NCBI RefSeq assembly: GCF_001623565.1
Contig: NZ_CP015196.1
Span: forward strand, 2,067,501-2,131,500
Source of the DNA: Streptococcus marmotae
GTDB lineage: Bacteria > Bacillota > Bacilli > Lactobacillales > Streptococcaceae
Reading direction: 5' to 3'
Length of the DNA: 64,000 nucleotides
Below are positions 1-64,000 of this stretch, piece by piece. Within the stretch, counting starts at the first letter, position 1. Each line of letters opens with the position of its first letter. The position numbers and the translations under genes were made by a program. The notes beneath the pieces are model-generated. The model did no database searches and was not told where the DNA came from. It worked only from the letters and a program-made list of their open reading frames with translations.

Positions 1-1
1 T

Positions 2-1249
2 ACAATTTTACGCCAACATTACCCATCCATGAAAGCTTGGGTTGATTGGATTAGTCGTTCAACTAAGACCGAAAATCTCTGGACCGGTGGATTCCAATTT
101 GGAGATTGGATTGCTCTTGATGGTGAAAATCCTGCTTTACCAACCGGAAAAACAGATGAAAACTTCATCGCATCTGTCTACTACTACTATTCTAGCCAAA
201 TTGTCGCAAAAACAGCTAGCTTACTTGGATACGAAGACGAAGCTAGTATCTATCGGATATTAGCAAGCAATATAAAAACAGCCATTCGCAACGAATTTAT
301 TACATCTACCGGTCGACTAGCTATCGATACTCAAACAGCTTATGCTCTTGCCCTATACTTTGAGCTTATTCCTAAAGCGCAAATCCCTCGTGTTCTTAAC
401 GATTTAGTTACACGTCTTGGAAAAGATGAAGACCATCTGAAGACAGGTTTTGTGGGAACGCCATTCATCTGCCAAGTCCTATCTAAATATGGCGAGCATA
501 AATTAGCAACTAAAATTTTCCTCCATGAAGATTATCCAAGCTGGCTTTATGCTATCAATAAAGGGGCAACTACTATATGGGAACGTTGGAATTCTATTCA
601 AGAAGATGATACTATGCACCCTGACGGGATGAACTCGCTTAACCACTATTCCATCGGGGCAATTATGGAATGGGCTTACTGTTATATTTTGGGATTAGGT
701 GAACATACACCTGGTTATCAACGAGTGACCTTGTCACCTAAATTTGATTACCGCTTGAAAAATGTTAAAGGATATTTCACTTCTAGCTATGGCAAATTAT
801 CCGTTGCGTATCAAATTGAATCCGATGTAGAGCATCGCATTCAACTTCAGATTTCTGTGCCATTTGGACAAACAGTCGAGCTACAATTACCACGTTCTGA
901 GTCTGTCTCCATTTCTATCAATGAAATGATTATTGAAGATGGTACTATTGAGTTAACCTGTGGTCAATATACCATATCCTATATTCCTAACCAAGATTAT
1001 ATCGAACGCTACTCTGCCCACACATCTGTCCGTGATATCATGTTAGATACTGAATTAGTAGACAAAATTGAGCAGATAGCAGATGTATTACAGTTCTTCA
1101 AAGAAAATCCAGATGCATTAAATGGTGGACTTGGAACAATGTCTATCACAAAACTAAACACTATTTTACCATTCATCAACATTGAACCAGAGGCGCTCAG
1201 GAAAGTGAATAACCTTCTTGAAAGCACTCCACTGCTTAGCCAAAGGTAA
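2..1249 (+). CDS. alpha-L-rhamnosidase (GH78), 3' part; 5' end outside window
   Basis: The reading frame is open from the window edge, so the gene is cut at its 5' end; 415 residues are visible. The sequence has the look of the (alpha/alpha)6-barrel of family GH78: an aromatic-rich barrel start (KAWVDWISR), GDWIALDGENP, and NSLNHYSIGAIMEWAY, which matches the family's conserved late-barrel stretch, followed by a C-terminal beta-sandwich. GH78 enzymes release terminal L-rhamnose from plant glycosides or polysaccharides. The last 75 or so residues are helical and not a standard part of the family. It lies 16 bp before the phosphoglucomutase gene and in one direction with GH43, so probably one operon. 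No signal peptide can be judged because the start is missing. Confidence 0.8.
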   Translation, partial: TILRQHYPSMKAWVDWISRSTKTENLWTGGFQFGDWIALDGENPALPTGKTDENFIASVYYYYSSQIVAKTASLLGYEDEASIYRILASNIKTAIRNEFITSTGRLAIDTQTAYALALYFELIPKAQIPRVLNDLVTRLGKDEDHLKTGFVGTPFICQVLSKYGEHKLATKIFLHEDYPSWLYAINKGATTIWERWNSIQEDDTMHPDGMNSLNHYSIGAIMEWAYCYILGLGEHTPGYQRVTLSPKFDYRLKNVKGYFTSSYGKLSVAYQIESDVEHRIQLQISVPFGQTVELQLPRSESVSISINEMIIEDGTIELTCGQYTISYIPNQDYIERYSAHTSVRDIMLDTELVDKIEQIADVLQFFKENPDALNGGLGTMSITKLNTILPFINIEPEALRKVNNLLESTPLLSQR

Positions 1250-1265
1250 GAGAAAGGACTAAACT

Positions 1266-1930
1266 ATGAAAGGTGTATTATTTGATTTAGATGGTGTCAT
1301 TGCAGATACAGCAAGCTATCATTTTACAGCTTGGCGCAATCTCATTTCTCAGCATTTTCAAGCAGAATTACCAGATGAATTAGAAGAAAAAACCAGAGGA
1401 GTCAGTCGTGAAGACTCCCTCAAAGTTATATTAAGCTATTTAGGTAAGAATGTTTCAGTAGATGAATTCCATGCATTGTCTGTCGAGAAAAATAGCGCTT
1501 ATGTAGCAGCACTTGAACACCTCTCCCCAGTCATATTTTACCTGGTATTGCATCCTTAATTGCAGAATTAAAAAAGCAAAACATTCAAATATGTCTTGCT
1601 TCTGCTAGTAAAAACGGGCCACTTATTCTAGAAAAATTGGGTCTTTCAAATGTTTTTGATGCGGTTGTTAATCCTGAGGAAATTGCTGCTGGAAAACCTA
1701 AGCCAGACATTTTTATCGCTGCTGCTCGCAAACTTCATTTAGCTCCTGAAGATTGCGTTGGTATAGAAGATTCTGTAGCTGGAGTCTCTGCTATCAATGC
1801 TGCAGGCAGTATTTCCATTGGAATTGGAGGGGCAGAATTAAGTCATGCTCATCAGCGATTCGAGAATAGTTCAGATATCACTTACGCTACTATCAAAAAA
1901 ATATGGGAAGCTCATCAGTCTCAACACTGA
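1266..1930 (+). pseudogene. pgmB: beta-phosphoglucomutase, frameshifted
   Basis: Two frames together encode a 221-residue HAD-superfamily beta-phosphoglucomutase, the normal family length. It would interconvert beta-glucose 1-phosphate and glucose 6-phosphate after phosphorolysis of a disaccharide. The N-terminal part has the catalytic DLDGV motif (Asp8, Asp10) and the second part has the KPKPDIF and GIEDSVAG motifs. The first frame ends at a stop near 1557. Restoring one G after position 1532 turns the sequence back into the expected VDILPGI, so the lesion is a single-base deletion. It may be a real mutation or a sequencing error. The ATG at 1266 follows AGAAAGGA. Confidence 0.85.
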
Positions 1931-1945
1931 AAGGAGAAGTATTCT

Positions 1946-3499
1946 ATGACTGTACACTATAAAAATCCTATTGTTACAGGTATGCATCCTGACCCGAGCA
2001 TCGTCTTAGTAGAAGGAAGCTACTATCTTGTTAACAGTACTTTTGAATATTATCCAGGTATCAGCTTATCAAGAAGTACCGACCTCGTCAATTGGGAAAA
2101 AATGGACAGTATCCTGACAAAGCATTCTCAAGCTAATTTACGTAAGGCAAAATCAAATGAAGGAATTTTTGCTGTTTGTATTCGTTATCACAAAGGCCAT
2201 TTTTATATAGTAACAACAAACTTTGCAGAATGGAAAAATTTTATTATTCGAGGTAAATTAAGTCCTGATAAAGAACAGATTATTTGGGAAGAAAAACGAA
2301 TCGAAATAGATATCATGGGAATAGATCCAGATCTCTATTTTGAAGATCAGCGAACTTATGTTCAGTTTACAGGTTATATTGATGATGAAGGAACTAAAGC
2401 TATTCAACAAGTAGAAATCGATTTGATATCAGGAAAGATTCTTCGAGGACCAGAAGTCTTAAGTTTTGGAACCGGCGGGCGTGATGTGGAAGGTCCTCAT
2501 ATTATAAAAAAAGAAAATCACTACTATTTACTTGCCGCTGAAGGTGGGACTGGCATTGGACACATGATTACTATGTTTCGTAGTCCACATCTTTGGGGAC
2601 CATATGAAAGTGCTCCGCAAAATCCCCTCTTTACCAATCGTGATCGAGCAAATCAACTATTACAAAATATTGGACATGCCGATCTTTTCCAAGATAAAAG
2701 TGGAAATTGGTGGCTCACTTGCCTAGGAACTCGTCCGACTAGCTTAGATTTTATCCAGTTTACCAATACCGGACGTGAGACCTTACTCTATCCAGTGAAT
2801 TGGGATACTGAGTGGCCTCAAATTTATCACGGAATACCAACTGTAGAGGTAGATTTAACTGACTTTCCGCATCACGCCAAGGAGATTGGACAGCAGACAG
2901 AAAAGATCTTAGAAGATTCTTTCATCTCTTCTCATCTTCATCCAGAATGGATTAGTTTACGTGATTCGCTAAGAGAACGTCTGACAGTTGGAGATGGGTT
3001 GCTTTGCTTATCTGGTTCAACTTCTACTTTGACCGATTTAGCAACTCCCTCTTTTCTTGGTTTACGGCAGACAGATCAGGAGGAAACTTTCCAAATCAAG
3101 CTAGATATAGAGCATACATCCATCAAAGATGGTGCAATAGGCATTGCTACCCTCATTAATTCAGATCACTATGCTTGTCTCCTTATTCGAAAAAATGAAA
3201 TTGCTGGGTATGACTTTATCAAACAAATTCGCATTCTAGACATAGAGGTGACAGAAAAGCTCGGAACCCTACCGTATCTTCCACAAATGCTAAGCATTGA
3301 ACACGGAAAAAAAGAAAAAATATTCCGTGCTATTTCAAATAAAAAGGAAAATATCGTCTTTTCCTGTCATTCTCTCCATTTCTCCAACGAAGCTATTGCA
3401 GCTTTGAATACAGGAAATATCTCAGGAATCTATGTTTTAGATGATGCTTGTTTAGCCATTACTCAGGCGAAGCGCTTTTCCTCACATACCTTATGCTAG
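1946..3499 (+). CDS. glycoside hydrolase family 43 (beta-xylosidase/arabinofuranosidase-like)
   Basis: 517 residues. The N-terminal 300 residues form the five-bladed propeller of GH43 with the three acidic residues visible: Asp16 in HPDPS (base), Asp127 in GIDPDLYF (pKa modulator) and Glu182 in DVEGPH (acid). The C-terminal 200 residues form a beta-sandwich of the kind attached to many beta-xylosidases. There is no signal peptide, so it acts in the cytoplasm on imported oligosaccharides. It starts 15 bp after the phosphoglucomutase with AAAGGAG before the ATG, so it is the last gene of the operon with GH78. The exact substrate (xylo- or arabino-oligosaccharide) cannot be read from sequence. 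Confidence 0.85.
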   Translation: MTVHYKNPIVTGMHPDPSIVLVEGSYYLVNSTFEYYPGISLSRSTDLVNWEKMDSILTKHSQANLRKAKSNEGIFAVCIRYHKGHFYIVTTNFAEWKNFIIRGKLSPDKEQIIWEEKRIEIDIMGIDPDLYFEDQRTYVQFTGYIDDEGTKAIQQVEIDLISGKILRGPEVLSFGTGGRDVEGPHIIKKENHYYLLAAEGGTGIGHMITMFRSPHLWGPYESAPQNPLFTNRDRANQLLQNIGHADLFQDKSGNWWLTCLGTRPTSLDFIQFTNTGRETLLYPVNWDTEWPQIYHGIPTVEVDLTDFPHHAKEIGQQTEKILEDSFISSHLHPEWISLRDSLRERLTVGDGLLCLSGSTSTLTDLATPSFLGLRQTDQEETFQIKLDIEHTSIKDGAIGIATLINSDHYACLLIRKNEIAGYDFIKQIRILDIEVTEKLGTLPYLPQMLSIEHGKKEKIFRAISNKKENIVFSCHSLHFSNEAIAALNTGNISGIYVLDDACLAITQAKRFSSHTLC

Positions 3500-3611
3500 T
3501 ACCGAACTTGATCATATCGAGTTAGATATATCTCTACTTTAATAATCAGATAAAAGTCACCATTTGTCAAGTCAAGTGTAGCAGCTCATTCATATTGCTA
3601 CTGTATCATTT

Positions 3612-3700
3612 CCTAAGAGTTTGGGCCAAACCAGGATGAGCGCGGCGCGCTCACCCACAAAAGAATGCAATCTGGAAGATTACACGTATAAAAAGTCTAA
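3612..3700. repeat. interspersed repeat, copy A (second copy near 15.84 kb)
   Basis: About 80 bp from AAACCAGGATGAGCG through CTGGAAGATTAC matches 15836-15915 with a few substitutions and indels, in the same orientation. Both copies lie in gene-free DNA next to sugar-utilisation genes. No open frame spans it. The rest of 3500-3879 holds only the rplL terminator. Confidence 0.6.
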
Positions 3701-3744
3701 TAAGTTGTTTCACACCTACGGAGCAAAACGGACTGAAAGTCACA

Positions 3745-3781
3745 GAAAACAAAAATCCTACCAAAAAATTTGGTAGGATTT
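3745..3781 (-). terminator. rho-independent terminator of rplJ-rplL
   Basis: An 11-bp stem (AATCCTACCAA with TTGGTAGGATT) around a short A-rich loop, followed on the minus strand by TTTGTTTT. It lies 100 bp beyond the rplL stop. Confidence 0.8.
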
Positions 3782-3879
3782 CTTGTAGGAAACCAAATTG
3801 ATTTACCTGATTTTAAATCGCTATTGCGTTTTCAAAGACTGGTAAATCGGGCTTCCGCAATCTAATTAAGCTATGCTTC

Positions 3880-4248
3880 TTATTTAAGAGTTACGCTAGC
3901 TCCAGCTTCTTCCAATTTAGCTTTGATTTCTTCAGCTTCTGCAGTTGCAACGCCTTCTTTAACCAATGCAGGTGCTCCATCAACAAGTTCTTTAGCTTCT
4001 TTAAGACCAAGACCTGTGATTTCACGTACAACTTTGATAACGCCAACTTTTTTGTCACCAGCAGATGTCAATTCAACGTCGAATGAATCTTTAGCATCTG
4101 CAGTATCAGCAGCACCAGCCGCAGCAACAGCTACAGGAGCAGCTGCAGTTACACCAAATTCTTCTTCGATCGCTTTTACAAGATCGTTAAGCTCAAGGAT
4201 TGAAGCTTCTTTAATTTCAGCAATAATGTTTTCAATGTTCAATGCCAT
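3880..4248 (-). CDS. rplL: 50S ribosomal protein L7/L12
   Basis: 122 residues with the N-terminal dimerisation helix ([16 protein letters not shown]), an alanine-rich hinge around residues 40-55 and the C-terminal factor-binding domain with [13 protein letters not shown]7/L12 dimers form the ribosomal stalk that recruits translation GTPases. I chose the ATG at 4248 because GGAGG lies 8 bp before it; an in-frame ATG 15 bp upstream would put the Shine-Dalgarno inside the gene. It follows rplJ by 73 bp in the same operon and ends at the hairpin at 3745. Confidence 0.97.
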
Positions 4249-4321
4249 TGTTATTTCCTCCAAATAGTTTTGTTTTTATTAAATAATAGATGGTTGTAGC
4301 ACTAGGCTACGCGTTGACGCA

Positions 4322-4822
4322 TTAAGCAGCGTCTTCTTTGCTTTCTGCAACAGCTTTGACAGCGTATGCAACGTTGCGAACCGGTGCTTGAAGTACAGAC
4401 AAGAGCATAGAAAGCATACCTTCTCTGTTTGGCAATGCTGCAAGAGCTTGGATTTCTTCTTTAGAAGAAACTTTACCTTCGATAGCACCACCTTTGATTT
4501 CAAGGGCTTCAGCTGTTTTAGCAAAGTCGTTCAAGATTTTTGCTGGTGCGATAACATCTTCATTTGAAAATGCAATGGCAGATGGTCCAACAAAAATTGA
4601 TGCAAGTTCTTCAAGACCAGCTTTTTCAGCCGCACGACGTAAGATTGAGTTTTTGATAACCTTGTACTCAACTTCGCTTCCGCGTAAGTCACGACGAAGA
4701 ACGGTATCTTGCTCAACTGTCAAACCACGTGCATCCACAACTACGATAGATGCTGCAGCTTTCATCTTCTCAGCAACTTGATCAACTAATTCTGCTTTTT
4801 TAGCGATAATAGCTTCACTCAT
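4322..4822 (-). CDS. rplJ: 50S ribosomal protein L10
   Basis: 166 residues, starting MSEAIIAKK and containing the conserved [12 protein letters not shown] and [12 protein letters not shown] stretches of L10, which anchors the L7/L12 stalk on 23S rRNA. The start at 4822 follows CGGAGGT; an in-frame ATG 45 bp upstream lacks such a site and would run into the leader RNA. The gene is preceded by the L10 leader, whose refolding on binding L10-L12 controls the operon. Confidence 0.97.
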
Positions 4823-4859
4823 TAGTGTTTTACCTCCGTTATTATTTTGGGCTTGAGCT

Positions 4860-4990
4860 TGTTCCAATAAAAAAACGCGCCAAACCTAGACACGAAAGTA
4901 CAAATACGTTTTCTATCCGTTTTGTGCCTCGGTAGGATATTTATGAGTCCAGCCCCCCTACTGTCTTAGGTCAGTTTTTTCAAACCTTAT
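4860..4990 (-). ncRNA. ribosomal protein L10 leader
   Basis: The untranslated region of rplJ carries the blocks typical of the Firmicute L10 leader, including CCTACCGAGGCACAAAA and a G-rich stretch (AGTAGGGGGGCTGG). Near 4860-4885 it ends in a GC-rich element followed by T7, compatible with an attenuator terminator. Known role of the family: L10(L12)4 binds the leader and shuts off its own operon. Confidence 0.8.
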
Positions 4991-4992
4991 TC

Positions 4993-5021
4993 ATAGTATC
5001 ATACTTTTAAATCATTTGCAA
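4993..5021 (-). promoter_or_regulatory. rplJ promoter
   Basis: On the minus strand TTGCAA (5016-5021) and TACTAT (4993-4998) are separated by exactly 17 bp, about 170 bp before the rplJ start and immediately before the leader RNA. Confidence 0.65.
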
Positions 5022-5044
5022 GAGTTTTTGCTCAAATAATAAGA

Positions 5045-5071
5045 AAAAATGTAGAGTAGCACTACATTTTT
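5045..5071. terminator. ysxC terminator hairpin, split from its gene by the IS
   Basis: A 10-bp stem (AAAAATGTAG with CTACATTTTT) with a 7-nt loop, T-rich on the minus strand. Removing the IS and one target copy would place this hairpin directly after the ysxC stop at 6546. The outer arm of the stem is also the left 8-bp target duplication. Confidence 0.7.
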
Positions 5072-6537
5072 GGCTCTATAATATCTGTAGTGGGTACGCC
5101 CGCCACAGAGATTATGGAGCCTTTTTCAGTGTAGAAAAAAAGTTCCATATGACCTATAATGAAAAGCGACAAAACTATCATTTAGAAAGACTCATATGGA
5201 ACAACTAAATCTTATCACAAATTTTCTCAAAATGAAAGACAAAAATATCACTATCACTAATGAATGCGACATGGGAACACACTTAGAACTCCACGGTCAC
5301 TTGGATTACACAGCCCCTAAATGCCCTTCCTGCAAGGGACAAATGGCTAAGTACGACTTCCAGAAAGCCTCTAAAATCCCCTACTTAGAAACTGCTGGCT
5401 ACCCGCTACTTATCCGCCTTCGAAAGCGTCGTTTCAAGTGCAAAGACTGTGGGAAAATAGCGGTCGCTGAAACTCCTATTGTTAAGAAGAACCATCAAAT
5501 CTCTGTCGCTGTCAACCAGAAAATCGCACAATTACTCATCGAAAAGCAAGCAATGACACATATCGCACACAGACTCTCCATTTCTACATCTACAGTTATT
5601 CGAAAACTCAATGAGTTTAAATTTGAAACGGATTGGGATAAGCTTCCAGAAGTCATGTCCTGGGATGAGTATGCCTTCAAGAAAGGGAAAATGAGCTTTA
5701 TCGCTCAAGATTTTGACACAAATAACATCATCGCTATCCTTGATGGAAGAACGCAAGCAACCATCCGAAATCACTTTCTGAGATACCCTAGAAAGGTCAG
5801 AAACCGCGTTAAAATCATCACTATGGACATGTTTAGCCCTTACTATAAATTGGCTAAACCCTTCGCCCTCCAATTTCTAAGCTCAGGCTGAAACAGTCTA
5901 TTCCCAGACTGTTTCACTCCCACATGCCAAAATCGTGCTGGATCGCTTCCACGTTGTGCAACATCTCAGCCGTGCTATGAACCGTGTCCGTACCCAAATC
6001 ATGAATGCTTTTGACCGCAAATCGCATGAATACAAGACGCTCAAACGCTACTGGAAACTGGTACAACAAGATAGCCGTAAACTCAGTGACAAGCGGTTTT
6101 ATCGCCCTACTTTTCGCATGCATTTGACCAATAAGGAAATCTTAGACAAGCTCCTATCCTACTCAGATGAGTTACGACAACATTATGAACTCTATCAACT
6201 TCTTTTATTCCATTTCCAAGAGAAAAACTCAGATCATTTCTTTGACCTAATTGAGCAAGAAATAGCCACTGTTAACCCTATTTTCCAGACGGTATTTAAG
6301 ACGTTTCTAAAGGATAAGGACAAGGTTTTAAACGCCTTGGAATTGCCTTATTCCAACGCTAAATTGGAAGCTACCAATAATCTTATCAAAGTCATCAAGC
6401 GTAATGCCTTTGGATTTCGGAACTTTGAAAACTTCAAAAAGCGGATTTTGATTGCCATCAATATCAAAAAAGAGAAGACCAACTTGGTCCTCTCTAGATG
6501 TTAGCTGACATCTACCCACTACAGTTGACAAAGAGCC
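5072..6537 (+). mobile_element. ISL3-family insertion sequence (IS1193-like), 1466 bp
   Basis: Terminal inverted repeats of 24 bp (5072-5095 and 6514-6537) match at 19 positions and begin GGCTCT. They are flanked by a perfect 8-bp direct repeat ACATTTTT at 5064-5071 and 6538-6545, the target-site length known for ISL3 elements. The single transposase gene is broken (see next entry), so this copy could move only with help in trans. The perfect target duplication suggests that the insertion is fairly recent. Confidence 0.93.
5196..6504 (+). pseudogene. ISL3-family transposase, interrupted
   Basis: The first part (231 codons) has the ISL3 zinc-binding N-terminus (CPSCKGQM, CKDCGK) and a helix-turn-helix, then the DDE domain start (MSWDEYAFKKGKMSFIA, ITMDMFSPYY). 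The second part, in the +1 frame, resumes at PHAKIVLDRFHVVQHL and runs through KLEATNNLIKVIKRNAFGFRNF to a normal C-terminus. Between them about 50 extra bases (roughly 5859-5916) carry stop codons and a 10-bp inverted repeat (GAAACAGTCT / AGACTGTTTC, 5890-5915). The gene therefore looks interrupted by a short insertion rather than a simple slip. Confidence 0.9.
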
Positions 6538-6545
6538 ACATTTTT

Positions 6546-7133
6546 CTAAATTTCATTCAAAATGCTCTCCCAAGCCTGGTCAAATCCATGTCTTGTTTCT
6601 GACGAAAAGACGACAAATTGGTCATTTTTGTCAAAATCTAGTTTTTTCTTAATCATGGATTCGTGCTTATTCCATTTGCCACGGGGAATTTTATCTGCCT
6701 TTGTTGCGACGACAATAACAGGAATTTCATAATACTTTAAGAATTCGTACATTTGGACATCATCTGCTGATGGTTCATGGCGCATATCGACCAAACTGAC
6801 TACCGCTCTTAAGTTATCACGATTCGTTAGGTATTCTTCAATCATTTTTCCCCATTTGGCACGCTCAGTCTTTGAAACTTTCGCATAACCATAACCTGGT
6901 ACATCGACAAAACGAATCTTGTCATCGATGTTATAAAAGTTTAACTGCTGTGTTTTCCCTGGTTTACTAGACGTACGTGCCAAATTTTTACGGCCAAGTA
7001 GGGTGTTAATAAAAGAAGACTTTCCAACATTTGACCGTCCCGCTAGGGCAATTTCTGGCATATCGTCTTGAGGATACTGGGCCTTAGAAACCGCACTTAA
7101 AAGGATTTCTGCATTGTTTGTATTGATTTCCAT
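6546..7133 (-). CDS. ysxC: ribosome biogenesis GTPase YsxC/EngB
   Basis: 195 residues of the EngB family of small GTPases needed for 50S subunit maturation. The P-loop GRSNVGKS is at residues 32-39, the G3 motif is [10 protein letters not shown], and G4 is ATKADK. It begins 8 bp after the clpX stop, so the two are co-transcribed, the usual streptococcal arrangement. The stop codon is immediately followed by the right target duplication of the IS, which separates the gene from its terminator. Confidence 0.96.
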
Positions 7134-7141
7134 CTACTTGC

Positions 7142-8370
7142 TTATGCCCTTTCTAGGATTGGCTCTGCCTTACCATCAACGGCATCTTTCGTAATCCGTA
7201 CGCGCTTAACTTCGTCTTGACTCGGTATTTCAAACATCACATCTAGCATGGTTTCTTCAATAATAGAGCGTAAACCGCGAGCGCCTGTCTTTCGCTCAAT
7301 CGCTTTATTTGCAATTTCTTCGAGCGCCTCCTTGTCAAATTCCAATTCAACACCATCGTAAGATAACAAGGTTTGGTATTGCTTCACAAGGGCATTTTTA
7401 GGCTCTGTTAAAATGCGAATCAAATCATCAATCGTCAACTGATCTAGGGCTGCAAAAACAGGTAAGCGACCAATTAACTCTGGAATAATCCCAAATTTTT
7501 GAATATCATCAGCGATGATGTGCTGCATATAGGATTCTTTTTCATCAATGGCACGGTTATTGTGACCAAAACCAATAATTTTTTCCCCCATACGTTGCTT
7601 GACAATTTCTTCAATACCATCAAAGGCCCCCCAACGATAAAGAGAATATTTTTGGTATCTAATTGAATCATTTCCTGTTGTGGATGCTTGCGACCACCCT
7701 GTGGTGGTACACTTGCAACAGTTCCTTCTATAATTTTCAGAAGGGCCTGCTGAACACCTTCACCAGAAACATCACGGGTAATCGAGACATTCTCACCTTT
7801 TTTAGCAATCTTATCAATTTCATCAACATAGATAATACCGCGTTCTGCACGGTCAATATTAAAATCTGCTGCCTGTAAGAGTTTTAGGAGAATATTTTCA
7901 ACATCTTCTCCTACATAGCCTGCTTCTGTCAAGGCTGTTGCATCGGCAATGGCAAATGGGACATTCAAACTCTTCGCTAAGGTTTGAGCAAGAAAAGTCT
8001 TACCAGATCCGGTTGGCCCAATCATGAGGATATTTGATTTTTGCAAATCAACATCATCCTCCTCACGGCTATCTTGAAAATTAATCCGTTTGTAGTGATT
8101 ATATACGGCTACGGCCAAAGCACGTTTGGCACGGTCTTGTCCGATAACGTAATGGTTCAAAATAGTGAGTAATTCTTGTGGTTTTGGCGTATCCGCTAAA
8201 TCAGTCAAGACTTCTTCTGCTAATTCTTCACGGATAATTTCCTGGGCTAATTCCACACATTCATTACAGATAAAGACATTGTTTCCTGCAATAATTTTTT
8301 TAACTTCTTCTTGATTTTTTCCACAAAATGAGCAGTAGATAAGCTCTGATGGGTGGTGGTGTACTGTCAT
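7142..8370 (-). pseudogene. clpX: ATP-dependent Clp protease ATP-binding subunit ClpX, frameshifted in this sequence
   Basis: The two overlapping frames sum to a 409-residue ClpX, the normal length, if one base is restored. The first part has the zinc-binding domain (Cys13, Cys16, Cys35, Cys38), Walker A GPTGSGKT (118-125) and Walker [11 protein letters not shown]. The second has sensor and small-domain sequence ([14 protein letters not shown]). The shift is in a run of six G (7627-7632, C on the plus strand), where seven G restore [10 protein letters not shown]. ClpX unfolds substrates for ClpP and is reported essential in S. pneumoniae, so a sequencing or assembly error is more likely than true loss. 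Confidence 0.93.
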
Positions 8371-8393
8371 TCTAATCTCGTTCCTATCACTCT

Positions 8394-8564
8394 TTAAAAT
8401 AATACGCCATATACGGCATGAATACTATTTACTAAATTGGTTACTGCATTTAAGAGAAAAAGAAGGGCTAGTCCGTAGCGCTTTTTCTGAAAAGCCTGAA
8501 TCGAACAGAGCACACATATGCCGCATAAAACTGCAGTAAATAGACCAAATAAACTTTTCTGCAT
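8394..8564 (-). CDS. small membrane protein between folA and clpX
   Basis: 56 residues with two hydrophobic segments (roughly 5-21 and 30-50) split by a basic turn (QKKRYG). Its ATG lies 3 bp after the folA stop, which implies translational coupling, and clpX follows 23 bp after its stop. As I recall, a similarly short gene sits in the same place in S. pneumoniae, which supports it being real. Function unknown. Confidence 0.7.
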
Positions 8565-8567
8565 GAA

Positions 8568-9080
8568 TTAGTTCTCTCTTCTTTCAAATATTCTCACGGT
8601 AAAGTCAACAGGATTTTCCGCATCACGCTCATACTCGTTCATGCTTGTCTCTTTAAAAACGCTCCAATCAAATACCTTCGGAAAATATGTATCGCCTTCA
8701 AATCGACTATGAATATCTGTTCTGACAATTTCGTCTAAATGAGATTCAAAAGCCGAAAATAGTTGGCCTCCGCCAATCACATAAAGATTCTTGTCCTGTT
8801 GATTGTACCAGTCTAGTACATCTGAAACATGGTGCATCACAAGAGCACGGTCATCAGCCACTTGATAATCTGAATCATGTGTCAGAATGATTGAAATACG
8901 ATTTGGAAGGACGCGTTTGTTCATTCCTTCAAAGGTCACACGTCCCATAACCATCGCATGGCCTGTGGTTGTCTGTTTAAAATGTTCCAAATCAGCTGGT
9001 AAAGACCAGGGAAGACTGCCTTCTTTACCAATTACACCTTGCTCATCTTGCGCCCAAATGGCAACAATTTTCTTCGTCAT
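8568..9080 (-). CDS. folA: dihydrofolate reductase
   Basis: 170 residues with the family core: GVIGKEGSLPWSLPADLEHFK, whose Asp30 is the catalytic acid, VMGRVTFEGM and NLYVIGGGQLF. It reduces dihydrofolate to tetrahydrofolate with NADPH in the cytoplasm, and works with thyA 840 bp upstream in the same direction. At the position equivalent to pneumococcal Ile100, where Leu gives trimethoprim resistance, the residue here is Val101. Confidence 0.96.
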   Translation of the reverse strand: MTKKIVAIWAQDEQGVIGKEGSLPWSLPADLEHFKQTTTGHAMVMGRVTFEGMNKRVLPNRISIILTHDSDYQVADDRALVMHHVSDVLDWYNQQDKNLYVIGGGQLFSAFESHLDEIVRTDIHSRFEGDTYFPKVFDWSVFKETSMNEYERDAENPVDFTVRIFERREN

Positions 9081-9134
9081 AGTTCCACCTTTATTTTATT
9101 CATCTTATTTTATCAAAAAAGGAAGAAAAAGGCA

Positions 9135-9328
9135 CTTGTAAACTACGAGGTTACTGATAAAGTCAAAGCGATAGAAAATATAACGAATAATCTAATATAA
9201 AATTTAGAATAAAAAGATAAAAACCGAACAATTGGTGCTTAGTCTCTTTTTGGAAAGTACCATTATTCGGATTTAAATACATTACTTTTTTATCAAAAAA
9301 CTTTTTCAGTTAGCTTGTAAACTACGAG
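9135..9328. repeat. 15-bp direct repeat pair flanking an AT-rich stretch
   Basis: CTTGTAAACTACGAG occurs exactly at 9135-9149 and 9314-9328. The 164 bp between them hold no gene. The pair could be a duplication scar from a small lost or inserted element; nothing else identifies it. Confidence 0.5.
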
Positions 9329-9335
9329 TGTCTTT

Positions 9336-9899
9336 TCATTTTTTCCACTTGCCCTCATAAAGAATAAAACAATTTCCCTCTTTCTCTCTCGTCGCCCAAT
9401 AAATAATCAGCACTAAGCTCGGAAAAATAAAGCCCAAACGAATTGATAAATAATGCAAGACAAGGTCAAGTAGCACTGTTATAGGAAACAAAACAGCTAA
9501 TTCTTTAGTAGAAGGGCCTTTAAATAGGTTCATGAAGCGATAAGCCCCGCTGAGGAAAAGAATAAGACTAAGAATGAAGAAACTGATAAAAATGGGAAGG
9601 ATAATAAATGGATATTTCGTCAGAAAAAAGAACACATTAAAATAATCATCGGGATTATTTGTTAGGATGAAAAGAGACCACAAGGCATAGGTAGAAATAA
9701 GAAGGTAGATAAGTGCAAATCCCCCTCCAACCCTTGCTAGAATTCTTCGCGTCTGGTCTGTTCTTCCTGCATAATAGCCCAAATACCAGCCCAAGCCCCA
9801 ATACGGGATAAATACTCGCAAAGGATCTTTTAAACCAAGTGTTTTGCCACCAACATATAGTAGATAAGCAAGTAAGATGAAAAAAGACAGTTTGCTCAT
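9336..9899 (-). CDS. hypothetical integral membrane protein
   Basis: 187 residues with about five or six hydrophobic segments and short loops. No motif I recognise. The start follows AAGGAGCC. It lies 18 bp after thyA in the same direction and is probably co-transcribed with it. The surroundings are folate and housekeeping genes, which gives no clear hint of its job. Confidence 0.65.
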   Translation of the reverse strand: MSKLSFFILLAYLLYVGGKTLGLKDPLRVFIPYWGLGWYLGYYAGRTDQTRRILARVGGGFALIYLLISTYALWSLFILTNNPDDYFNVFFFLTKYPFIILPIFISFFILSLILFLSGAYRFMNLFKGPSTKELAVLFPITVLLDLVLHYLSIRLGFIFPSLVLIIYWATREKEGNCFILYEGKWKK

Positions 9900-9917
9900 A
9901 GCTGGCTCCTTCAGGTG

Positions 9918-10757
9918 TTAAATCGCTAAATCAAACTTGAGCTGTGGTTTGACTGGATGATAATCAACTAATTCAAAATCTTCCGGTTTGATATCGTAAA
10001 AATTCGTTCCATCTGGCACATTCAAGACTAAGCGTGGCTGACAATCACTCGGCTCCCTATTGAGCAACTCCTTGGCCTGTTCAAATTGATTATCGTAGAT
10101 GTGCAAATTATTGATGAAATAGAAGAATTTCCCAACTTTCCAACCGAAATGCTTAGCAATCATCATCTGGAGGGCCACATACTGCATGGCATTGATGTGG
10201 TGGGCTACTAACATATCATTACTCCTTTGAGTCAGAGTGGCATCCAGATAGATGTCTCCGTCAACTCGTCTGACATCAAACATGGTCTGAAAGGCACAAG
10301 GCAAGAGACCGTCTGTCTCCTCAAAGGCTTCATAGTCCCAAAGCGAGATAATATTGCGACGATTCCAGGGATTATCCGCTAACTGTTTGAGAATTTTATC
10401 AATAATCTGGTGTTTTTTGACAACAGCACCATACCGCTCACCAATCGTTCTTGTTGTTCCAACTTCCCAATCGTTCCAGTAGCTCACACCGTATTTGTCA
10501 TTCAAAACCGAAAGGCTGTTGGTCTGATCTTGGTAAATCCAGCAAACTTCTTTAATAGCCGACTTAATCGGAATGGGACGTAAGGTGGTAATGGGAAATT
10601 CCCCCTTTGCCAAATCGTATTCCGCAAAGGAGCCGGTAATATATTTGGAATTTGCTACATTTCCATCTTTATAACGTGGACGAGCATTCTCTGAAAAGAC
10701 GCCCTCATCGAGTATTTTTTGAATGTTTTCTTTGAAAATTTGATCTGCTTTTGTCAT
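9918..10757 (-). CDS. thyA: thymidylate synthase
   Basis: 279 residues of classical ThyA, which methylates dUMP with methylene-tetrahydrofolate and yields the dihydrofolate that folA recycles. The catalytic cysteine is Cys154 in LPCAFQT; the substrate-binding RSND and HHINAMQY stretches are also visible. TTGCC-poor DNA and a TAGTATATCA stretch precede it; no clear Shine-Dalgarno is seen before the ATG at 10757. Confidence 0.96.
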
Positions 10758-10862
10758 GTTTCTAGTATATCACTTCTCTACTATTTTGTCTTTTTTCTAG
10801 TGTCTTAAAAGACTAGAAAAGAAAAGTAGCTAGTACGTTCCTCCTCTAAATGAGACAAAAGA

Positions 10863-10907
10863 AAGACACTCCTGTTGATTTCTAGTAAACTAGAATCAAG
10901 GAGTGCT
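10863..10907. other. imperfect hairpin in the thyA upstream region
   Basis: CACTCCTGTTGATTTCTAGT pairs imperfectly with ACTAGAATCAAGGAGTG. There is no strong T run on either side, so it may be a weak terminator for the GH36 gene ending at 11015 or a leader structure. Confidence 0.4.
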
Positions 10908-11014
10908 CCGGCTTCTTATTTAAAATACTTGCAAGACGTTTATTCTAAAAGAATGTATTGCAAGAGGCAAAAATAACGATTTGACATATTCACCTTATCA
11001 GGACTTAACATTTC

Positions 11015-13234
11015 TCATAGAGCTGTATATTCATTCAAAATAAATAACCAGGATTTGAAATCTGGGACACTGACCACTCTTTCTCCTGCATATGGAGAAA
11101 GCGGAAGACAAACACCTGCATTCATCAATTCTTCACCTGTAAAAACATCATCGTATCCCTTTATTTGATAATATTTGTGACGATCTAATCCCTTAAATAT
11201 AAGATGGGCAGGTGCTGGATTCGCTTCACTCAGTATCTGATAACGAGCCAATATCGAGCAAGTTTTATCTTGTGATACCACCTGCCAACTAACGATATTT
11301 TGAGTAAACGGACTCAAAATCCGATAGAATGTTCCATATTGAAATAAATGACGGTAGGTTTTATAAAAAGTAATTCCTTCTTTTATCTGTTCATATGCTT
11401 CTTTATCTAATTGAGTGAGGTCAAATTCATATCCTAATACAGAAAAGTATGACACGTGTTCTCTATAAGTGAGCGTCGTCACCCGACCTGTTTGGTGATT
11501 AGGAGAAGCCGATACATGGCCTGTCATCATTGATAAGGGGTAACCGTATGACGTCCCATATTGAATTTTCAGACGTTCTATTGGATCAGTATTATCACTT
11601 GTCCATGCTTGCGGTGCATAATACATCATCCCCAAATCAAAACGTCCGCCACCAGAAGCACAGGATTCAAACAGAATGTTTGGAAATGCTTTTATCAATC
11701 TATCATACAGTTCATATACACCTAAAATGTATCGATGGGCAAATTCTTGTTGTCTATTGTTTTCTAAAGCTAAACTGTACAAATCTGTAATATGCCTATT
11801 CATATCCCATTTAATGTAATCCAAACCTGTTTCTTTAATCATTTTTTTCATTTGAGAAAACAGATTGTCTACGACCTCTTTACGGCTAAAATCTAAGACA
11901 AATTGTTGTCGACCTAAGCATGGCTGACGATTCGGCGCTGCAATTCTCCAATCGGGATGACTGCGGTACAGATCGCTATCTTCTGAGATCATCTCTGGTT
12001 CAAACCAAAGACCAAACTTTAATCCAATCGAATGGACATAATTTGCAATATGAGCGATTCCTTCTGGAAACTTCGTCTGGTCATCAACCCAGTCTCCTAA
12101 AGAAGTCTGATCATTATCCCGATGACCGTACCAGCCATCATCGATAACAACCAACTCTATTCCCAAATCCTTAGCCTTATCCGCTAAATCCTTAATTTTT
12201 TTGGTCGAAATATCAAAGTAAGTTGCTTCCCAACTATTAATTAATAGCGGCCTATCTTTCTTGCTAAACACAGGATTTATCAAATGCTCATGATAAAAAT
12301 TAGCCAATAGTTGACTCAGGCTATTAAAACCATTTGAGGTATAACATTGTAAAGCTTCTGGAGTTTGAAAAGTTTCACCAGGTAACAAGGTCCAAGAAAA
12401 ATCAAATGGATTCATGCCGACCAAAACACGCGCACAACCAAAATGATCTACCTCAATTTGTTCAAGGTGATTCCCTGAGTAAATCAGATTAAAACCATAA
12501 ACTGCACCTGAATCCTCAGTTGTTTCTTTACTAGCCAACATAATAAAAGGATTTTGCTGCGGGCTAGAACTGACTCTTAAACTATCTACGCTTTGCAGTC
12601 CGTATCGTAATGGCGTTCTTTGAACATAGCGTTCTCTCAACCAGGCACCAGAAAAATGTATGAAATCATAATCACTAGCTCGCAAATCCACTTGTAAACT
12701 CATGGTTCGTAATAGCTTCATTTTCTGTTGACTATCATTTTTAAATTGAACACTGCGAGCAATCACATCTTGATTTTTAAAAATAGTATACGATAAATAA
12801 ACTGTCAATCCAATCGTTGGATCCACCATTTTGATTACTAAAGTAATTGCAAATTCGTCACTTGCAAAAGTTGCTGGAAGACCTTCTAAACGGCTCTTTC
12901 CAGGAAGCAACTGATAGGAATCGAAGATTAAATCACTAATTCGGCTTCCATTTTCTAGTGCTATTTGATAAGCTGGTTGCCTAAAGTCTCCTCTACCGTA
13001 AGAACTATATTCAAATCTCATCAAATTAGGCTGAGAGCTCGTGTTTTCAACGTCAGTATATGGTTCAAAGCCACGCTCCTCTACTACAGTTAGGTAGGGG
13101 TAACTGTCTTTAATTGGTATTTTTTTTCCATAATAGACATGTCCTAAGCCGCCATTTTCCAAAACTCTAAAAATATAACTTGTATTCTTTGTTTGTAAAT
13201 GAAAATATTGGCTGTCTGAAACTGAAACTTTCAT
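11015..13234 (-). CDS. aga: alpha-galactosidase, GH36
   Basis: 739 residues, the normal length of tetrameric GH36 alpha-galactosidases, which hydrolyse melibiose, raffinose and stachyose. It has an N-terminal beta-sandwich (1-330), a TIM barrel with the nucleophile Asp477 in YIKWDMNR and the acid/base Asp547 in TSDNTD, then a C-terminal sandwich. CASGGGRFD is also present. There is no signal peptide, so it works in the cytoplasm on sugar brought in by the ABC importer encoded just upstream. The ATG at 13234 follows AAAGGAG. Confidence 0.95.
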   Translation of the reverse strand: MKVSVSDSQYFHLQTKNTSYIFRVLENGGLGHVYYGKKIPIKDSYPYLTVVEERGFEPYTDVENTSSQPNLMRFEYSSYGRGDFRQPAYQIALENGSRISDLIFDSYQLLPGKSRLEGLPATFASDEFAITLVIKMVDPTIGLTVYLSYTIFKNQDVIARSVQFKNDSQQKMKLLRTMSLQVDLRASDYDFIHFSGAWLRERYVQRTPLRYGLQSVDSLRVSSSPQQNPFIMLASKETTEDSGAVYGFNLIYSGNHLEQIEVDHFGCARVLVGMNPFDFSWTLLPGETFQTPEALQCYTSNGFNSLSQLLANFYHEHLINPVFSKKDRPLLINSWEATYFDISTKKIKDLADKAKDLGIELVVIDDGWYGHRDNDQTSLGDWVDDQTKFPEGIAHIANYVHSIGLKFGLWFEPEMISEDSDLYRSHPDWRIAAPNRQPCLGRQQFVLDFSRKEVVDNLFSQMKKMIKETGLDYIKWDMNRHITDLYSLALENNRQQEFAHRYILGVYELYDRLIKAFPNILFESCASGGGRFDLGMMYYAPQAWTSDNTDPIERLKIQYGTSYGYPLSMMTGHVSASPNHQTGRVTTLTYREHVSYFSVLGYEFDLTQLDKEAYEQIKEGITFYKTYRHLFQYGTFYRILSPFTQNIVSWQVVSQDKTCSILARYQILSEANPAPAHLIFKGLDRHKYYQIKGYDDVFTGEELMNAGVCLPLSPYAGERVVSVPDFKSWLFILNEYTAL

Positions 13235-13467
13235 TCTTTACTCCTTTACAAAGTCACTCACACTTTTCTCTACTAGGAAAATAAGTTCATACTTTGCTCA
13301 TCCAATACACCCTTAATTCGTACAATAACCACTCATCTTCAGCATCTACATCATCATTTCCATAAGTCAAATTTCCATTTGGGACCATATCAGCCTTAAC
13401 AGCTCTGTCAGATGTGCCCCTCCTGTTAATATATTCATCTTCTATAGTCGATGAAAATAGTATCTCT
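13235..13467 (-). other. 233-bp gap between permease and aga with a doubtful short frame
   Basis: A 67-codon frame (13490 to 13287) starts inside the permease gene, has no Shine-Dalgarno and matches no family I know. Its acidic end (GNDDVDAEDEWLLYELRVYW) reads somewhat like protein, so this may be the remnant of a lost operon gene. In the msm locus of S. mutans other enzyme genes sit near this place. Confidence 0.3.
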
Positions 13468-14823
13468 TTACCCTTTGACACCTGAAGCAACGATACTTTT
13501 TTTCAATTGTTTTGAAAAAAGAATAGATAGTAAAATAACTGGCATACTAGTTAATACAGCCAAGCCCATCATCGCATTTTGCTTTGTTGCCACATTGTTT
13601 GAAATATTAAACAAAGCAACGTTCAATGTCCATAATTTCTGATCCTCTGTCACCAACCAAGCCCAGAAAAAGTCGTTCCAGTTTCCAATAAATGTCTGAA
13701 GAGCAATCAGAGAAATAATCGGTTTTGAAAGGGGCATGCAAATCTTACTATACAAAAACAAGCTACCTGCTCCATCCAACTCAGCTGCTTCGAAATAACT
13801 TCGAGGAATCTGATCAAAAAATCCCTTGTAAAGATAAATGTAGAATCCATAAGGATAAAGGAAAGGCAAAAGTAAAGCCCAATAATTATTGTAAGCCCCC
13901 ATTTGCTTATACATCACTAGTTGCGGTAACATAATACTAGCAAATGGAACCATCATTGCTCCCAAGAAAAAGAGTAGAACAATTCGTCCAGCTCGCTTGG
14001 ATAAGCGTTGGCTAATGATAAAGGCACAGATTGAGCATAAAAACACTTGAACAATAATTGCAAATCCAATCACAATGAAACTATTGAATATAAAGGTCAT
14101 AAACCCAAATTTCTTAATCGTTGGGTGTTCCGAATACATGTAAGCCGGCATTTGGAAATAATAACGGAACGTTTCCAGATGAAGCCAAGCCTTCTCCTCA
14201 TTTCCAACGCTTAGCACTGTCCCCACTGTTTGATATTTTTCATCCAATAGTTTTTTAACCTTGCTTTGGAACGTTGTCTTTAATGTAGTAGGAGCTTTTT
14301 TATTGACTCCCTTGAGGTTAAAGTTATAGCCGATTGACTGACTTGCACGAAGGTAACGATCTTTGTGGAGAACAACATCTTTTTTTATCGTCGTTCCCTT
14401 ATAGACGCCATAATCTTTTTCCATCTGTAATTTCATTTGATGGGCTCGCGAATAATAGATGGTTTCCCCATCCTTAGTGCCATAAACATTGATTTCCATG
14501 ATTGAGTCTTTGGGCAACTTATAGCTAATTCCCATCATCACAAGGACACTATCCCGAAGAATCTGATCTTTTAACTGCGCTTCATCTTTATTTTCTTTCG
14601 AATAATCCAACACAACAGAGACACTATTTGCTGTGTCAGGAAGTAATTTCGGCGGAACATCATATATTTTAGCGTTGTCTTTCATTGCGCTAGAAATGGC
14701 AAATAACATGGGATACAACATTAAAGCCGCAAACACAAGTGAAAAAATCGTTGCTGTCCATTTTAAATAACGCTCAGACTTGCTAAGAGGGATTCCTTTG
14801 TTTGCTTTCTTTCTAAATAGCAT
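13468..14823 (-). CDS. carbohydrate ABC transporter permease (MsmG-like) with a large extracellular insert
   Basis: 451 residues, against about 275 for usual MsmG/RafG-type permeases. The first membrane helix (about 27-48) is followed by some 165 hydrophilic residues (about 50-215) before the remaining five helices. The cytoplasmic EAA loop (FEAAELDGAGSLFLYSKICMP) docks the ATPase. The insert must face outside, next to the binding protein. It lies 9 bp after the first permease gene. No ATPase gene is in the cluster, so a shared MsmK-like ATPase encoded elsewhere is likely. Confidence 0.88.
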   Translation of the reverse strand: MLFRKKANKGIPLSKSERYLKWTATIFSLVFAALMLYPMLFAISSAMKDNAKIYDVPPKLLPDTANSVSVVLDYSKENKDEAQLKDQILRDSVLVMMGISYKLPKDSIMEINVYGTKDGETIYYSRAHQMKLQMEKDYGVYKGTTIKKDVVLHKDRYLRASQSIGYNFNLKGVNKKAPTTLKTTFQSKVKKLLDEKYQTVGTVLSVGNEEKAWLHLETFRYYFQMPAYMYSEHPTIKKFGFMTFIFNSFIVIGFAIIVQVFLCSICAFIISQRLSKRAGRIVLLFFLGAMMVPFASIMLPQLVMYKQMGAYNNYWALLLPFLYPYGFYIYLYKGFFDQIPRSYFEAAELDGAGSLFLYSKICMPLSKPIISLIALQTFIGNWNDFFWAWLVTEDQKLWTLNVALFNISNNVATKQNAMMGLAVLTSMPVILLSILFSKQLKKSIVASGVKG

Positions 14824-14832
14824 ATTCTCTCC

Positions 14833-15734
14833 TTATTCTCCATTTGATTTTTCAAAATGCATCTGAACCATTGTCACAACAGCAATGACAAGCAGTAAAA
14901 TAACAGAGGCTGCCGATCCACGACCATAATTCAAATCTTTGTTAAATGAATCATAAATAAAAATCCCTTGGGTTGTTGAAGCGCCATTTGGACCTCCAGA
15001 AGCATACATATAAGGTACATCTAGCATTTGCATGGTTGTAATCACTGCCATAATTAGTTGAATAAAAATCATAAAGGAAATATTAGGGAGAATGATGTGG
15101 CGAATCCTACCAAAGCCTGTACAACCATCTAAGGCTGCTGATTCAATGATATCTCCAGAAATTCCCTGAATCGCAGATAAATACAAGAATACCGTCAAGC
15201 CCCCACCCAAGACGCCCGGAAAAATAATACAGAATTTTACTAAATCTGGATCACTCAGCCAAGCCTGGGGACTACCACCCAAAAATTTAAGTATCTGATT
15301 CGCAACACCATATTCTGGGTGCCAAATCCATTTCCAGATGATAACATTGACCGAAGTTGGAATCAAGGCTGGCAAGATATACAAGGTGGTTAATGATTTT
15401 TTTAACCGAACCAATTCATTTAAGAAAAGCGCTTGAATAAGCGGAATAACGAAACACATCACCAATTGGAGACCCAATAAAACAAAGGTATTGCTCCAAG
15501 CCCCCAATAATGCTCCATCTTAAACATTTCTGCATAATTAGCAAATCCGACAAATTTCCCAGGCGGATGTACTGGATCATATTGAAATAATGAGATATAA
15601 AATGCACTGAAAATTGGATAATATTTCAGCCATAAGGTAAACACAATGGGCAAAAATAAAATGAACCAAGGGGTCATTTTTCGTTTGAAAGAATGCCTTG
15701 TCGATTTTATCTTTTTTACTGATTGCAAATACAT
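14833..15734 (-). pseudogene. carbohydrate ABC transporter permease (MsmF-like), frameshifted
   Basis: Two overlapping frames make a 300-residue six-helix permease with the EAA motif (SAALDGCTGFGRIRHIILP). Restoring one G in the run of five at about 15500-15504 (CCCCC on the plus strand) joins EHYWG to AWSNTFVL, where an intact protein would read through. A single-base lesion in a G run again suggests sequencing error, although a true mutation would silence import. I chose the ATG at 15734 because AAAGGAAG lies about 8 bp upstream; another in-frame ATG is 18 bp earlier. Confidence 0.85.
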
Positions 15735-15835
15735 TTTATTGCTTCCTTTCAATCGTTTCTTTTTTATAAGATTTTTCTAAATCAAACGAACTTCTTTTAG
15801 CAATGTTTCAGGTCGTTTATCAAAAGTTTTTTTAC

Positions 15836-15915
15836 AAGTCCCATTGGGACAAACCAAGATGATCACGATGCGCTCACCCCACAAAATAATGTAATCTGGA
15901 AGATTACGTATAAAA
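15836..15915. repeat. interspersed repeat, copy B (first copy near 3.62 kb)
   Basis: Matches 3621-3700 at roughly four of five positions, including GCGCTCACCC and ATCTGGAAGATTAC. It lies in the 304-bp gap between the binding-protein gene and the first permease gene, so within the transcript of the operon. Its role is unknown. A 43-codon frame at 15930 on the plus strand has AAAGGA before it but overlaps the end of the next gene and is not called. Confidence 0.6.
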
Positions 15916-16038
15916 AAGAAAGGAACCACATGAATAAATCTATTTCCCGAAAAGCTAGTAACATTACTAACTTAGAAAATTCATATCATCATCGGTTCAC
16001 TTTCTCTTATGACAAAAATCTATTGACACAGATTGCTA

Positions 16039-17367
16039 TTATTTTTTATTCGCTTCATTAAATTTATCCAGAGCTTCTGTTTCACACAATTTTTGAGCTT
16101 CAGCAAAAACTTTTTCTGGATCTGCAGATGGATCCGCTAAAATTTTCTGTACAGCACGATCTACATATGAACCAAAATCACCTTTTCCATAAAATTCTAA
16201 ACGACCAATCGTTTTCACTTTTTCCAGCACAGCTGCATATTCTTCTGGGAATTCGTAAAAATCAGTTGCATTAATATCTGAACGAGGGACAATAATCGGA
16301 TTTGCTGCACCTTTTGTAGCTAAATTTTCAAAATAAGAAGAGATGTACTCTTTACTTGAGTAGAATTTGATAAATTCCCACGCTGCATCTTTTTTAGCCT
16401 GATCAGATTTCGCATTAATCAGCCAATTCACACCTCCGATAGCGGTTACTTGCTTTCCACCAGGTCCTACAGGCGGCAATGCAAGTCCAATATCATCAGG
16501 ATCAATCCCATTTGTAATTGCCTCAGATACCCAGTCGCTAGCAAAAGGCATCATCCCCACTTTTCCAAGACCGAAGTTTGTTACTAAATCAGTAAATTTC
16601 AAGGTTAAGTCGCTTTGAATCACTCCTTCTTTCTTCAGCTCTTGATAGTATTTTGCTGCCTTGATAACCGCCGGATCTGTAAAGGTTAAGGTTGCTGTAC
16701 CATCTTCATTTTGCTTCGTTAAATCACCACCAGCTTGCCATACATAATATTGGAAGAACCACTCTGTCCATTCCGCTGCCAATGTCGCATAACCTGTTGT
16801 TTGTTCTGAAAGTGCAGAAATCTTCTTGGCTGCCGCCAACGCTTCTTCCCAGTTCTTGGGCGCTTCATTCAATCCTACTTCTTTAAACAATGCTTTATTG
16901 TAGCCAAAGAGCATTGGTGACACCCGTGTTGGAACGGCATAGATTTTACCATCCTTCGTAAACATATCAGTATAGTCTTTGGTAAAATATTGCCACTCAT
17001 CCCATTTATCTGTATAGTTATTTAAAGGCTCTAAAATCCCTTTAGCTATATAGGAATTCGTTACTGTGAAGGAAGCTTCTACCAGGTCTGGAGCTGTACC
17101 AGCTGCTACTCCTTGATAAAATTCATTCCCTGGATCACCTTCTTTGACAACTTTATTCAATTTAATATTTGGATGTTCTTCTAAAAATTTTTTCTCCATA
17201 GAAGCTGACCAGTCATCTGCATTTCGACTCGTAACCCAAAGCGTCAATTCTACTTGCTCATTGCTACTGTCTTTCATTTTTTCAGCAGTTGAAGAGCCAC
17301 ATCCGAATAAGGAAGCAGCCAACAAAGTGGTGCATAATGCTGTCGAAAAGAATTTCTTTTTCATCAT
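16039..17367 (-). CDS. sugar-binding lipoprotein of the ABC importer (MsmE-like)
   Basis: 442 residues with a lipoprotein signal peptide ending at Cys23 (SLFGC), so anchored on the outer face of the membrane. The body is a family 1 extracellular solute-binding protein: ELTLWVTSRN, GTAPDLVEASF, and WEFIKFYSS near the end. With the two permeases and GH36 downstream it probably binds alpha-galactosides such as raffinose or melibiose. The region before it has a cre box at 17457-17470, and a divergent AraC regulator gene starts 224 bp away. Confidence 0.9.
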   Translation of the reverse strand: MMKKKFFSTALCTTLLAASLFGCGSSTAEKMKDSSNEQVELTLWVTSRNADDWSASMEKKFLEEHPNIKLNKVVKEGDPGNEFYQGVAAGTAPDLVEASFTVTNSYIAKGILEPLNNYTDKWDEWQYFTKDYTDMFTKDGKIYAVPTRVSPMLFGYNKALFKEVGLNEAPKNWEEALAAAKKISALSEQTTGYATLAAEWTEWFFQYYVWQAGGDLTKQNEDGTATLTFTDPAVIKAAKYYQELKKEGVIQSDLTLKFTDLVTNFGLGKVGMMPFASDWVSEAITNGIDPDDIGLALPPVGPGGKQVTAIGGVNWLINAKSDQAKKDAAWEFIKFYSSKEYISSYFENLATKGAANPIIVPRSDINATDFYEFPEEYAAVLEKVKTIGRLEFYGKGDFGSYVDRAVQKILADPSADPEKVFAEAQKLCETEALDKFNEANKK

Positions 17368-17456
17368 AACACGGTCTCCTTTTTTCTTTTCCTAAACCAC
17401 ACAGAACAATCCTTGTGTGGTTTATAATAATGATATTTTCTAAGAATAGGATACCA

Positions 17457-17470
17457 AAAAAGCGCTTACA
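17457..17470 (-). promoter_or_regulatory. cre box of the alpha-galactoside operon
   Basis: On the minus strand TGTAAGCGCTTTTT differs from the CcpA consensus TGWAARCGYTWNCW at one position. It lies 90 bp before the binding-protein gene, which fits catabolite repression. Confidence 0.75.
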
Positions 17471-17590
17471 AGACCATAAAAAAATAGGATGACTTTTATA
17501 TTATTTCTTGTATAAATTCATATTTTATCATATAAAATGTCACAAAATCATATAAAATGATATAATAATGAAGATAAGGGAGATACAGTG

Positions 17591-18439
17591 ATGAGCAAAC
17601 AAGAATTTCATATTTTTAATAATCGTTCCTATATTGATTTATATCCTGTTCAATTTGGTAAGGAAATCTGCCAACCTCTACATTCATTTGGTCCAACCAA
17701 AAAGCAACATTACCTCTTTCATTACATTGTTTCTGGTTCAGGAGACTTCTATCTCACCGAAAAGCAAAAAAGTTTTCATCTCACAGCTGGCCAGGGCTTT
17801 TTGATAGCGCCTGATAGTATTTGTAGCTATGAAGCAGATCTTGCTGATCCTTGGACCTATATCTGGATTGAATTCGACGGTCTAAAGGCCGAACATTTTT
17901 TACACCAAGCAGGGCTATCCAAGACTCAACCAATTTTCACGTCTTCACAGCCTCCTGCGGAAAGCGATGTTTACAAAGAGATAAACCACATCCAACAACT
18001 TCATAATGCTAAAAGTGCACAGCTCATTGGGCATCTCTATCTATTTATTGCTGCCTTGATGGAGGAATCAGCTACCAAACAGATAAGTAAGCATAATGAT
18101 GCCAAAGACTTATATATTCGAGAAGCTATTAATTTTGTGGAACGTAATCTTAGCAAACCTATATCCATTGATGATATTGCAAAACAGTGCAATCTAAATC
18201 GTCATTATTTTAGTCGCCTCTTCAAAGAGCAGATGGGAATCTCTCCCCAACAATTTCTCATTCAATACCGCATGAGCCAGGCCTGTGAACTATTAAAAGA
18301 TACCGATAAGCAGCTCAAAGAAATTGCGGAACTAGTCGGTTATTCGAATCAGTTTAATTTTTCAAGTGCTTTTAAAAATCACTACCAACTTTCTCCTAAT
18401 CAATGGCGCAAAAAAATGAAAGTACTAGATAAAAAATGA
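17591..18439 (+). CDS. AraC-family regulator of the alpha-galactoside locus (MsmR-like)
   Basis: 282 residues: an N-terminal cupin-like effector domain (about 1-150) and two C-terminal helix-turn-helix motifs (about 185-280; NLNRHYFSRLFKEQMGISP and VGYSNQFNFSSAFKNHY). It is divergent from the transporter operon, the arrangement of msmR and rafR, and probably activates it when the sugar is present. A GTG one codon upstream is a possible alternative start. The terminator at 18676 lies 237 bp past the stop. Confidence 0.88.
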   Translation: MSKQEFHIFNNRSYIDLYPVQFGKEICQPLHSFGPTKKQHYLFHYIVSGSGDFYLTEKQKSFHLTAGQGFLIAPDSICSYEADLADPWTYIWIEFDGLKAEHFLHQAGLSKTQPIFTSSQPPAESDVYKEINHIQQLHNAKSAQLIGHLYLFIAALMEESATKQISKHNDAKDLYIREAINFVERNLSKPISIDDIAKQCNLNRHYFSRLFKEQMGISPQQFLIQYRMSQACELLKDTDKQLKEIAELVGYSNQFNFSSAFKNHYQLSPNQWRKKMKVLDKK

Positions 18440-18675
18440 AACAGTTATTGCGGCATAGTGATACACTCCTCTTATCGTGGATAGTAAAAAAATCACCAAA
18501 AATTATATGCCTACTGAAATAGTAAACTTGGAATGTCGTTAGGAAATTTCCAGAAAAATAACAGACTCTGAACATAGGCAAGGATAATTCAATGAAAAAC
18601 GCTAGACTTAAAAGCGAGGAAAGAAAAAAATATAGTGTCTTTTGACGTCTCCTATTAAGAACTCTGACACCATGC

Positions 18676-18730
18676 AAAGAGCGAGACCGACTGTCACCTT
18701 AACAGTGCAGTTGCGTCTCGCTCTTTTTTA
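18676..18730 (+). terminator. rho-independent terminator
   Basis: A 12-bp stem (AAAGAGCGAGAC with GTCTCGCTCTTT) followed by TTTTTA on the plus strand. It presumably ends the transcript of the AraC gene. Confidence 0.75.
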
Positions 18731-18744
18731 CCTTATATTTGTCA

Positions 18745-18812
18745 AGAATCAAAATCTGATGTCGTTACCTCACCTTGCTTCAACACTCCAGCGGACTGTT
18801 GAAGGTTGAAAA
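18745..18812. repeat. interspersed repeat R1
   Basis: AATCAAAATCTGATGTCGTTACCTCACCTTGCTT-like sequence followed by CAACA and GGACTGTTGAAGG. Inverted, slightly diverged copies are at 37030-37090 and 47004-47053. Gene-free in all three places. Confidence 0.7.
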
Positions 18813-18928
18813 TAGAGCCTAGGGCAAAAGTCCCTAACCTCATTACTTTTGTAGATTTAACAGTTTAGCGTATATCAATAGTCAGGGGAATGACGATTGA
18901 TACCTGAGCTTGGAAATCAAAAAGCGGG

Positions 18929-19155
18929 TTTGTCTGGTTTGTAAAACGTTGATAAATCAACATTCTAGTAGAGGAGGCTAGCGAGCATTTCTTCGCTAGC
19001 TCTATTTCCAACCTTTCACAATTCTCAATTGCAAGGAGCGAGCTACGCTCGTTCTATTTCCAGCCTTCCACAATTCTCAATTGTAAGGAGCGAGCTATGC
19101 TCGTTCTATTTCCAGCCTTCCACAATTCTCAATTGTGGAAGCTAGTCAACCTTGC
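18929..19155. repeat. composite repeat R2, copy 1, with 52-bp tandem units
   Basis: Begins GTCTGGTTTGTAAAACGTTG, continues through ATTCTAGTAGAG and GCTAGC, then has three units of about 52 bp. Each unit carries the palindrome CACAATTCTCAATTG followed by AGGAGCGAGCTACGCTCG. An inverted copy with two units is at 39540-39716, and a short fragment is at 46685-46742. The 845-bp gap 18440-19284 holds no gene I can support beyond these repeats and the terminator. Confidence 0.75.
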
Positions 19156-19284
19156 GAGAGAAGTAAACGAATCCACTGGATTCGTTTAGCCCGAACTTAG
19201 AAATAAAGAAGTGAGGTAAATCGATTTCTTCGAAATCACGATTGAGTCCCACTCCCCTAGTCAGATATTAATTTTTATAGAGTA

Positions 19285-20265
19285 CTAGCTACTTCTTTTC
19301 ACTAACTGTTCCGTTATATTGTGTAATAGGTCTTTGGCTGGGTGATTTGGCAACTGTTCAATCGCAGATACTGCTTTTTGTGTAAAGCGCTCTGCTAGCT
19401 TCCTTGCCTGCTCCAATCCCCCTTCTTGTTTCATTAAAGCAACAACAGCCTGCACATCTTCTTCTGTCATATCCTCCCGCTTATCCAAATAAGGACGAAA
19501 GGCGGTAGGATTTTTTTGTAGAGCACACAAGAGGGGCAAGTTGTAAATACCTTGACCAATATCTTCCAAGACAGGCTTATTTAATGCAGATTGTTCTTCT
19601 GTATAGTCTAGCAAATCGTCAATCATCTGAAAGGCCATACCAATATAAAAGCCGATGTGCCCTGCCAAGCGGATTATTTCCTGATCTGCGCCACCAAAGT
19701 AGGCACCTTCTCGACTCGCCAGCTTAAATAAAGCAGCGGTTTTCCCAGCAGTAGCTCGTAAATAGGCATGGACGGTTTGTGCTTGATTGTAATAGGCAGA
19801 CATCTGATCAAGCTCACCAACTAGTATTTTCTTCATTGCCTTGGCGTTGACATTCATATAAGGAGAACCAGGCATAGACTCTAGGAGTAAGGCAAAAAAG
19901 ACGGTAAAGAGCAAGTCTCCTGTGTAGACGGCAACATCCTTACCAAATCGACTTTGAATCGTCACCTGTCCCCGCCGTAGCGGAGAATCATCGATAATAT
20001 CATCATGAACCAAAGTTGCCAAATGCAGGACCTCAAGAGAGGCTGCAACGGTTAGCAACTTGTCCTCATCGAGTCTTGGTGTATCGCCAAATTCCTCAAA
20101 TAAAAAGAAAAAAGCAGGGCGAAGGTACTTTCCACCTGCGCCATTTAACTCCACTAGTGCCTGCTTAATCCCCGTATGTCGTATGTGGACCTTCTTTTCA
20201 ATCAAGGTCCTCACGCTGTCAAGTTTTTCCTCCAAACCCTCATAGCGACTCCAATACGCTGCCAT
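19285..20265 (-). CDS. polyprenyl diphosphate synthase
   Basis: 326 residues of trans-isoprenyl diphosphate synthase. The two aspartate-rich motifs that bind Mg-diphosphate are at 88-92 (DDIID) and 216-220 (DDLLD), with GGKYLRP near residue 44 for IPP binding. Length and sequence resemble the large subunit of hexa/heptaprenyl synthases, which supply the side chain of menaquinone-type quinones. No quinone genes are nearby, so the product chain length is not known. The gene stands alone; its start follows AAGGAGATT. Confidence 0.85.
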   Translation of the reverse strand: MAAYWSRYEGLEEKLDSVRTLIEKKVHIRHTGIKQALVELNGAGGKYLRPAFFFLFEEFGDTPRLDEDKLLTVAASLEVLHLATLVHDDIIDDSPLRRGQVTIQSRFGKDVAVYTGDLLFTVFFALLLESMPGSPYMNVNAKAMKKILVGELDQMSAYYNQAQTVHAYLRATAGKTAALFKLASREGAYFGGADQEIIRLAGHIGFYIGMAFQMIDDLLDYTEEQSALNKPVLEDIGQGIYNLPLLCALQKNPTAFRPYLDKREDMTEEDVQAVVALMKQEGGLEQARKLAERFTQKAVSAIEQLPNHPAKDLLHNITEQLVKRSS

Positions 20266-20502
20266 TTCCTAATCTCCTTGATTCCTAACTGCTCTCTATT
20301 TTACATTATTTAGGCTGTAATAGCTAGTACTGCATGTTAGAAATTTTATTGACATCTTTCTTATTTAAGCATTAATCAAGTGTATCTGATAGGATAAGCA
20401 CAATTTATGTTGTATAAGGGTGTTGCATCTCCTGCTTTACAAAACCAACTTTTGCCCATACTCCTCAAAAACGATCCACTAGTTTATCACAACAAAACAT
20501 AA

Positions 20503-20552
20503 GAAAAACACTTCTTCAAAACTAGTGCAAACTAGAAATAGAAGTGTTTTCT
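20503..20552. terminator. hairpin terminator of the beta-glucoside operon
   Basis: AAAACACTTC pairs with GAAGTGTTTT around a 26-nt loop, with T-rich DNA beyond the stem on both strands. It lies about 105 bp past the GPH transporter stop. I see nothing else in the gap 20266-20655. Confidence 0.7.
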
Positions 20553-20655
20553 TGATTGCCAAAAAATATTCACGTACATTCCTTATCGTCATACGGCTCT
20601 AAAAACATCACTGCTCCTTGTTTTAGAAATATTATGACAATACCTTTAGTTGACA

Positions 20656-22047
20656 TTATTCATTGACTTGATAGGCCTTTCTTTTAAGGGTTAATGCCTC
20701 TTCAATAACCACTTGTTGTTGATCAAGCTTAAAGAATTTTGTGACACTGTATGCCATTAGCAGCATTCCAATCATCGGAATGATACTAAATAATAATCGA
20801 ATCATGATTAGGGATGTTTCTGATTGTACAGAAGTTGAACCAGAATAACCAGCTATACCTAGTAGTATGCCTAACAAAGCCGATCCTAAACCGCCTCCAA
20901 TTTTTGCAAATGCCCCTCCTAATAGTCCAACCGAACTATCCAAGCGAGCGAGTCCGATATACTCATTGTAATCAGCCATTTGAACAGATAAATTTGCCTG
21001 TAAAGAAACAAATGGAAACTGTCCAACTCCTGAAATAAAAGCTCCTAGGAGCAAGAGAGGGATATTTTTGCCTGCAAAGAAATACAATAAATATCCTACA
21101 GCACTAACGACTGCTCCTCCTGCAATCATTTGAGATACCGAATACTTTTTCATCAACATTGGAAAAAGGAGCGTAACAGGCAATGCCAAAATTCCGATAA
21201 ATTGAATGGTACTATAGAGACCGATATCTCCTACAATATATGTAAAATAATAGGTTGCAGCATTCATTCCGATTACAATGTTATAAAAACCTGCCATACC
21301 AGCTGTTGCCCAAGTAAATTTATTTCGTTTTAACATGACCAATACATCTTTGAATGCCACCTTTTCGTAGCCACTCGCGGCATCAAGAAACGGATCTTCT
21401 TTGATAATGAAAAATCGACCTAACCCAATAACTAATAAAGGTAGAGCATAAATCAATAGTAAAGACTTCCATCCTTCCGGACTGGTAGCAAGTTTAGCCA
21501 TCATGATTGGGAATGAAACAGATACTACAATACCTCCGATCATGGTTAACAAACCACCGTAGATACCAACTTTAGCAATTTTTTCATTATCATTATCAAA
21601 AGCTCGAATCATATAAGGTGTTTGACAAGCCAACAGTAAGGTTGTAAAAATCGAGAACACCATAGTATACATGAAAAACACCCAAATTGCTTTTATTGTC
21701 AAGCTCCAGCTAACAGGTGTGTAAAATAGTGCTAGAGTACACAACCAAACCCCAACAATACACCATTCATACGGGCGGCCTTTCCCCCATTTTGTTTTTG
21801 TATTGTCTACAATGAAAGACGCCACAAAATCCGTTACACCATCAAACAATTTACTAAGCAGTATTAAAGAACCAACTAAAGTAGCAGGCATTTTCAGAGT
21901 ATCTGTGCAAAATATCATTAAATAGCCTATAATAATTGTATTTGCCGCAACCGAAACAGCTCGACTAGCCCATCCAACTGTCTTGACAAAGCCGATAGTT
22001 TTTTTATCCTGATTTTCGTGAACCGATGCTGAATTTTTCTTAAACAT
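20656..22047 (-). CDS. GPH-family (glycoside-pentoside-hexuronide) sugar:cation symporter
   Basis: 463 residues with twelve predicted membrane helices and family sequence such as SKLFDGVTDFVASFIVDNT and GKGRPYEW. It imports unphosphorylated glycosides with a cation. I chose the ATG at 22047 because GGAGG lies 8 bp upstream; it overlaps the end of the GH3 gene by 8 bp, implying coupled translation. With GH1 and GH3 it forms an uptake-and-hydrolysis operon for beta-glucosides. Confidence 0.9.
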   Translation of the reverse strand: MFKKNSASVHENQDKKTIGFVKTVGWASRAVSVAANTIIIGYLMIFCTDTLKMPATLVGSLILLSKLFDGVTDFVASFIVDNTKTKWGKGRPYEWCIVGVWLCTLALFYTPVSWSLTIKAIWVFFMYTMVFSIFTTLLLACQTPYMIRAFDNDNEKIAKVGIYGGLLTMIGGIVVSVSFPIMMAKLATSPEGWKSLLLIYALPLLVIGLGRFFIIKEDPFLDAASGYEKVAFKDVLVMLKRNKFTWATAGMAGFYNIVIGMNAATYYFTYIVGDIGLYSTIQFIGILALPVTLLFPMLMKKYSVSQMIAGGAVVSAVGYLLYFFAGKNIPLLLLGAFISGVGQFPFVSLQANLSVQMADYNEYIGLARLDSSVGLLGGAFAKIGGGLGSALLGILLGIAGYSGSTSVQSETSLIMIRLLFSIIPMIGMLLMAYSVTKFFKLDQQQVVIEEALTLKRKAYQVNE

Positions 22048-24742
22048 TTTGAGTTCCTCCACATCTTTTTTGAACAACAGATAACAGTCTACCAATATTA
22101 TCTTTCAATCTTAATACATCAATCTCTCCCCTTTTAACAGCATCTAGTAAAGGTTTTGTATAGGTGTCATCTGTAGATCCAGGTGTTAACCAAGTATTTC
22201 CCCCTGCAACAGCTTTTACGATATCCACTGAATCATATGAATTCCAGTCTGTCATGACAAAACCTTCAAATCCAAATTCCTGTCTAAAAATACCTTGTAA
22301 TAATTCTTCATCCTCAGCCGTAAAAACGCCGTTACAAGCATTATAGGCTGTCATTATTGAATCTGGCTTGTGAATCGACATGGCAATTTCAAATACTTTG
22401 AGATAAATTTCTCTGAGAGCACGCTCGCTAATAAAACTATGATTCCGTTTACGCGATGACTCACAATTATTTGCAACAACATGTTTATAACAGCTAGAAA
22501 TACCGTTTTCTTCTAAGCCCTTTGCATGAAAACCAGCCATATAACCTGCTAATAGTGGGTCTTCGCTATAATATTCTGGATGGCGACCATTCAATGGATC
22601 GCGATGAATATTCATCGCAGGTGCCAGAATCATCTGAATATCTTGCTCTTTTGCTTCTTTTGCAATGACTTCACCAACTTGGTAAGACAAGGTTGTATTC
22701 CAGCTTGAACAAACTGTGTTACTACAAGGCATACCAATATTTGGATTGTGGACATTGACACCATTGTTACCATCTGATACGGCAAACCGTGGTAGATTTC
22801 TGTTTTCTAAAAGATATATTCGACCGGCTTCTCCTGTCTCGTGCATCCCCCATCCTGCAGAAGCACAGACACTAAGTCTTGTCAATTCTTCAATGGTGTA
22901 ATCTGAAACCAAATCAGTATACTCATTTTCCCTTGGAATAAACTGTTGACGTATAGCAGTTGGCGTCAAACTTGTATACTCTTTCTTTTGACCTGACTTT
23001 TGTCCTTTAGGGAACGAAACACCTTTTTTTGATATTGTATCAATCTCTACAGGCGGAAGCATATAATGATGAGATTCTTTATAAATTACTTTCTCAGGAA
23101 TTGTCAATGCCCCAACTACTGTTGTTTGTTGGACATCTGTTCCTACTAAAATATTGTAATTCCCTGCTTCTAACACCCAATTAGCAGATTGAACATCAAA
23201 GGAAGTTAATGATTCTTTTTCGACTGTCAATATTATTTCTTGACTTTCTCCACTTGCTAATAACTCTGTTTTTGCGAATGCGACTAAACGCTTGTCTGGT
23301 TGCTCCAACATTCCATCTGGGATAGACACATATACTTGAATAATATCTTTTCCTGAATAATTACCAATATTTGTGACGTTAACCTTCAATTGATTCTGTT
23401 CAAACCTTGTTTCCCATCTAAATTGTGTGTAAGAAAGGCCAAATCCAAATGGAAATGCAACGTTTTTCTTAAAAGTTTCAAAATATCTGTAGCCAACATA
23501 AATGTCTTCTTCATAAAAAGTATCAATAAAATATGGAGAATCTGCCTTGGCTTTTGGATCCCCATCAGCTGGTTGATAGAAATTAGGACTCGAAGGATAA
23601 TCATAATAGTCCAAAGCCCAGGTATCTGGTAGTTTAGCAGATGGCGTAACTCGCCCATCCAAAATTTCGACAAGTGCCTTTCCACCTAACATACCAGGGA
23701 ATCCACACCACAACAAAGCATCCACCTGATATGCTTCTGCCCAAGACACATCGATTGGGTAACCTGAATTAATAACGACAATCAGAGAATCCGAATTTTG
23801 TCGCAATGATTTTAGTTGTTCCTCTTCTTCAGTTGTTAAGTAGTATTCTCCGAGTTTGGCTTCATTATCAAAATTTTCACCTGAGGCTCGGCTAATCACC
23901 AACAAACCTATCGCAGCATCTGAGGAACGAGTAAAATCAGAAAACTCATCAATCGCACGTCGGAGGTTAATATGATACCTTGGATTAATTTTTCCAGCAC
24001 CTACAGCTGCTAAGCGAAATTGATTTTCGTTCACAATATTTAAGGCACTATCCTTTGGTAGCGGTAAAACATTATTCTTATTCTTTAGTAGTACAATTCC
24101 TTCTCTAGCAGCTTGCAGAGCAATAGCATCATGTTCTTGATATTCAGGATTTATCCTTGTTTTTTCTTTCGTATGAACCGTAATTGTTTGAGGATCCATC
24201 TGATTGCCATCACTATCCACATATCCCTCAATAAGAAGCTCATAATCTGTATTGTAGTTTAAACAAATATCCCTTAATGGAATTCCTAACATTTGTACTC
24301 CACCAGCATCTTCTATACTAGTTAATAGTGTGTTTGGTATACGTTCTCCTTTATAATAAACGTTTCCAGGGATTGTGAGATCCATCTCTTTCGTAAATCT
24401 CACAATCAAAGCACCAGCAAATCCCTTTTCGAGCATATAAAATTTTCCGTCTACATCATCAATATCATAAAGAAACGGCTCACTCGTATTCACTTCAGGC
24501 TTAATAGAACGACGATCTCGAATAACTACAGTGACTTCTTCATCATTTGCCAGTTGTAGACAGGCCTTCAAGATATCTTCAAATTCTGGTGCATTGCTAA
24601 TTAAGACTGAAATTGGAACAGCACTAATATATTGATAGTTTGGTCCATCAATCATACCTGGTACATGTGAAGTGAAAAAATCTAACACTTCTTGTTTTTC
24701 CAAAAGTTTATATAGAGGTGTCTCTACTGTATATTTCTGCAT
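22040..24742 (-). CDS. beta-glucosidase/beta-xylosidase, GH3, with swapped domain order
   Basis: 900 residues. After an N-terminal beta-rich region (about 1-190), the alpha/beta sandwich (AAREGIVLLKNKNNVLPL, about 215-440) and the fibronectin III-like domain (about 450-560) come first. The TIM barrel comes last, with SVCASAGWG, ILAPAMNIHRDP, SCYKHVVANN and the nucleophile Asp in FVMTDWNS (about residue 835). Usual GH3 enzymes have barrel first. The reversed order is known from rumen bacteria such as Ruminococcus albus. No signal peptide. It lies 9 bp after GH1. Confidence 0.9.
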   Translation of the reverse strand: MQKYTVETPLYKLLEKQEVLDFFTSHVPGMIDGPNYQYISAVPISVLISNAPEFEDILKACLQLANDEEVTVVIRDRRSIKPEVNTSEPFLYDIDDVDGKFYMLEKGFAGALIVRFTKEMDLTIPGNVYYKGERIPNTLLTSIEDAGGVQMLGIPLRDICLNYNTDYELLIEGYVDSDGNQMDPQTITVHTKEKTRINPEYQEHDAIALQAAREGIVLLKNKNNVLPLPKDSALNIVNENQFRLAAVGAGKINPRYHINLRRAIDEFSDFTRSSDAAIGLLVISRASGENFDNEAKLGEYYLTTEEEEQLKSLRQNSDSLIVVINSGYPIDVSWAEAYQVDALLWCGFPGMLGGKALVEILDGRVTPSAKLPDTWALDYYDYPSSPNFYQPADGDPKAKADSPYFIDTFYEEDIYVGYRYFETFKKNVAFPFGFGLSYTQFRWETRFEQNQLKVNVTNIGNYSGKDIIQVYVSIPDGMLEQPDKRLVAFAKTELLASGESQEIILTVEKESLTSFDVQSANWVLEAGNYNILVGTDVQQTTVVGALTIPEKVIYKESHHYMLPPVEIDTISKKGVSFPKGQKSGQKKEYTSLTPTAIRQQFIPRENEYTDLVSDYTIEELTRLSVCASAGWGMHETGEAGRIYLLENRNLPRFAVSDGNNGVNVHNPNIGMPCSNTVCSSWNTTLSYQVGEVIAKEAKEQDIQMILAPAMNIHRDPLNGRHPEYYSEDPLLAGYMAGFHAKGLEENGISSCYKHVVANNCESSRKRNHSFISERALREIYLKVFEIAMSIHKPDSIMTAYNACNGVFTAEDEELLQGIFRQEFGFEGFVMTDWNSYDSVDIVKAVAGGNTWLTPGSTDDTYTKPLLDAVKRGEIDVLRLKDNIGRLLSVVQKRCGGTQNV

Positions 24743-24751
24743 AGTCTTCTC

Positions 24752-26020
24752 CTATTCGAATATCTCTTTCCCAGCTTGTCCTAAGAACAGTAAACTATCT
24801 TTAATCTGTCTATTTTTACTCTTGCGGTCTACACCAATCAAACCAAATTTCATACCAAATCCTCTTTGCCATTCAAAATTATCTAATAGACTCCAATATA
24901 GATAGCCCATTAACGGTATTCCTTCTTGACGACATATATGTAATTCCTTTAAAGCAGTGTCAATAAATTGAATCCTCATCGCATCGTCTTCAGTCGCTAC
25001 ACCATTTTCTGTCACAAATATTTTTCCATCAAATTCTTTTGCGACTTTCCGAACAACATTAGCAATCCCTTGAGGGTAATATTCATACCCCATTTGAGTT
25101 AATATACTTCCATCAGGAGCGGACTGTGAGCCATTTTTATCAATAATCACTCTAGTATAATTTTGAACGCCGAGAAAGTCATCGTCTTCGATAGCAGATT
25201 TAAAATCTCGAAAATCATTTTGCCATTTTTCTTCTGCTTCATTTAGTGCTTCCGCCGAGTCATCACCCAACTGTATATCATAAAGACTTAAAGTCAACCC
25301 GACTTTTAATTGATTATTAACGGCCTTTATTTTTTTCCGAGCTTTCATGTGTGCCAATCGAATCACATCGTTTCCAAAATCAGTTCTCATTGACAAAAAT
25401 GTATTTGCAATCTCTCCTTCAGGAAATCCCAGAATTTCTCTAGCCTCATCTTGCTCTTTTTGTAAATCAGCTGGCAAAGCAAGATTTAGCCCAACCTGAG
25501 GATCGATTCCCATTTGTCTCATAAACATTTTTGCTACTTCAGCAATTTGAACCCCCATGTTTGCTTCATTTATTGTACAGATATATGTTAATTCTGAACC
25601 TAATTCTTTCGCAATCAATTCTGCGTAATTTGCGAAATAGGTGGCTGTTTGAGAGTTTTCCCATCCGCCTTCTCCGATTAACCATGCTGGACTAGAAAAG
25701 TGATGTAATGTGACAATTGGCTCAAGCCCCTGTTTTTTACAATAGGAAATGACATCTCGATAATGTTGTATTTCGCTTTTATCGATTGTTCCTTTTTGAG
25801 GTTCTATCCGAGCCCACTCAATAGAAAAACGGTATGCATTTAAACCAGCCTCTTTCATGTAATCAATATCTTCTTGATATCTTTCATAATGCTCACATGC
25901 TTCTAACGATGGTTCGGTAAAACTTGTATGTTCTAAATTTTCCATCACCCAGAAATCGCTGTGCAGATTATTTCCTTCAACTTGGTGAGCAGCCGTTGCA
26001 GCTCCAATGTAAAAATCCAT
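24752..26020 (-). CDS. beta-glucosidase, GH1
   Basis: 422 residues. The acid/base Glu is in TINEANMG, and the nucleophile Glu in FVTENGVAT. HQVEGNNLHSDFW near the N-terminus is the GH1 opening. Pairing with a GPH symporter rather than a PTS suggests an unphosphorylated substrate, although 6-phospho-beta-glucosidase belongs to the same family. First gene of the operon; the start follows AAAGGAGG. Confidence 0.9.
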   Translation of the reverse strand: MDFYIGAATAAHQVEGNNLHSDFWVMENLEHTSFTEPSLEACEHYERYQEDIDYMKEAGLNAYRFSIEWARIEPQKGTIDKSEIQHYRDVISYCKKQGLEPIVTLHHFSSPAWLIGEGGWENSQTATYFANYAELIAKELGSELTYICTINEANMGVQIAEVAKMFMRQMGIDPQVGLNLALPADLQKEQDEAREILGFPEGEIANTFLSMRTDFGNDVIRLAHMKARKKIKAVNNQLKVGLTLSLYDIQLGDDSAEALNEAEEKWQNDFRDFKSAIEDDDFLGVQNYTRVIIDKNGSQSAPDGSILTQMGYEYYPQGIANVVRKVAKEFDGKIFVTENGVATEDDAMRIQFIDTALKELHICRQEGIPLMGYLYWSLLDNFEWQRGFGMKFGLIGVDRKSKNRQIKDSLLFLGQAGKEIFE

Positions 26021-26033
26021 AACATCCTCCTTT

Positions 26034-26047
26034 TGTAAACGCTTGCT
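26034..26047 (-). promoter_or_regulatory. cre box of the GH1-GH3-GPH operon
   Basis: TGTAAACGCTTGCT on the plus strand fits the CcpA consensus TGWAARCGYTWNCW at all 14 positions. It lies 14 bp before the GH1 start, where CcpA binding would block elongation or initiation. Confidence 0.85.
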
Positions 26048-26187
26048 TTATGCTTTCTTATATTGTACAATACCAATAAGAAAACAGTTATCATTATTTT
26101 GTTTTTTCTATAACATTTTTGCTTAATGTGGATAGTTGGCTAAATTTTAACAGAAAAAACAAAATAATACTATTTAGTGAGGTAGCC

Positions 26188-27384
26188 ATGGAAGAAATCA
26201 GCTTTTTAAAAACATTGATAAGTTATGCTTATCATTTAGATTTAGTTTGTTACGATAGACTAGAAAATCCATCTAGCGATAATAATCCTTTACTAAACAT
26301 ACTACTAACTGAAGAAAATCTAGTTCACAAAGCCCTTGTCCAAGGTCTAGCAACGGATAAACCATTCATTTTATCAAATCAGATTAATTTAACTTGGTTT
26401 GTTGCTATTGAAAAAGAAAATAATGAGTTGAAGAACGTTTTCTTTTTAGGTCCTGTATATTTATCAGACCCTGACCCTGTCCCGATATCTCATTATGTGC
26501 AACAGCTGGCTATTTCCTTTTCAAATAGAATTGAATTAGAGAATTATCTGAAAAACATTCCTGTTACACCAATACTATCGCTCCTCCAAAATGGTATGAT
26601 GCTTCATTATACATTAACGAAAGAAAAAATTGCCCTTCATCAAATTTTAGCAGAGAATCGTTCCGAAGAAAAAATTCCTTCCCATCATTCGGAGAACTCG
26701 CCTAATCACAGTGCCTGGTTGATTGAATCACAAATTATGCAATTAGTTGAAGAAGGGAATTCGAATTTTCGGGAAAAACTTAGTGAATTATCCCTTAACC
26801 GAAATGTTGGGCATCTTAGCAATAATGATTCTCTAAGACAGGTAAAAAATATGATATTAGCAAGCGTTGTACTTGTATCTCGAGCAGCCATAAGAGGAGG
26901 ACTCAGCCCAGCAATTGCCTACCCTCTCAGCGATTATTATATTCGTTCTACTGAAAAATGTCAGACGATTTCTGAACTCACAAATATTAACAATATTATG
27001 ATGGAAGACTTTGTAAATCGTGTCCATCAAACGAAAGAATCTCCTATAAAAAATAAATATTTACTGATTGTACGTGATTATATTGATAGTCATTTAGATA
27101 AACCACTTTCTGTTGAAGAACTGGCTCAACTGGTTAACTATTCACCTTATTATCTCACTAGAAAATTTAAAAAAGAATTTAATATTGATATCATTCATTA
27201 TATCCAGCAAGCAAGGCTCGCTTATTCTTTAGATTTAATCCGATACAGTCAAATGTCGATTCAGGATATCAGTCAACAATTATATTTTTCATCACCAAGC
27301 TATTTTTCTAAATTATTCAAAGAATATTATCAGTGCACACCTAACACCTATCGAAAAGACTATCAGCTGCCTCCTAATAAATAA
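26188..27384 (+). CDS. AraC-family regulator of the beta-glucoside operon
   Basis: 398 residues: a long N-terminal sensor region (about 1-280) without a motif I recognise, then a C-terminal AraC DNA-binding domain with two helix-turn-helix motifs (VNYSPYYLTRKFKKEF and LYFSSPSYFSKLFKEYY). It is divergent from GH1 and probably its activator. The ATG at 26188 has GAGGTAG before it. The frame is open upstream to a TTG at 26119 that lacks a ribosome site. Confidence 0.82.
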   Translation: MEEISFLKTLISYAYHLDLVCYDRLENPSSDNNPLLNILLTEENLVHKALVQGLATDKPFILSNQINLTWFVAIEKENNELKNVFFLGPVYLSDPDPVPISHYVQQLAISFSNRIELENYLKNIPVTPILSLLQNGMMLHYTLTKEKIALHQILAENRSEEKIPSHHSENSPNHSAWLIESQIMQLVEEGNSNFREKLSELSLNRNVGHLSNNDSLRQVKNMILASVVLVSRAAIRGGLSPAIAYPLSDYYIRSTEKCQTISELTNINNIMMEDFVNRVHQTKESPIKNKYLLIVRDYIDSHLDKPLSVEELAQLVNYSPYYLTRKFKKEFNIDIIHYIQQARLAYSLDLIRYSQMSIQDISQQLYFSSPSYFSKLFKEYYQCTPNTYRKDYQLPPNK

Positions 27385-27514
27385 AAAAGAGAATAAAGCC
27401 TACAATTACTCGCTTTCAAATGTTAATATCAAGATAGAAAAGATTTTTGCAACATTCAAAAACTTTGGGGTCACAAATGAATTTCATTGCTAGAATTATC
27501 AACAGAGAACTAGG

Positions 27515-27649
27515 TTTCTCGTTTCTCGGCTCGTGAAAAAACAATCCACCTTTCTAACCACGCTTTTCCATTTGACAAGCGCGGGAAAAACAGTCCGCTG
27601 GACCTTAACTCGCTTTCTCGTTTCTCGGCTCGTGAAAAAACAATCCACC
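27515..27649. repeat. 36-bp direct repeat pair
   Basis: A 36-bp sequence beginning TTTCTCGTTTCTCGGC and ending CAATCCACC occurs exactly at 27515-27550 and 27614-27649, 99 bp apart. The second copy merges into the terminator at 27635. The gap 27385-27700 has no other feature. Confidence 0.75.
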
Positions 27650-27662
27650 GGATTGTTTTTTT
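27635..27662 (+). terminator. terminator before the HAD phosphatase gene
   Basis: AAAAAACAATCC and GGATTGTTTTTT form a 12-bp stem with a 3-nt loop and end in T8. It probably ends the AraC transcript. Confidence 0.8.
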
Positions 27663-27700
27663 ATGCTATACTAGTCTATAGAATACTTGAGGAGGTGTGT

Positions 27701-28516
27701 ATGATTAAATTACTAGCTCTTGATATGGATGGGACCTTGTTGAATAGTCAGAAGCAACTGACCCAACCACAGATTGAGGCGATTCATAAAGCGATTGAAA
27801 TGGGGGTTAAGCTCGTACTGTGTACTGGCAGAATGCTTCCAGGGGTCAAGCCGTATTTTGACCAACTAGGACTGGATGCAGAAAATGAATATGTCATTGT
27901 CAATAATGGCTGCTCCACTCATCAAACGAGTGACTGGAAACTGATTGACTGGGCAGAACTATCCCCTGATGAAATTCGGTATCTAGCAACTTTTATTCCA
28001 GAAAGTGAGATGCAGCTGACCTTATTTGACGAGGAGCATTATTATGTCTTAGAAGATGAACCAAATGAATATTCACGGACAGATGCTCATCTTGTTTTTG
28101 TAGAGCCAACGATTTTAAGCATGGAGAACGCAACCAACCAGAGCCGTCATCTGTTCCAAGCCATGTATGTCGGAACAAAAGAAGCCACTGATGCCTTTGA
28201 AAGCAACTATGCTGACCTACTCCGTAAGGACTTCGATGCCGTACGCTCACAAGATGTCCTACTTGAAATTTTGCCAACAGGTGCCAATAAGGCTTCTGCT
28301 CTCAAAAAGCTTGCAGAACACTTGAGAATCTTACCCGAAGAAATTATGGCGATGGGTGATGCCAATAATGATATTGAAATGTTGGAATTTGCTGGTCTAA
28401 GTATTGCAATGGGCAATGCTAGCGATCTTGTCCAATCGTTGGCAGATGACGTTACGGATACCAATGACTGCGATGGCGTTGCCAAAGCCATTTATAAACA
28501 TATCTTACAGCAATAA
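27701..28516 (+). CDS. Cof-type HAD-superfamily sugar phosphatase
   Basis: 271 residues of the Cof/YidA family (class IIB HAD), cytoplasmic phosphatases of sugar phosphates and flavin phosphates. The catalytic motif is DMDGTLL with Asp8 and Asp10; motif II is CTGR and motif [11 protein letters not shown]. The ATG at 27701 follows GAGGAGGTG; an earlier in-frame start lies in the repeat region and has no ribosome site. An extended -10 (TGC-TATACT, 27664-27672) is 29 bp upstream. Confidence 0.92.
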
Positions 28517-28538
28517 AAAATACCAAAAGGAGAAAATC

Positions 28539-29759
28539 ATGAAATACCCTACACTTTTAGAACGATTCCTTGTCTACGTGAAAGAAAATACACGCTCTGA
28601 CGAGACGTCCACTACCACACCTAGTACGCAAAATCAGGTTGAATTTGCCCAAAACATCCTGCTTCCTGAAATGGAACGCATCGGACTTCAAAATGTTCAC
28701 TACTTGCCAAATGGATTTGCCGTAGGAACACTCCCTGCCAATGACCCTACTTTGACACGTAAGATTGGCTTTATTGCCCATATGGATACCGCAGACTTCA
28801 ATGCCGAAGGTGTCAATCCGCAGATTATTGAAAACTATGACGGAAATCCGATTGCCCTTGGGACATCTGGTTTTGAATTGCATCCAAAAGATTTTCCGCA
28901 ATTAAACAACTATCACGGGCAAACCTTGATTACAACAGACGGAACTACCTTGCTTGGTTCTGACGATAAATCAGGAATTGCTGAGATTATGACAGCCATT
29001 GAATACCTGGTAGCTCATCCTGAAATCAAACACTGCGAAATTCGGGTCGGATTTGGTCCAGATGAAGAGATCGGTGTAGGAGCAGATAAATTTGATGTGG
29101 AAGATTTTGATGTTGATTTTGCCTATACGATGGATGGCGGTCCACTCGGCGAACTCCAATACGAAACTTTTAGCGCTGCTGGTGCTAAGATTGATTTCCT
29201 TGGACGAAATGTTCACCCTGGGTCTGCTAAAAATCAAATGATCAATGCCTTCCAACTAGCAATTGACTTCCATAATGCTCTCCCAGAAGCAGATCGCCCA
29301 GAAAAAACAGATGGGTATCAAGGGTTCTTCCATTTGATGGACATGTCAGGAAGCGTTGATCAAGCACAAACAACATACATCATTCGTGATTTTGAAGAAG
29401 CTGATTTTGAAGCCCGCAAACAGTTGATGCTAGATATTGCTGAGAAGATGAATCAAGATTTTGACACACCACGCGTCATCGTCAACCTTCATGACCAATA
29501 CTATAACATGAAGAAAATCATCGAAAAGGATATGACCCCCATTACCATTGCTAAAGAAGTTATGGAAAATCTTGACATCACACCAATCATTGAGCCAGTT
29601 CGTGGTGGAACCGACGGATCAAAAATTTCCTTCATGGGTATTCCAACACCAAATATCTTTGCAGGTGGTGAGAATATGCATGGCCGCTTTGAATTTGTCA
29701 GCCTTGAAACCATGGAAAAAGCTGTCGATGTCATTCTAGGAATTGTGGGACACCAATAA
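28539..29759 (+). CDS. pepT: peptidase T (tripeptide aminopeptidase)
   Basis: 406 residues of the M20B metallopeptidase family, which removes the N-terminal residue from tripeptides in the cytoplasm. Zinc-ligand motifs are visible in order: [16 protein letters not shown] and FGPDEEIG, with PVRGGTDGS near the end. It starts 22 bp after the phosphatase gene with AAAAGGAG before the ATG, so it is probably the second gene of that operon. Confidence 0.96.
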
Positions 29760-29773
29760 AAATACAATACGAT

Positions 29774-29806
29774 AAACGCCCTTCAACGCATATTAGGGCG
29801 TTTTTT
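29774..29806 (+). terminator. pepT terminator
   Basis: AAACGCCC pairs with GGGCGTTT and is followed by T6, 14 bp past the pepT stop. Confidence 0.88.
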
Positions 29807-29897
29807 CCCCACCGCAACCAACAGTAGCAAGATGTAAACTGAGCTTTCTTGGCAAATATCCTTGCATTTGCTACAGTAAGGATAGGAGGTGACCTAT

Positions 29898-30536
29898 ATG
29901 TTACTACATGAAAAAATTCGTTTCATTCGCACCATTCATCAATTGTCACAGGAACAATTCGCTGAAGAATTTCTGGTCAGTCGCCAATCAGTTTCCAAGT
30001 GGGAAAATGGCACTGCTATTCCTGATCTGCACATTCTCATCAAGATAGCTGATTTTGTCGATATGACTTTGGACCAACTGGTCCGTGATGACATTGATCT
30101 TCCAATCCAGCAAGACCAACATCATCCTGAACCAGAGATTGAGCCACAGCGGAATGCAAGTTTTGCTATTCAAGACTATCTAGGAAAGGTCTGCGATGTT
30201 TCCCTTAATACGATGTGGTACCAAGTTCTGCGAAATGTCAAAATCGTTGGGATCTATCAAAATATGGTCTGCTTTGAAAAGCGGCAACGCTACGGCTACT
30301 TTCATCTCGGTCGCTGTATCGATATTCTGGTCAAAAAAGAAGAGGAGTATATTCCCTACAATCAAATTGCTTTGGGAAAATGTAAAGCCTACACGAATAC
30401 CAACCAATTCTGGGGTGGAAATCACTATCTCTTCAGCCAAGTAACTGCCGTCAATGAAAGAGGAATTGAACTCCAAACGGGACAATTTACATCCTTTATT
30501 GATTTCCAGCATTTAGTAGTTCTCCTAATGAAATAG
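29898..30536 (+). CDS. XRE-family transcriptional regulator with a C-terminal domain
   Basis: 212 residues. Residues 1-65 form a Cro/CI-type helix-turn-helix (LSQEQFAEEFLVSRQSVSKW). After a linker, about 130 residues form a beta-rich domain that I do not recognise, possibly a ligand-binding or dimerisation module. The ATG at 29898 is 7 bp after AGGAGGT. A short hairpin (GCACTTTTTCAGGTGC) with T-rich DNA follows the stop, so the gene is probably a unit of its own beside the PadR operon. Confidence 0.82.
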   Translation: MLLHEKIRFIRTIHQLSQEQFAEEFLVSRQSVSKWENGTAIPDLHILIKIADFVDMTLDQLVRDDIDLPIQQDQHHPEPEIEPQRNASFAIQDYLGKVCDVSLNTMWYQVLRNVKIVGIYQNMVCFEKRQRYGYFHLGRCIDILVKKEEEYIPYNQIALGKCKAYTNTNQFWGGNHYLFSQVTAVNERGIELQTGQFTSFIDFQHLVVLLMK

Positions 30537-30569
30537 ACGAATCAAGCACTTTTTCAGGTGCTTGTTTTT

Positions 30570-30650
30570 ATTATATAAAAAATTTATATATTACTCTTGA
30601 CTTCCTTTGGCAATATGTATATAATTTATATATAAAATATTTATATATAA
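30570..30650 (+). promoter_or_regulatory. PadR operon promoter with AT-rich operator
   Basis: TTGACT (30597-30602) and TATAAT (30620-30625) are 17 bp apart. AT-only imperfect palindromes (TTATATATAAAATATTTATATATA type) lie at 30625-30650 and, in shorter form, at 30570-30590, on both sides of the promoter. PadR dimers bind AT-rich dyads, so this is likely the site of autorepression. Confidence 0.7.
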
Positions 30651-30663
30651 GAGAGGTGAACGT

Positions 30664-30981
30664 ATGTACTATCCTGTTTCCTCTGTCTTAATTGAATTTC
30701 TGATTCTATCGATTGTCGAAAAACAGGACTCCTACGGATATGAAATCAGTCAGACCGTTAAGATTGTAGCTGATATTAAGGAATCAACCTTATATCCCAT
30801 TCTGAAAAAACTCGAAAAAGCAGGCTTTGTGACGACCTATTCTCAAGAATTTCAAGGGCGCAAGCGCAAATATTACAAAATTACCGACCAAGGTCGCAAG
30901 CAGATTATCTTTTTGCAAACCGAATGGACGGAATACAAGGACAATATAGACGGTATTATAGAAGGGAGCTTACGTAAATGA
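30664..30981 (+). CDS. PadR-family transcriptional regulator
   Basis: 105 residues, the short PadR-s2 type: a winged helix-turn-helix with LILSIVEKQDSYGYEI and STLYPILKKLEKAGFV, then a short dimerisation helix. It overlaps the next gene by ATGA. It is first in a six-gene operon with DUF1700, DUF4097, CPBP and ABC proteins, a set common in Firmicutes, where the PadR protein represses its own operon. Confidence 0.9.
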   Translation: MYYPVSSVLIEFLILSIVEKQDSYGYEISQTVKIVADIKESTLYPILKKLEKAGFVTTYSQEFQGRKRKYYKITDQGRKQIIFLQTEWTEYKDNIDGIIEGSLRK

Positions 30982-31562
30982 CACGCAACGACTATATCAC
31001 TCAATTACAGAAATATCTTAAACGCTTGCCAGCAGAGGATTATCAAGATGCCATGGAACATTTTAATGAATACTTTGACGAAGCTGGATTAGAAAACGAG
31101 GCACAGGTCATTGCTGAGCTAGGTAGTCCCAAGCAGGCTGCACGCGAAATCCTGAACCAACTCTATGATAAAAAGACTGAGATGGGTACTGCTACGGCTA
31201 AAAATACCATTCTCATTGTAATACTCAGTATCCTAGCAGCTCCTTTAGCCTTTCCTTTAGCTCTGACCCTCTTGGCCTTGTTTTTGACCGCTATTATCCT
31301 GGTTTTCAGTTTCCTCTTGGTCCTAGCTTCTATATGGATTAGTGCGATTGCTTTAGGCATCGGATTTATCTTTACAGCTTTTCAGGTTCTTTCAATCGCC
31401 TGGAGTAGCTCACTCCTCTTTATTGGACTTGGACTAGCCGCTATTACTCTAGGGCTTCTTGGTACACAGATGACAATTATTCTTGGAAAAAAGACTGTCC
31501 TTGCTCTTATTCACTTGATGCAAGAAAAAATTATTAGGAGAAACCGCTATGAAATCATTTAA
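30978..31562 (+). CDS. DUF1700 membrane protein
   Basis: 194 residues. The N-terminal 60 residues (YLKRLPAEDYQDAMEHFNEYFDEA, AELGSPKQAAREIL) are the DUF1700 signature. After that come four hydrophobic segments with very little loop. It starts inside the PadR stop and overlaps the next gene by 14 bp. The function of the family is not known; it regularly accompanies PadR and DUF4097 genes. Confidence 0.85.
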   Translation: MTRNDYITQLQKYLKRLPAEDYQDAMEHFNEYFDEAGLENEAQVIAELGSPKQAAREILNQLYDKKTEMGTATAKNTILIVILSILAAPLAFPLALTLLALFLTAIILVFSFLLVLASIWISAIALGIGFIFTAFQVLSIAWSSSLLFIGLGLAAITLGLLGTQMTIILGKKTVLALIHLMQEKIIRRNRYEII

Positions 31563-32412
31563 CCGTTTTACCAAAACCTGTCTAACTCTTCTCTTTGTCG
31601 GACTCAGCCTTGCAGGTGCGGGCTTTCTACTAGGCGGTTGGAAGAATCTGAAACAAGAAGTCGATCTCAATCGAAAGTTAGAAACCATTGACTTTGACAA
31701 GGTAGAGTCGCTTGATATTCAAACGAGTATCATTATCGCTCCGTCAAAAGATAAGCAGTTTCATCTGAGTTACTATCACTACCTGAAAGATCAGTTTCCG
31801 CCTGTAAACTACCGATTAAAAGATAAACAACTGACAATCAACGATAATCAGCCGAACTCGTTCATCAATACGGACGGTCTACTTGATATCGTTCTACATC
31901 TTAGTCAGCAAAATTGGGTTGAAGAACGCATCCCGCGCCTTGAAGTACCTAAGGGAACAAGCCTAAAAGAGCTGAAAGGTCTTGTTGATATAGGAGATAT
32001 TGATCTTAAAAACATTACCATTGATACTGCCGAACTAACTGTCAATGTTGGCCCTGTCAAACTAAGTAACGTCGACATCGGTACACTCCATTTAGATGTC
32101 GATGCAGGAGAAATTCAACTGGCAGATGTCAGCCTAGCTCCCCCAATTGTCAAAGAAGGCTCTAGCCTGTTGAACAAAAGCTCGATTAGCTTAAATACCG
32201 GAGATATTACCGCAACTAACCTCAGCCTAACTGGACAAAATAGCATCTTTACAGACATCGGCAACATTGACCTGCAACTCAACCCTAAAACAGTTGTCAA
32301 CATTGAAGCAAACACAGACCTCGGTAGCGTATCCAATCACTTCCAAAACCAACCCAACTCCCAGAATCGCCTCATTCTTGAAACCAATGCAGGTGACATT
32401 CGGGTGCAATAG
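31549..32412 (+). CDS. DUF4097-type beta-helix protein, membrane anchored
   Basis: 287 residues. One hydrophobic segment near the N-terminus (about 10-28, LTLLFVGLSLAGAGFLLGG) is followed by an outward-facing domain with repeated short beta-strands (VDIGDIDLKNI, VGPVKLSNVDIG, DAGEIQLADV), the pattern of the DUF4097 beta-helix also found in LiaG-like proteins. Translationally coupled to DUF1700. Role probably in envelope-stress sensing, inferred from context only. Confidence 0.8.
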   Translation: MKSFNRFTKTCLTLLFVGLSLAGAGFLLGGWKNLKQEVDLNRKLETIDFDKVESLDIQTSIIIAPSKDKQFHLSYYHYLKDQFPPVNYRLKDKQLTINDNQPNSFINTDGLLDIVLHLSQQNWVEERIPRLEVPKGTSLKELKGLVDIGDIDLKNITIDTAELTVNVGPVKLSNVDIGTLHLDVDAGEIQLADVSLAPPIVKEGSSLLNKSSISLNTGDITATNLSLTGQNSIFTDIGNIDLQLNPKTVVNIEANTDLGSVSNHFQNQPNSQNRLILETNAGDIRVQ

Positions 32413-32421
32413 AGGTGGATA

Positions 32422-33237
32422 ATGAAAAAAGTTATCTCAGGAACTCTACTTGCCATTCTAGCTATTAGTGTTAGTCAACTAGTTGCTTTTCTCATCTCCA
32501 CTCTCTTTCCTCAATATGCTATTCGACAAGCGATAATAGCCATTATCTATCCAGCTACCTGTCTATTTCTTGTTCAACTCTTATCCAGGCGCTACTTTCA
32601 CAAGGATTTTCATTTCCTCTTAGGGAACAGAAATTCTCTCAAACCGATTTGGCTATTCGTAAGTCTTCTTCTCCCGACAGGTGTGTTTGCTTTCTATCTC
32701 CTAATAGGAGGTAAAATTTACTTGAATCAGGGCATAATAATGAATGATTTGTTCATACATTCTATCCTCGTTGGAGGAATAGCGGTAGCCTTTGCTGAGG
32801 AGCTTGTTTTCAGAGGATTTCTACAAAAACTTTTCCAAGATCGGTTTGGACTGGGTGTTGCTTGTTTGATACCATCGTTCATTTTTGCAACCCTTCACCT
32901 ATTTAATGGCAAGTTAGACCTCATAGAGACCTTCCTCTTATTAGTTGCTGGAACAAGTGTCGGTACAATGTTTGCTTTGATCAGGATAGAAAGTCACTCT
33001 CTTCTCAATAGTTGGATCCTACATGTCGCATGGAACAGTATGACAAGTTTGATAGCCATCGGTACAATAAACAATCCAGAAACTATAGCAACACTCATCC
33101 TCCCATCTTCAACTCCTCTCCTTACGGGCGGACAATATGGAGTCGACATTACCCTTCCAGCAATGCTTGGCTATCTTCTTGTCGCTGGATTTGCTTGGAG
33201 GAAGATAGGAAATGTAATTAAGGAGGACCTCTCATGA
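32422..33237 (+). CDS. CPBP-family intramembrane metalloprotease
   Basis: 271 residues with about eight hydrophobic segments. The three family motifs are present: EELVFRGFL (EExxxR), FATLHLF (FxxxH) and HVAWN (HxxxN), all in or near membrane segments. CPBP (Abi/Rce1-like) proteases act on membrane proteins or peptides and in some species give bacteriocin self-immunity. It overlaps the next gene by ATGA. Confidence 0.88.
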   Translation: MKKVISGTLLAILAISVSQLVAFLISTLFPQYAIRQAIIAIIYPATCLFLVQLLSRRYFHKDFHFLLGNRNSLKPIWLFVSLLLPTGVFAFYLLIGGKIYLNQGIIMNDLFIHSILVGGIAVAFAEELVFRGFLQKLFQDRFGLGVACLIPSFIFATLHLFNGKLDLIETFLLLVAGTSVGTMFALIRIESHSLLNSWILHVAWNSMTSLIAIGTINNPETIATLILPSSTPLLTGGQYGVDITLPAMLGYLLVAGFAWRKIGNVIKEDLS

Positions 33238-33965
33238 CCCATTCAGCACTAAGCGTTTCACATCTATCGAAAGATTTTCAAATCGATCAGCACAAGACCA
33301 TTTCTGTCTTAAAGGATATCTCCTTTGAAGCCCAATACGGTGAATTTATCAGCATTCTTGGTATCAGTGGCTCTGGAAAATCAACCCTACTAAAATGCAT
33401 GTCTAGTCTTCTTATTCCCTCTAGTGGGGCTATCTGCATCAATGGGGTAAATCCTTATAAACTCCGAAATAGTCAACTTGCTAAACTGCGTCGGAATCAT
33501 ATTGCTTTTATTTTTCAATCCTACAACCTACTTCCGGCCTTACCAGTCCTTGAAAATATTGCCCTTCCCTTGCGGCTATCCCATCGACCTGTTCCCGTAG
33601 CAACCATTCGCAACCTGCTATCACAAATGAAGTTTCAGGCAGACATCCATGCCTTTGTCAAACATCTTTCTGGTGGAGAACAGCAAAAGGTGGCCATTGC
33701 ACGCGCTATCCTATCAGATAGTTCTATTGTGTTTGCAGATGAACCTACAGGAGCTTTAGATAGTGGCTCTCGTCAAGTCATTTTCACCTTATTAAAGCAA
33801 CTAGCCCAAAAAGGAAAATGTGTTCTTATGGTCACGCACGACATCGAATTAGCCTCTCAAACAGACCGAGCACTCATTTTAAAAGATGGTCAAATTGCTC
33901 ACGATATTGACTCACCTTCCCCTGATGTACTATACCAAGCACTTGGCATTTCAACATTCGATTAA
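33234..33965 (+). CDS. ABC transporter ATP-binding protein (MacB/LolD type)
   Basis: 243 residues: Walker A GISGSGKS, Q-loop FIFQSYNLLPALPVLENIALP, signature HLSGGEQQKVAIARAI, Walker B SSIVFADEPTGALD and the H-loop MVTHD. The sequence type is that of peptide-exporting or lipoprotein-related ABC systems. Partner of the next gene. Confidence 0.93.
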   Translation: MTHSALSVSHLSKDFQIDQHKTISVLKDISFEAQYGEFISILGISGSGKSTLLKCMSSLLIPSSGAICINGVNPYKLRNSQLAKLRRNHIAFIFQSYNLLPALPVLENIALPLRLSHRPVPVATIRNLLSQMKFQADIHAFVKHLSGGEQQKVAIARAILSDSSIVFADEPTGALDSGSRQVIFTLLKQLAQKGKCVLMVTHDIELASQTDRALILKDGQIAHDIDSPSPDVLYQALGISTFD

Positions 33966-33979
33966 TGAGGAGGAGAACC

Positions 33980-35299
33980 ATGCTTCAGCTTATCTTTTAT
34001 CAGTTTCAATTCTCTAAAAAGCAATGGTCTAGTATGATTCCACTCTTTCTCGTCTCCGGTATCATTGTCGGGCTATCACTAAATGGTATTTTTACTATTA
34101 GGGAGATTCTTCATGCTTCACAGGTCAATGATCCAATACCTATTTTTGTCTTTCCGATTGTCTTCGGAGGAATAACGCTTTTTTTCACCATTTCGACAGC
34201 CATTCAGCTACTCATTGACACTTTCAAAAAAGACTACGAATTATGGGATCTATTAGGAGCAAATCGTACACAAATTTCTCTCCTTGTTGGAGGACAGTTG
34301 GCACTTATTGCAAGCTTAGCTAGCCTTCTTGGCTACATTATCTCCATACCTAGTACCCATCATTATTATTATTTTCTTCAACAATTCTTTGGTAAAGACT
34401 GGATTCCAGACATCCCTCTTCATTTCAATTTACTAGCAGGTGCTTCTTCTATCGCAATCCTTACTAGCCTTGCTTTTCTGAGTGGGCTATTTCATACACG
34501 AAAGATCCTCAAAGCTCAAGATAAAAAACAGAACAAAGTGACACGCTTCTTCAGAGTGATTCCTAAAATAACAATAGGACTTATCTGCCTATCTTTAGAA
34601 GCCTATCTTATCAATCAAATTTTTCAACCAAATACAATGATAAACAAATCACTCTTTCTATTTTATCTTCTGTTCACCAATCTTTTTCTCATTAATCTCC
34701 TGTCACCATATCTCCAAGTATTTCTGATACGAGCCTATTCGGCTATGTTTTTTAGGAAACATTACGCTCCTATTATTGCAAGATGGACAATTCTTCATCG
34801 GACACTCTACTTAAAATCACTGAATACATCCATCCTATCAGCGATTACCTTAATTGCAGGTTTCCAATTACTATCTCAAAATATCTTTTATCTATTTCAA
34901 GAAAATGCTGATTTAGAACTGAAAATCTCCTTTTTCATCTACCTCGGTGCCCCACTTCTCATTATTCTTAGTAATATTATTTCGATTACCCTATTATCTA
35001 TTGAAAAAGAGAAGGAAAATAAATCCCAATTGGATACATTAGGTGTTTCCTTGTATCACTTATGTATCATTAAATTATGGGAAGCTTTCATCCATTGTCT
35101 TACTATTTTCTTTGTCGCATTTTGTATCAATAGTCTATTCCTTCTTCTCATTAGAAGTATCTTAATAGAAAATCATCAAAATCTCGCAAATCGTTCCGGC
35201 TTATTCCTTCCAGGACTAATGATTTGCTGTATCTTATTCCTTATGCTTTTCCTAACGAATATTTCGGGGAATCCATTTACTAAGGGGAATGACGCTTAA
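33980..35299 (+). CDS. FtsX-like ABC transporter permease
   Basis: 439 residues with about ten hydrophobic segments in two halves, including the pattern LWDLLGANRTQISLLV (cytoplasmic coupling loop of FtsX/BceB-type permeases). I chose the ATG at 33980, which has AGGAGGAG before it; the upstream ATG at 33965 overlaps the previous stop and lacks a site. With the ATPase it may export a peptide or confer antimicrobial-peptide resistance, inferred from family. Confidence 0.82.
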   Translation: MLQLIFYQFQFSKKQWSSMIPLFLVSGIIVGLSLNGIFTIREILHASQVNDPIPIFVFPIVFGGITLFFTISTAIQLLIDTFKKDYELWDLLGANRTQISLLVGGQLALIASLASLLGYIISIPSTHHYYYFLQQFFGKDWIPDIPLHFNLLAGASSIAILTSLAFLSGLFHTRKILKAQDKKQNKVTRFFRVIPKITIGLICLSLEAYLINQIFQPNTMINKSLFLFYLLFTNLFLINLLSPYLQVFLIRAYSAMFFRKHYAPIIARWTILHRTLYLKSLNTSILSAITLIAGFQLLSQNIFYLFQENADLELKISFFIYLGAPLLIILSNIISITLLSIEKEKENKSQLDTLGVSLYHLCIIKLWEAFIHCLTIFFVAFCINSLFLLLIRSILIENHQNLANRSGLFLPGLMICCILFLMLFLTNISGNPFTKGNDA

Positions 35300-35467
35300 T
35301 CGCAATTTTTTAACAATCGACTCCACTCCTTCATTTACTAGTGAATCGATACGTCAAACTAATAAAACAATAAAAATGACCGATTTTGATTCTTTTTATC
35401 CTACTTTTACTCCCCTTGAAAATTCCTGCCCATTCTGCTACAATGAAGCAAGTAGAAAGGATGGACT

Positions 35468-36664
35468 ATGAAGCAACAAGTACAGAATTTAAAACTGGCA
35501 GAACGTGGGGCCATTGTCTCTATCACCGCCTATGTCCTCCTATCTGGGGCAAAATTAGCAACAGGCTCTCTCTTTCACTCGGACGCCCTCACGGCGGATG
35601 CCTTTAACAACATTTCAGATATTATTGGCAATATCGCTGTGCTGGTTGGACTTAAAATGGCACAGAAACCTGCAGATACAGATCATAAATTCGGCCATTG
35701 GAAAATGGAAGATTTAGCCAGTCTTATAACATCTTTCATCATGTTTGTCGTTGGTTTTCAAGTTCTCCATAGTACCCTTCAAAAACTGATTAATAAAGAA
35801 GTAGCTGAAATTGATATCATGGCAGCTATCGTTGGAATTGTATCTGCTATCGTTATGCTTGCTGTCTATCTTTATAATAAAGCCTTAGCAAAAAGAGTTC
35901 GTTCCAAGGCTCTTGAAGCTACCGCTAAGGACAATTTATCTGATGCGCTGACGTCTATCGGGACATCGATTGCTGTTGTAGCAGCCGCCTTTCAATTTCC
36001 AATTGTCGATAAAATCGCAGCCATTATCATTACCTTCTTCATCTTAAAAACAGCCTACGGGATTTTCATGGAGAGCTTCTTTACTTTATCAGACGGTTTT
36101 GATGAGGAATTGCTTAACAAGTACGAAACAGATATTCTCAAACTACCCAAGATTAGTGCGGTCAAATCCCAACGGGGTCGGACATACGGTGCTAACATCT
36201 ATCTGGATGTTGTTTTGGAAATGAATCCTGATCTGTCTGTCTATGAAAGCCATGAAGTAACGGAACAAGTAGAGCAGCTCCTAATTTTAAAACACGGTGT
36301 CTTTGATGTGGATATCCACGTAGAACCTTCTGAAATTCCTCACGATGAGATGTATGAACATGTCTTTGATAAACTCTATCGCTTTGAATCCGAAATTCAG
36401 GCCCATGAAAAAGGCTATGAACAGCTGATTGAGGATCGGTATCTCCTGATTGATGAACAAGGTCAGTATCTCAATAAGGACCAAATGCTTCAAATACACC
36501 ATGTTCAATCTACCTATCTGACCAATTTCCAAATGGTTTCAGTCAGCCAAAAATCAAAGCTAGTAACATTTGAAATCGGAAACAAAGTCCACACCTCTCT
36601 TTGGCGGCGCCACGAAGTCTGGCAAGTCGTCTTTCACCAAATAACAGAAAAAAAGCTGAACTAG
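35468..36664 (+). CDS. mntE: cation diffusion facilitator, MntE-like metal exporter
   Basis: 398 residues. Six membrane helices with the metal-site motif HSDALTADAFNNISDIIGN (helix 2) and AKDNLSDALTS (helix 5) are followed by the cytoplasmic CDF domain (KSQRGRTYGANIYLDV). The C-terminus is about 100 residues longer than in simple CDF proteins. From memory it closely resembles S. pneumoniae MntE, the Mn(II) exporter, including the tail. The ATG follows AGAAAGGATGG. It stands alone. Confidence 0.85.
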   Translation: MKQQVQNLKLAERGAIVSITAYVLLSGAKLATGSLFHSDALTADAFNNISDIIGNIAVLVGLKMAQKPADTDHKFGHWKMEDLASLITSFIMFVVGFQVLHSTLQKLINKEVAEIDIMAAIVGIVSAIVMLAVYLYNKALAKRVRSKALEATAKDNLSDALTSIGTSIAVVAAAFQFPIVDKIAAIIITFFILKTAYGIFMESFFTLSDGFDEELLNKYETDILKLPKISAVKSQRGRTYGANIYLDVVLEMNPDLSVYESHEVTEQVEQLLILKHGVFDVDIHVEPSEIPHDEMYEHVFDKLYRFESEIQAHEKGYEQLIEDRYLLIDEQGQYLNKDQMLQIHHVQSTYLTNFQMVSVSQKSKLVTFEIGNKVHTSLWRRHEVWQVVFHQITEKKLN

Positions 36665-36688
36665 TGTTACACCTAGTATCAGCTTTTC
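36650..36688. terminator. bidirectional terminator after the metal exporter
   Basis: AAAAGCTGA...CTAG pairs with CTAG...TCAGCTTTT. It serves the exporter gene on the plus strand and the small convergent gene on the minus strand. Confidence 0.8.
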
Positions 36689-36703
36689 CTATCTTGTCAG
36701 CTA

Positions 36704-36886
36704 CTATTTCCAAATAACCTGTATCAAGTTCACAATCGCATATAATAAAGAAATGCTAAACATAAGAAAGGCAAGGAAAACCAGTTTTCTAGGTCTCGTC
36801 TTTCTCAACTGGTAAATTCGGTAAAGAATCCAGCATAGGGCAAAAATTCTGACAAAGATCAAAAAATGAAACAATTCCGCAGACAT
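36704..36886 (-). CDS. small membrane protein
   Basis: 60 residues with two hydrophobic segments (about 6-22 and 35-56) separated by a basic loop (QLRKTRPRK). AAGGAG lies 9 bp before the ATG at 36886. No motif I recognise; a convergent short gene closed by the hairpin at 36650. Function unknown. Confidence 0.6.
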   Translation of the reverse strand: MSAELFHFLIFVRIFALCWILYRIYQLRKTRPRKLVFLAFLMFSISLLYAIVNLIQVIWK

Positions 36887-36934
36887 GGCCAACCACTCCT
36901 TCCTCTCACCATTACTATACCATTTTTTATAATG

Positions 36935-36967
36935 AAAAGCTAGAAGATCCTAGACCTTCTAGCTTTT
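36935..36967. terminator. hairpin terminator of the amino-acid ABC operon
   Basis: AAAAGCTAGAAG pairs with CTTCTAGCTTTT, 12 bp of stem with a 9-nt loop, T-rich on both sides. Confidence 0.75.
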
Positions 36968-37029
36968 TGTCCAACTTAATTTTACAAATTGAGCTCTATA
37001 AAAGTCAACATCTGATTAGGCAACGAAAC

Positions 37030-37090
37030 CGCTGGTAGAACTAGAGTTCAGCAAGGTGAGGTAACGATGCCAGATCTTGATTTTTGACGA
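37030..37090. repeat. interspersed repeat R1, second copy
   Basis: AGCAAGGTGAGGTAACGATG followed by CCAGATCTTGATTTTTGACGAG is close to 47015-47053 and to the reverse complement of 18745-18785. Confidence 0.65.
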
Positions 37091-37093
37091 GCA

Positions 37094-37933
37094 CTATTTC
37101 TTCTTGATAGCATCTGCAGCTACATCTTCTCCGAACCATTTGTCAGAGATTTTTTGGAAACTGCCGTCTGCATATAATTCTTTGAAGGCTGCATTGATTT
37201 TCTCCACCAAGGTCGCATCAACCTTACGGGCACCGACAGCAAAGGCTTCTTTCTCAAAACCAGCATCAATAATATTGTAGTCTTTAATCAGACCTTCTTG
37301 CTGCAAGTAATAATTCGCATAAACACGGTCAATCAAGAGCCCATCAATCCGATCATTTTTCAAATCAATCAAGGCTTCATTAAAGGTTGCGTACTGGGTT
37401 GCCTCATTATTTTTAACAAGATCTTTTAAGATTGCTGGTTGCGCTTCAAAAACTGCGTAACCTGATGAACCAGCCTGTGCACCAAGCACCTTGTCTTTCA
37501 TGTCCGCACTTGTTTCAATATTAGATGATTTTTTCGTCACCAAGACTTGGAGATTGGCCATGTAATCATCTGTAAATAAGACCTTTTCACGGCGTTCATC
37601 AGTTGCAGAATAGCCATTCCAAATCAAATCAATATTGCCATTATTTAACTCTGTTTCTTTCAAGTCCCAGTCAATTGGCTGCCATTCAATCGCGATACCG
37701 TATTTATTAAAAACAGCTGTCGCTAGTTCAATATCAAATCCTGTATATTGACCATTTTTTTCTTCAAATCCCATTGGCACAAATGTTTTATCAAAGCCTA
37801 TCGTGATTTTCTTACTGTCTTCATAACTAGACCAGTTGTCCTTCTTTGCAGTTGAATCTCCAGCTCCACATGCTGCAAGTACAAAACTTGCGACCATTGC
37901 TACTGCACCGTTTACGATTGATTTTACGTTCAT
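37094..37933 (-). CDS. amino-acid ABC transporter substrate-binding lipoprotein
   Basis: 279 residues with a lipoprotein signal peptide (VLAAC, Cys22) and a family 3 solute-binding body: KITIGFDKTFVPMGFEEKNGQYTGFDIELA, WDLKETELNNGNIDLIWNGYS and VGARK. This family binds polar amino acids or cystine outside the membrane. Third gene of the operon, after permease and ATPase. Confidence 0.93.
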   Translation of the reverse strand: MNVKSIVNGAVAMVASFVLAACGAGDSTAKKDNWSSYEDSKKITIGFDKTFVPMGFEEKNGQYTGFDIELATAVFNKYGIAIEWQPIDWDLKETELNNGNIDLIWNGYSATDERREKVLFTDDYMANLQVLVTKKSSNIETSADMKDKVLGAQAGSSGYAVFEAQPAILKDLVKNNEATQYATFNEALIDLKNDRIDGLLIDRVYANYYLQQEGLIKDYNIIDAGFEKEAFAVGARKVDATLVEKINAAFKELYADGSFQKISDKWFGEDVAADAIKKK

Positions 37934-37963
37934 ATTCTACTCCTCTTTTCTGGATTATACATA

Positions 37964-38596
37964 CTAATGTTTGGGCTCAATCTTGATAATCTCATCGGCA
38001 ATATTCTCAGCAAATTGCATATCGTGTGTTACTACAATTTGCGTAATACCAGTCCTACGATTTTCAAGAATGAGATTCTCTACTTCTTTTCGCAACTCAG
38101 GATCCAAAGCTGAGGTTGGCTCATCATAGCCAATCATCTCAGGGTCAATCATCATAGCGCGTGCTAAGGCAACCCGCTGTTTCTGCCCCCCTGATAAGGA
38201 ATAGGGATAGGCGTCCACATGACCAGCTAAACCAAGAGTTTCAAGCAATTGACGGGCTTTGCTTTCAGCCACGGTACGAGACATATTCTGCGTTTTGATG
38301 GGCGACAAGATCAGATTTTCCAGCACTGATAAGTGTGGAAACAACTGAAAATCTTGAAAAACAAAGCCCAGCAGATGTCGTTTTTCCAGCTCCTCTAACG
38401 GGAGTTCTTTTCCATTGTAAATCAACTGACCAGAATCAATACTCTCTAGACCTGCCAACATCCGAAGCAAGGTGGTTTTCCCGCCTCCTGATTGACCAAC
38501 AATGGCAACAATTTTTCCTTCAGGAATCACGAGGTCATAGTTGGAAAAAATCTGCTTTTGATCAAATCGTTTGGAAAGATTGCGTAATTCTAACAT
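37964..38596 (-). CDS. amino-acid ABC transporter ATP-binding protein
   Basis: 210 residues, slightly short for the GlnQ family (about 240): Walker A GQSGGGKT, signature SLSGGQKQRVALARAM, Walker B EMIGYDEPTSALDPE and H-loop VVTHD. It begins 8 bp after the permease gene. Confidence 0.93.
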   Translation of the reverse strand: MLELRNLSKRFDQKQIFSNYDLVIPEGKIVAIVGQSGGGKTTLLRMLAGLESIDSGQLIYNGKELPLEELEKRHLLGFVFQDFQLFPHLSVLENLILSPIKTQNMSRTVAESKARQLLETLGLAGHVDAYPYSLSGGQKQRVALARAMMIDPEMIGYDEPTSALDPELRKEVENLILENRRTGITQIVVTHDMQFAENIADEIIKIEPKH

Positions 38597-38604
38597 AAGA
38601 CCTC

Positions 38605-39258
38605 CTATTTATAATACTCGAATTTTTTCTCAATTTGATTGGCTACAAGTGTCACAAGACCAATCATCAGCAAGTAGAGGGCGCCTGCGATAAACATAGG
38701 TGCCAAACTGACATCACGGTTAGCAGCAGTTCGACTCGCAAGGAGTAAATCATTCACTCCCAGCGCATAAATCAAAGAAGTATCCTTGACCAAGGTTGTC
38801 ACCTCATTAAAGACACTCGGTAGGACTATTTTCACTACTTGAGGCAAGATAATATACCGAATAGTCTGAACTGGAGTAAATTTCAATACTTTTGCGGCCT
38901 CATACTGCCCAGCCGGAATGGCTTCGATTCCCCCACGAAAGATTTCTGAAAAATAAGCTGCATAGTTCAAAGTAAAGGTAATAATAACGGCAGGCATTCG
39001 ATCAAAGGTAATGCCAATGCTTGGCAAAACATAATAAACAAAAATCAGCTGGAGCAGTAAGGGAGTTCCTCGCATGATGAGCACATAAAGATGCAAAAAC
39101 CAGCGCAAGGGCTTAAAAGGAAGTTTCATCAAAAAAGCTACAAATGCCCCAGATGGAAGAGACAAAATCAACACCATCACAAAGACCTGAAACGATACCA
39201 AAGCTCCATTTAATAAGCTCGGTAAAATCTCGATAATATACCCCATAAGCTCCTCCAA
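38605..39258 (-). CDS. amino-acid ABC transporter permease
   Basis: 217 residues of the HisM/GlnP family with five membrane helices and the EAA loop YEAAKVLKFTPVQTIRYIILPQ. First gene of the operon. GGAGCTTATG precedes the start. Confidence 0.93.
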   Translation of the reverse strand: MEELMGYIIEILPSLLNGALVSFQVFVMVLILSLPSGAFVAFLMKLPFKPLRWFLHLYVLIMRGTPLLLQLIFVYYVLPSIGITFDRMPAVIITFTLNYAAYFSEIFRGGIEAIPAGQYEAAKVLKFTPVQTIRYIILPQVVKIVLPSVFNEVTTLVKDTSLIYALGVNDLLLASRTAANRDVSLAPMFIAGALYLLMIGLVTLVANQIEKKFEYYK

Positions 39259-39539
39259 AAATAATAATTAAAACATAGTATAACAGAAATTTCTGAAAAT
39301 GAAAAGACTTTTTCCTGTATTTTTATAACATAAAACGAAAAATTATTCCATATTTTGTCAAATAACTCTATCAAAAAATGGGAGTAAGGACTCAATCGTT
39401 ATTTCGTAGGAAGTTGATTTTGTCAATTTCGCTTTCTCATTTCTAGACTCAAGTATTAACAGTCCACTGGACTGTCCTCGCTCTCTAGTTTCTAAGCTCG
39501 GGTATTGACAGTCACTCTCCTGACTGTCAATATCCGCAT

Positions 39540-39716
39540 GTTGACTAGCTTCCACAATTGAGAATTGTGGAAGACTGGAAATAGAACGAGCGTAACTCGC
39601 TCCTTGCAATTGAGAATGGTGAAAGGGTGGAAATAGGGCTAGCAAAGAATTGTTTGCTAGCCTCTTCTACTAGAATATTGATTGGTCAACGTTTTACAAA
39701 CCAGACAACTACTGCG
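39540..39716. repeat. composite repeat R2, copy 2 (inverted)
   Basis: The reverse complement matches 18929-19155 from GTCTGGTTTGTAAAACGTTG to CAATTGTGGAAGCTAGTCAAC, with one 52-bp unit fewer. The perfect palindrome CTTCCACAATT-GAG-AATTGTGGAAG lies at its low end. The gap 39259-39917 has only this repeat, related debris at 39430-39530 (AGTCCACTGGACTGT, TCCTGACTGTC) and the glmS terminator. Confidence 0.75.
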
Positions 39717-39879
39717 CTCTACCAAATAATAAGATCAGGACTTTTGTCCCAGCCCCGAAGAGCGGAAATGTTGAGACCGTAGACGCAACAGTTAGTAATG
39801 AAACTCCGAAGGAGGTTACTTGCATCCGCTCGATTTAATAATGTATCGAAAACTGCTACTGTTGATAGGAATAGAGTGT

Positions 39880-39910
39880 AAAAAAATCCTCGCAGAAGAG
39901 GTGCGAGGAT
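39880..39910 (-). terminator. glmS terminator
   Basis: ATCCTCGCA and TGCGAGGAT form a 9-bp stem, followed on the minus strand by T7, 8 bp past the glmS stop. Confidence 0.88.
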
Positions 39911-39917
39911 AATCCTG

Positions 39918-41732
39918 TTATTCAACCGTAACGGCCTTAGCCAAATTACGTGGTTTATCAACATCTAATCCACGTTGAAGTGAGGCGTAGTAGGCAATCA
40001 ATTGAGTTGGAATCACCATCGAAATGCTAGATAAGAATGGATGAACCTTATTCACAACAATATCATCATCTTCTCTTTCTAAGCCTTCTTCGACAATGGT
40101 CAAGATGTGTGCTCCACGAGAAACGACTTCTGCGATATTGCCACGCGTATGCGCTGCAACTTTCTCACTTGCAGAAATCAAGGCAATCACTGGTGTACCA
40201 TCTTCAATCAATGAAATCGTACCGTGCTTTAATTCACCAGCTGCAAATCCCTCACACTGGATATACGAAATTTCTTTTAATTTAAGAGCAGCTTCAATTG
40301 TCACATAGTAGTCATTGCCACGTCCAATATAAAAGGCATTACGTGTTGTTGCAAGTAGTTTTTCTACCTTTTCAGCAATCCTATCTTTTTCAGACAAGGT
40401 TGCTTCAATCGATTGAGCAACGATAGACAGTTCATGCACTAAGTCAAAGTCATGTGCTTCTTTCTTGCCATTTGCTTCTCCAACTGCTTTTGATAAAAAG
40501 GCAAGAGCAGCGATTTGTGCAGTATAGGCTTTGGTAGAGGCTACTGCAATTTCAGGACCTGCATGAAGAAGCATGGTATAAGTCGCTTCACGAGAAAGGG
40601 TAGAGCCTGGCACATTAGTAATCGTCAAACTTGGGATTCCCATTTCATTCGCCCTGACCAATACCTGACGGCTATCAGCAGTTTCCCCAGACTGGGTTAA
40701 TAAAATAAAGAGAGGTTTCTTGCTCAAAAGAGGCATGTGATAACCCCATTCAGAAGCCACACCCAATTCAACTGGTGTATCCGTCAGTGCCTCAATCATA
40801 TTCTTTGAAGCATAGCCCGCATTGTAAGAAGTTCCTGCGGCAAGGATGTAGATACGGTCTGCTTCCTGAACTGCTTTGACAATGGCTGGTTCAACTGTCA
40901 TCTGACCTTCTGCATCTGAGTAAGCACTGATCAACTTACGCATAACAGTTGGTTGCTCATCAATTTCTTTCAACATATAGAACGGATAAGTGCCTTTTCC
41001 GATATCTGATAAGTCAAGCTCTGCTGTATAGCTGTTACGTTCGATTGGATTACCAGCATAGTCCGTAACTTCTACACTTTCTTTTGTAACGATGACCAAT
41101 TCTTTATCGTGAATTTCCATGTACTCACTAGTTTCACGAATCATAGCCATAGCATCCGAACAGACCATATTGTAGCCATCACCCAGACCGATTAGAAGCG
41201 GTGATTTGTTCTTTGCGACATAAATCGTATCTGGATTTGCAGCATCAATCAAGGCAAAGGCATACGAGCCTTGAATAATATGAAGGGCTTTTTTGAAGGC
41301 TTCTAATACCGACAGGTTGTCTTCTTCGACAAATTTCCCAATCAAATGAACCGCGATTTCCGTATCTGTCTGCCCCCTGAAATCATGACCTACTAGATAA
41401 GTATTTTTCATTTCAAGGTAATTTTCAATAACCCCATTGTGAACAAGGACAAAGCGTCCTGTCTGAGAGGTATGGGGGTGAGCATTATCTTCTGTTGGCT
41501 TTCCATGCGTTGCCCAGCGTGTATGACCGATTCCGATTGTCCCTTCTACGGTATCTCCAACCTTGGCTGACAGTTTAGCAATCCGACCGACAGATTTGAC
41601 CAAGTGTCCCTTTTCGCCACCTGCGACAAAGATACCTGCTGAGTCATAACCACGGTATTCTAATTTTTCAAGTCCTTGAATTAAAATATCAGTTGCATTT
41701 GTATTTCCAACAACTCCAACGATTCCACACAT
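39918..41732 (-). CDS. glmS: glutamine--fructose-6-phosphate aminotransferase (isomerising)
   Basis: 604 residues. The N-terminal glutaminase domain needs a free Cys after Met removal, and the ATG at 41732 gives MCGIVGVVG, so I chose it over one four codons upstream. Two SIS domains follow (LTQSGETADSRQ, GRGNDYYVTIEAALKLKE), ending in the conserved KAVTVE tail. It makes glucosamine 6-phosphate for cell-wall precursors. No glmS ribozyme is seen in the leader; control is probably by NagR sites. Confidence 0.97.
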   Translation of the reverse strand: MCGIVGVVGNTNATDILIQGLEKLEYRGYDSAGIFVAGGEKGHLVKSVGRIAKLSAKVGDTVEGTIGIGHTRWATHGKPTEDNAHPHTSQTGRFVLVHNGVIENYLEMKNTYLVGHDFRGQTDTEIAVHLIGKFVEEDNLSVLEAFKKALHIIQGSYAFALIDAANPDTIYVAKNKSPLLIGLGDGYNMVCSDAMAMIRETSEYMEIHDKELVIVTKESVEVTDYAGNPIERNSYTAELDLSDIGKGTYPFYMLKEIDEQPTVMRKLISAYSDAEGQMTVEPAIVKAVQEADRIYILAAGTSYNAGYASKNMIEALTDTPVELGVASEWGYHMPLLSKKPLFILLTQSGETADSRQVLVRANEMGIPSLTITNVPGSTLSREATYTMLLHAGPEIAVASTKAYTAQIAALAFLSKAVGEANGKKEAHDFDLVHELSIVAQSIEATLSEKDRIAEKVEKLLATTRNAFYIGRGNDYYVTIEAALKLKEISYIQCEGFAAGELKHGTISLIEDGTPVIALISASEKVAAHTRGNIAEVVSRGAHILTIVEEGLEREDDDIVVNKVHPFLSSISMVIPTQLIAYYASLQRGLDVDKPRNLAKAVTVE

Positions 41733-41768
41733 ATTAACTACCATCCATTTCTATTTCACTATTTTTAA

Positions 41769-41860
41769 AAATTGGTATAGTCATATTTTTATTTTAAAAA
41801 ACCAATAAAAACAGTATATATTAAAGATATTTTTTTGTCAAATTTAAAATTGGTATAGTC
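41769..41860 (-). promoter_or_regulatory. glmS promoter flanked by two NagR-like operators
   Basis: On the minus strand TTGACA (41836-41841) and TATACT (41813-41818) are 17 bp apart. The sequence AAATTGGTATAGTC (plus strand) occurs exactly at 41769-41782 and 41847-41860, one on each side and 78 bp apart. It resembles the sites of the GntR-type regulator NagR of streptococci, which controls glmS in S. mutans. Confidence 0.75.
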
Positions 41861-41885
41861 TAATTTGTGGACAAAAAAACTAACC

Positions 41886-42413
41886 CTACTCATGAGTTAG
41901 TCCAATATCGATAAAGCCAAATTCACTAATGGGGCTGACTCGGAAGGTCAAACGCCCAATAATTTGATGCGAGGAAATCAATCCAAATGTCCGACTATCT
42001 TCGCGATTTTTCCGATTATCATTTAAAATCAAATAATTTCTCTCTGTCACACTCGGAATCATCACGTCTTCTGTATAATAGTCTTGATGGTGATTGGCTG
42101 ATTTTTTTAAATACTGTTCTTCAACAATCTCGTTGTTACGGTATAGCACATCATCCATATAGGTGACACTATCGCCTTCCATTGCGATGACACGGCCAAC
42201 ATACTCTGTACCATCTACTTGATATAAAACAAAATCTCCATACTTAATTTCCTTGCCTTTTACTGCAATCACAAGGTCCTTTTCCTTGAGATAGTGATTC
42301 GCCATTTGCTTGGTAATAGTGACTGGTTCAAAGACCCAAATGCGCAGTGCAATAATCCCTAGGGCCAGTAAACTAATCATAATCATGCGATGAATAAAAT
42401 CCCTTTTTGCCAT
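41886..42413 (-). CDS. signal peptidase I-like protein lacking the catalytic dyad
   Basis: 175 residues with one N-terminal membrane helix (about 12-28) and the S26 fold (KYGDFVLYQVDGTEYVGRVIAMEGD, LNDNRKNREDSRTFGLI). At the place of the catalytic Ser-Met (normally SGxSMxPT) it has TKQMANHY, and the general-base Lys before RVI is Gly (YVGRVI). The protein is thus unlikely to cleave signal peptides. Its position between pyk and glmS is shared with other streptococci, so it is maintained, perhaps as a chaperone-like partner. An alternative ATG is four codons upstream. Confidence 0.82.
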   Translation of the reverse strand: MAKRDFIHRMIMISLLALGIIALRIWVFEPVTITKQMANHYLKEKDLVIAVKGKEIKYGDFVLYQVDGTEYVGRVIAMEGDSVTYMDDVLYRNNEIVEEQYLKKSANHHQDYYTEDVMIPSVTERNYLILNDNRKNREDSRTFGLISSHQIIGRLTFRVSPISEFGFIDIGLTHE

Positions 42414-42460
42414 TTTCCTCTCCATTTCTCTCTTACCAGTATAGCATATTTTTTTAAAAA

Positions 42461-43090
42461 TTACTTGGGACTTGCTCCCATGATGACAGCATGGATTGTC
42501 TCTGCAACAAACTGATTTCCAAGAGGAGTCAGATGCAGACCATCACTATAATACTCTAGGCGCCCTTCTGTCAGTGGATAAAAGTTAACCCAATCTAGAC
42601 CTTTCTCCTTAGCAATTCGAGGGATAATCTCCTGTAACTCTGTTCGTACAATCTCGTTATTCAGACCAAATCGACTGGTTGGTACATAAGGAGGAACCAT
42701 TAAATACACATCTGGCTGGCTAGGCATCTCTAGGTAACGGTCAACCATCTCGCCATACTCCCTGATAAACCGTTCTTTATTCCAATAGGGGCCTCTGCTA
42801 TCATTGCTTCCAATCATGATGATAACAATATCTGCTTCACTTTCAAATGACAATTGGGCATTTTTTTCCTGTAAATAGGGATAGTCTGTGGTTGATTGTA
42901 GGGATCTGCCACTTAAGCCAAAGTTTAAGACCTGATAATGGTGCCCTAATTTCTCCGCTAGAATACTGGGATAAGCATCCCGCTCTCGATTTTCCAAACC
43001 ATAACCATAGGTCAAACTGTCGCCAACGGTTGCCACTTTAATGGCGCCACTCCCAATCGTCATGACTTCTGGGTACATGATATCTGACAT
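42461..43090 (-). CDS. SGNH/GDSL-family hydrolase
   Basis: 209 residues. Block I GDSLTYGYG (Ser nucleophile about residue 25), block II GLSGRS, block III GSND and block V DGLHLTP are all present, so an active esterase or lipase-type enzyme is expected. No signal peptide. AAGGAGAAG precedes the ATG. The substrate is unknown; possible roles are deacylation of sugars or lysophospholipids. Confidence 0.88.
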   Translation of the reverse strand: MSDIMYPEVMTIGSGAIKVATVGDSLTYGYGLENRERDAYPSILAEKLGHHYQVLNFGLSGRSLQSTTDYPYLQEKNAQLSFESEADIVIIMIGSNDSRGPYWNKERFIREYGEMVDRYLEMPSQPDVYLMVPPYVPTSRFGLNNEIVRTELQEIIPRIAKEKGLDWVNFYPLTEGRLEYYSDGLHLTPLGNQFVAETIHAVIMGASPK

Positions 43091-43170
43091 AACTTCTCCT
43101 TTTTTCTATTCTAACATTTTCACAGAATCAGCGCAATTTTGCAGAATATTCCCTCATCTAGTGAGAAAAA

Positions 43171-43186
43171 TGCTATACTAGAACTA
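43171..43186 (+). promoter_or_regulatory. extended -10 promoter giving a probably leaderless mRNA
   Basis: TGC-TATACT (43171-43179) ends 6 bp before the ATG at 43186, which is where transcription would begin. No Shine-Dalgarno precedes the ATG. Confidence 0.55.
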
Positions 43187-44307
43187 TGAAACAAAAGAAG
43201 ATTATCATTATCGGTGGGGGAATTGTCGGCTCTACTGCTGCTTTTTACCTTTCCAAAGATCCACATTTACAAATAACCCTAATTGATGAGGGAAAAGGAA
43301 GTGCTACAAGAGCGGCTGCTGGTATTATCTGTCCCTGGCTTTCTCAACGGCGCAACCAAACTTGGTATCGCTTGGTTGATAAAGGAGCCGCCTTTTATTT
43401 GGATTTGATGCAGGATTTACAGGAGGCGGGCATCGAACAACTCCCCTACAAACAAACAGGGACCCTTGTGTTTAAAAAGAAGGATTCCTTGCTTGAGAAA
43501 TTAGCAAAGTTAGCTCAAGAAAGAAGGAATCATTCTCCTATGATTGGAGAACTTGACGTCCTAAAAGGATGCGGTTTAACCCAATCTATCCCTCCTCTTG
43601 AGACAGAGCAAGGCGCTGTTTTTACCCGCGGTGGAGGACGAGTAGACGGTGGGCAGCTCCTTGACCAATTGCAGAAACTAGTTGAACAGCAAGGTGGTCT
43701 CATTATAAAGGGACAGGCGCAACTCTTGGCTAATAAGCAGGTCAGCGTAGGCACAACTATTTATCCCTATGACGAGATTATCTTAGCAACAGGCGCTTGG
43801 TTGCCACAAGTCCTTCAGCCTTTAGGTTATACGGTTGATATTGTCCCGCAAAAGGGACAATTACTCGAAGTCCAAACTGCTTTTAACACAGATACTTGGC
43901 CTGGCTGTATGCTCCATGGGGAAATTGACATTCTGCCATTTGAAGGAGGAAAACTCGTTATCGGAGCCACCCATGAAAATGATCAAGGCTTTGATTTAAC
44001 CGTTGACGAGGAAAAAATTCAGCAAATGAAGGAAACGGCTACTTCCTTTATCCCAGATTTGGAGCGATACCAAGTTAGTCATACGCGAGTTGGTACGCGA
44101 GCCTATACCTCGGACTTTCTACCTTTCTACGGACGACTATCCGATCAACCGTCTATTTTGGTAGCAAGTGGTCTAGGATCTTCTGGTCTCACCTGCGGTC
44201 CCTTTATCGGTTGGCAGTTAGCACAATCTATCCTTGGAAAGTCCACTAATTTTGACACTCAGCCCTATTCACCTGATTCCTATATTACCCTCAAGCTAAC
44301 TCCGTAA
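43186..44307 (+). CDS. FAD-dependent oxidoreductase, DAO family
   Basis: 373 residues. The Rossmann motif IIGGGIVGSTAAFYLS is at the N-terminus, and the late FAD-contacting region reads TRVGTRAYTSDFLPFYGR and ASGLGSSGLTCGPFIGWQLA. The family includes glycine oxidase and D-amino acid dehydrogenases. The substrate is not evident. It stands alone and convergent to the alcohol dehydrogenase gene. Confidence 0.9.
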   Translation: MKQKKIIIIGGGIVGSTAAFYLSKDPHLQITLIDEGKGSATRAAAGIICPWLSQRRNQTWYRLVDKGAAFYLDLMQDLQEAGIEQLPYKQTGTLVFKKKDSLLEKLAKLAQERRNHSPMIGELDVLKGCGLTQSIPPLETEQGAVFTRGGGRVDGGQLLDQLQKLVEQQGGLIIKGQAQLLANKQVSVGTTIYPYDEIILATGAWLPQVLQPLGYTVDIVPQKGQLLEVQTAFNTDTWPGCMLHGEIDILPFEGGKLVIGATHENDQGFDLTVDEEKIQQMKETATSFIPDLERYQVSHTRVGTRAYTSDFLPFYGRLSDQPSILVASGLGSSGLTCGPFIGWQLAQSILGKSTNFDTQPYSPDSYITLKLTP

Positions 44308-44317
44308 AAATACACAA

Positions 44318-44351
44318 ACTCCCCTCTTTCAACCGAAGAAGGGAGTCTTTT
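44318..44351. terminator. terminator between convergent oxidoreductase genes
   Basis: AACTCCCCTCTTTC pairs with GAAGAAGGGAG around a short loop, then TCTTTT on the plus strand. Confidence 0.8.
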
Positions 44352-44354
44352 GCA

Positions 44355-45401
44355 CTATTCATGTACAATCAGCATAGACTTGATGACCTTGCGGTCTGCC
44401 ATGTCTTTATAGGCTTGGTTAATATCATCAAGGGTATAGGTCTGCGTAAAGACCCGACCTGGATTGATGTCGCCGTCCAAAACGGCTTTGAGCAAGATTT
44501 GCTTATTGTAAGTCGTCACTGAGGCTGAACCACCTGCGACTGAGATATTTTGGGCAAAGGTTGAGCCGAGCGGTCGGCTATTGTAATGCGGCACCCCAAC
44601 AAAACCAACACGTCCACCATTATGGAGAACACCAAGGGCTTGTTCAATGGCAGCTTCCGTTCCGACACATTCGAGTGCAGCATCTGCTCCACCACCTAAA
44701 ATCTCACGGACTTTGGCAATCCCTTCTTCACCACGCTCTGCTACCACAGCTGTCGCACCAGATTCTAAGGCCATGGCTTGCCGATCAGCATGACGACTCA
44801 TCAAAACAATCTGAGAAGCCCCCATCATCTTCGCTGCGATCACCGCACATTGCCCAACTGCTCCATCTCCAATGACCACGACCTTGTCTCCCCGCTGGAC
44901 ATTTGCCACACGAGCCGCATGGTAACCTGTCGGCATCACGTCTGCCAAGGTCAAGAGAGATTTGAGCATGCCTTCTGAATAATCAGAGGGCTGACCTGGT
45001 ACCTTGATTAAAGCCCAATTTCCATAATGGAAACGCAGGTACTCAGATTGGAAACCACCGCCCCAGTTAGTGGGCGCAGGGTGATTATCACACGTCCCAT
45101 CAAATCCCGCACGACAAGCATCACAATGACCGCAACCATGGGTAAATGGTACGATAACGAAATCGCCCGGTTTGACCGTGGTAATCTCACTTCCAACCTC
45201 TTCTACAATTCCCAGAGCCTCATGACCAGAGTTCATTGAATGTGCAGCCTTATCATCTCCATGCGAATAAGACCACAGGTCTGACCCACAAACGCAGGCC
45301 CGTACAATCTTGAGAATCACATCATCCTTTTCTTGAATCTGTGGTTTATCCACCTCACCGATAATCATCGAACCGGCCTTTTCAAAAATGGCTGTTTTCA
45401 T
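44355..45401 (-). CDS. zinc-dependent alcohol dehydrogenase
   Basis: 348 residues of medium-chain dehydrogenase/reductase type. Catalytic zinc ligands are in CVCGSDLWSY and GHEALGIVEEVG, the structural zinc cysteines in CGHCDACRAGFDGTC, and the NAD(P) fold in VVIGDGAVGQ. The promoter has the over-long spacer and palindrome of MerR-family control (45436-45466). In S. pneumoniae, NmlR (MerR family) controls an alcohol dehydrogenase gene under aldehyde stress, so a detoxifying role is likely. No merR gene is next to it. Confidence 0.92.
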   Translation of the reverse strand: MKTAIFEKAGSMIIGEVDKPQIQEKDDVILKIVRACVCGSDLWSYSHGDDKAAHSMNSGHEALGIVEEVGSEITTVKPGDFVIVPFTHGCGHCDACRAGFDGTCDNHPAPTNWGGGFQSEYLRFHYGNWALIKVPGQPSDYSEGMLKSLLTLADVMPTGYHAARVANVQRGDKVVVIGDGAVGQCAVIAAKMMGASQIVLMSRHADRQAMALESGATAVVAERGEEGIAKVREILGGGADAALECVGTEAAIEQALGVLHNGGRVGFVGVPHYNSRPLGSTFAQNISVAGGSASVTTYNKQILLKAVLDGDINPGRVFTQTYTLDDINQAYKDMADRKVIKSMLIVHE

Positions 45402-45435
45402 TTAGTTTCCTCACTTTCTTTACAAAACTAGTATT

Positions 45436-45466
45436 AGTATACCACTTGGAGTGCACTCCAAGTCAA
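45436..45466 (-). promoter_or_regulatory. MerR-type promoter of the alcohol dehydrogenase gene
   Basis: TTGACT (45461-45466) and TATACT (45436-45441) are 19 bp apart, instead of 17. A perfect 20-bp palindrome, two copies of ACTTGGAGTG as inverted repeat, fills 45444-45463. This is the hallmark of MerR-family activation by DNA twisting. Confidence 0.88.
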
Positions 45467-45483
45467 GCCTGTTTTTCAGAATA

Positions 45484-46635
45484 TTATTTCTTCATTTTTA
45501 ACAATAGATAGGCTAGTAGGCAGGCAAGAACCATCAAACCACTACTTATATAAAATGGAGTAATGAAGGTTTCAATCTGAAGTTTTTCCAATAACTTGGT
45601 TAGTAAAATAGGTGTCAGAACGACTCCAATATTTCCACCCGTAATAGCTAAACTCGTTACAAAATGGACTTGTTCCTGCGGAAATTCCTTAGAAATATAG
45701 TAAAAATTGAAGGACATAATCCCAACGAAACTCATCCCTACCAAGATACTAGCAAGGATAAAGAGGGGCAGATTGAAAGAAAAGGTAAAGAGGAGGTTGC
45801 CAAGCCCCATTGCAATGAGAACCGCAAAGAGTGTCGCATTACCTAATTTCTTTACAATCGGTCCAAAGAAACAACCTGTCACAATACCACTAAGAGCTAA
45901 AATAGTCAGCAACTGACTCGATGAGGTCGTTGAAAAACCATATTTGGTTACCAGTAAACTTGGAATTTTAATCGTTGCTCCAATATAACTAATTCCAACG
46001 AGGAAGGTCAAGGCCACAACCAATCCTACCTTCTGATTCCAGACAACAGCCTCTTTGACCCTTGCTTGAGGATGACTAGGCTCAGGAACAGATAGATAAA
46101 AAAGAATCAGAACGGGGAAGGCGAGCAAGTACACTAAAAAGGTATAGTGCACTCCTACTAATAAAACATAGCCCGCTAGAAAGGTTGTCAAGGCCTTACC
46201 AATATTTAAAAAGGCGGTTCTCAGACCAATCATCCGAGCACGAAGATCCCCTTGATAAAATTCACTCATCAAACTAATCGATAACGAATTATAAAGCCCA
46301 ATTCCTACTCCTAGCAATAAGCGACAGAAAAAAATAAGAGGAAAGGAAGTTAAAAAGGTCGGCAAGGCACCAAATAGTCCAATCAAACTCAAGCCCAACA
46401 AAACAGTCTTCTTCGTACCTAACCAAGAAACCACCAAATTGCTGAGCAAGACTGTAATCGTAATCATCATAGCAGGTACGGTTACCAAACTCTCAACTGA
46501 AGCAAGACCAATACTCGCATTCCATGCATGATAGTATTCGTATAGCTTTGGAATGGCTGGAGCAATGGCCAAGTGAGACATTAAGAAAATGGAAATCACC
46601 AATAGTGAAAATCGCATCATAGCATTATTTTTCAT
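45484..46635 (-). CDS. MFS transporter
   Basis: 383 residues with twelve predicted membrane helices. The A-like loop (SWLGTKKTVLLG) between helices 2 and 3 and the sequence LGVGIGLYNSLS in helix 4 fit drug- or metabolite-efflux members of the superfamily (DHA1/CynX-like). I chose the ATG at 46635, which follows GGGAGAA; the frame is open another 38 codons upstream, but these come from the R2 repeat. Substrate unknown. Confidence 0.85.
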   Translation of the reverse strand: MKNNAMMRFSLLVISIFLMSHLAIAPAIPKLYEYYHAWNASIGLASVESLVTVPAMMITITVLLSNLVVSWLGTKKTVLLGLSLIGLFGALPTFLTSFPLIFFCRLLLGVGIGLYNSLSISLMSEFYQGDLRARMIGLRTAFLNIGKALTTFLAGYVLLVGVHYTFLVYLLAFPVLILFYLSVPEPSHPQARVKEAVVWNQKVGLVVALTFLVGISYIGATIKIPSLLVTKYGFSTTSSSQLLTILALSGIVTGCFFGPIVKKLGNATLFAVLIAMGLGNLLFTFSFNLPLFILASILVGMSFVGIMSFNFYYISKEFPQEQVHFVTSLAITGGNIGVVLTPILLTKLLEKLQIETFITPFYISSGLMVLACLLAYLLLKMKK

Positions 46636-46684
46636 GATTTCTCCCAAATCATTAATTGTAGAATACTCTATAAAAATCAAAATC

Positions 46685-46742
46685 TGACTAGCTTCCACAA
46701 TTGAGAATTGTGGAAGGTTGGAAATAGAACGAGCATAGCTCG
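46685..46742. repeat. R2 repeat fragment
   Basis: Contains the perfect palindrome CTTCCACAATT-GAG-AATTGTGGAAG and GGAAATAGAACGAGCATAGCTCG, as in the copies at 19.1 and 39.6 kb. It abuts the tandem array. Confidence 0.7.
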
Positions 46743-46763
46743 TCTCCACTGAACCACTAGTTC

Positions 46764-47003
46764 GGACTAATGTTAGCTGAGGATTATGACATAATCCTTA
46801 TTTCCAACCCTCAACAGTCCACCGGACTAGTGTTAGCCGAGGATTATGACATAATCCTTATTTCCAACCCTCAACAGTCCACCGGACTAGTGTTAGCCGA
46901 GGACTATGACATAATCCTTATTTCCAACCTTCAACAGTCCGCCGGACTAGTGTTAGCTGAGGATTATGACATAATCCTTATTTCCAACCTTCAACAGTCC
47001 GCC
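46764..47003. repeat. four tandem 60-bp units with two palindromes each
   Basis: The unit starts GGACTAGTGTTAGC and repeats with an exact 60-bp period four times, with only a few substitutions. Each holds a perfect 9+1+9 palindrome (AGGATTATG-A-CATAATCCT, altered in unit 3) and a second inverted repeat around CAGTCC-ACC-GGACT. Because 60 is a multiple of three, a repetitive reading frame crosses the array, but it has no ribosome site. Not a CRISPR array: there are no variable spacers. Confidence 0.9.
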
Positions 47004-47053
47004 GGACTGTTGAAGCAAGGTGAGTTAACGACGTCAGACTTTGATTTTTGATG
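47004..47053. repeat. interspersed repeat R1, third copy
   Basis: GGACTGTTGAAGCAAGGTGAG and AACGACGTCAGACTTTGATT continue from the tandem array. Same sequence type as 37030-37090 and the inverse of 18745-18812. Confidence 0.65.
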
Positions 47054-47077
47054 AGTATTAGACGAATATAAATAAGC

Positions 47078-47122
47078 AAAAAAGCCTTAGGAACAAGTAG
47101 AACTTGAACCTCGAAGGCTTTA
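47078..47122 (-). terminator. pfkA-pyk terminator
   Basis: AAAGCCTT pairs with AAGGCTTT around an internal secondary stem, then T6 on the minus strand, 11 bp past the pyk stop. Confidence 0.85.
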
Positions 47123-47132
47123 TAAATTGTTT

Positions 47133-48638
47133 TTATTTTACAGTGCGGACACGCATTGTGTTAGTTGAACCAGCAACACCAACTGGTACACCTGCAACAA
47201 TGACAATGTTATCACCTGATTGAACAAGTCCAGCTTTGATTGCTTCACGTTCTGCTAGTTCAAACATATCATCTGTAGAAGCTGGTTTATCTGTCACAAT
47301 TGGAATAACTCCCCAGTTGATCATCAATGATTTTTGAACTTCTTCTGTAAATGTAACAGCTAAGATGTCTGCATTTGGACGGTATTTCGAAATTGAACGT
47401 GCTGAGAAGCCAGTTTCAGTAACGGTTACAACCAATTTGATATCCATTGAGTGACACGCATCGCTAACAGCAGAAGCAATCACTTCTGTCTTACTTGTAC
47501 GTTCAAATGTTGAAGAATCTAAACGGCTGTATTCTCCCAATAGAGTTTGCGCATTTTTCGCAATCGTTGCCATTGTACGAACTGATTCTACTGGATATTT
47601 ACCGTTTGCTGATTCACCTGAAAGCATGGTAGCGTCTGTTCCGTCAATAACAGCGTTGAATACATCTGATACTTCTGAACGAGTTGCACGTGGTTTTTCA
47701 GTCATTGTTTCAAGCATGTTTGTTGCTGTGATAACTGCTTTACCAGCTGCATTCACTTTCGTGATGATCATTTTTTGGTAAACTGGAACCATTTCAAATG
47801 GTACTTCAATACCCATGTCACCACGAGCAATCATGATACCGTCTGCTGCTTCGATGATTTCATCGATATTGTCGATACCTTGTTGGTTTTCGATTTTGGC
47901 AAACAATTTCACGTGACCATTTTCAGTTTCTTCACAGATAGCACGCACTTCATTCACGTCTTTTGCTGTACGAACGAATGAAATCGCAATGAAGTTCAAT
48001 CCTTGCGCAAGACCGAAGCGGATGTCTGCATTGTCGCGTTCAGCAAGTGCTGGGAAAGGAATTTTAGTGTAAGGAATGTTCACACCTTTTTGTTTTGCGA
48101 TAACGCCGTCGTTTTCGACTGTTACTTCAAATTCACGTTTTTCATCATCTTTTGCAAAAACACGAAGACCAAGTTTTCCATCATCAACAAGGATTTGTTT
48201 TCCAACTTCCACATCATCGTAGATGTCAAGGCCGCCAGCAACGTTCAAAGCAATTACTTCACGAGTTGATTTGATTCCTTGTTTTGTAGCAACACGAATT
48301 GTTTCACCAGTAGTGTATTCGTATTCCTTTGCATCTCCTTCAAATAATTCTGTACGGATTTCAGGACCTTTTGTATCAAGCAAGAAACCTACTTTTTGAC
48401 CAGCGATTTCTTCCGCACGACGTACTGTTGCCATACGATCACCTTGCTCTTGGTGGTCACCGTGTGAGAAGTTGAAACGGAATACGTTTGCCCCTTCTTT
48501 AATCAATTCCGCAATTTTCTGAGCTGATGCTTCAACATCTAGTTTTTCACCCCAGTAACCATCATCACCGAATTTTTTACCACCACGGATTTCAACCGCT
48601 GGACCTAATGTAGCAACAATTTTTACGCGTTTATTCAT
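47133..48638 (-). CDS. pyk: pyruvate kinase
   Basis: 501 residues, the streptococcal length. N-terminal barrel opening KIVATLGPA, active-site MIARGDMGIEVP and ATNMLETM, and the C-terminal allosteric domain. It makes pyruvate and ATP from phosphoenolpyruvate. I chose the ATG at 48638, which has AAAGGAG before it, over one ten codons upstream. It follows pfkA by 58 bp in a glycolytic operon. Confidence 0.97.
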   Translation of the reverse strand: MNKRVKIVATLGPAVEIRGGKKFGDDGYWGEKLDVEASAQKIAELIKEGANVFRFNFSHGDHQEQGDRMATVRRAEEIAGQKVGFLLDTKGPEIRTELFEGDAKEYEYTTGETIRVATKQGIKSTREVIALNVAGGLDIYDDVEVGKQILVDDGKLGLRVFAKDDEKREFEVTVENDGVIAKQKGVNIPYTKIPFPALAERDNADIRFGLAQGLNFIAISFVRTAKDVNEVRAICEETENGHVKLFAKIENQQGIDNIDEIIEAADGIMIARGDMGIEVPFEMVPVYQKMIITKVNAAGKAVITATNMLETMTEKPRATRSEVSDVFNAVIDGTDATMLSGESANGKYPVESVRTMATIAKNAQTLLGEYSRLDSSTFERTSKTEVIASAVSDACHSMDIKLVVTVTETGFSARSISKYRPNADILAVTFTEEVQKSLMINWGVIPIVTDKPASTDDMFELAEREAIKAGLVQSGDNIVIVAGVPVGVAGSTNTMRVRTVK

Positions 48639-48696
48639 GATTTGTTTTTTCTCCTTTTTTTGCAACAAATTTACAATAACTATTTTAGACGAGTGA

Positions 48697-49710
<1,014 letters not shown>

Positions 49711-49791
49711 TTAACTAATGCTCCTTTTTTCATTTTTAACTGTACCATTATACCACATTTAACCGCAGTATGCTTGACTTTTTACTATTTT

Positions 49792-52700
49792 TTACTGAAA
49801 AACCGTTTTCATTGAAAATTCCTGTAAACGTATCTGTAATTCCTCTGATTTTCGAACAAAAATTCGTTCTAATTGCACTGTTTGATTGCGTTCTTGATAA
49901 TGAAGAACGACAGGGATTGTTCCTGGATAATCAGCCAAAATGCGTGCGATTTCCTGATCATGCTTCTCATTTTCCAGTAAAATCCAGCATTTTTCCGCAT
50001 TGGGCTGCTCTAAGTTATCTAAGATTAGCTGCAATTGCCCATCTCTTTCTTGAACCTTCCCGGTCAGATAAACAATATCCCCTTCTTTCAACAGATTTTG
50101 ATAGCGTTGATAGGTTTCTGGAAAGAGCGTAACATCTACTTTCTTCTTTGTATCGGTCACTTGCGCAAAGGCCATTTGCTGACCCGTTTTCTTGGTGCGA
50201 ATCACACGAATGGACTGAATCTGACCGAGAATCGTAACCGCATTTCCAGCAACTAATTCACCAAATGGCGTATGAGGTCTGTTGGCTGATTTTGCTAATA
50301 ATAACAAGGGATGTGGACTCATTCCAACACCAATAATCGCCTGTTCCAAACTGAACTTTTCACTATTACTGTAATCTTCTGCTTCTTGCCAACTATAATT
50401 TTCCTCAGAAAAGAACGTTCCAAAAGTATCCGCAAAGACGAAAAGATTATCTAAGTTTTCCAAAATCTTCTTCCGATTTGGTTCAAATGGATCAAATAAG
50501 CCAAGCTGAATCAAGGGCTTTAAGGTATCCTGTTTTTTAAAATTCGCAGGTAATCGCAGAATAAAATCCTCTACACTCTTAAACGGTCGCTCTTCAATGA
50601 GCCAAAATGCCAAGTCTTTTGGCAACCCCTTTATATTCTTGAGACCCATGTAAATCTTATTGCCCTCAAACTTGTCGTGGTAAGGAATACTATTGATGGT
50701 AACAGGTGCTACCTGAAAATCAAATTGTAGGGCATCTGAAATGTAATCACTACTCGAATAATTCAACATGATATCAAAAAAAACATCGGGATAATGGGTT
50801 TTAAAATAGGCCAATTGGAAGGCTAAAGCTGAATAGGCATAGGCATGACTACGGTTGAAACCATAGCCAGCAAATTTTGCCATCATGGTAAAAATCGCTC
50901 GTGCCTTCTCCTCATCATGCCCCTGTTCGAGCGCTCCTGCAATGAAATCGGCTTCCATACTCTGCATTTCAGCCTTATTTTTCTTAGACATGGCACGGCG
51001 TAACAAATCAGCTTTCCCAAGTGTAAAACCAGAAAAACGCTGGGCAATCTGCATGACCTGCTCTTGATAAAGCATGATGCCATAGGTAGGCTGTAAAATA
51101 GTCGCAATCGAATCATCTAATACATCTACTGCCTCTTGACCATGTTTACGCTTGACAAAATTATCTGAATAGTCACTCGCACCCGGTCTGTTCAAACTGG
51201 TCGTTGCTACAATATCTTCAAATCGACTCGGCTGTACTCGTTTTAACAGCTGAATGGCGCCCGGTTGCTCAAACTGGAAAATACCTTTTGTCTGTCCTTT
51301 GGCAAAGAGTTTCAGGGTTGCTGAATCTTCTAAATCAATGTCTGCAATCACAATTTTCTTGCCATATTTTGCCTCAACTGCTTCTGCCATTTTTTGAACG
51401 AAGGTCAGATTTCGTAGGCCTAGAAAATCCATTTTTAAGAGTCCATTGGCTTCTACCGCATGAGCATCATACTGAGTAATCAGCATATCTTCACCTGATT
51501 TTAGTGGAATGGTATCGGTCAATTCTTCGTCACTCATCACAACACCTGCCGCATGAATCGATGTCTGACGTGGCTGTCCTTCAATTTGCTGAGCTATGGC
51601 ATAGGATTTTTGGTATTCCATTTTGCTATTGATTACTTGCCTAAAGGAGGCATTACGCTCATAGGCTGTTGCTAAGGTATCTCGAAAAGAAATCTTCTTG
51701 GTAATGGCACTTACTTCGTATTCCGGTGTTCCATAGCGCTTCAACACATCTCGAAGTGCCTGTTTGGCACCAAAAGTGGAATAGGTTACAATCTGAGCTG
51801 CATGAAGTGTTCCATAGCGCTCTCTCACATAGCGAATGAAATCGCTACGGTGAATATCTGGAATATCAATATCAATATCAGGCATGCTAAAGCGCTCAAC
51901 ATTTAAAAATCGCTCAAAGAGTAAGTTGTGTTTGACAGGGTCAATACCTGTAATTTGTAAGGCATAGGCCACTAAACTGCCAACTGCAGAACCGCGTCCC
52001 ATTCCCATGTAATAGCCTTGACTGCGCCCAAAACGCAAAAGATCCCAGACGATTAAAAAATAATCGTCAAAACCCATTTGATGAATGATCGCCAGCTCTT
52101 GTTGCAGACGATCTTGATAGACAGGATAATCAATCCCTCTCATTCGCAAGCCTTCCTCAGCCTTTTCACGCAGTTCCTCCACTGCTAAGCACTCCCGATT
52201 AAAGCGAGGCAATTTCAAGTTTTTATCAAGCTGATAGGAAATCCTTGCTACCAGGCGATTCAACTCCTCAATCGCTGCTGGAAATCGCTGCTGAAAGATT
52301 GCTTCTAAACTTTCTGGGCTTAACAATGCTTGGTTGTGGACCAGTTGAGTAACTTGATTGAGGGGGATATTGCCCTGAATAGCATGAAGAACCTGCAAGA
52401 CCTCTACTTGACTTTCTTCAAAATACCGTACTGTGTATAAGGGAATCAAGGGACGGCTCGATTGGAATGCAGGTGTTGTCGCACGCACTCCAATGTAAAA
52501 ATCAACTCCCAAATCATAGACTTCGACTCCTTCAAAATAAGGGATAACTAAGGCAACACCTGCTAGATACGGACGAATCCGATCAAATTCTTTTTCTCCC
52601 ATCATCTTTGCTGTCGAAATTTTTAAGAGATTTTGATAGCCTTCTGTATTTGTAGCAATAAATTGAATAACCACCTTCTCATCTGCCGAGACCTGCCATT

Positions 52701-52899
52701 CTATCTCACATCCAACAATTGGCTGAATTCCTTCTTTTTCACACGCTTCTATAAAGGAATAAGCAGCGTACAAATTATCCCGATCCATGATGCCTAAGTG
52801 CGTATAGCCCATTTCTTTCGCACGCGCAACATAAGACTCAATCGTCATCATGCTATCCATAAAACTATAGACAGTCTTGGTATCTAATTGTGCCAGCAT
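49792..52899 (-). CDS. dnaE: DNA polymerase III subunit alpha (DnaE)
   Basis: 1035 residues, the length of Gram-positive DnaE (distinct from PolC, with no exonuclease insert). PHP domain in residues 1-200 (LGIMDRDNLYAAYSF), polymerase catalytic aspartates in the MPDIDIDIPD stretch near residue 342, then the helix-hairpin-helix and OB-fold (GNAVTILGQIQSIRVIRTKK) regions. It extends primers on the lagging strand before PolC takes over. It lies just upstream of pfkA, the usual streptococcal order. Confidence 0.97.
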   Translation of the reverse strand: MLAQLDTKTVYSFMDSMMTIESYVARAKEMGYTHLGIMDRDNLYAAYSFIEACEKEGIQPIVGCEIEWQVSADEKVVIQFIATNTEGYQNLLKISTAKMMGEKEFDRIRPYLAGVALVIPYFEGVEVYDLGVDFYIGVRATTPAFQSSRPLIPLYTVRYFEESQVEVLQVLHAIQGNIPLNQVTQLVHNQALLSPESLEAIFQQRFPAAIEELNRLVARISYQLDKNLKLPRFNRECLAVEELREKAEEGLRMRGIDYPVYQDRLQQELAIIHQMGFDDYFLIVWDLLRFGRSQGYYMGMGRGSAVGSLVAYALQITGIDPVKHNLLFERFLNVERFSMPDIDIDIPDIHRSDFIRYVRERYGTLHAAQIVTYSTFGAKQALRDVLKRYGTPEYEVSAITKKISFRDTLATAYERNASFRQVINSKMEYQKSYAIAQQIEGQPRQTSIHAAGVVMSDEELTDTIPLKSGEDMLITQYDAHAVEANGLLKMDFLGLRNLTFVQKMAEAVEAKYGKKIVIADIDLEDSATLKLFAKGQTKGIFQFEQPGAIQLLKRVQPSRFEDIVATTSLNRPGASDYSDNFVKRKHGQEAVDVLDDSIATILQPTYGIMLYQEQVMQIAQRFSGFTLGKADLLRRAMSKKNKAEMQSMEADFIAGALEQGHDEEKARAIFTMMAKFAGYGFNRSHAYAYSALAFQLAYFKTHYPDVFFDIMLNYSSSDYISDALQFDFQVAPVTINSIPYHDKFEGNKIYMGLKNIKGLPKDLAFWLIEERPFKSVEDFILRLPANFKKQDTLKPLIQLGLFDPFEPNRKKILENLDNLFVFADTFGTFFSEENYSWQEAEDYSNSEKFSLEQAIIGVGMSPHPLLLLAKSANRPHTPFGELVAGNAVTILGQIQSIRVIRTKKTGQQMAFAQVTDTKKKVDVTLFPETYQRYQNLLKEGDIVYLTGKVQERDGQLQLILDNLEQPNAEKCWILLENEKHDQEIARILADYPGTIPVVLHYQERNQTVQLERIFVRKSEELQIRLQEFSMKTVFQ

Positions 52900-53054
52900 A
52901 TCTCCTCCTTCGTATCCTATATCTTTTTCATCATCATAGTATATGTACTATTATACACCAAAAAAAAGCCCCATGCTACTATCGGTTTTCTGAGCAGAAT
53001 GATTAGCTATGAGCAAGGGCTCAAAGCATTTTTTACAAAAATCAAAAAGAATTC

Positions 53055-53083
53055 TTGCATTTTAGAAAAGATTATTGTATTAT
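53055..53083 (+). promoter_or_regulatory. promoter of the YtrA-type ABC operon
   Basis: TTGCAT (53055-53060) and TATTAT (53078-53083) are 17 bp apart, about 65 bp before the regulator gene. Confidence 0.55.
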
Positions 53084-53146
53084 ATGTATAAGACAAAGAT
53101 ACAAAAGCTATCTATCTCTATTTTATGATAAAAGAAAGGAGCTATC

Positions 53147-53512
53147 ATGACTTGGAAATTTGATAACAACTTCCCAATTTATATCCAGATTGCTAATACT
53201 ATCAAGTTGCAGATTGTGACCCATCAACTCCAATCTGGCGACAAACTCCCAACCGTTCGTGATTTAGCGGAAACTGCTGGAGTCAATCCCAACACTGTTC
53301 AACGTGCCTTATCCGATCTCGAAAGCGAGGGCTTTGTTTATTCAGTCCGTACAACAGGACGCTTCGTAACCGATAATTTGGACCTAATCAATCAAACTAG
53401 GATCAGCCTAGCTCAAGATGAGTTGGAAAACTTTGTGACCAATATGCTTGATTTAGGTTTTAAACAAGAGGAACTGATTCAACAGTTAGAACAATATCTA
53501 AAAGGAGAATAA
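53147..53512 (+). CDS. GntR-family regulator, YtrA subfamily
   Basis: 121 residues: a winged helix-turn-helix (PIYIQIANTIKLQIVTHQLQ, LPTVRDLAETAGVNPNTVQRA) and a short C-terminal helical tail of YtrA type, without a ligand domain. AAAGGAGC precedes the ATG. First gene of an operon with an ABC ATPase and permease; YtrA proteins repress such operons until cell-wall stress. Confidence 0.92.
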   Translation: MTWKFDNNFPIYIQIANTIKLQIVTHQLQSGDKLPTVRDLAETAGVNPNTVQRALSDLESEGFVYSVRTTGRFVTDNLDLINQTRISLAQDELENFVTNMLDLGFKQEELIQQLEQYLKGE

Positions 53513-53516
53513 AAAG

Positions 53517-54224
53517 ATGGAAAAGAATTTTACTCTCGTTGAGATTCAGCAAGTCTCAAAATCATACGGCGGGCTAGTTGCATTAAACAATGTCAACCTC
53601 AAATTTTCAGCTGGAAAAATCATTGGCTTACTAGGACCAAATGGTTCTGGAAAAACAACCTTGATCAAATTGATCAGTGGGCTTCTTCAGCCAGAATATG
53701 GGCAAATCCTAATTAACGGTCGCAAGCCATCTCCCGAAACCAAGCAAATTGTATCCTATCTTCCAGATACGACCTATTTAGATGAACACATGCGAATTTC
53801 AGAAGCGATTGACTTATTTAAGGATTTCTATGCAGATTTTGATGAGGCACGCGCCCTTCACCTCCTCCAAGATCTCAATATTGAGCTAAATAGTCGTATT
53901 AAACATTTATCAAAAGGAAACAAAGAAAAGGTCCAATTGATTTTGGTCATGAGCCGGCAAGCCCTTCTCTATGTCCTTGATGAGCCAATTGGCGGTGTTG
54001 ATCCTGCTGCGCGTGACTATATCTTGCGTACGATTATCTCTAACTATTCTCCAACCTCTTCTGTACTGATTTCAACCCATTTGATTTCAGATGTCGAACA
54101 AATTCTCGATGAAGTTATCTTCCTCCAGTACGGTAATGTGGTTCGTCATAGCGATGTCGATGACCTACGAATTGAAAGCGGAGAATCAATCGATGAACTC
54201 TTCCGCCGTGAATTTAAGGCTTAG
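53517..54224 (+). CDS. ABC transporter ATP-binding protein (BcrA type)
   Basis: 235 residues. Walker A is GPNGSGKT, Walker B LLYVLDEPIGGVDP and the H-loop STHL. The signature reads HLSKGNKEKVQL, with Lys-Gly-Asn in place of Gly-Gly-Gln, a variant seen in this subfamily. Starts 4 bp after the regulator. Likely role with the permease is export or defence against cell-wall-active peptides. Confidence 0.92.
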   Translation: MEKNFTLVEIQQVSKSYGGLVALNNVNLKFSAGKIIGLLGPNGSGKTTLIKLISGLLQPEYGQILINGRKPSPETKQIVSYLPDTTYLDEHMRISEAIDLFKDFYADFDEARALHLLQDLNIELNSRIKHLSKGNKEKVQLILVMSRQALLYVLDEPIGGVDPAARDYILRTIISNYSPTSSVLISTHLISDVEQILDEVIFLQYGNVVRHSDVDDLRIESGESIDELFRREFKA

Positions 54225-54244
54225 TATTAGTAAAGGAGATTCCT

Positions 54245-55060
54245 ATGTTTGGAAAGTTATTAAAATACGAATTTAAAGCAGTTGGAAAATGGTATCTAGG
54301 ACTGTACGCCGCAGCTGGACTGCTCTCTGTTGTCCTCGGCTTATGGATTCAAAATATTGTTCACCGACCAGAAAGAACGATTAGTGACACAGAAATTGGT
54401 GCTTCTTTTGCTAATACCCTAGAAGGAATCCTATTTGGTGCTATTATTATCGGTTTTGCCGTCATCATTGCAGGACTCTTTCTATCAACCTTCTTTCTCA
54501 TTATCAAACGCTTTAGAAAAAATGTTTACGGTCGCCAAGGCTACCTAACTATGACCCTTCCTGTCACCAATCACCAGATTATCCTGAGTAAATTGACTGC
54601 TGCCTTTATTTGGAGCACCTTATCTGGCATTGCTACTATCCTCTGTCTCTGGCTTATTTCTTATATTTCATTTGGTGCGCTTCTCAATGAGTATATTCCT
54701 GAGATTACTGCGGCATTCAACGAAGCTTATCACGAATTTACTGGCATGGATTTTGGTATTAGTTATGCAATTACGCTCATTGTCGGTACCATTCATTCTA
54801 TCCTCTTAATTTACTTCGCGATTTCTCTTGGTCAATTATTTAAAGATCATCGTACATTGCTAGCCGTCGTCTTTTACTTTGGTATCAATTTTGTAGAAGG
54901 ACTTATTTCAGCTATTTTTGCCATATCAACAGGAGTCCTAGCAAATAGTACTCCATTAGCCATTCACACAATCTTAGGTATCATTATCAGTATTATTCTT
55001 GCTATTGGTTACTACTTCGGTACCTACTACATCATGACAAAGAAATTGAATTTGCAATAG
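54245..55060 (+). CDS. ABC transporter permease (ABC-2 type)
   Basis: 271 residues with about six hydrophobic segments and the ABC-2 stretch VYGRQGYLTMTLPVTNHQIILSK. It follows its ATPase by 20 bp with AAAGGAG before the ATG. Last gene of the operon. Confidence 0.88.
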   Translation: MFGKLLKYEFKAVGKWYLGLYAAAGLLSVVLGLWIQNIVHRPERTISDTEIGASFANTLEGILFGAIIIGFAVIIAGLFLSTFFLIIKRFRKNVYGRQGYLTMTLPVTNHQIILSKLTAAFIWSTLSGIATILCLWLISYISFGALLNEYIPEITAAFNEAYHEFTGMDFGISYAITLIVGTIHSILLIYFAISLGQLFKDHRTLLAVVFYFGINFVEGLISAIFAISTGVLANSTPLAIHTILGIIISIILAIGYYFGTYYIMTKKLNLQ

Positions 55061-55069
55061 TATAGCAAA

Positions 55070-55105
55070 ACTCTCTGAAACCAATACATTTCAGAGAGTT
55101 TTTTC
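55070..55105 (+). terminator. terminator between convergent ABC operon and pullulanase
   Basis: ACTCTCTGAAA and TTTCAGAGAGT form an 11-bp stem with T6 on the plus strand. T-poor on the other side, so mainly for the ABC operon. Confidence 0.88.
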
Positions 55106-55114
55106 TAGTGAGAA

Positions 55115-58100
55115 TCAATCATTACTTTCCTTTTTCTTTCCAAGAAATACGAGACTTGAAACAAGGGATACTACTCCCAATAAGATTCCTGCAACTGATT
55201 GTTGACTGCCTGTTTTTGGCAGGGTCTTTTCATTCTCCTTACTTGTATTCTGAGACAATATCGACACAATTGTCTCGTTAGCCGTTGGATGACTAGAAAC
55301 TGATTCTTCTATCCTAGGCTTGCTAGTACTTACAGCTGATGCTGCTTGAGCGGAAGCTTCTTCCCTAGATTTGTCACTACTTGTCATGGATTCGGTATGA
55401 ACTGGTGCTTGTACCTTTGGCTTATTGCTACTTGCCATGGATTTGCTATGAATCGACGCTTCTACCTTAGACTTACTGCTACTTGCCATAGGTTCGGTAC
55501 GAACTGGTACTTCGACCCTAGGTTTGTCACTACTTGCCATGGATTCGGTATGAACTGGTACTTCGACCCTAGGTTTGTCACTACTTGCCATGGATTCAGT
55601 ATGAACCGATGCTCCTACCTTAGGCTTATGGACAACTGCTTCCGATACCTTTGTTTTTTGAGGCGGTTGCAGTTCTACTTGTGGACGTTTCATAGGTACT
55701 GCATCGGAAGATGACAGCACTTCCTGATAGACATAGGTAACTACCAAGGTCGTATTAGCCATCACGGCACCATTCACAGACGCCGATGCCACTAGATGAT
55801 TCTGCACATCTACCTCACCAACTTTATACCTACCCGCTGGAGCCAATCGATAGGTTTTTCCTTCATAGCTGACAATCGTCGGCTGTTTATAACCAGAAAT
55901 CTCCGCGTTATAGGTCGTACCAGCAGCCGCATTGTAATGAACAAGACCATTATCTTTCAAAACGTGATTATTGATATCACGGTATTCAACGATGACAGAG
56001 CCTTTTACGGTATCTTCTTTAACCACTGGTGTCTGATCACCCTCTTTGGCAATTCGTAAAACTGTTGCAGTCAGCGGAGCAAGTGTTAAGCTATGTTCAG
56101 ATAGCTGAACTCCTTCTGGTGTTAGAATCGCTTCTGTACCAGCCTGTTTTCCATCTGCTAATACCTTTGCAGCTTTCAAGGATTGAACAACGGTGAACCG
56201 ACGCTCCTTCGTATCTGCATTGACAAACACGAAGTACTCATCGCCATTACTTGCTACTGTCTTGTAACCCAAAACCAAATCTTCTTCTGCGACACCATCC
56301 TTACCAGGTACTGTCAGTAGACTTACACGCTTTTCAACCTCTTCTCGTGAAGGTAATTTGAAAGCATCTGTTGACTTACGTAAAGCAATCAATCCCTTCA
56401 TATAAGCTCGGCTCTTTACATTTTCAGGATAGGTTGCACTATCTGTCGCCTTGCTCCAGTCAAAATGATTCACTGCATCGCTTGAATCATAGGAATCATG
56501 GATAAAGTAAGGATAGTCAAATGGACTTCCATCTTCATTGGTCAAGAGATGAGATTTATTTGGAACTTTATCATCTGCTACTGGTGTACGATAGTCTGGG
56601 TGACGGAATTGCTTGGTCCGACCATATTCTTGTCCAGAATGAATAAATGGTGTACCTTGCGCTGTCAAAACCATCAGATTGCCTAAACGAAGACGGCGAT
56701 GAATTTCTGCTGCGTTTTCTGCCTTGGCCGGATCTTTTTTAATCGACTGAGCAATAACATCAAATAAGGTCAAATTATCATGAGCTGCAATATATTGGAT
56801 TACATCCCCCGGATCGTCCGCTTCGAAATTCGTTGGCTGAGCTTTGATATTTTTAAAGACGTTTCCAATATTTCGTTTGCCATTGGTGATAAAGGCTGGT
56901 GCTCCTTCATTAGGATAGCCTGACTTCAAGGTATTGCGGATATCATCTGAAAAGACGGCGGCAGAATTAGTATGCTTCATCCATGACTGATCTGCTGGTT
57001 GGACGGGTTTATTTTCATCTCCTGAATAGGTTGACCAGCCCTCACCCAACATGATTAGATTTGGATTTAGTTTCTTTGCCTCATCATAAGCTTTTTGAAT
57101 CGTTTCTGCATCATGGTCCCCCATTAAATCAAAGCGGAAACCGTCTATTTTATATTCATCTGTTAAATACTTAATCGAATCCACTAAGACACGGCGACTC
57201 ATATAGTGCGTCGTTCCCAATCGACCACCACCGTAGCTCGTTCGTGGAGTACCATCTGCGTCCATAAAGTGGTAATAGTGTGGCTCTAAATCTTCAAAAA
57301 TAGCTGTTTTTGCAGTATGGTTATAAACGACGTCCATGATGACACCCATGCCTCGTTTGTGGATTTCGTTGACTAACTCTTTAAATTCTGCAATGCGTTT
57401 GCTAGGATTAGTCGGATCACTCGAATACATACCTGTCAAAGAGAAGTAATTCTGCGGATCATAACCCCAATTATAATTACTATTGCTTGAAGCATACTCA
57501 TCCATGCGTTCTGCATTCTTCAGTTCATTCACGTAGTAATAACTTAAAACAGGTAGCAATTGGACATGGGTCACTCCCAAATCTTTCAGATAATCTAATT
57601 TTTCGATAAAGGCAGAGAATGTACCAGCTGGTGACTTCAAGTCCTTGGCAATTGCTTTATCAGATGTAAAATCTCGGACATGGGCTTCGTAGATAACAGC
57701 ATCTTTTCTATCTTTAAAGCCAGAAATCTTGGCATAGTCTAATTCCTTAGGTCCTTCTGCTTTTGGATCAACAAAAGCAGCCTTGGCAATCTTATAGGAT
57801 GGATCCGTCTCCGCTAAATCGCTATTCCATGCAGCTAAGGATTTCGCATAGGGGTCTAAGGTCAAGACAGACTCTTCTCCACGTTTGATTTCATAGTGGT
57901 AATAATAGCCACGATAATCTGTAATTCCAAGTGCATTTTGGGGTGTCAATTCAGCATTCCAAGTTCCCTTTTCTCCCTTGGTCATCGCAATCTTGCCCAC
58001 TACTTTGCTTTGATCATTTTTGTCATAAACCACTAGCGAAACTTGATCTGCACTTGGAGACCACAAGGTTGCTGCAACTTTTTGACCATTTTCGCTCACA

Positions 58101-59566
58101 CGAGCACCGAGCTCGCCATCATATTGATACAGACTATCTTTTAACTGCCAGTTCGTACCAGTCTTAAATTGCTCACTTCCATAGATAACTGTATAAGGAG
58201 AGTGTTCTTGATCAAACTTCCCTTGCACTGTCACTTTCTTCGCAGCCTCATCAAGCATCACATCTTGAACAGGAACTACTTGATTATCCTTATCTTTTAT
58301 CTGTAAATTCTTTAAAATATCTTCTTTCTTAACATCTTTCAATGTTGTAAAGGTTGTTTCAATCTCAGTCAAGCTAATATGCTGCGCTCCTGTCATTCTG
58401 ACATCATTGACAAAATAAGGGTTGGTGTACACAGTTGGATCATCATCTTTTAGGAAAATTTGACTGTGTTTTTTCAAGTCCGTAAAATTGTAATCATTGG
58501 GCTGAATCTTCACATCATCTCCCGATTTACTTTCATCTAGCAATAAAAATCCAATTGATTTGGCAAGGTCCGTCAATTTGACATCCACATAGGCACCATA
58601 TTTTCCTTGCTTTTCAAAATCAACTCCATCAGGCCAATTGGTCGTAGGATTTTCAACATCACCCCATAGCCATAAAGACTTACGGTCGTAATTCTTATCT
58701 GAGCGTAGATAGTTAATGCGTACCATACCTTCTGCTAAGGGCTCATAAGTATAGGATTTGTATTCCTCGTCAAACCAGACTTCCTTCATATTAGGGCTGA
58801 TTAGCTCGATATTCTTATCTCCAGTCAAATTTTCACCAGCTGTATTATTAATCAATAAGCCAACTTTTTCCCGCTTCTCTGCAGCTAACGGCACATCAAG
58901 ATAATGCCCATAATCATCTTTTTTAGCTTCAGAAAAACTAGTTGCCCCTGTTGGCCATGCGCCGTTTTGACTAGAAGGTTTCTCCACATCGTCCCAAGTC
59001 CAAAGACCTAGACTAGCTAGATTATCGGATGGTAATTTTTTGAAATGCAAGCGGAGATTTCCCTCTTTTACTTCATCTTCTGCGGCTACCTCTTCTGCAC
59101 TAGCGTTTGGTTTTACAGCTGCTTCTTGTTTGTTTTCTGAAGACGGCTCTTCTTGCGAATCTTTTTTATCTGCTGGTGCTAATTTATCCTCAGAATCTCC
59201 TTCTTGTTTACTGTCTTTTTCAGACTCTTCCACATTTTCAGTCGCACCTTTTTCATCTCCAGTAGCTTTTGCCCCTTCAGAAACTGATTTTTGCTGTTCA
59301 GTTGTTTCTGTTTCTCCTATTGCTGATTTATCAGGGTCTTTACTATTTGTTCCAGTATCCGTTCCCTTTTCCACCCCTTGCTCACTTATTGCTGGATTCT
59401 CCATAGAATCCATATGCGTATTTGACACATCACCCATTTCTTCTGCCTGTACAAGCGGGCTACCAAATACACACAAACTAGCAGATAACAGGACTGAAGC
59501 CGTTCCGCATTTTAAAGTCCGTAAACCAAAATGATGGCGTTCAATCTTATTTGCTTCTTTTTCCAT
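55115..59566 (-). CDS. pulA: cell-wall-anchored pullulanase (GH13_14)
   Basis: 1483 residues. A YSIRK-like signal peptide (FGLRTLKCGTASVLLSAS, cleavage near 41) is followed by an acidic low-complexity stretch (42-165), two CBM41 starch-binding modules (about 170-270 and 280-375), a CBM48-like domain (about 485-600) and the GH13 barrel. Catalytic nucleophile Asp813 is in GFRFDLM, acid/base Glu842 in LGEGWS, and AHDN is present. Then come a MucBP-like domain (about 1185-1280), repeats of 17 residues (about 1315-1418) and LPKTG at about 1448. It debranches alpha-glucans outside the cell and in streptococci also binds host glycogen. Confidence 0.96.
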   Translation of the reverse strand: MEKEANKIERHHFGLRTLKCGTASVLLSASLCVFGSPLVQAEEMGDVSNTHMDSMENPAISEQGVEKGTDTGTNSKDPDKSAIGETETTEQQKSVSEGAKATGDEKGATENVEESEKDSKQEGDSEDKLAPADKKDSQEEPSSENKQEAAVKPNASAEEVAAEDEVKEGNLRLHFKKLPSDNLASLGLWTWDDVEKPSSQNGAWPTGATSFSEAKKDDYGHYLDVPLAAEKREKVGLLINNTAGENLTGDKNIELISPNMKEVWFDEEYKSYTYEPLAEGMVRINYLRSDKNYDRKSLWLWGDVENPTTNWPDGVDFEKQGKYGAYVDVKLTDLAKSIGFLLLDESKSGDDVKIQPNDYNFTDLKKHSQIFLKDDDPTVYTNPYFVNDVRMTGAQHISLTEIETTFTTLKDVKKEDILKNLQIKDKDNQVVPVQDVMLDEAAKKVTVQGKFDQEHSPYTVIYGSEQFKTGTNWQLKDSLYQYDGELGARVSENGQKVAATLWSPSADQVSLVVYDKNDQSKVVGKIAMTKGEKGTWNAELTPQNALGITDYRGYYYHYEIKRGEESVLTLDPYAKSLAAWNSDLAETDPSYKIAKAAFVDPKAEGPKELDYAKISGFKDRKDAVIYEAHVRDFTSDKAIAKDLKSPAGTFSAFIEKLDYLKDLGVTHVQLLPVLSYYYVNELKNAERMDEYASSNSNYNWGYDPQNYFSLTGMYSSDPTNPSKRIAEFKELVNEIHKRGMGVIMDVVYNHTAKTAIFEDLEPHYYHFMDADGTPRTSYGGGRLGTTHYMSRRVLVDSIKYLTDEYKIDGFRFDLMGDHDAETIQKAYDEAKKLNPNLIMLGEGWSTYSGDENKPVQPADQSWMKHTNSAAVFSDDIRNTLKSGYPNEGAPAFITNGKRNIGNVFKNIKAQPTNFEADDPGDVIQYIAAHDNLTLFDVIAQSIKKDPAKAENAAEIHRRLRLGNLMVLTAQGTPFIHSGQEYGRTKQFRHPDYRTPVADDKVPNKSHLLTNEDGSPFDYPYFIHDSYDSSDAVNHFDWSKATDSATYPENVKSRAYMKGLIALRKSTDAFKLPSREEVEKRVSLLTVPGKDGVAEEDLVLGYKTVASNGDEYFVFVNADTKERRFTVVQSLKAAKVLADGKQAGTEAILTPEGVQLSEHSLTLAPLTATVLRIAKEGDQTPVVKEDTVKGSVIVEYRDINNHVLKDNGLVHYNAAAGTTYNAEISGYKQPTIVSYEGKTYRLAPAGRYKVGEVDVQNHLVASASVNGAVMANTTLVVTYVYQEVLSSSDAVPMKRPQVELQPPQKTKVSEAVVHKPKVGASVHTESMASSDKPRVEVPVHTESMASSDKPRVEVPVRTEPMASSSKSKVEASIHSKSMASSNKPKVQAPVHTESMTSSDKSREEASAQAASAVSTSKPRIEESVSSHPTANETIVSILSQNTSKENEKTLPKTGSQQSVAGILLGVVSLVSSLVFLGKKKESND

Positions 59567-59591
59567 TAGAAACCTCCAAAAAAATATAAAC

Positions 59592-59643
59592 GCAAACGTT
59601 TGCTTTGCACCCCCATTATACTCTTACAGAGTTATTTTGTAAA
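59592..59643 (-). promoter_or_regulatory. pullulanase promoter with cre box
   Basis: On the minus strand TTTACA (59638-59643) and TATAAT (59615-59620) are 17 bp apart. The palindrome GCAAACGTTTGC (59592-59603), a CcpA cre box, lies just after the predicted transcription start, a position that gives repression by glucose. Confidence 0.88.
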
Positions 59644-59724
59644 GGCTTACATTTTAAAACATAGACAATCCTTACATCATTGGTAGAAAAAATTCACGAA
59701 CTGTGGTCCGTGAATACATTTTTA

Positions 59725-60738
59725 TCATTCCTGATAAGCCATTTCCAGCTGTTTCAATAAGTTTTCTTTTTCGGCTTCTGTTGTGAAACTAGCTCGAATA
59801 GCATTCTGATTAAAGCGGTAAAAATCCTCTTTCGTCGTGCCAAAATATTCAACGAATAAAGCGTATTCTTTTGTCAAATTAGTGGCTGATACAGTGCGAT
59901 TATCAGTATTAATCGTTATATTTGCCCCCATATTATACAAGGCCTGATACGGAAAATCTGCCAAGGTTGGAGCAGCTCCTGTCTGTAGATTACTAGTCAG
60001 ACACATCTCAATCGTTGCCCCTGCCTTAACAAACTCCTCCATAATCTTAGAATCTTTGATAAGTGCTGTTCCATGACCAATGCGTGGAATGCCTAATTGA
60101 AGAGCATAAGCGACATTTGCTACGCAACCACATTCCCCTGCATGAAAGGTCAATGGTAATCCTAGCTCTTGTATTTCTTTGATGGCTTGTTCCAATGCCT
60201 GTGTCGGAAAATCTGCCTCGTTACCTGCAAAATCAAATCCTACCAATCCTCTTTTTGCTAAAGGGACAAGTTCGGTGAACAGTTCCTGTGTCTGTCTTAC
60301 TGGGCTTTGCTTCAAACCACAAACCAACACTTTACTAACAATACCAAATTCGTCTTGAGCCTGCTCTATACCTTGTAGAACTGCCTCTACTGTCTCAGCA
60401 GCACTTAAACCCTTATCCATAGACAATTCCGGAGCAAATCGAATCTCCATATAAAGAACATTTTCCTTCGCCGCTTGTGCGGCAACATCATAGGCTGCCA
60501 GCTTGAGAGCTTCTTTGGTCTGCAATAAGGGACGAATAAAGTCAAAAACCGTTAAATAATCCATCAGGCTTTCTGCTTTTTCTGGAGCCGTAACAAGTCG
60601 CCGCAATTCCTCATCGCTTTCTGGTAGCATAATATGAGCCCACTTCGCTAACTGTCGAATAGCACTAAACGACAAGGAGCCATCTAAATGACAATGAAGT
60701 TCAGCTTTGGCTAATTTTTCAAGAATATTTTTCTGCAT
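59725..60738 (-). CDS. add: adenosine deaminase
   Basis: 337 residues of the metal-dependent deaminase family that converts adenosine to inosine. Zinc ligands in ELHCHLDGS near the start, FHAGE with the catalytic Glu, RIGHGTAL, and NTDNRTVS with the late Asp. In its place the usual SLNTDDP reads TINTDNRTV, as in some add-like enzymes. It stands alone; the ATG follows AGAGGTAGG. Confidence 0.94.
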
Positions 60739-60840
60739 TTCCTACCTCTTCGTTCGTTTATTGTTATCCATCATATCATATTACCGATTTTTTGCAACAA
60801 AAATATTTAAAAATAAGAACGTTTTTTCCAAAACAGGTAC

Positions 60841-60866
60841 AAAAAAAGCTCCGATAGGGAGCTTTC
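60841..60866 (-). terminator. tRNA-Ser terminator
   Basis: AAGCTCC and GGAGCTT form the stem, followed by T7 on the minus strand, 7 bp past the tRNA 3' end. Confidence 0.88.
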
Positions 60867-60872
60867 ATCTAA

Positions 60873-60960
60873 CGGAAGACATGGGATTCGAACCCACGCA
60901 CGCTTTTACACGCCTACCGCGTTTCCAACACGGCCTCTTAAGCCTCTTGAGTAATCTTCC
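60873..60960 (-). tRNA. tRNA-Ser (anticodon GGA)
   Basis: 88 nt. The acceptor stem GGAAGAT pairs with GTCTTCC (one G-U pair), the anticodon stem CCGTG/CGCGG encloses TTGGAAA, and the long variable arm typical of serine tRNA (GGCGTGTAAAAGCGTGC) is present. The T loop is GTTCGAATC. CCA is not encoded. Anticodon bases at 60924-60926. Confidence 0.96.
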
Positions 60961-60969
60961 ATCATCCAC

Positions 60970-60986
60970 ATGGAGCCGGTGGGAGT
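60970..60986 (-). other. attR-like remnant of the ssrA (tmRNA) 3' end
   Basis: On the minus strand ACTCCCACCGGCTCCA (60971-60986) equals, as I recall it, the last 16 nt of streptococcal tmRNA, whose end reads GGGTTCGACTCCCACC and so on. The preceding bases do not continue the tmRNA (AGAA instead of TTCG), so only the 3' tip is present. This is what remains at attR when a phage integrates into ssrA. The intact gene should lie beyond 64000. Confidence 0.8.
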
Positions 60987-61128
60987 TTCTAAAACATTGT
61001 TAAATCAAAAGATACTTTGTTTTAGGTCTGTTTTTAGTTCTGATATAAGAAAACATAAACATCTCTCCTATCGCTCTTTTATATTCTGACATATTCAATC
61101 CTTAAAGTCAAGAATTTTTTCAAAAAAA

Positions 61129-61177
61129 TACCGACCTCCCTATCGTTAGATTTTGGTCTAACTTTTGGGGGTCGGTA
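61129..61177 (-). terminator. hicAB terminator
   Basis: TACCGACC pairs with GGTCGGTA, with a second inner stem (GTTAGA/TCTAAC), and T7 follows on the minus strand, 18 bp past the hicB stop. Confidence 0.88.
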
Positions 61178-61194
61178 CCCCTTGCCCATCTTTA

Positions 61195-61599
61195 TTATAC
61201 CTGCAATTCCTCGCGAATCGCTTTTTGTAATAACTGGCTAAAATTAACCTTGTTTTCTTTTCCGACTTCCACAAGCCAGCTTGGTAGTGTGACAGTCTTA
61301 TTGACAATCTTAGATCGTTCACGCTCACGGACAAGCTCCGTATCCACTGAAATCGCCTGAATCACATCTTCGTCACTTGCCAAATGACTTGCAAGAGCCT
61401 TGAATGATGAAGTTTTAGGAAATTCTTTTCCTTCGTCTTCAAACATAATAGTATAGATTTCAAGTACTTCCCGAGCATTGAAAATGGCCTCGTTCAAGCT
61501 ATCAGCTTCACTAAATGCTCCAGGGAAATCAGGGAAAGAAATGCTATATCCTCCGTTTTCTTTATCTGCTTCAAATAATGCTAAATAAGTGTATTTCAT
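61195..61599 (-). CDS. hicB: HicB antitoxin
   Basis: 134 residues. The partly degenerate RNase H-like N-terminal domain of HicB (GGYSISFPDFPGAFSEADSLNEAI, residues 16-39) is followed by a C-terminal DNA-binding domain of ribbon-helix-helix type (NKTVTLPSWLVEVGKENKVNFSQLLQKAI). HicB binds and blocks HicA and represses the operon. It follows hicA by 60 bp; no clear Shine-Dalgarno lies before its ATG, and the spacer holds the small hairpin ATCCCTT-CAA-AAGGGAT. Confidence 0.93.
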   Translation of the reverse strand: MKYTYLALFEADKENGGYSISFPDFPGAFSEADSLNEAIFNAREVLEIYTIMFEDEGKEFPKTSSFKALASHLASDEDVIQAISVDTELVRERERSKIVNKTVTLPSWLVEVGKENKVNFSQLLQKAIREELQV

Positions 61600-61659
61600 A
61601 ATATTAGATTAAGCCAATGATCAGAGTAATCCCTTTTGAAGGGATGAGGAGGAGTTTTC

Positions 61660-61845
61660 TCACTCCCCATATAAAACTTTAAGAATGTTGTTCAGTGTGC
61701 CTGACCTGTAATCTTTTTCCTTTGGCTTCGGTATCGTCACTGTCCGTCCGTCTGGATGTTTCCAAACTTCATGGGACCCTTTGCCAAAATTGGTCTTGCT
61801 GAAACCTTGCTTCCTAGCAATTTTCTTAAGCTCTCGCTCTGTCAC
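61660..61845 (-). CDS. hicA: HicA toxin (mRNA interferase)
   Basis: 61 residues with the double-stranded-RNA-binding-like HicA fold. The catalytic His is in GKGSHEVWKHPDG (about residue 25), followed by RTVTIPKPKEKDYRSGTLNNILK. HicA cleaves mRNA when HicB is lost. It is first in the operon, as in other hicAB loci. AAAGGAGAT lies before the ATG. Confidence 0.93.
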   Translation of the reverse strand: MTERELKKIARKQGFSKTNFGKGSHEVWKHPDGRTVTIPKPKEKDYRSGTLNNILKVLYGE

Positions 61846-61876
61846 TGGCTTATCTCCTTTCCGTATCTTTAATTAT

Positions 61877-61919
61877 ATTATACACTTGTTTGTAACACTT
61901 GTCAACAAAAAACACTTGT
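61877..61919 (-). promoter_or_regulatory. hicAB promoter with three ACACTTGT operator repeats
   Basis: A full-consensus promoter, TTGACA (61900-61905), 17-bp spacer and TATAAT (61877-61882). ACACTTGT repeats at 61882-61889, 61895-61902 and 61912-61919: the first touches the -10, the second covers the -35 edge and the third is upstream. These are the likely HicB-binding sites. Confidence 0.85.
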
Positions 61920-61969
61920 TTCAGACAAATATTTTTCGGATTTTTTATCCAAAATAGTCCGTTATAACG

Positions 61970-61996
61970 AAAAAAACACCAGCGCAAGGCTGGTGT
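61970..61996 (-). terminator. terminator of the ToxN-like gene
   Basis: ACACCAGC and GCTGGTGT make an 8-bp stem with a 5-nt loop, then T7 on the minus strand, 49 bp past the stop. Confidence 0.88.
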
Positions 61997-62044
61997 AGGA
62001 AATTATGAAAAAATTTGGGTTGAGTATAGTATAACCTTGAATGG

Positions 62045-62560
62045 TCAATTTAAATAATCTTTTTCGGTAATTCGTTTCAATCTATCTGTATAATTGACAA
62101 ACGTAGAAAATTTGAATCGCCGTGGATCGTTTAATTTATTCAAATCGCTTTGGCTGACAGCTTTATTGTAATCTATAATAGCTTTTATCAATTTATTAAT
62201 AATCAGACGATCATTATCTACTATTTTGTAATAGTCGGCAGCTTCTCTCAGTTGGAAATTTGTATTCAGTAAATATTTATAATCCTCCACAATAAGTGTT
62301 TTACCAATATCTAATCCCTCTATATAACCTGGCTTCTTGGAGTCCCGCAACTTGTATTTCAATTGATACTTCTTAGGAATATTACTTCGCAGAGGAATGG
62401 CAAAAATCAATCCCTGTATCTTAACTAAAACAGTGGCGAAACCACGACCTTTATTGTATATTTGCTTTGTCTTATGGTCATAATCCATTGCTTGTTTTAA
62501 ATTATAATCGCGACACATTTTTAAATCAATTTGAGTTAATTTTAATCTCTTGCTTTTCAT
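62045..62560 (-). CDS. ToxN/TenpN-like endoribonuclease, type III toxin
   Basis: 171 residues. The core GRGFATVLVKIQGLIFAIPL followed by RSNI, then GLDIGKTLIVEDYKYL, and the C-terminal helical part with RFKFSTFVNYTDRL, match my memory of type III toxins of the TenpIN/ToxN/AbiQ superfamily. These cleave RNA and are held inactive by a repeat RNA encoded just upstream. Here that place holds a promoter, a structured RNA region and a terminator. Known systems of this kind abort phage infection. The start follows TAGGTAAG. Assignment is from motif memory, not from a search. Confidence 0.7.
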   Translation of the reverse strand: MKSKRLKLTQIDLKMCRDYNLKQAMDYDHKTKQIYNKGRGFATVLVKIQGLIFAIPLRSNIPKKYQLKYKLRDSKKPGYIEGLDIGKTLIVEDYKYLLNTNFQLREAADYYKIVDNDRLIINKLIKAIIDYNKAVSQSDLNKLNDPRRFKFSTFVNYTDRLKRITEKDYLN

Positions 62561-62573
62561 TTCTTACCTACAA

Positions 62574-62734
62574 AATAAAAAAATCCTACCAACTGGGTAT
62601 TGGTAGGACGCATTGCCAACGGGATACTTCTGTTAACGAGCGCGTCCCTCCGCCCCCTCATTGCCATAAGGCTGGAGTTTAACGACAATCGAGGTCGGAA
62701 CATAGAAAGGAGGTGCTTTTCACCGTTCTTGTTC
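62574..62734 (-). ncRNA. candidate type III antitoxin RNA with two 47-48-nt units
   Basis: Between a consensus promoter and a rho-independent terminator (TCCTACCAA / TTGGTAGGA, 62584-62608, then T7) lies RNA with two diverged units. Each has TCGTTAA, then about 13 nt, then TGGCAATG (minus-strand cores 62679-62685/62659-62666 and 62632-62638/62611-62618). Each core is enclosed by a different but complementary stem: CCTC/GAGG extended by ATTG/CAAT in unit 1, GGACGC/GCGTCC in unit 2. Changed bases with kept pairing suggest selection on structure. The toxin gene starts 14 bp beyond. Confidence 0.6.
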
Positions 62735-62740
62735 AGTAAT

Positions 62741-62769
62741 ATTATTTCAAAATCATCATGATTTGTCAA
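62741..62769 (-). promoter_or_regulatory. promoter of the candidate antitoxin RNA
   Basis: TTGACA (62764-62769), 17-bp spacer and AATAAT (62741-62746) on the minus strand, after the endolysin terminator, so the module has its own promoter and can be expressed in the lysogen. Confidence 0.7.
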
Positions 62770-62788
62770 GGTAAAACCCTCAAACCAA

Positions 62789-62820
62789 CAAAAACCCCCG
62801 CCCAGTTTCCTGAGCGGGGT
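62789..62820 (-). terminator. endolysin terminator
   Basis: CCCCGC and GCGGGG (extended imperfectly) around TCAGGAAACTGG-like sequence, then T5G on the minus strand, 6 bp past the endolysin stop. It insulates the toxin module from late phage transcription. Confidence 0.88.
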
Positions 62821-62825
62821 TAGTG

Positions 62826-63560
62826 TTAGGACAGAGTACCCCAGAGCGAGATACGTTTGCCGTTTTCATCGGTCTGACCGATGGCCATATAGTTGCGCTT
62901 ACCTGACTGACCGATATAAGAAATCCAGCGGTAGCCATTGGCCGAGCCCTTGCTGTCATAGTGGACAGACTCCCCAGGCTGATAGACATGGACAATCTCA
63001 CCAGTTAGATTTGGCGCACGACGGACATTGATTGCTGTATCCACAAGGGTAAACGTCCCCTCTTCTGGAATCAAGTCAATCTCCTCGCTAGTTCCAGCTG
63101 ATGTATCAACTGGACTAGCCATCTCCGTATCCGTGTACGGCGGACGAATCCAGCCAATCACCCCATCAAATCCACGTTCATTAAACCGAGCGGGACCCCC
63201 AACCGTGAGAGCATCCCAATTCCCATCAATGTTCTGCTCAACCGTCTTCATCGTCACACCATCACTATCCTCGATAACGATACCTGTATGACCATACGGA
63301 TGACCAGACACAGCCATCACAAACAAATCACCAGCCTGCGGATTGACACCAGGTGCATCATAGATGACCGACAAGCCATTTTGCGCCGCACTATCTAGTA
63401 GGTCAATCGCATTGCCCCACAAGTCAATCCCAAACCAATTCTTCACGATAAAGCACGGCAAATCAGCGCACTGCGTGCCCCACATCCCGTCCTTATCCAC
63501 ACCCATCCCAGAGTTCGCTAAATCAATCGCATACTGTACAACTTCTTCTACTCTTGCCAT
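62826..63560 (-). CDS. phage endolysin, CHAP + SH3b
   Basis: 244 residues. The N-terminal CHAP amidase/endopeptidase domain (1-140) has its nucleophile Cys31 (GTQCADLP) and His91 (GHTGIV). A linker rich in Ser, Thr and acidic residues (about 143-165) is followed by a bacterial SH3 domain of SH3_5 type (about 170-244; INVRRAPNLTG, GYRWISYIGQSGKRNYMAIG) that binds the streptococcal wall. It cuts peptidoglycan at the end of the lytic cycle. No holin gene is seen beside it in the window. Confidence 0.93.
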   Translation of the reverse strand: MARVEEVVQYAIDLANSGMGVDKDGMWGTQCADLPCFIVKNWFGIDLWGNAIDLLDSAAQNGLSVIYDAPGVNPQAGDLFVMAVSGHPYGHTGIVIEDSDGVTMKTVEQNIDGNWDALTVGGPARFNERGFDGVIGWIRPPYTDTEMASPVDTSAGTSEEIDLIPEEGTFTLVDTAINVRRAPNLTGEIVHVYQPGESVHYDSKGSANGYRWISYIGQSGKRNYMAIGQTDENGKRISLWGTLS

Positions 63561-63569
63561 ATCCTACCT

Positions 63570-63953
63570 CTACTTTCTATAAAAACCATTCAAATCCACG
63601 ATATAACGCTTATTAGCCTCGCACCGAGCGTAGATATTCTGATCTTCAGTCCAAATGGTTGAGCCGTCAAACAACATCACTTCAAGCGTATTAGCGGGAT
63701 ACCATTTGTCAAAGCGCCCAATCTCATAACGATTGTACAAACCTTTTCGAGCGCTATCTGTCACCTTAAAATCCAAATGCAAAAAGCCAATCCCTGTCAA
63801 TTCATGAACCTGTAAAACCTTCCGACTATTGATCGAACTTGGATCCCCCGGACTCACCCCGTTTGAGAACGTTACATACTCAACTGCTCGCTCCTGCGCC
63901 ACTTCACGGGTCACCATATCCTCACTACGACCTGTTCGACTATAATTCTTCAT
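63570..63953 (-). CDS. phage late protein of unknown function
   Basis: 127 residues, mixed alpha/beta, no membrane segment and no motif I know. It starts inside the stop of the upstream frame (ATGA) and ends 9 bp before the endolysin, so it is part of the late operon. In this position one expects a holin or a tail-tip accessory protein; lack of hydrophobic segments rules out a holin. Confidence 0.7.
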   Translation of the reverse strand: MKNYSRTGRSEDMVTREVAQERAVEYVTFSNGVSPGDPSSINSRKVLQVHELTGIGFLHLDFKVTDSARKGLYNRYEIGRFDKWYPANTLEVMLFDGSTIWTEDQNIYARCEANKRYIVDLNGFYRK

Positions 63954-64000
63954 CCAATCACCACCACTTTCAACTTGGCATTTTCTGGAATGGCTCTAGC
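63950..64000 (-). CDS. 3' end of an upstream phage gene
   Basis: The last 16 codons and stop of a frame that enters from beyond the window and reads ARAIPENAKLKVVVIG. Its stop overlaps the next ATG, which supports it as a real co-translated gene. Nothing can be said of its function. Confidence 0.5.
   Translation of the reverse strand, partial: ARAIPENAKLKVVVIG

Follow-up and report, generated by a model that had tools for sequence, protein, structure and literature searches.

Does a short prophage locus on the minus strand of Streptococcus marmotae DNA encode a type III toxin–antitoxin module, and how many units does its antitoxin RNA contain? Repeats are regarded as a key feature of type III antitoxins, and the RNA at this locus has no tandem repeat. 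An earlier note on the 64 000-nucleotide stretch analysed here (the window) had read the locus as a diverged type III module with two covarying, unusually dissimilar RNA units.

Organization of the locus

On the minus strand, the locus consists of a promoter-like site (TTGACA-17-AATAAT, 62741–62769; a consensus match only, at 11 of 12 positions), a putative antitoxin RNA of c. 160 nt (62577–62734, its ends placed from the promoter and terminator), an intrinsic-terminator-like hairpin that separates the RNA from the toxin gene (62583–62609), a 171-amino-acid open reading frame (ORF) that is a candidate TenpN-related type III toxin (62045–62560) and a second terminator-like hairpin 3′ of it (61976–61996). 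All five elements had been proposed earlier, and the promoter-like site, the ORF and both terminator-like hairpins were confirmed; across a 3-kb stretch the simple promoter scan returned 13 sites against 6.7 in shuffles, and the simple terminator scan four against 2.2. This is the type III gene order of promoter, antitoxin RNA, intrinsic terminator and toxin, and the aligned relatives share it. Five of the seven consensus pairs of the hairpin between RNA and toxin have both sides changed in some relative, and the folding energy of the RNA (62579–62734) lies below that of shuffled sequences (z-score −2.29; 2 of 200 shuffles fold as stably). The module is followed immediately downstream by a HicA/HicB type II toxin–antitoxin pair (61195–61845, minus strand).

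The toxin candidate

The 171-amino-acid protein is homologous to the TenpIN toxin family NF047358 (85.8 bits, E 3.1e-24), falling 4 bits short of the curated cut-off of 90 bits. The top five structural matches to its predicted model were ToxN (three times), AbiQ and CptN, i.e. the protein has the predicted fold of these toxins; their rows in the structural alignment stood well above those of MazF, with Foldseek E-values that are weak throughout (best 0.013, none below 0.001, a MazF chain next at 0.033). Residues R39, P56, R58, S59, D84 and K87 are invariant or nearly so over 32 aligned rows that include distant TenpN relatives, and the window protein retains all six. The ORF has no apparent protein antitoxin partner, PADLOC returned no match, the PHROG has no function assigned, and in the phage records examined these proteins are hypothetical or unannotated. 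Both the sequence profile and the predicted fold thus resemble those of type III toxins, as the earlier note had expected of the protein.

A single RNA unit

The RNA carries two copies each of TCGTTAA, 46 nt apart, and GGCAATG, 48 nt apart. The shared words of the earlier note are therefore present twice, at spacings slightly different from the 47–48 nt it gave, yet the two units built upon them were not recovered. A covariance model of the conserved unit, built from 12 loci of the clade, identified a single copy within the window (98.7 bits, E 1.4e-21), its one further match there, at 35116, having an E-value of 5; against 17 other sources (distant loci) its best match was L047 at E 0.24. The repeat finder detected no direct repeat of at least 18 nt within the window RNA. 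When the upstream element was compared with the unit, 18 of 500 shuffles scored at least as well with the box included and 139 of 500 with the box set aside. Covariance search, repeat search and shuffle comparison all give one unit between two boxes, and the description of two unusually dissimilar units was wrong: as judged from these sequence comparisons, the upstream ‘unit’ has only the box in common with the real one. In relatives such as L018 and L021 the upstream element also lacks TCGTTAA.

The single unit, a predicted H-type pseudoknot, occupies 62611–62665 (minus strand) including both boxes. Box 1 (GGCAATG, 62659–62665) marks its 5′ edge and is a putative processing site; box 2 (62611–62617) marks its 3′ edge. 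The unit is near-invariant across relatives and the leader is variable, the strongest conservation lying in the unit and not in the terminator. The unit can also be read as an open frame (GNEGAE.RARQQKY, in protein P0023 and in ORFs of L107, L115 and L119), and the N-terminal extension of database protein P0023 is the RNA read in this way, probably through a wrong start call.

Predicted pseudoknot

The H-type solution for the window unit pairs GGGCG (62651–62655) with CGCTC (62638–62642) as stem S1 and GGGA (62645–62648) with TCCC (62621–62624) as stem S2, with loops L1, L2 and L3 of 2, 2 and 13 nt, lengths that resemble those in the units of relatives. The same solution was returned for four relatives (L021, L018, L050 and L077). 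Its score does not stand out (of 200 shuffles, 18 do as well for the window and 19, 8, 8 and 17 for L021, L018, L050 and L077 respectively), and an unknotted alternative for the window unit reaches −13.8 kcal/mol. All 19 units given to the script returned a result, the script returning H-type knots only, with unit ends and loop limits chosen by eye. Among the 14 units from distant TenpN-like loci, several of which are close relatives of one another, no shuffle of 200 was as good in five (L044, L045, L047, L053 and L092) and one to three were as good in L058, L093, L094 and L097; the remainder gave 10 (L095), 19 (L059), 26 (L019), 28 (L054) and 28 (L098, with longer loops than the other units).

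S1 never varies and so is without covariation support. In S2 one of the four pairs varies, with GC in nine distinct rows and AU in two, the stem reading GAGA/TCTC in L021, L022, L029 and L030. The ‘covarying’ of the earlier note thus applies within the single unit, to one of nine proposed pairs, of which both bases change (GC to AU) in two of the 11 distinct rows. Fold and pair results are support for, and not proof of, an H-type pseudoknot.

The leader

Upstream of the unit, the window RNA is a set of predicted hairpins, the last of which ends at the first box: a 5′ hairpin (62698–62734; single-sequence folds, read by eye), a second with the stem CGAC…GTCG (62683–62697; missing in L018, L021 and L050) and a short hairpin GCC-TTAT-GGC touching box 1 (62663–62672). 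When 13 leaders were folded one at a time, each was predicted to have a hairpin near the 5′ end, built on a stem sequence that differed among leaders, and in 10 of 13 a hairpin ended at box 1 (counted by eye). Covariation in the 5′ hairpin was judged from these single folds and not pair by pair because the alignment of the leaders is unsafe.

A 13-nt stretch of the leader (62703–62715) is identical to the 3′ tail of 16S rRNA and contains the anti-Shine–Dalgarno sequence. Such identity extends over 11–13 nt in 9 of 13 leaders, the window included, and over just 4–7 nt in L004, L018, L020 and L050. The genome of S. marmotae has seven ACCTCCTTTCTA sites, four of them 16S tails (one of them confirmed with Rfam: the L126 site closes a match to bacterial 16S rRNA). 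This stretch might base-pair with the unit's G-rich strand or act as a mimic of the anti-Shine–Dalgarno sequence. RNAalifold pairs the leader word CCUCCUU with GAGGGGG of the unit, a possible antisense role for the leader; the word is not conserved in L004, L018 and L050.

Close relatives and spread

Streptococcus phage Javan290, whose host is S. marmotae HTS5, encodes an identical, unannotated protein; its gene stands between that for the lysin and the end of the phage record, which closes with a HicB-like gene. Streptococcus phages, prophages and chromosomes, together with one satellite phage, encode relatives with 57–93% identity, as does an Aerococcaceae lineage (57–60% identity, also in the single-unit form). 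In phages of S. pyogenes, S. agalactiae and S. suis, the gene occupies the same cargo position between lysin and prophage end. At all 45 loci of the clade given to the script (13 from viral contigs, 6 from the 11 Streptococcus phage records, 11 from genome contigs and 15 from whole genomes; the window's own locus is among them, and several contigs recur in two collections), one copy of the unit core, and no more, lies within 400 nt of the toxin, flanked by boxes 46–48 nt apart. The toxin resembles type III toxins and its homologues regularly carry the upstream RNA, the two points on which the earlier note had staked its assignment; the type III class was thus correctly recognized, and we regard the module as very probably of this kind.

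RNA model R1 matched 2 of 231 genomes of the order, namely S. marmotae itself and the genome whose toxin locus is L050, under stricter filters that lose weak matches and with the overlap between these 231 genomes and the carriers in the genus scan described below not given. Of 398 genomes of the phylum, two matched the toxin clade, one of them distantly (E 1.2e-10). Spread of the RNA on plasmids was rejected, with just two weak matches among 72 556 plasmid records, as was its occurrence in phages of other genera (10 matches, all at E 7, mostly in tail-sheath genes). In genome G139 the full locus adjoins a stretch (L125, 5464–6901) that looks chromosomal rather than phage and contains ORFs of 214 and 126 amino acids without a Pfam match and a weakly SecB-like ORF, possibly another defence or toxin–antitoxin operon.

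Copies of the RNA without a toxin

When 284 genomes of the genus were scanned for the core, with up to three mismatches allowed, 22 places in 17 genomes matched; the reversed control gave none. Fourteen adjoin known toxin places and eight do not. At all eight, the toxin ATG and about eight codons are followed by unrelated DNA, and the upstream flanks are 98–99% alike over the nearest 1 kb, so that the eight places represent one site; they probably share a single loss event. In the two genomes with more sequence, the site lies behind a gene for a PBECR4-domain protein and downstream of genes that we take, from reading the proteins, to be cinA, recA, dinF and lytA.

The eight toxin-less RNAs are identical over 150 columns. 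The upstream stretches are invariant at 386 of 402, 391 of 403 and 127 of 132 columns, and the excess conservation of the RNA, as read from these alignments, is small. When one of them was compared with seven toxin-bearing copies of the nearest group (four distinct RNAs), the 55-nt unit was identical in six comparisons and the leader differed at several positions; in the seventh (L029) the second box is changed and the toxin has a stop. Five of the eight genomes also carry a full locus elsewhere (in one, G158, with a stop in the toxin) and three do not. Retention of the toxin-less RNA for neutralization in trans is plausible on this evidence, and slow neutral decay may also account for its persistence. 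More tentatively, and with doubt outweighing confidence, one unit cut out by the toxin might suffice as a type III antitoxin, and this RNA might now be a free-standing host immunity gene, a trans-acting anti-addiction copy downstream of cinA-recA-dinF-lytA in some streptococci directed against incoming or resident TenpN-bearing elements. If so, it would be the RNA counterpart of solitary protein antitoxins.

Unit number in distant TenpN-like loci

Searches with NF047358 matched 15 of 395 genomes in the order (three over the cut-off) and 8 of 398 in the phylum (one over the cut-off). Upstream DNA was examined at 21 distant loci, L044 and L046 being the same locus and L096 stopping at a contig edge. 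Of the 13 regions given to the repeat finder (11 distant loci, the window and L021), eight (L045, L046, L047, L048, L054, L059, L092 and L019) have two or three tandem units, 86–100% alike and spaced 45–53 nt; no tandem units were found by this means in the window, L021, L050, L053 and L093. By eye, L053, L058, L061, L097 and L098 show two or three dissimilar units, and L093–L095 just one, flanked by boxes and preceded by hairpins. Since single units appear in L093–L095 also, repeated reduction is conceivable, and on this reading by eye the number of units may have fallen to one more than once.

S. marmotae itself encodes a second TenpN relative (G000:C1:1549219–1549641; L061 and L124; 65.4 bits), which apparently lacks the N-terminal part present in L053 and whose RNA, judged by eye, has two units that are dissimilar. 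In L061/L124, L053 and L058 the S2 strand of the last unit seems to double as terminator. Loci L093–L098, from other genomes of the phylum Bacillota, form a separate TenpN-like lineage with one to three RNA units, whose S2 stems (GAACGA/UCGUUC, GGAUGA/UCAUCC and others) look, by eye, to have been exchanged.

Proposed mechanism and alternatives

By analogy with ToxIN, CptIN and TenpIN, one promoter would yield abundant antitoxin RNA, with most transcripts ending at the terminator and few continuing into the toxin gene. The toxin would be a MazF/Kid-like endoribonuclease of the ToxN/CptN kind that cuts the precursor at both GGCAATG boxes, releasing one 48-nt H-type pseudoknot, and the freed pseudoknot would bind and block the toxin. 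Once phage infection or prophage loss halted transcription, the RNA would decay and the toxin would cut cellular RNA, leading to abortive infection or addiction. A type III-kind module with a one-unit RNA antitoxin, working in this way, is in our judgement the likely explanation overall. Precedent for the sufficiency of one unit comes from PMC4627078, in which a single CptI repeat is fully antitoxic; counting against it, an AbiQ antitoxin (antiQ) of 0.8 repeat gave no viable clones (PMC5086642).

That the RNA instead holds two pseudoknot units in a row, unlike each other and each functional, as the earlier note had it, seems very improbable. Both GGCAATG and TCGTTAA do occur twice at similar spacing, the related toxins of L053, L058, L097 and L098 have multiple dissimilar units by eye, and with the box included the upstream element beats most shuffles in several relatives (3 of 500 shuffles as good in L004, 10 of 500 in L067). 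However, the covariance search gives one unit, L018, L021 and L050 have an unrelated region of hairpins upstream, and once the box is removed the upstream element gains nothing over shuffled sequence (between 92 and 499 of 500 shuffles match the unit as well, depending on which of the 13 leaders is taken).

The position of the RNA directly 5′ of the toxin with a terminator in between, and the lack of a visible protein partner, would also suit a cis-acting leader or attenuator that merely tunes the toxin through premature termination and is no antitoxin in trans. We consider this unlikely: the unit and not the terminator is most conserved, distant homologues have tandem arrays, and the unit is unchanged at the eight places without a toxin. 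Lastly, the array might have shrunk in a decaying system whose toxin is weak or inactive. Internal stops interrupt the toxin in 3 of 28 loci examined (L016, L024 and L029), it is cut after c. 23 residues with the RNA intact in 2 of 15 core-bearing viral stretches (L063 and L068), and it is lost at the eight places. Yet 25 of the 28 loci have no internal stop, the six residues listed above are retained in the window protein, and the single-unit form is seen across the whole clade, as far as the Aerococcaceae toxin, so that decay also has very little to recommend it beside a one-unit type III module.

Relation to known systems

In the respects that could be examined, the module is built like the TenpIN of Photorhabdus luminescens, with a homologous toxin and the order antitoxin RNA, terminator, toxin. 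PMC12373285 gives TenpI a unit of 50 nt repeated 2.1 times, whereas the window has one unit of 48 nt from box to box, flanked by two boxes. With the profile score below the curated cut-off and the c. 50-nt unit present once instead of about twice, we do not file it as a TenpIN member. Photorhabdus TenpIN aborts phages, according to PMC5377504. CptI of Eubacterium rectale, unlike the window RNA, is naturally encoded as repeats, and the CptIN toxin is 14% identical to the window toxin in structural alignment; ToxIN and AbiQ also differ, having units of 34–36 nt repeated 2.8–5.5 times (PMC5086642). AbiF–RCd22 and AvcID resemble the module as phage-linked RNA antitoxins against protein toxins (PMC12373285 and PMC10511110), but their toxins, an Abi_2/AbiD/F protein and a deoxycytidylate deaminase, are unrelated. 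An Abi_2/AbiF identity was rejected for the window protein, which has no Pfam match to this domain at E-values up to 1. Rfam gave no family match to the RNA at E-values up to 5, its three weak matches all lying outside the RNA and far below gathering scores.

We found no description of a one-unit ToxN/TenpN/CptN antitoxin as a natural locus in the literature covered, which included PMC4885055 and PMC10853763 and left most subscription papers and all bioRxiv preprints outside its scope. A published survey of type III systems demanded a tandem repeat before the toxin (PMC5086642), and a one-unit system would therefore be invisible to it.

Significance

By analogy, the module looks like a known kind, used for phage defence or addiction, in which an RNA-cutting toxin is restrained by a small folded RNA. 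What looks new is a type III-like module with a single RNA unit, the well-studied systems having two or more in a row. It offers a minimal system for asking why these antitoxins are repeated, and raises the question of how such a precursor can restrain the toxin. With the toxin-less copies, it becomes possible to test whether RNA antitoxins turn into host anti-addiction genes, and the module suggests a function for the cargo gene between lysin and prophage end in phages of S. pyogenes, S. agalactiae and S. suis.
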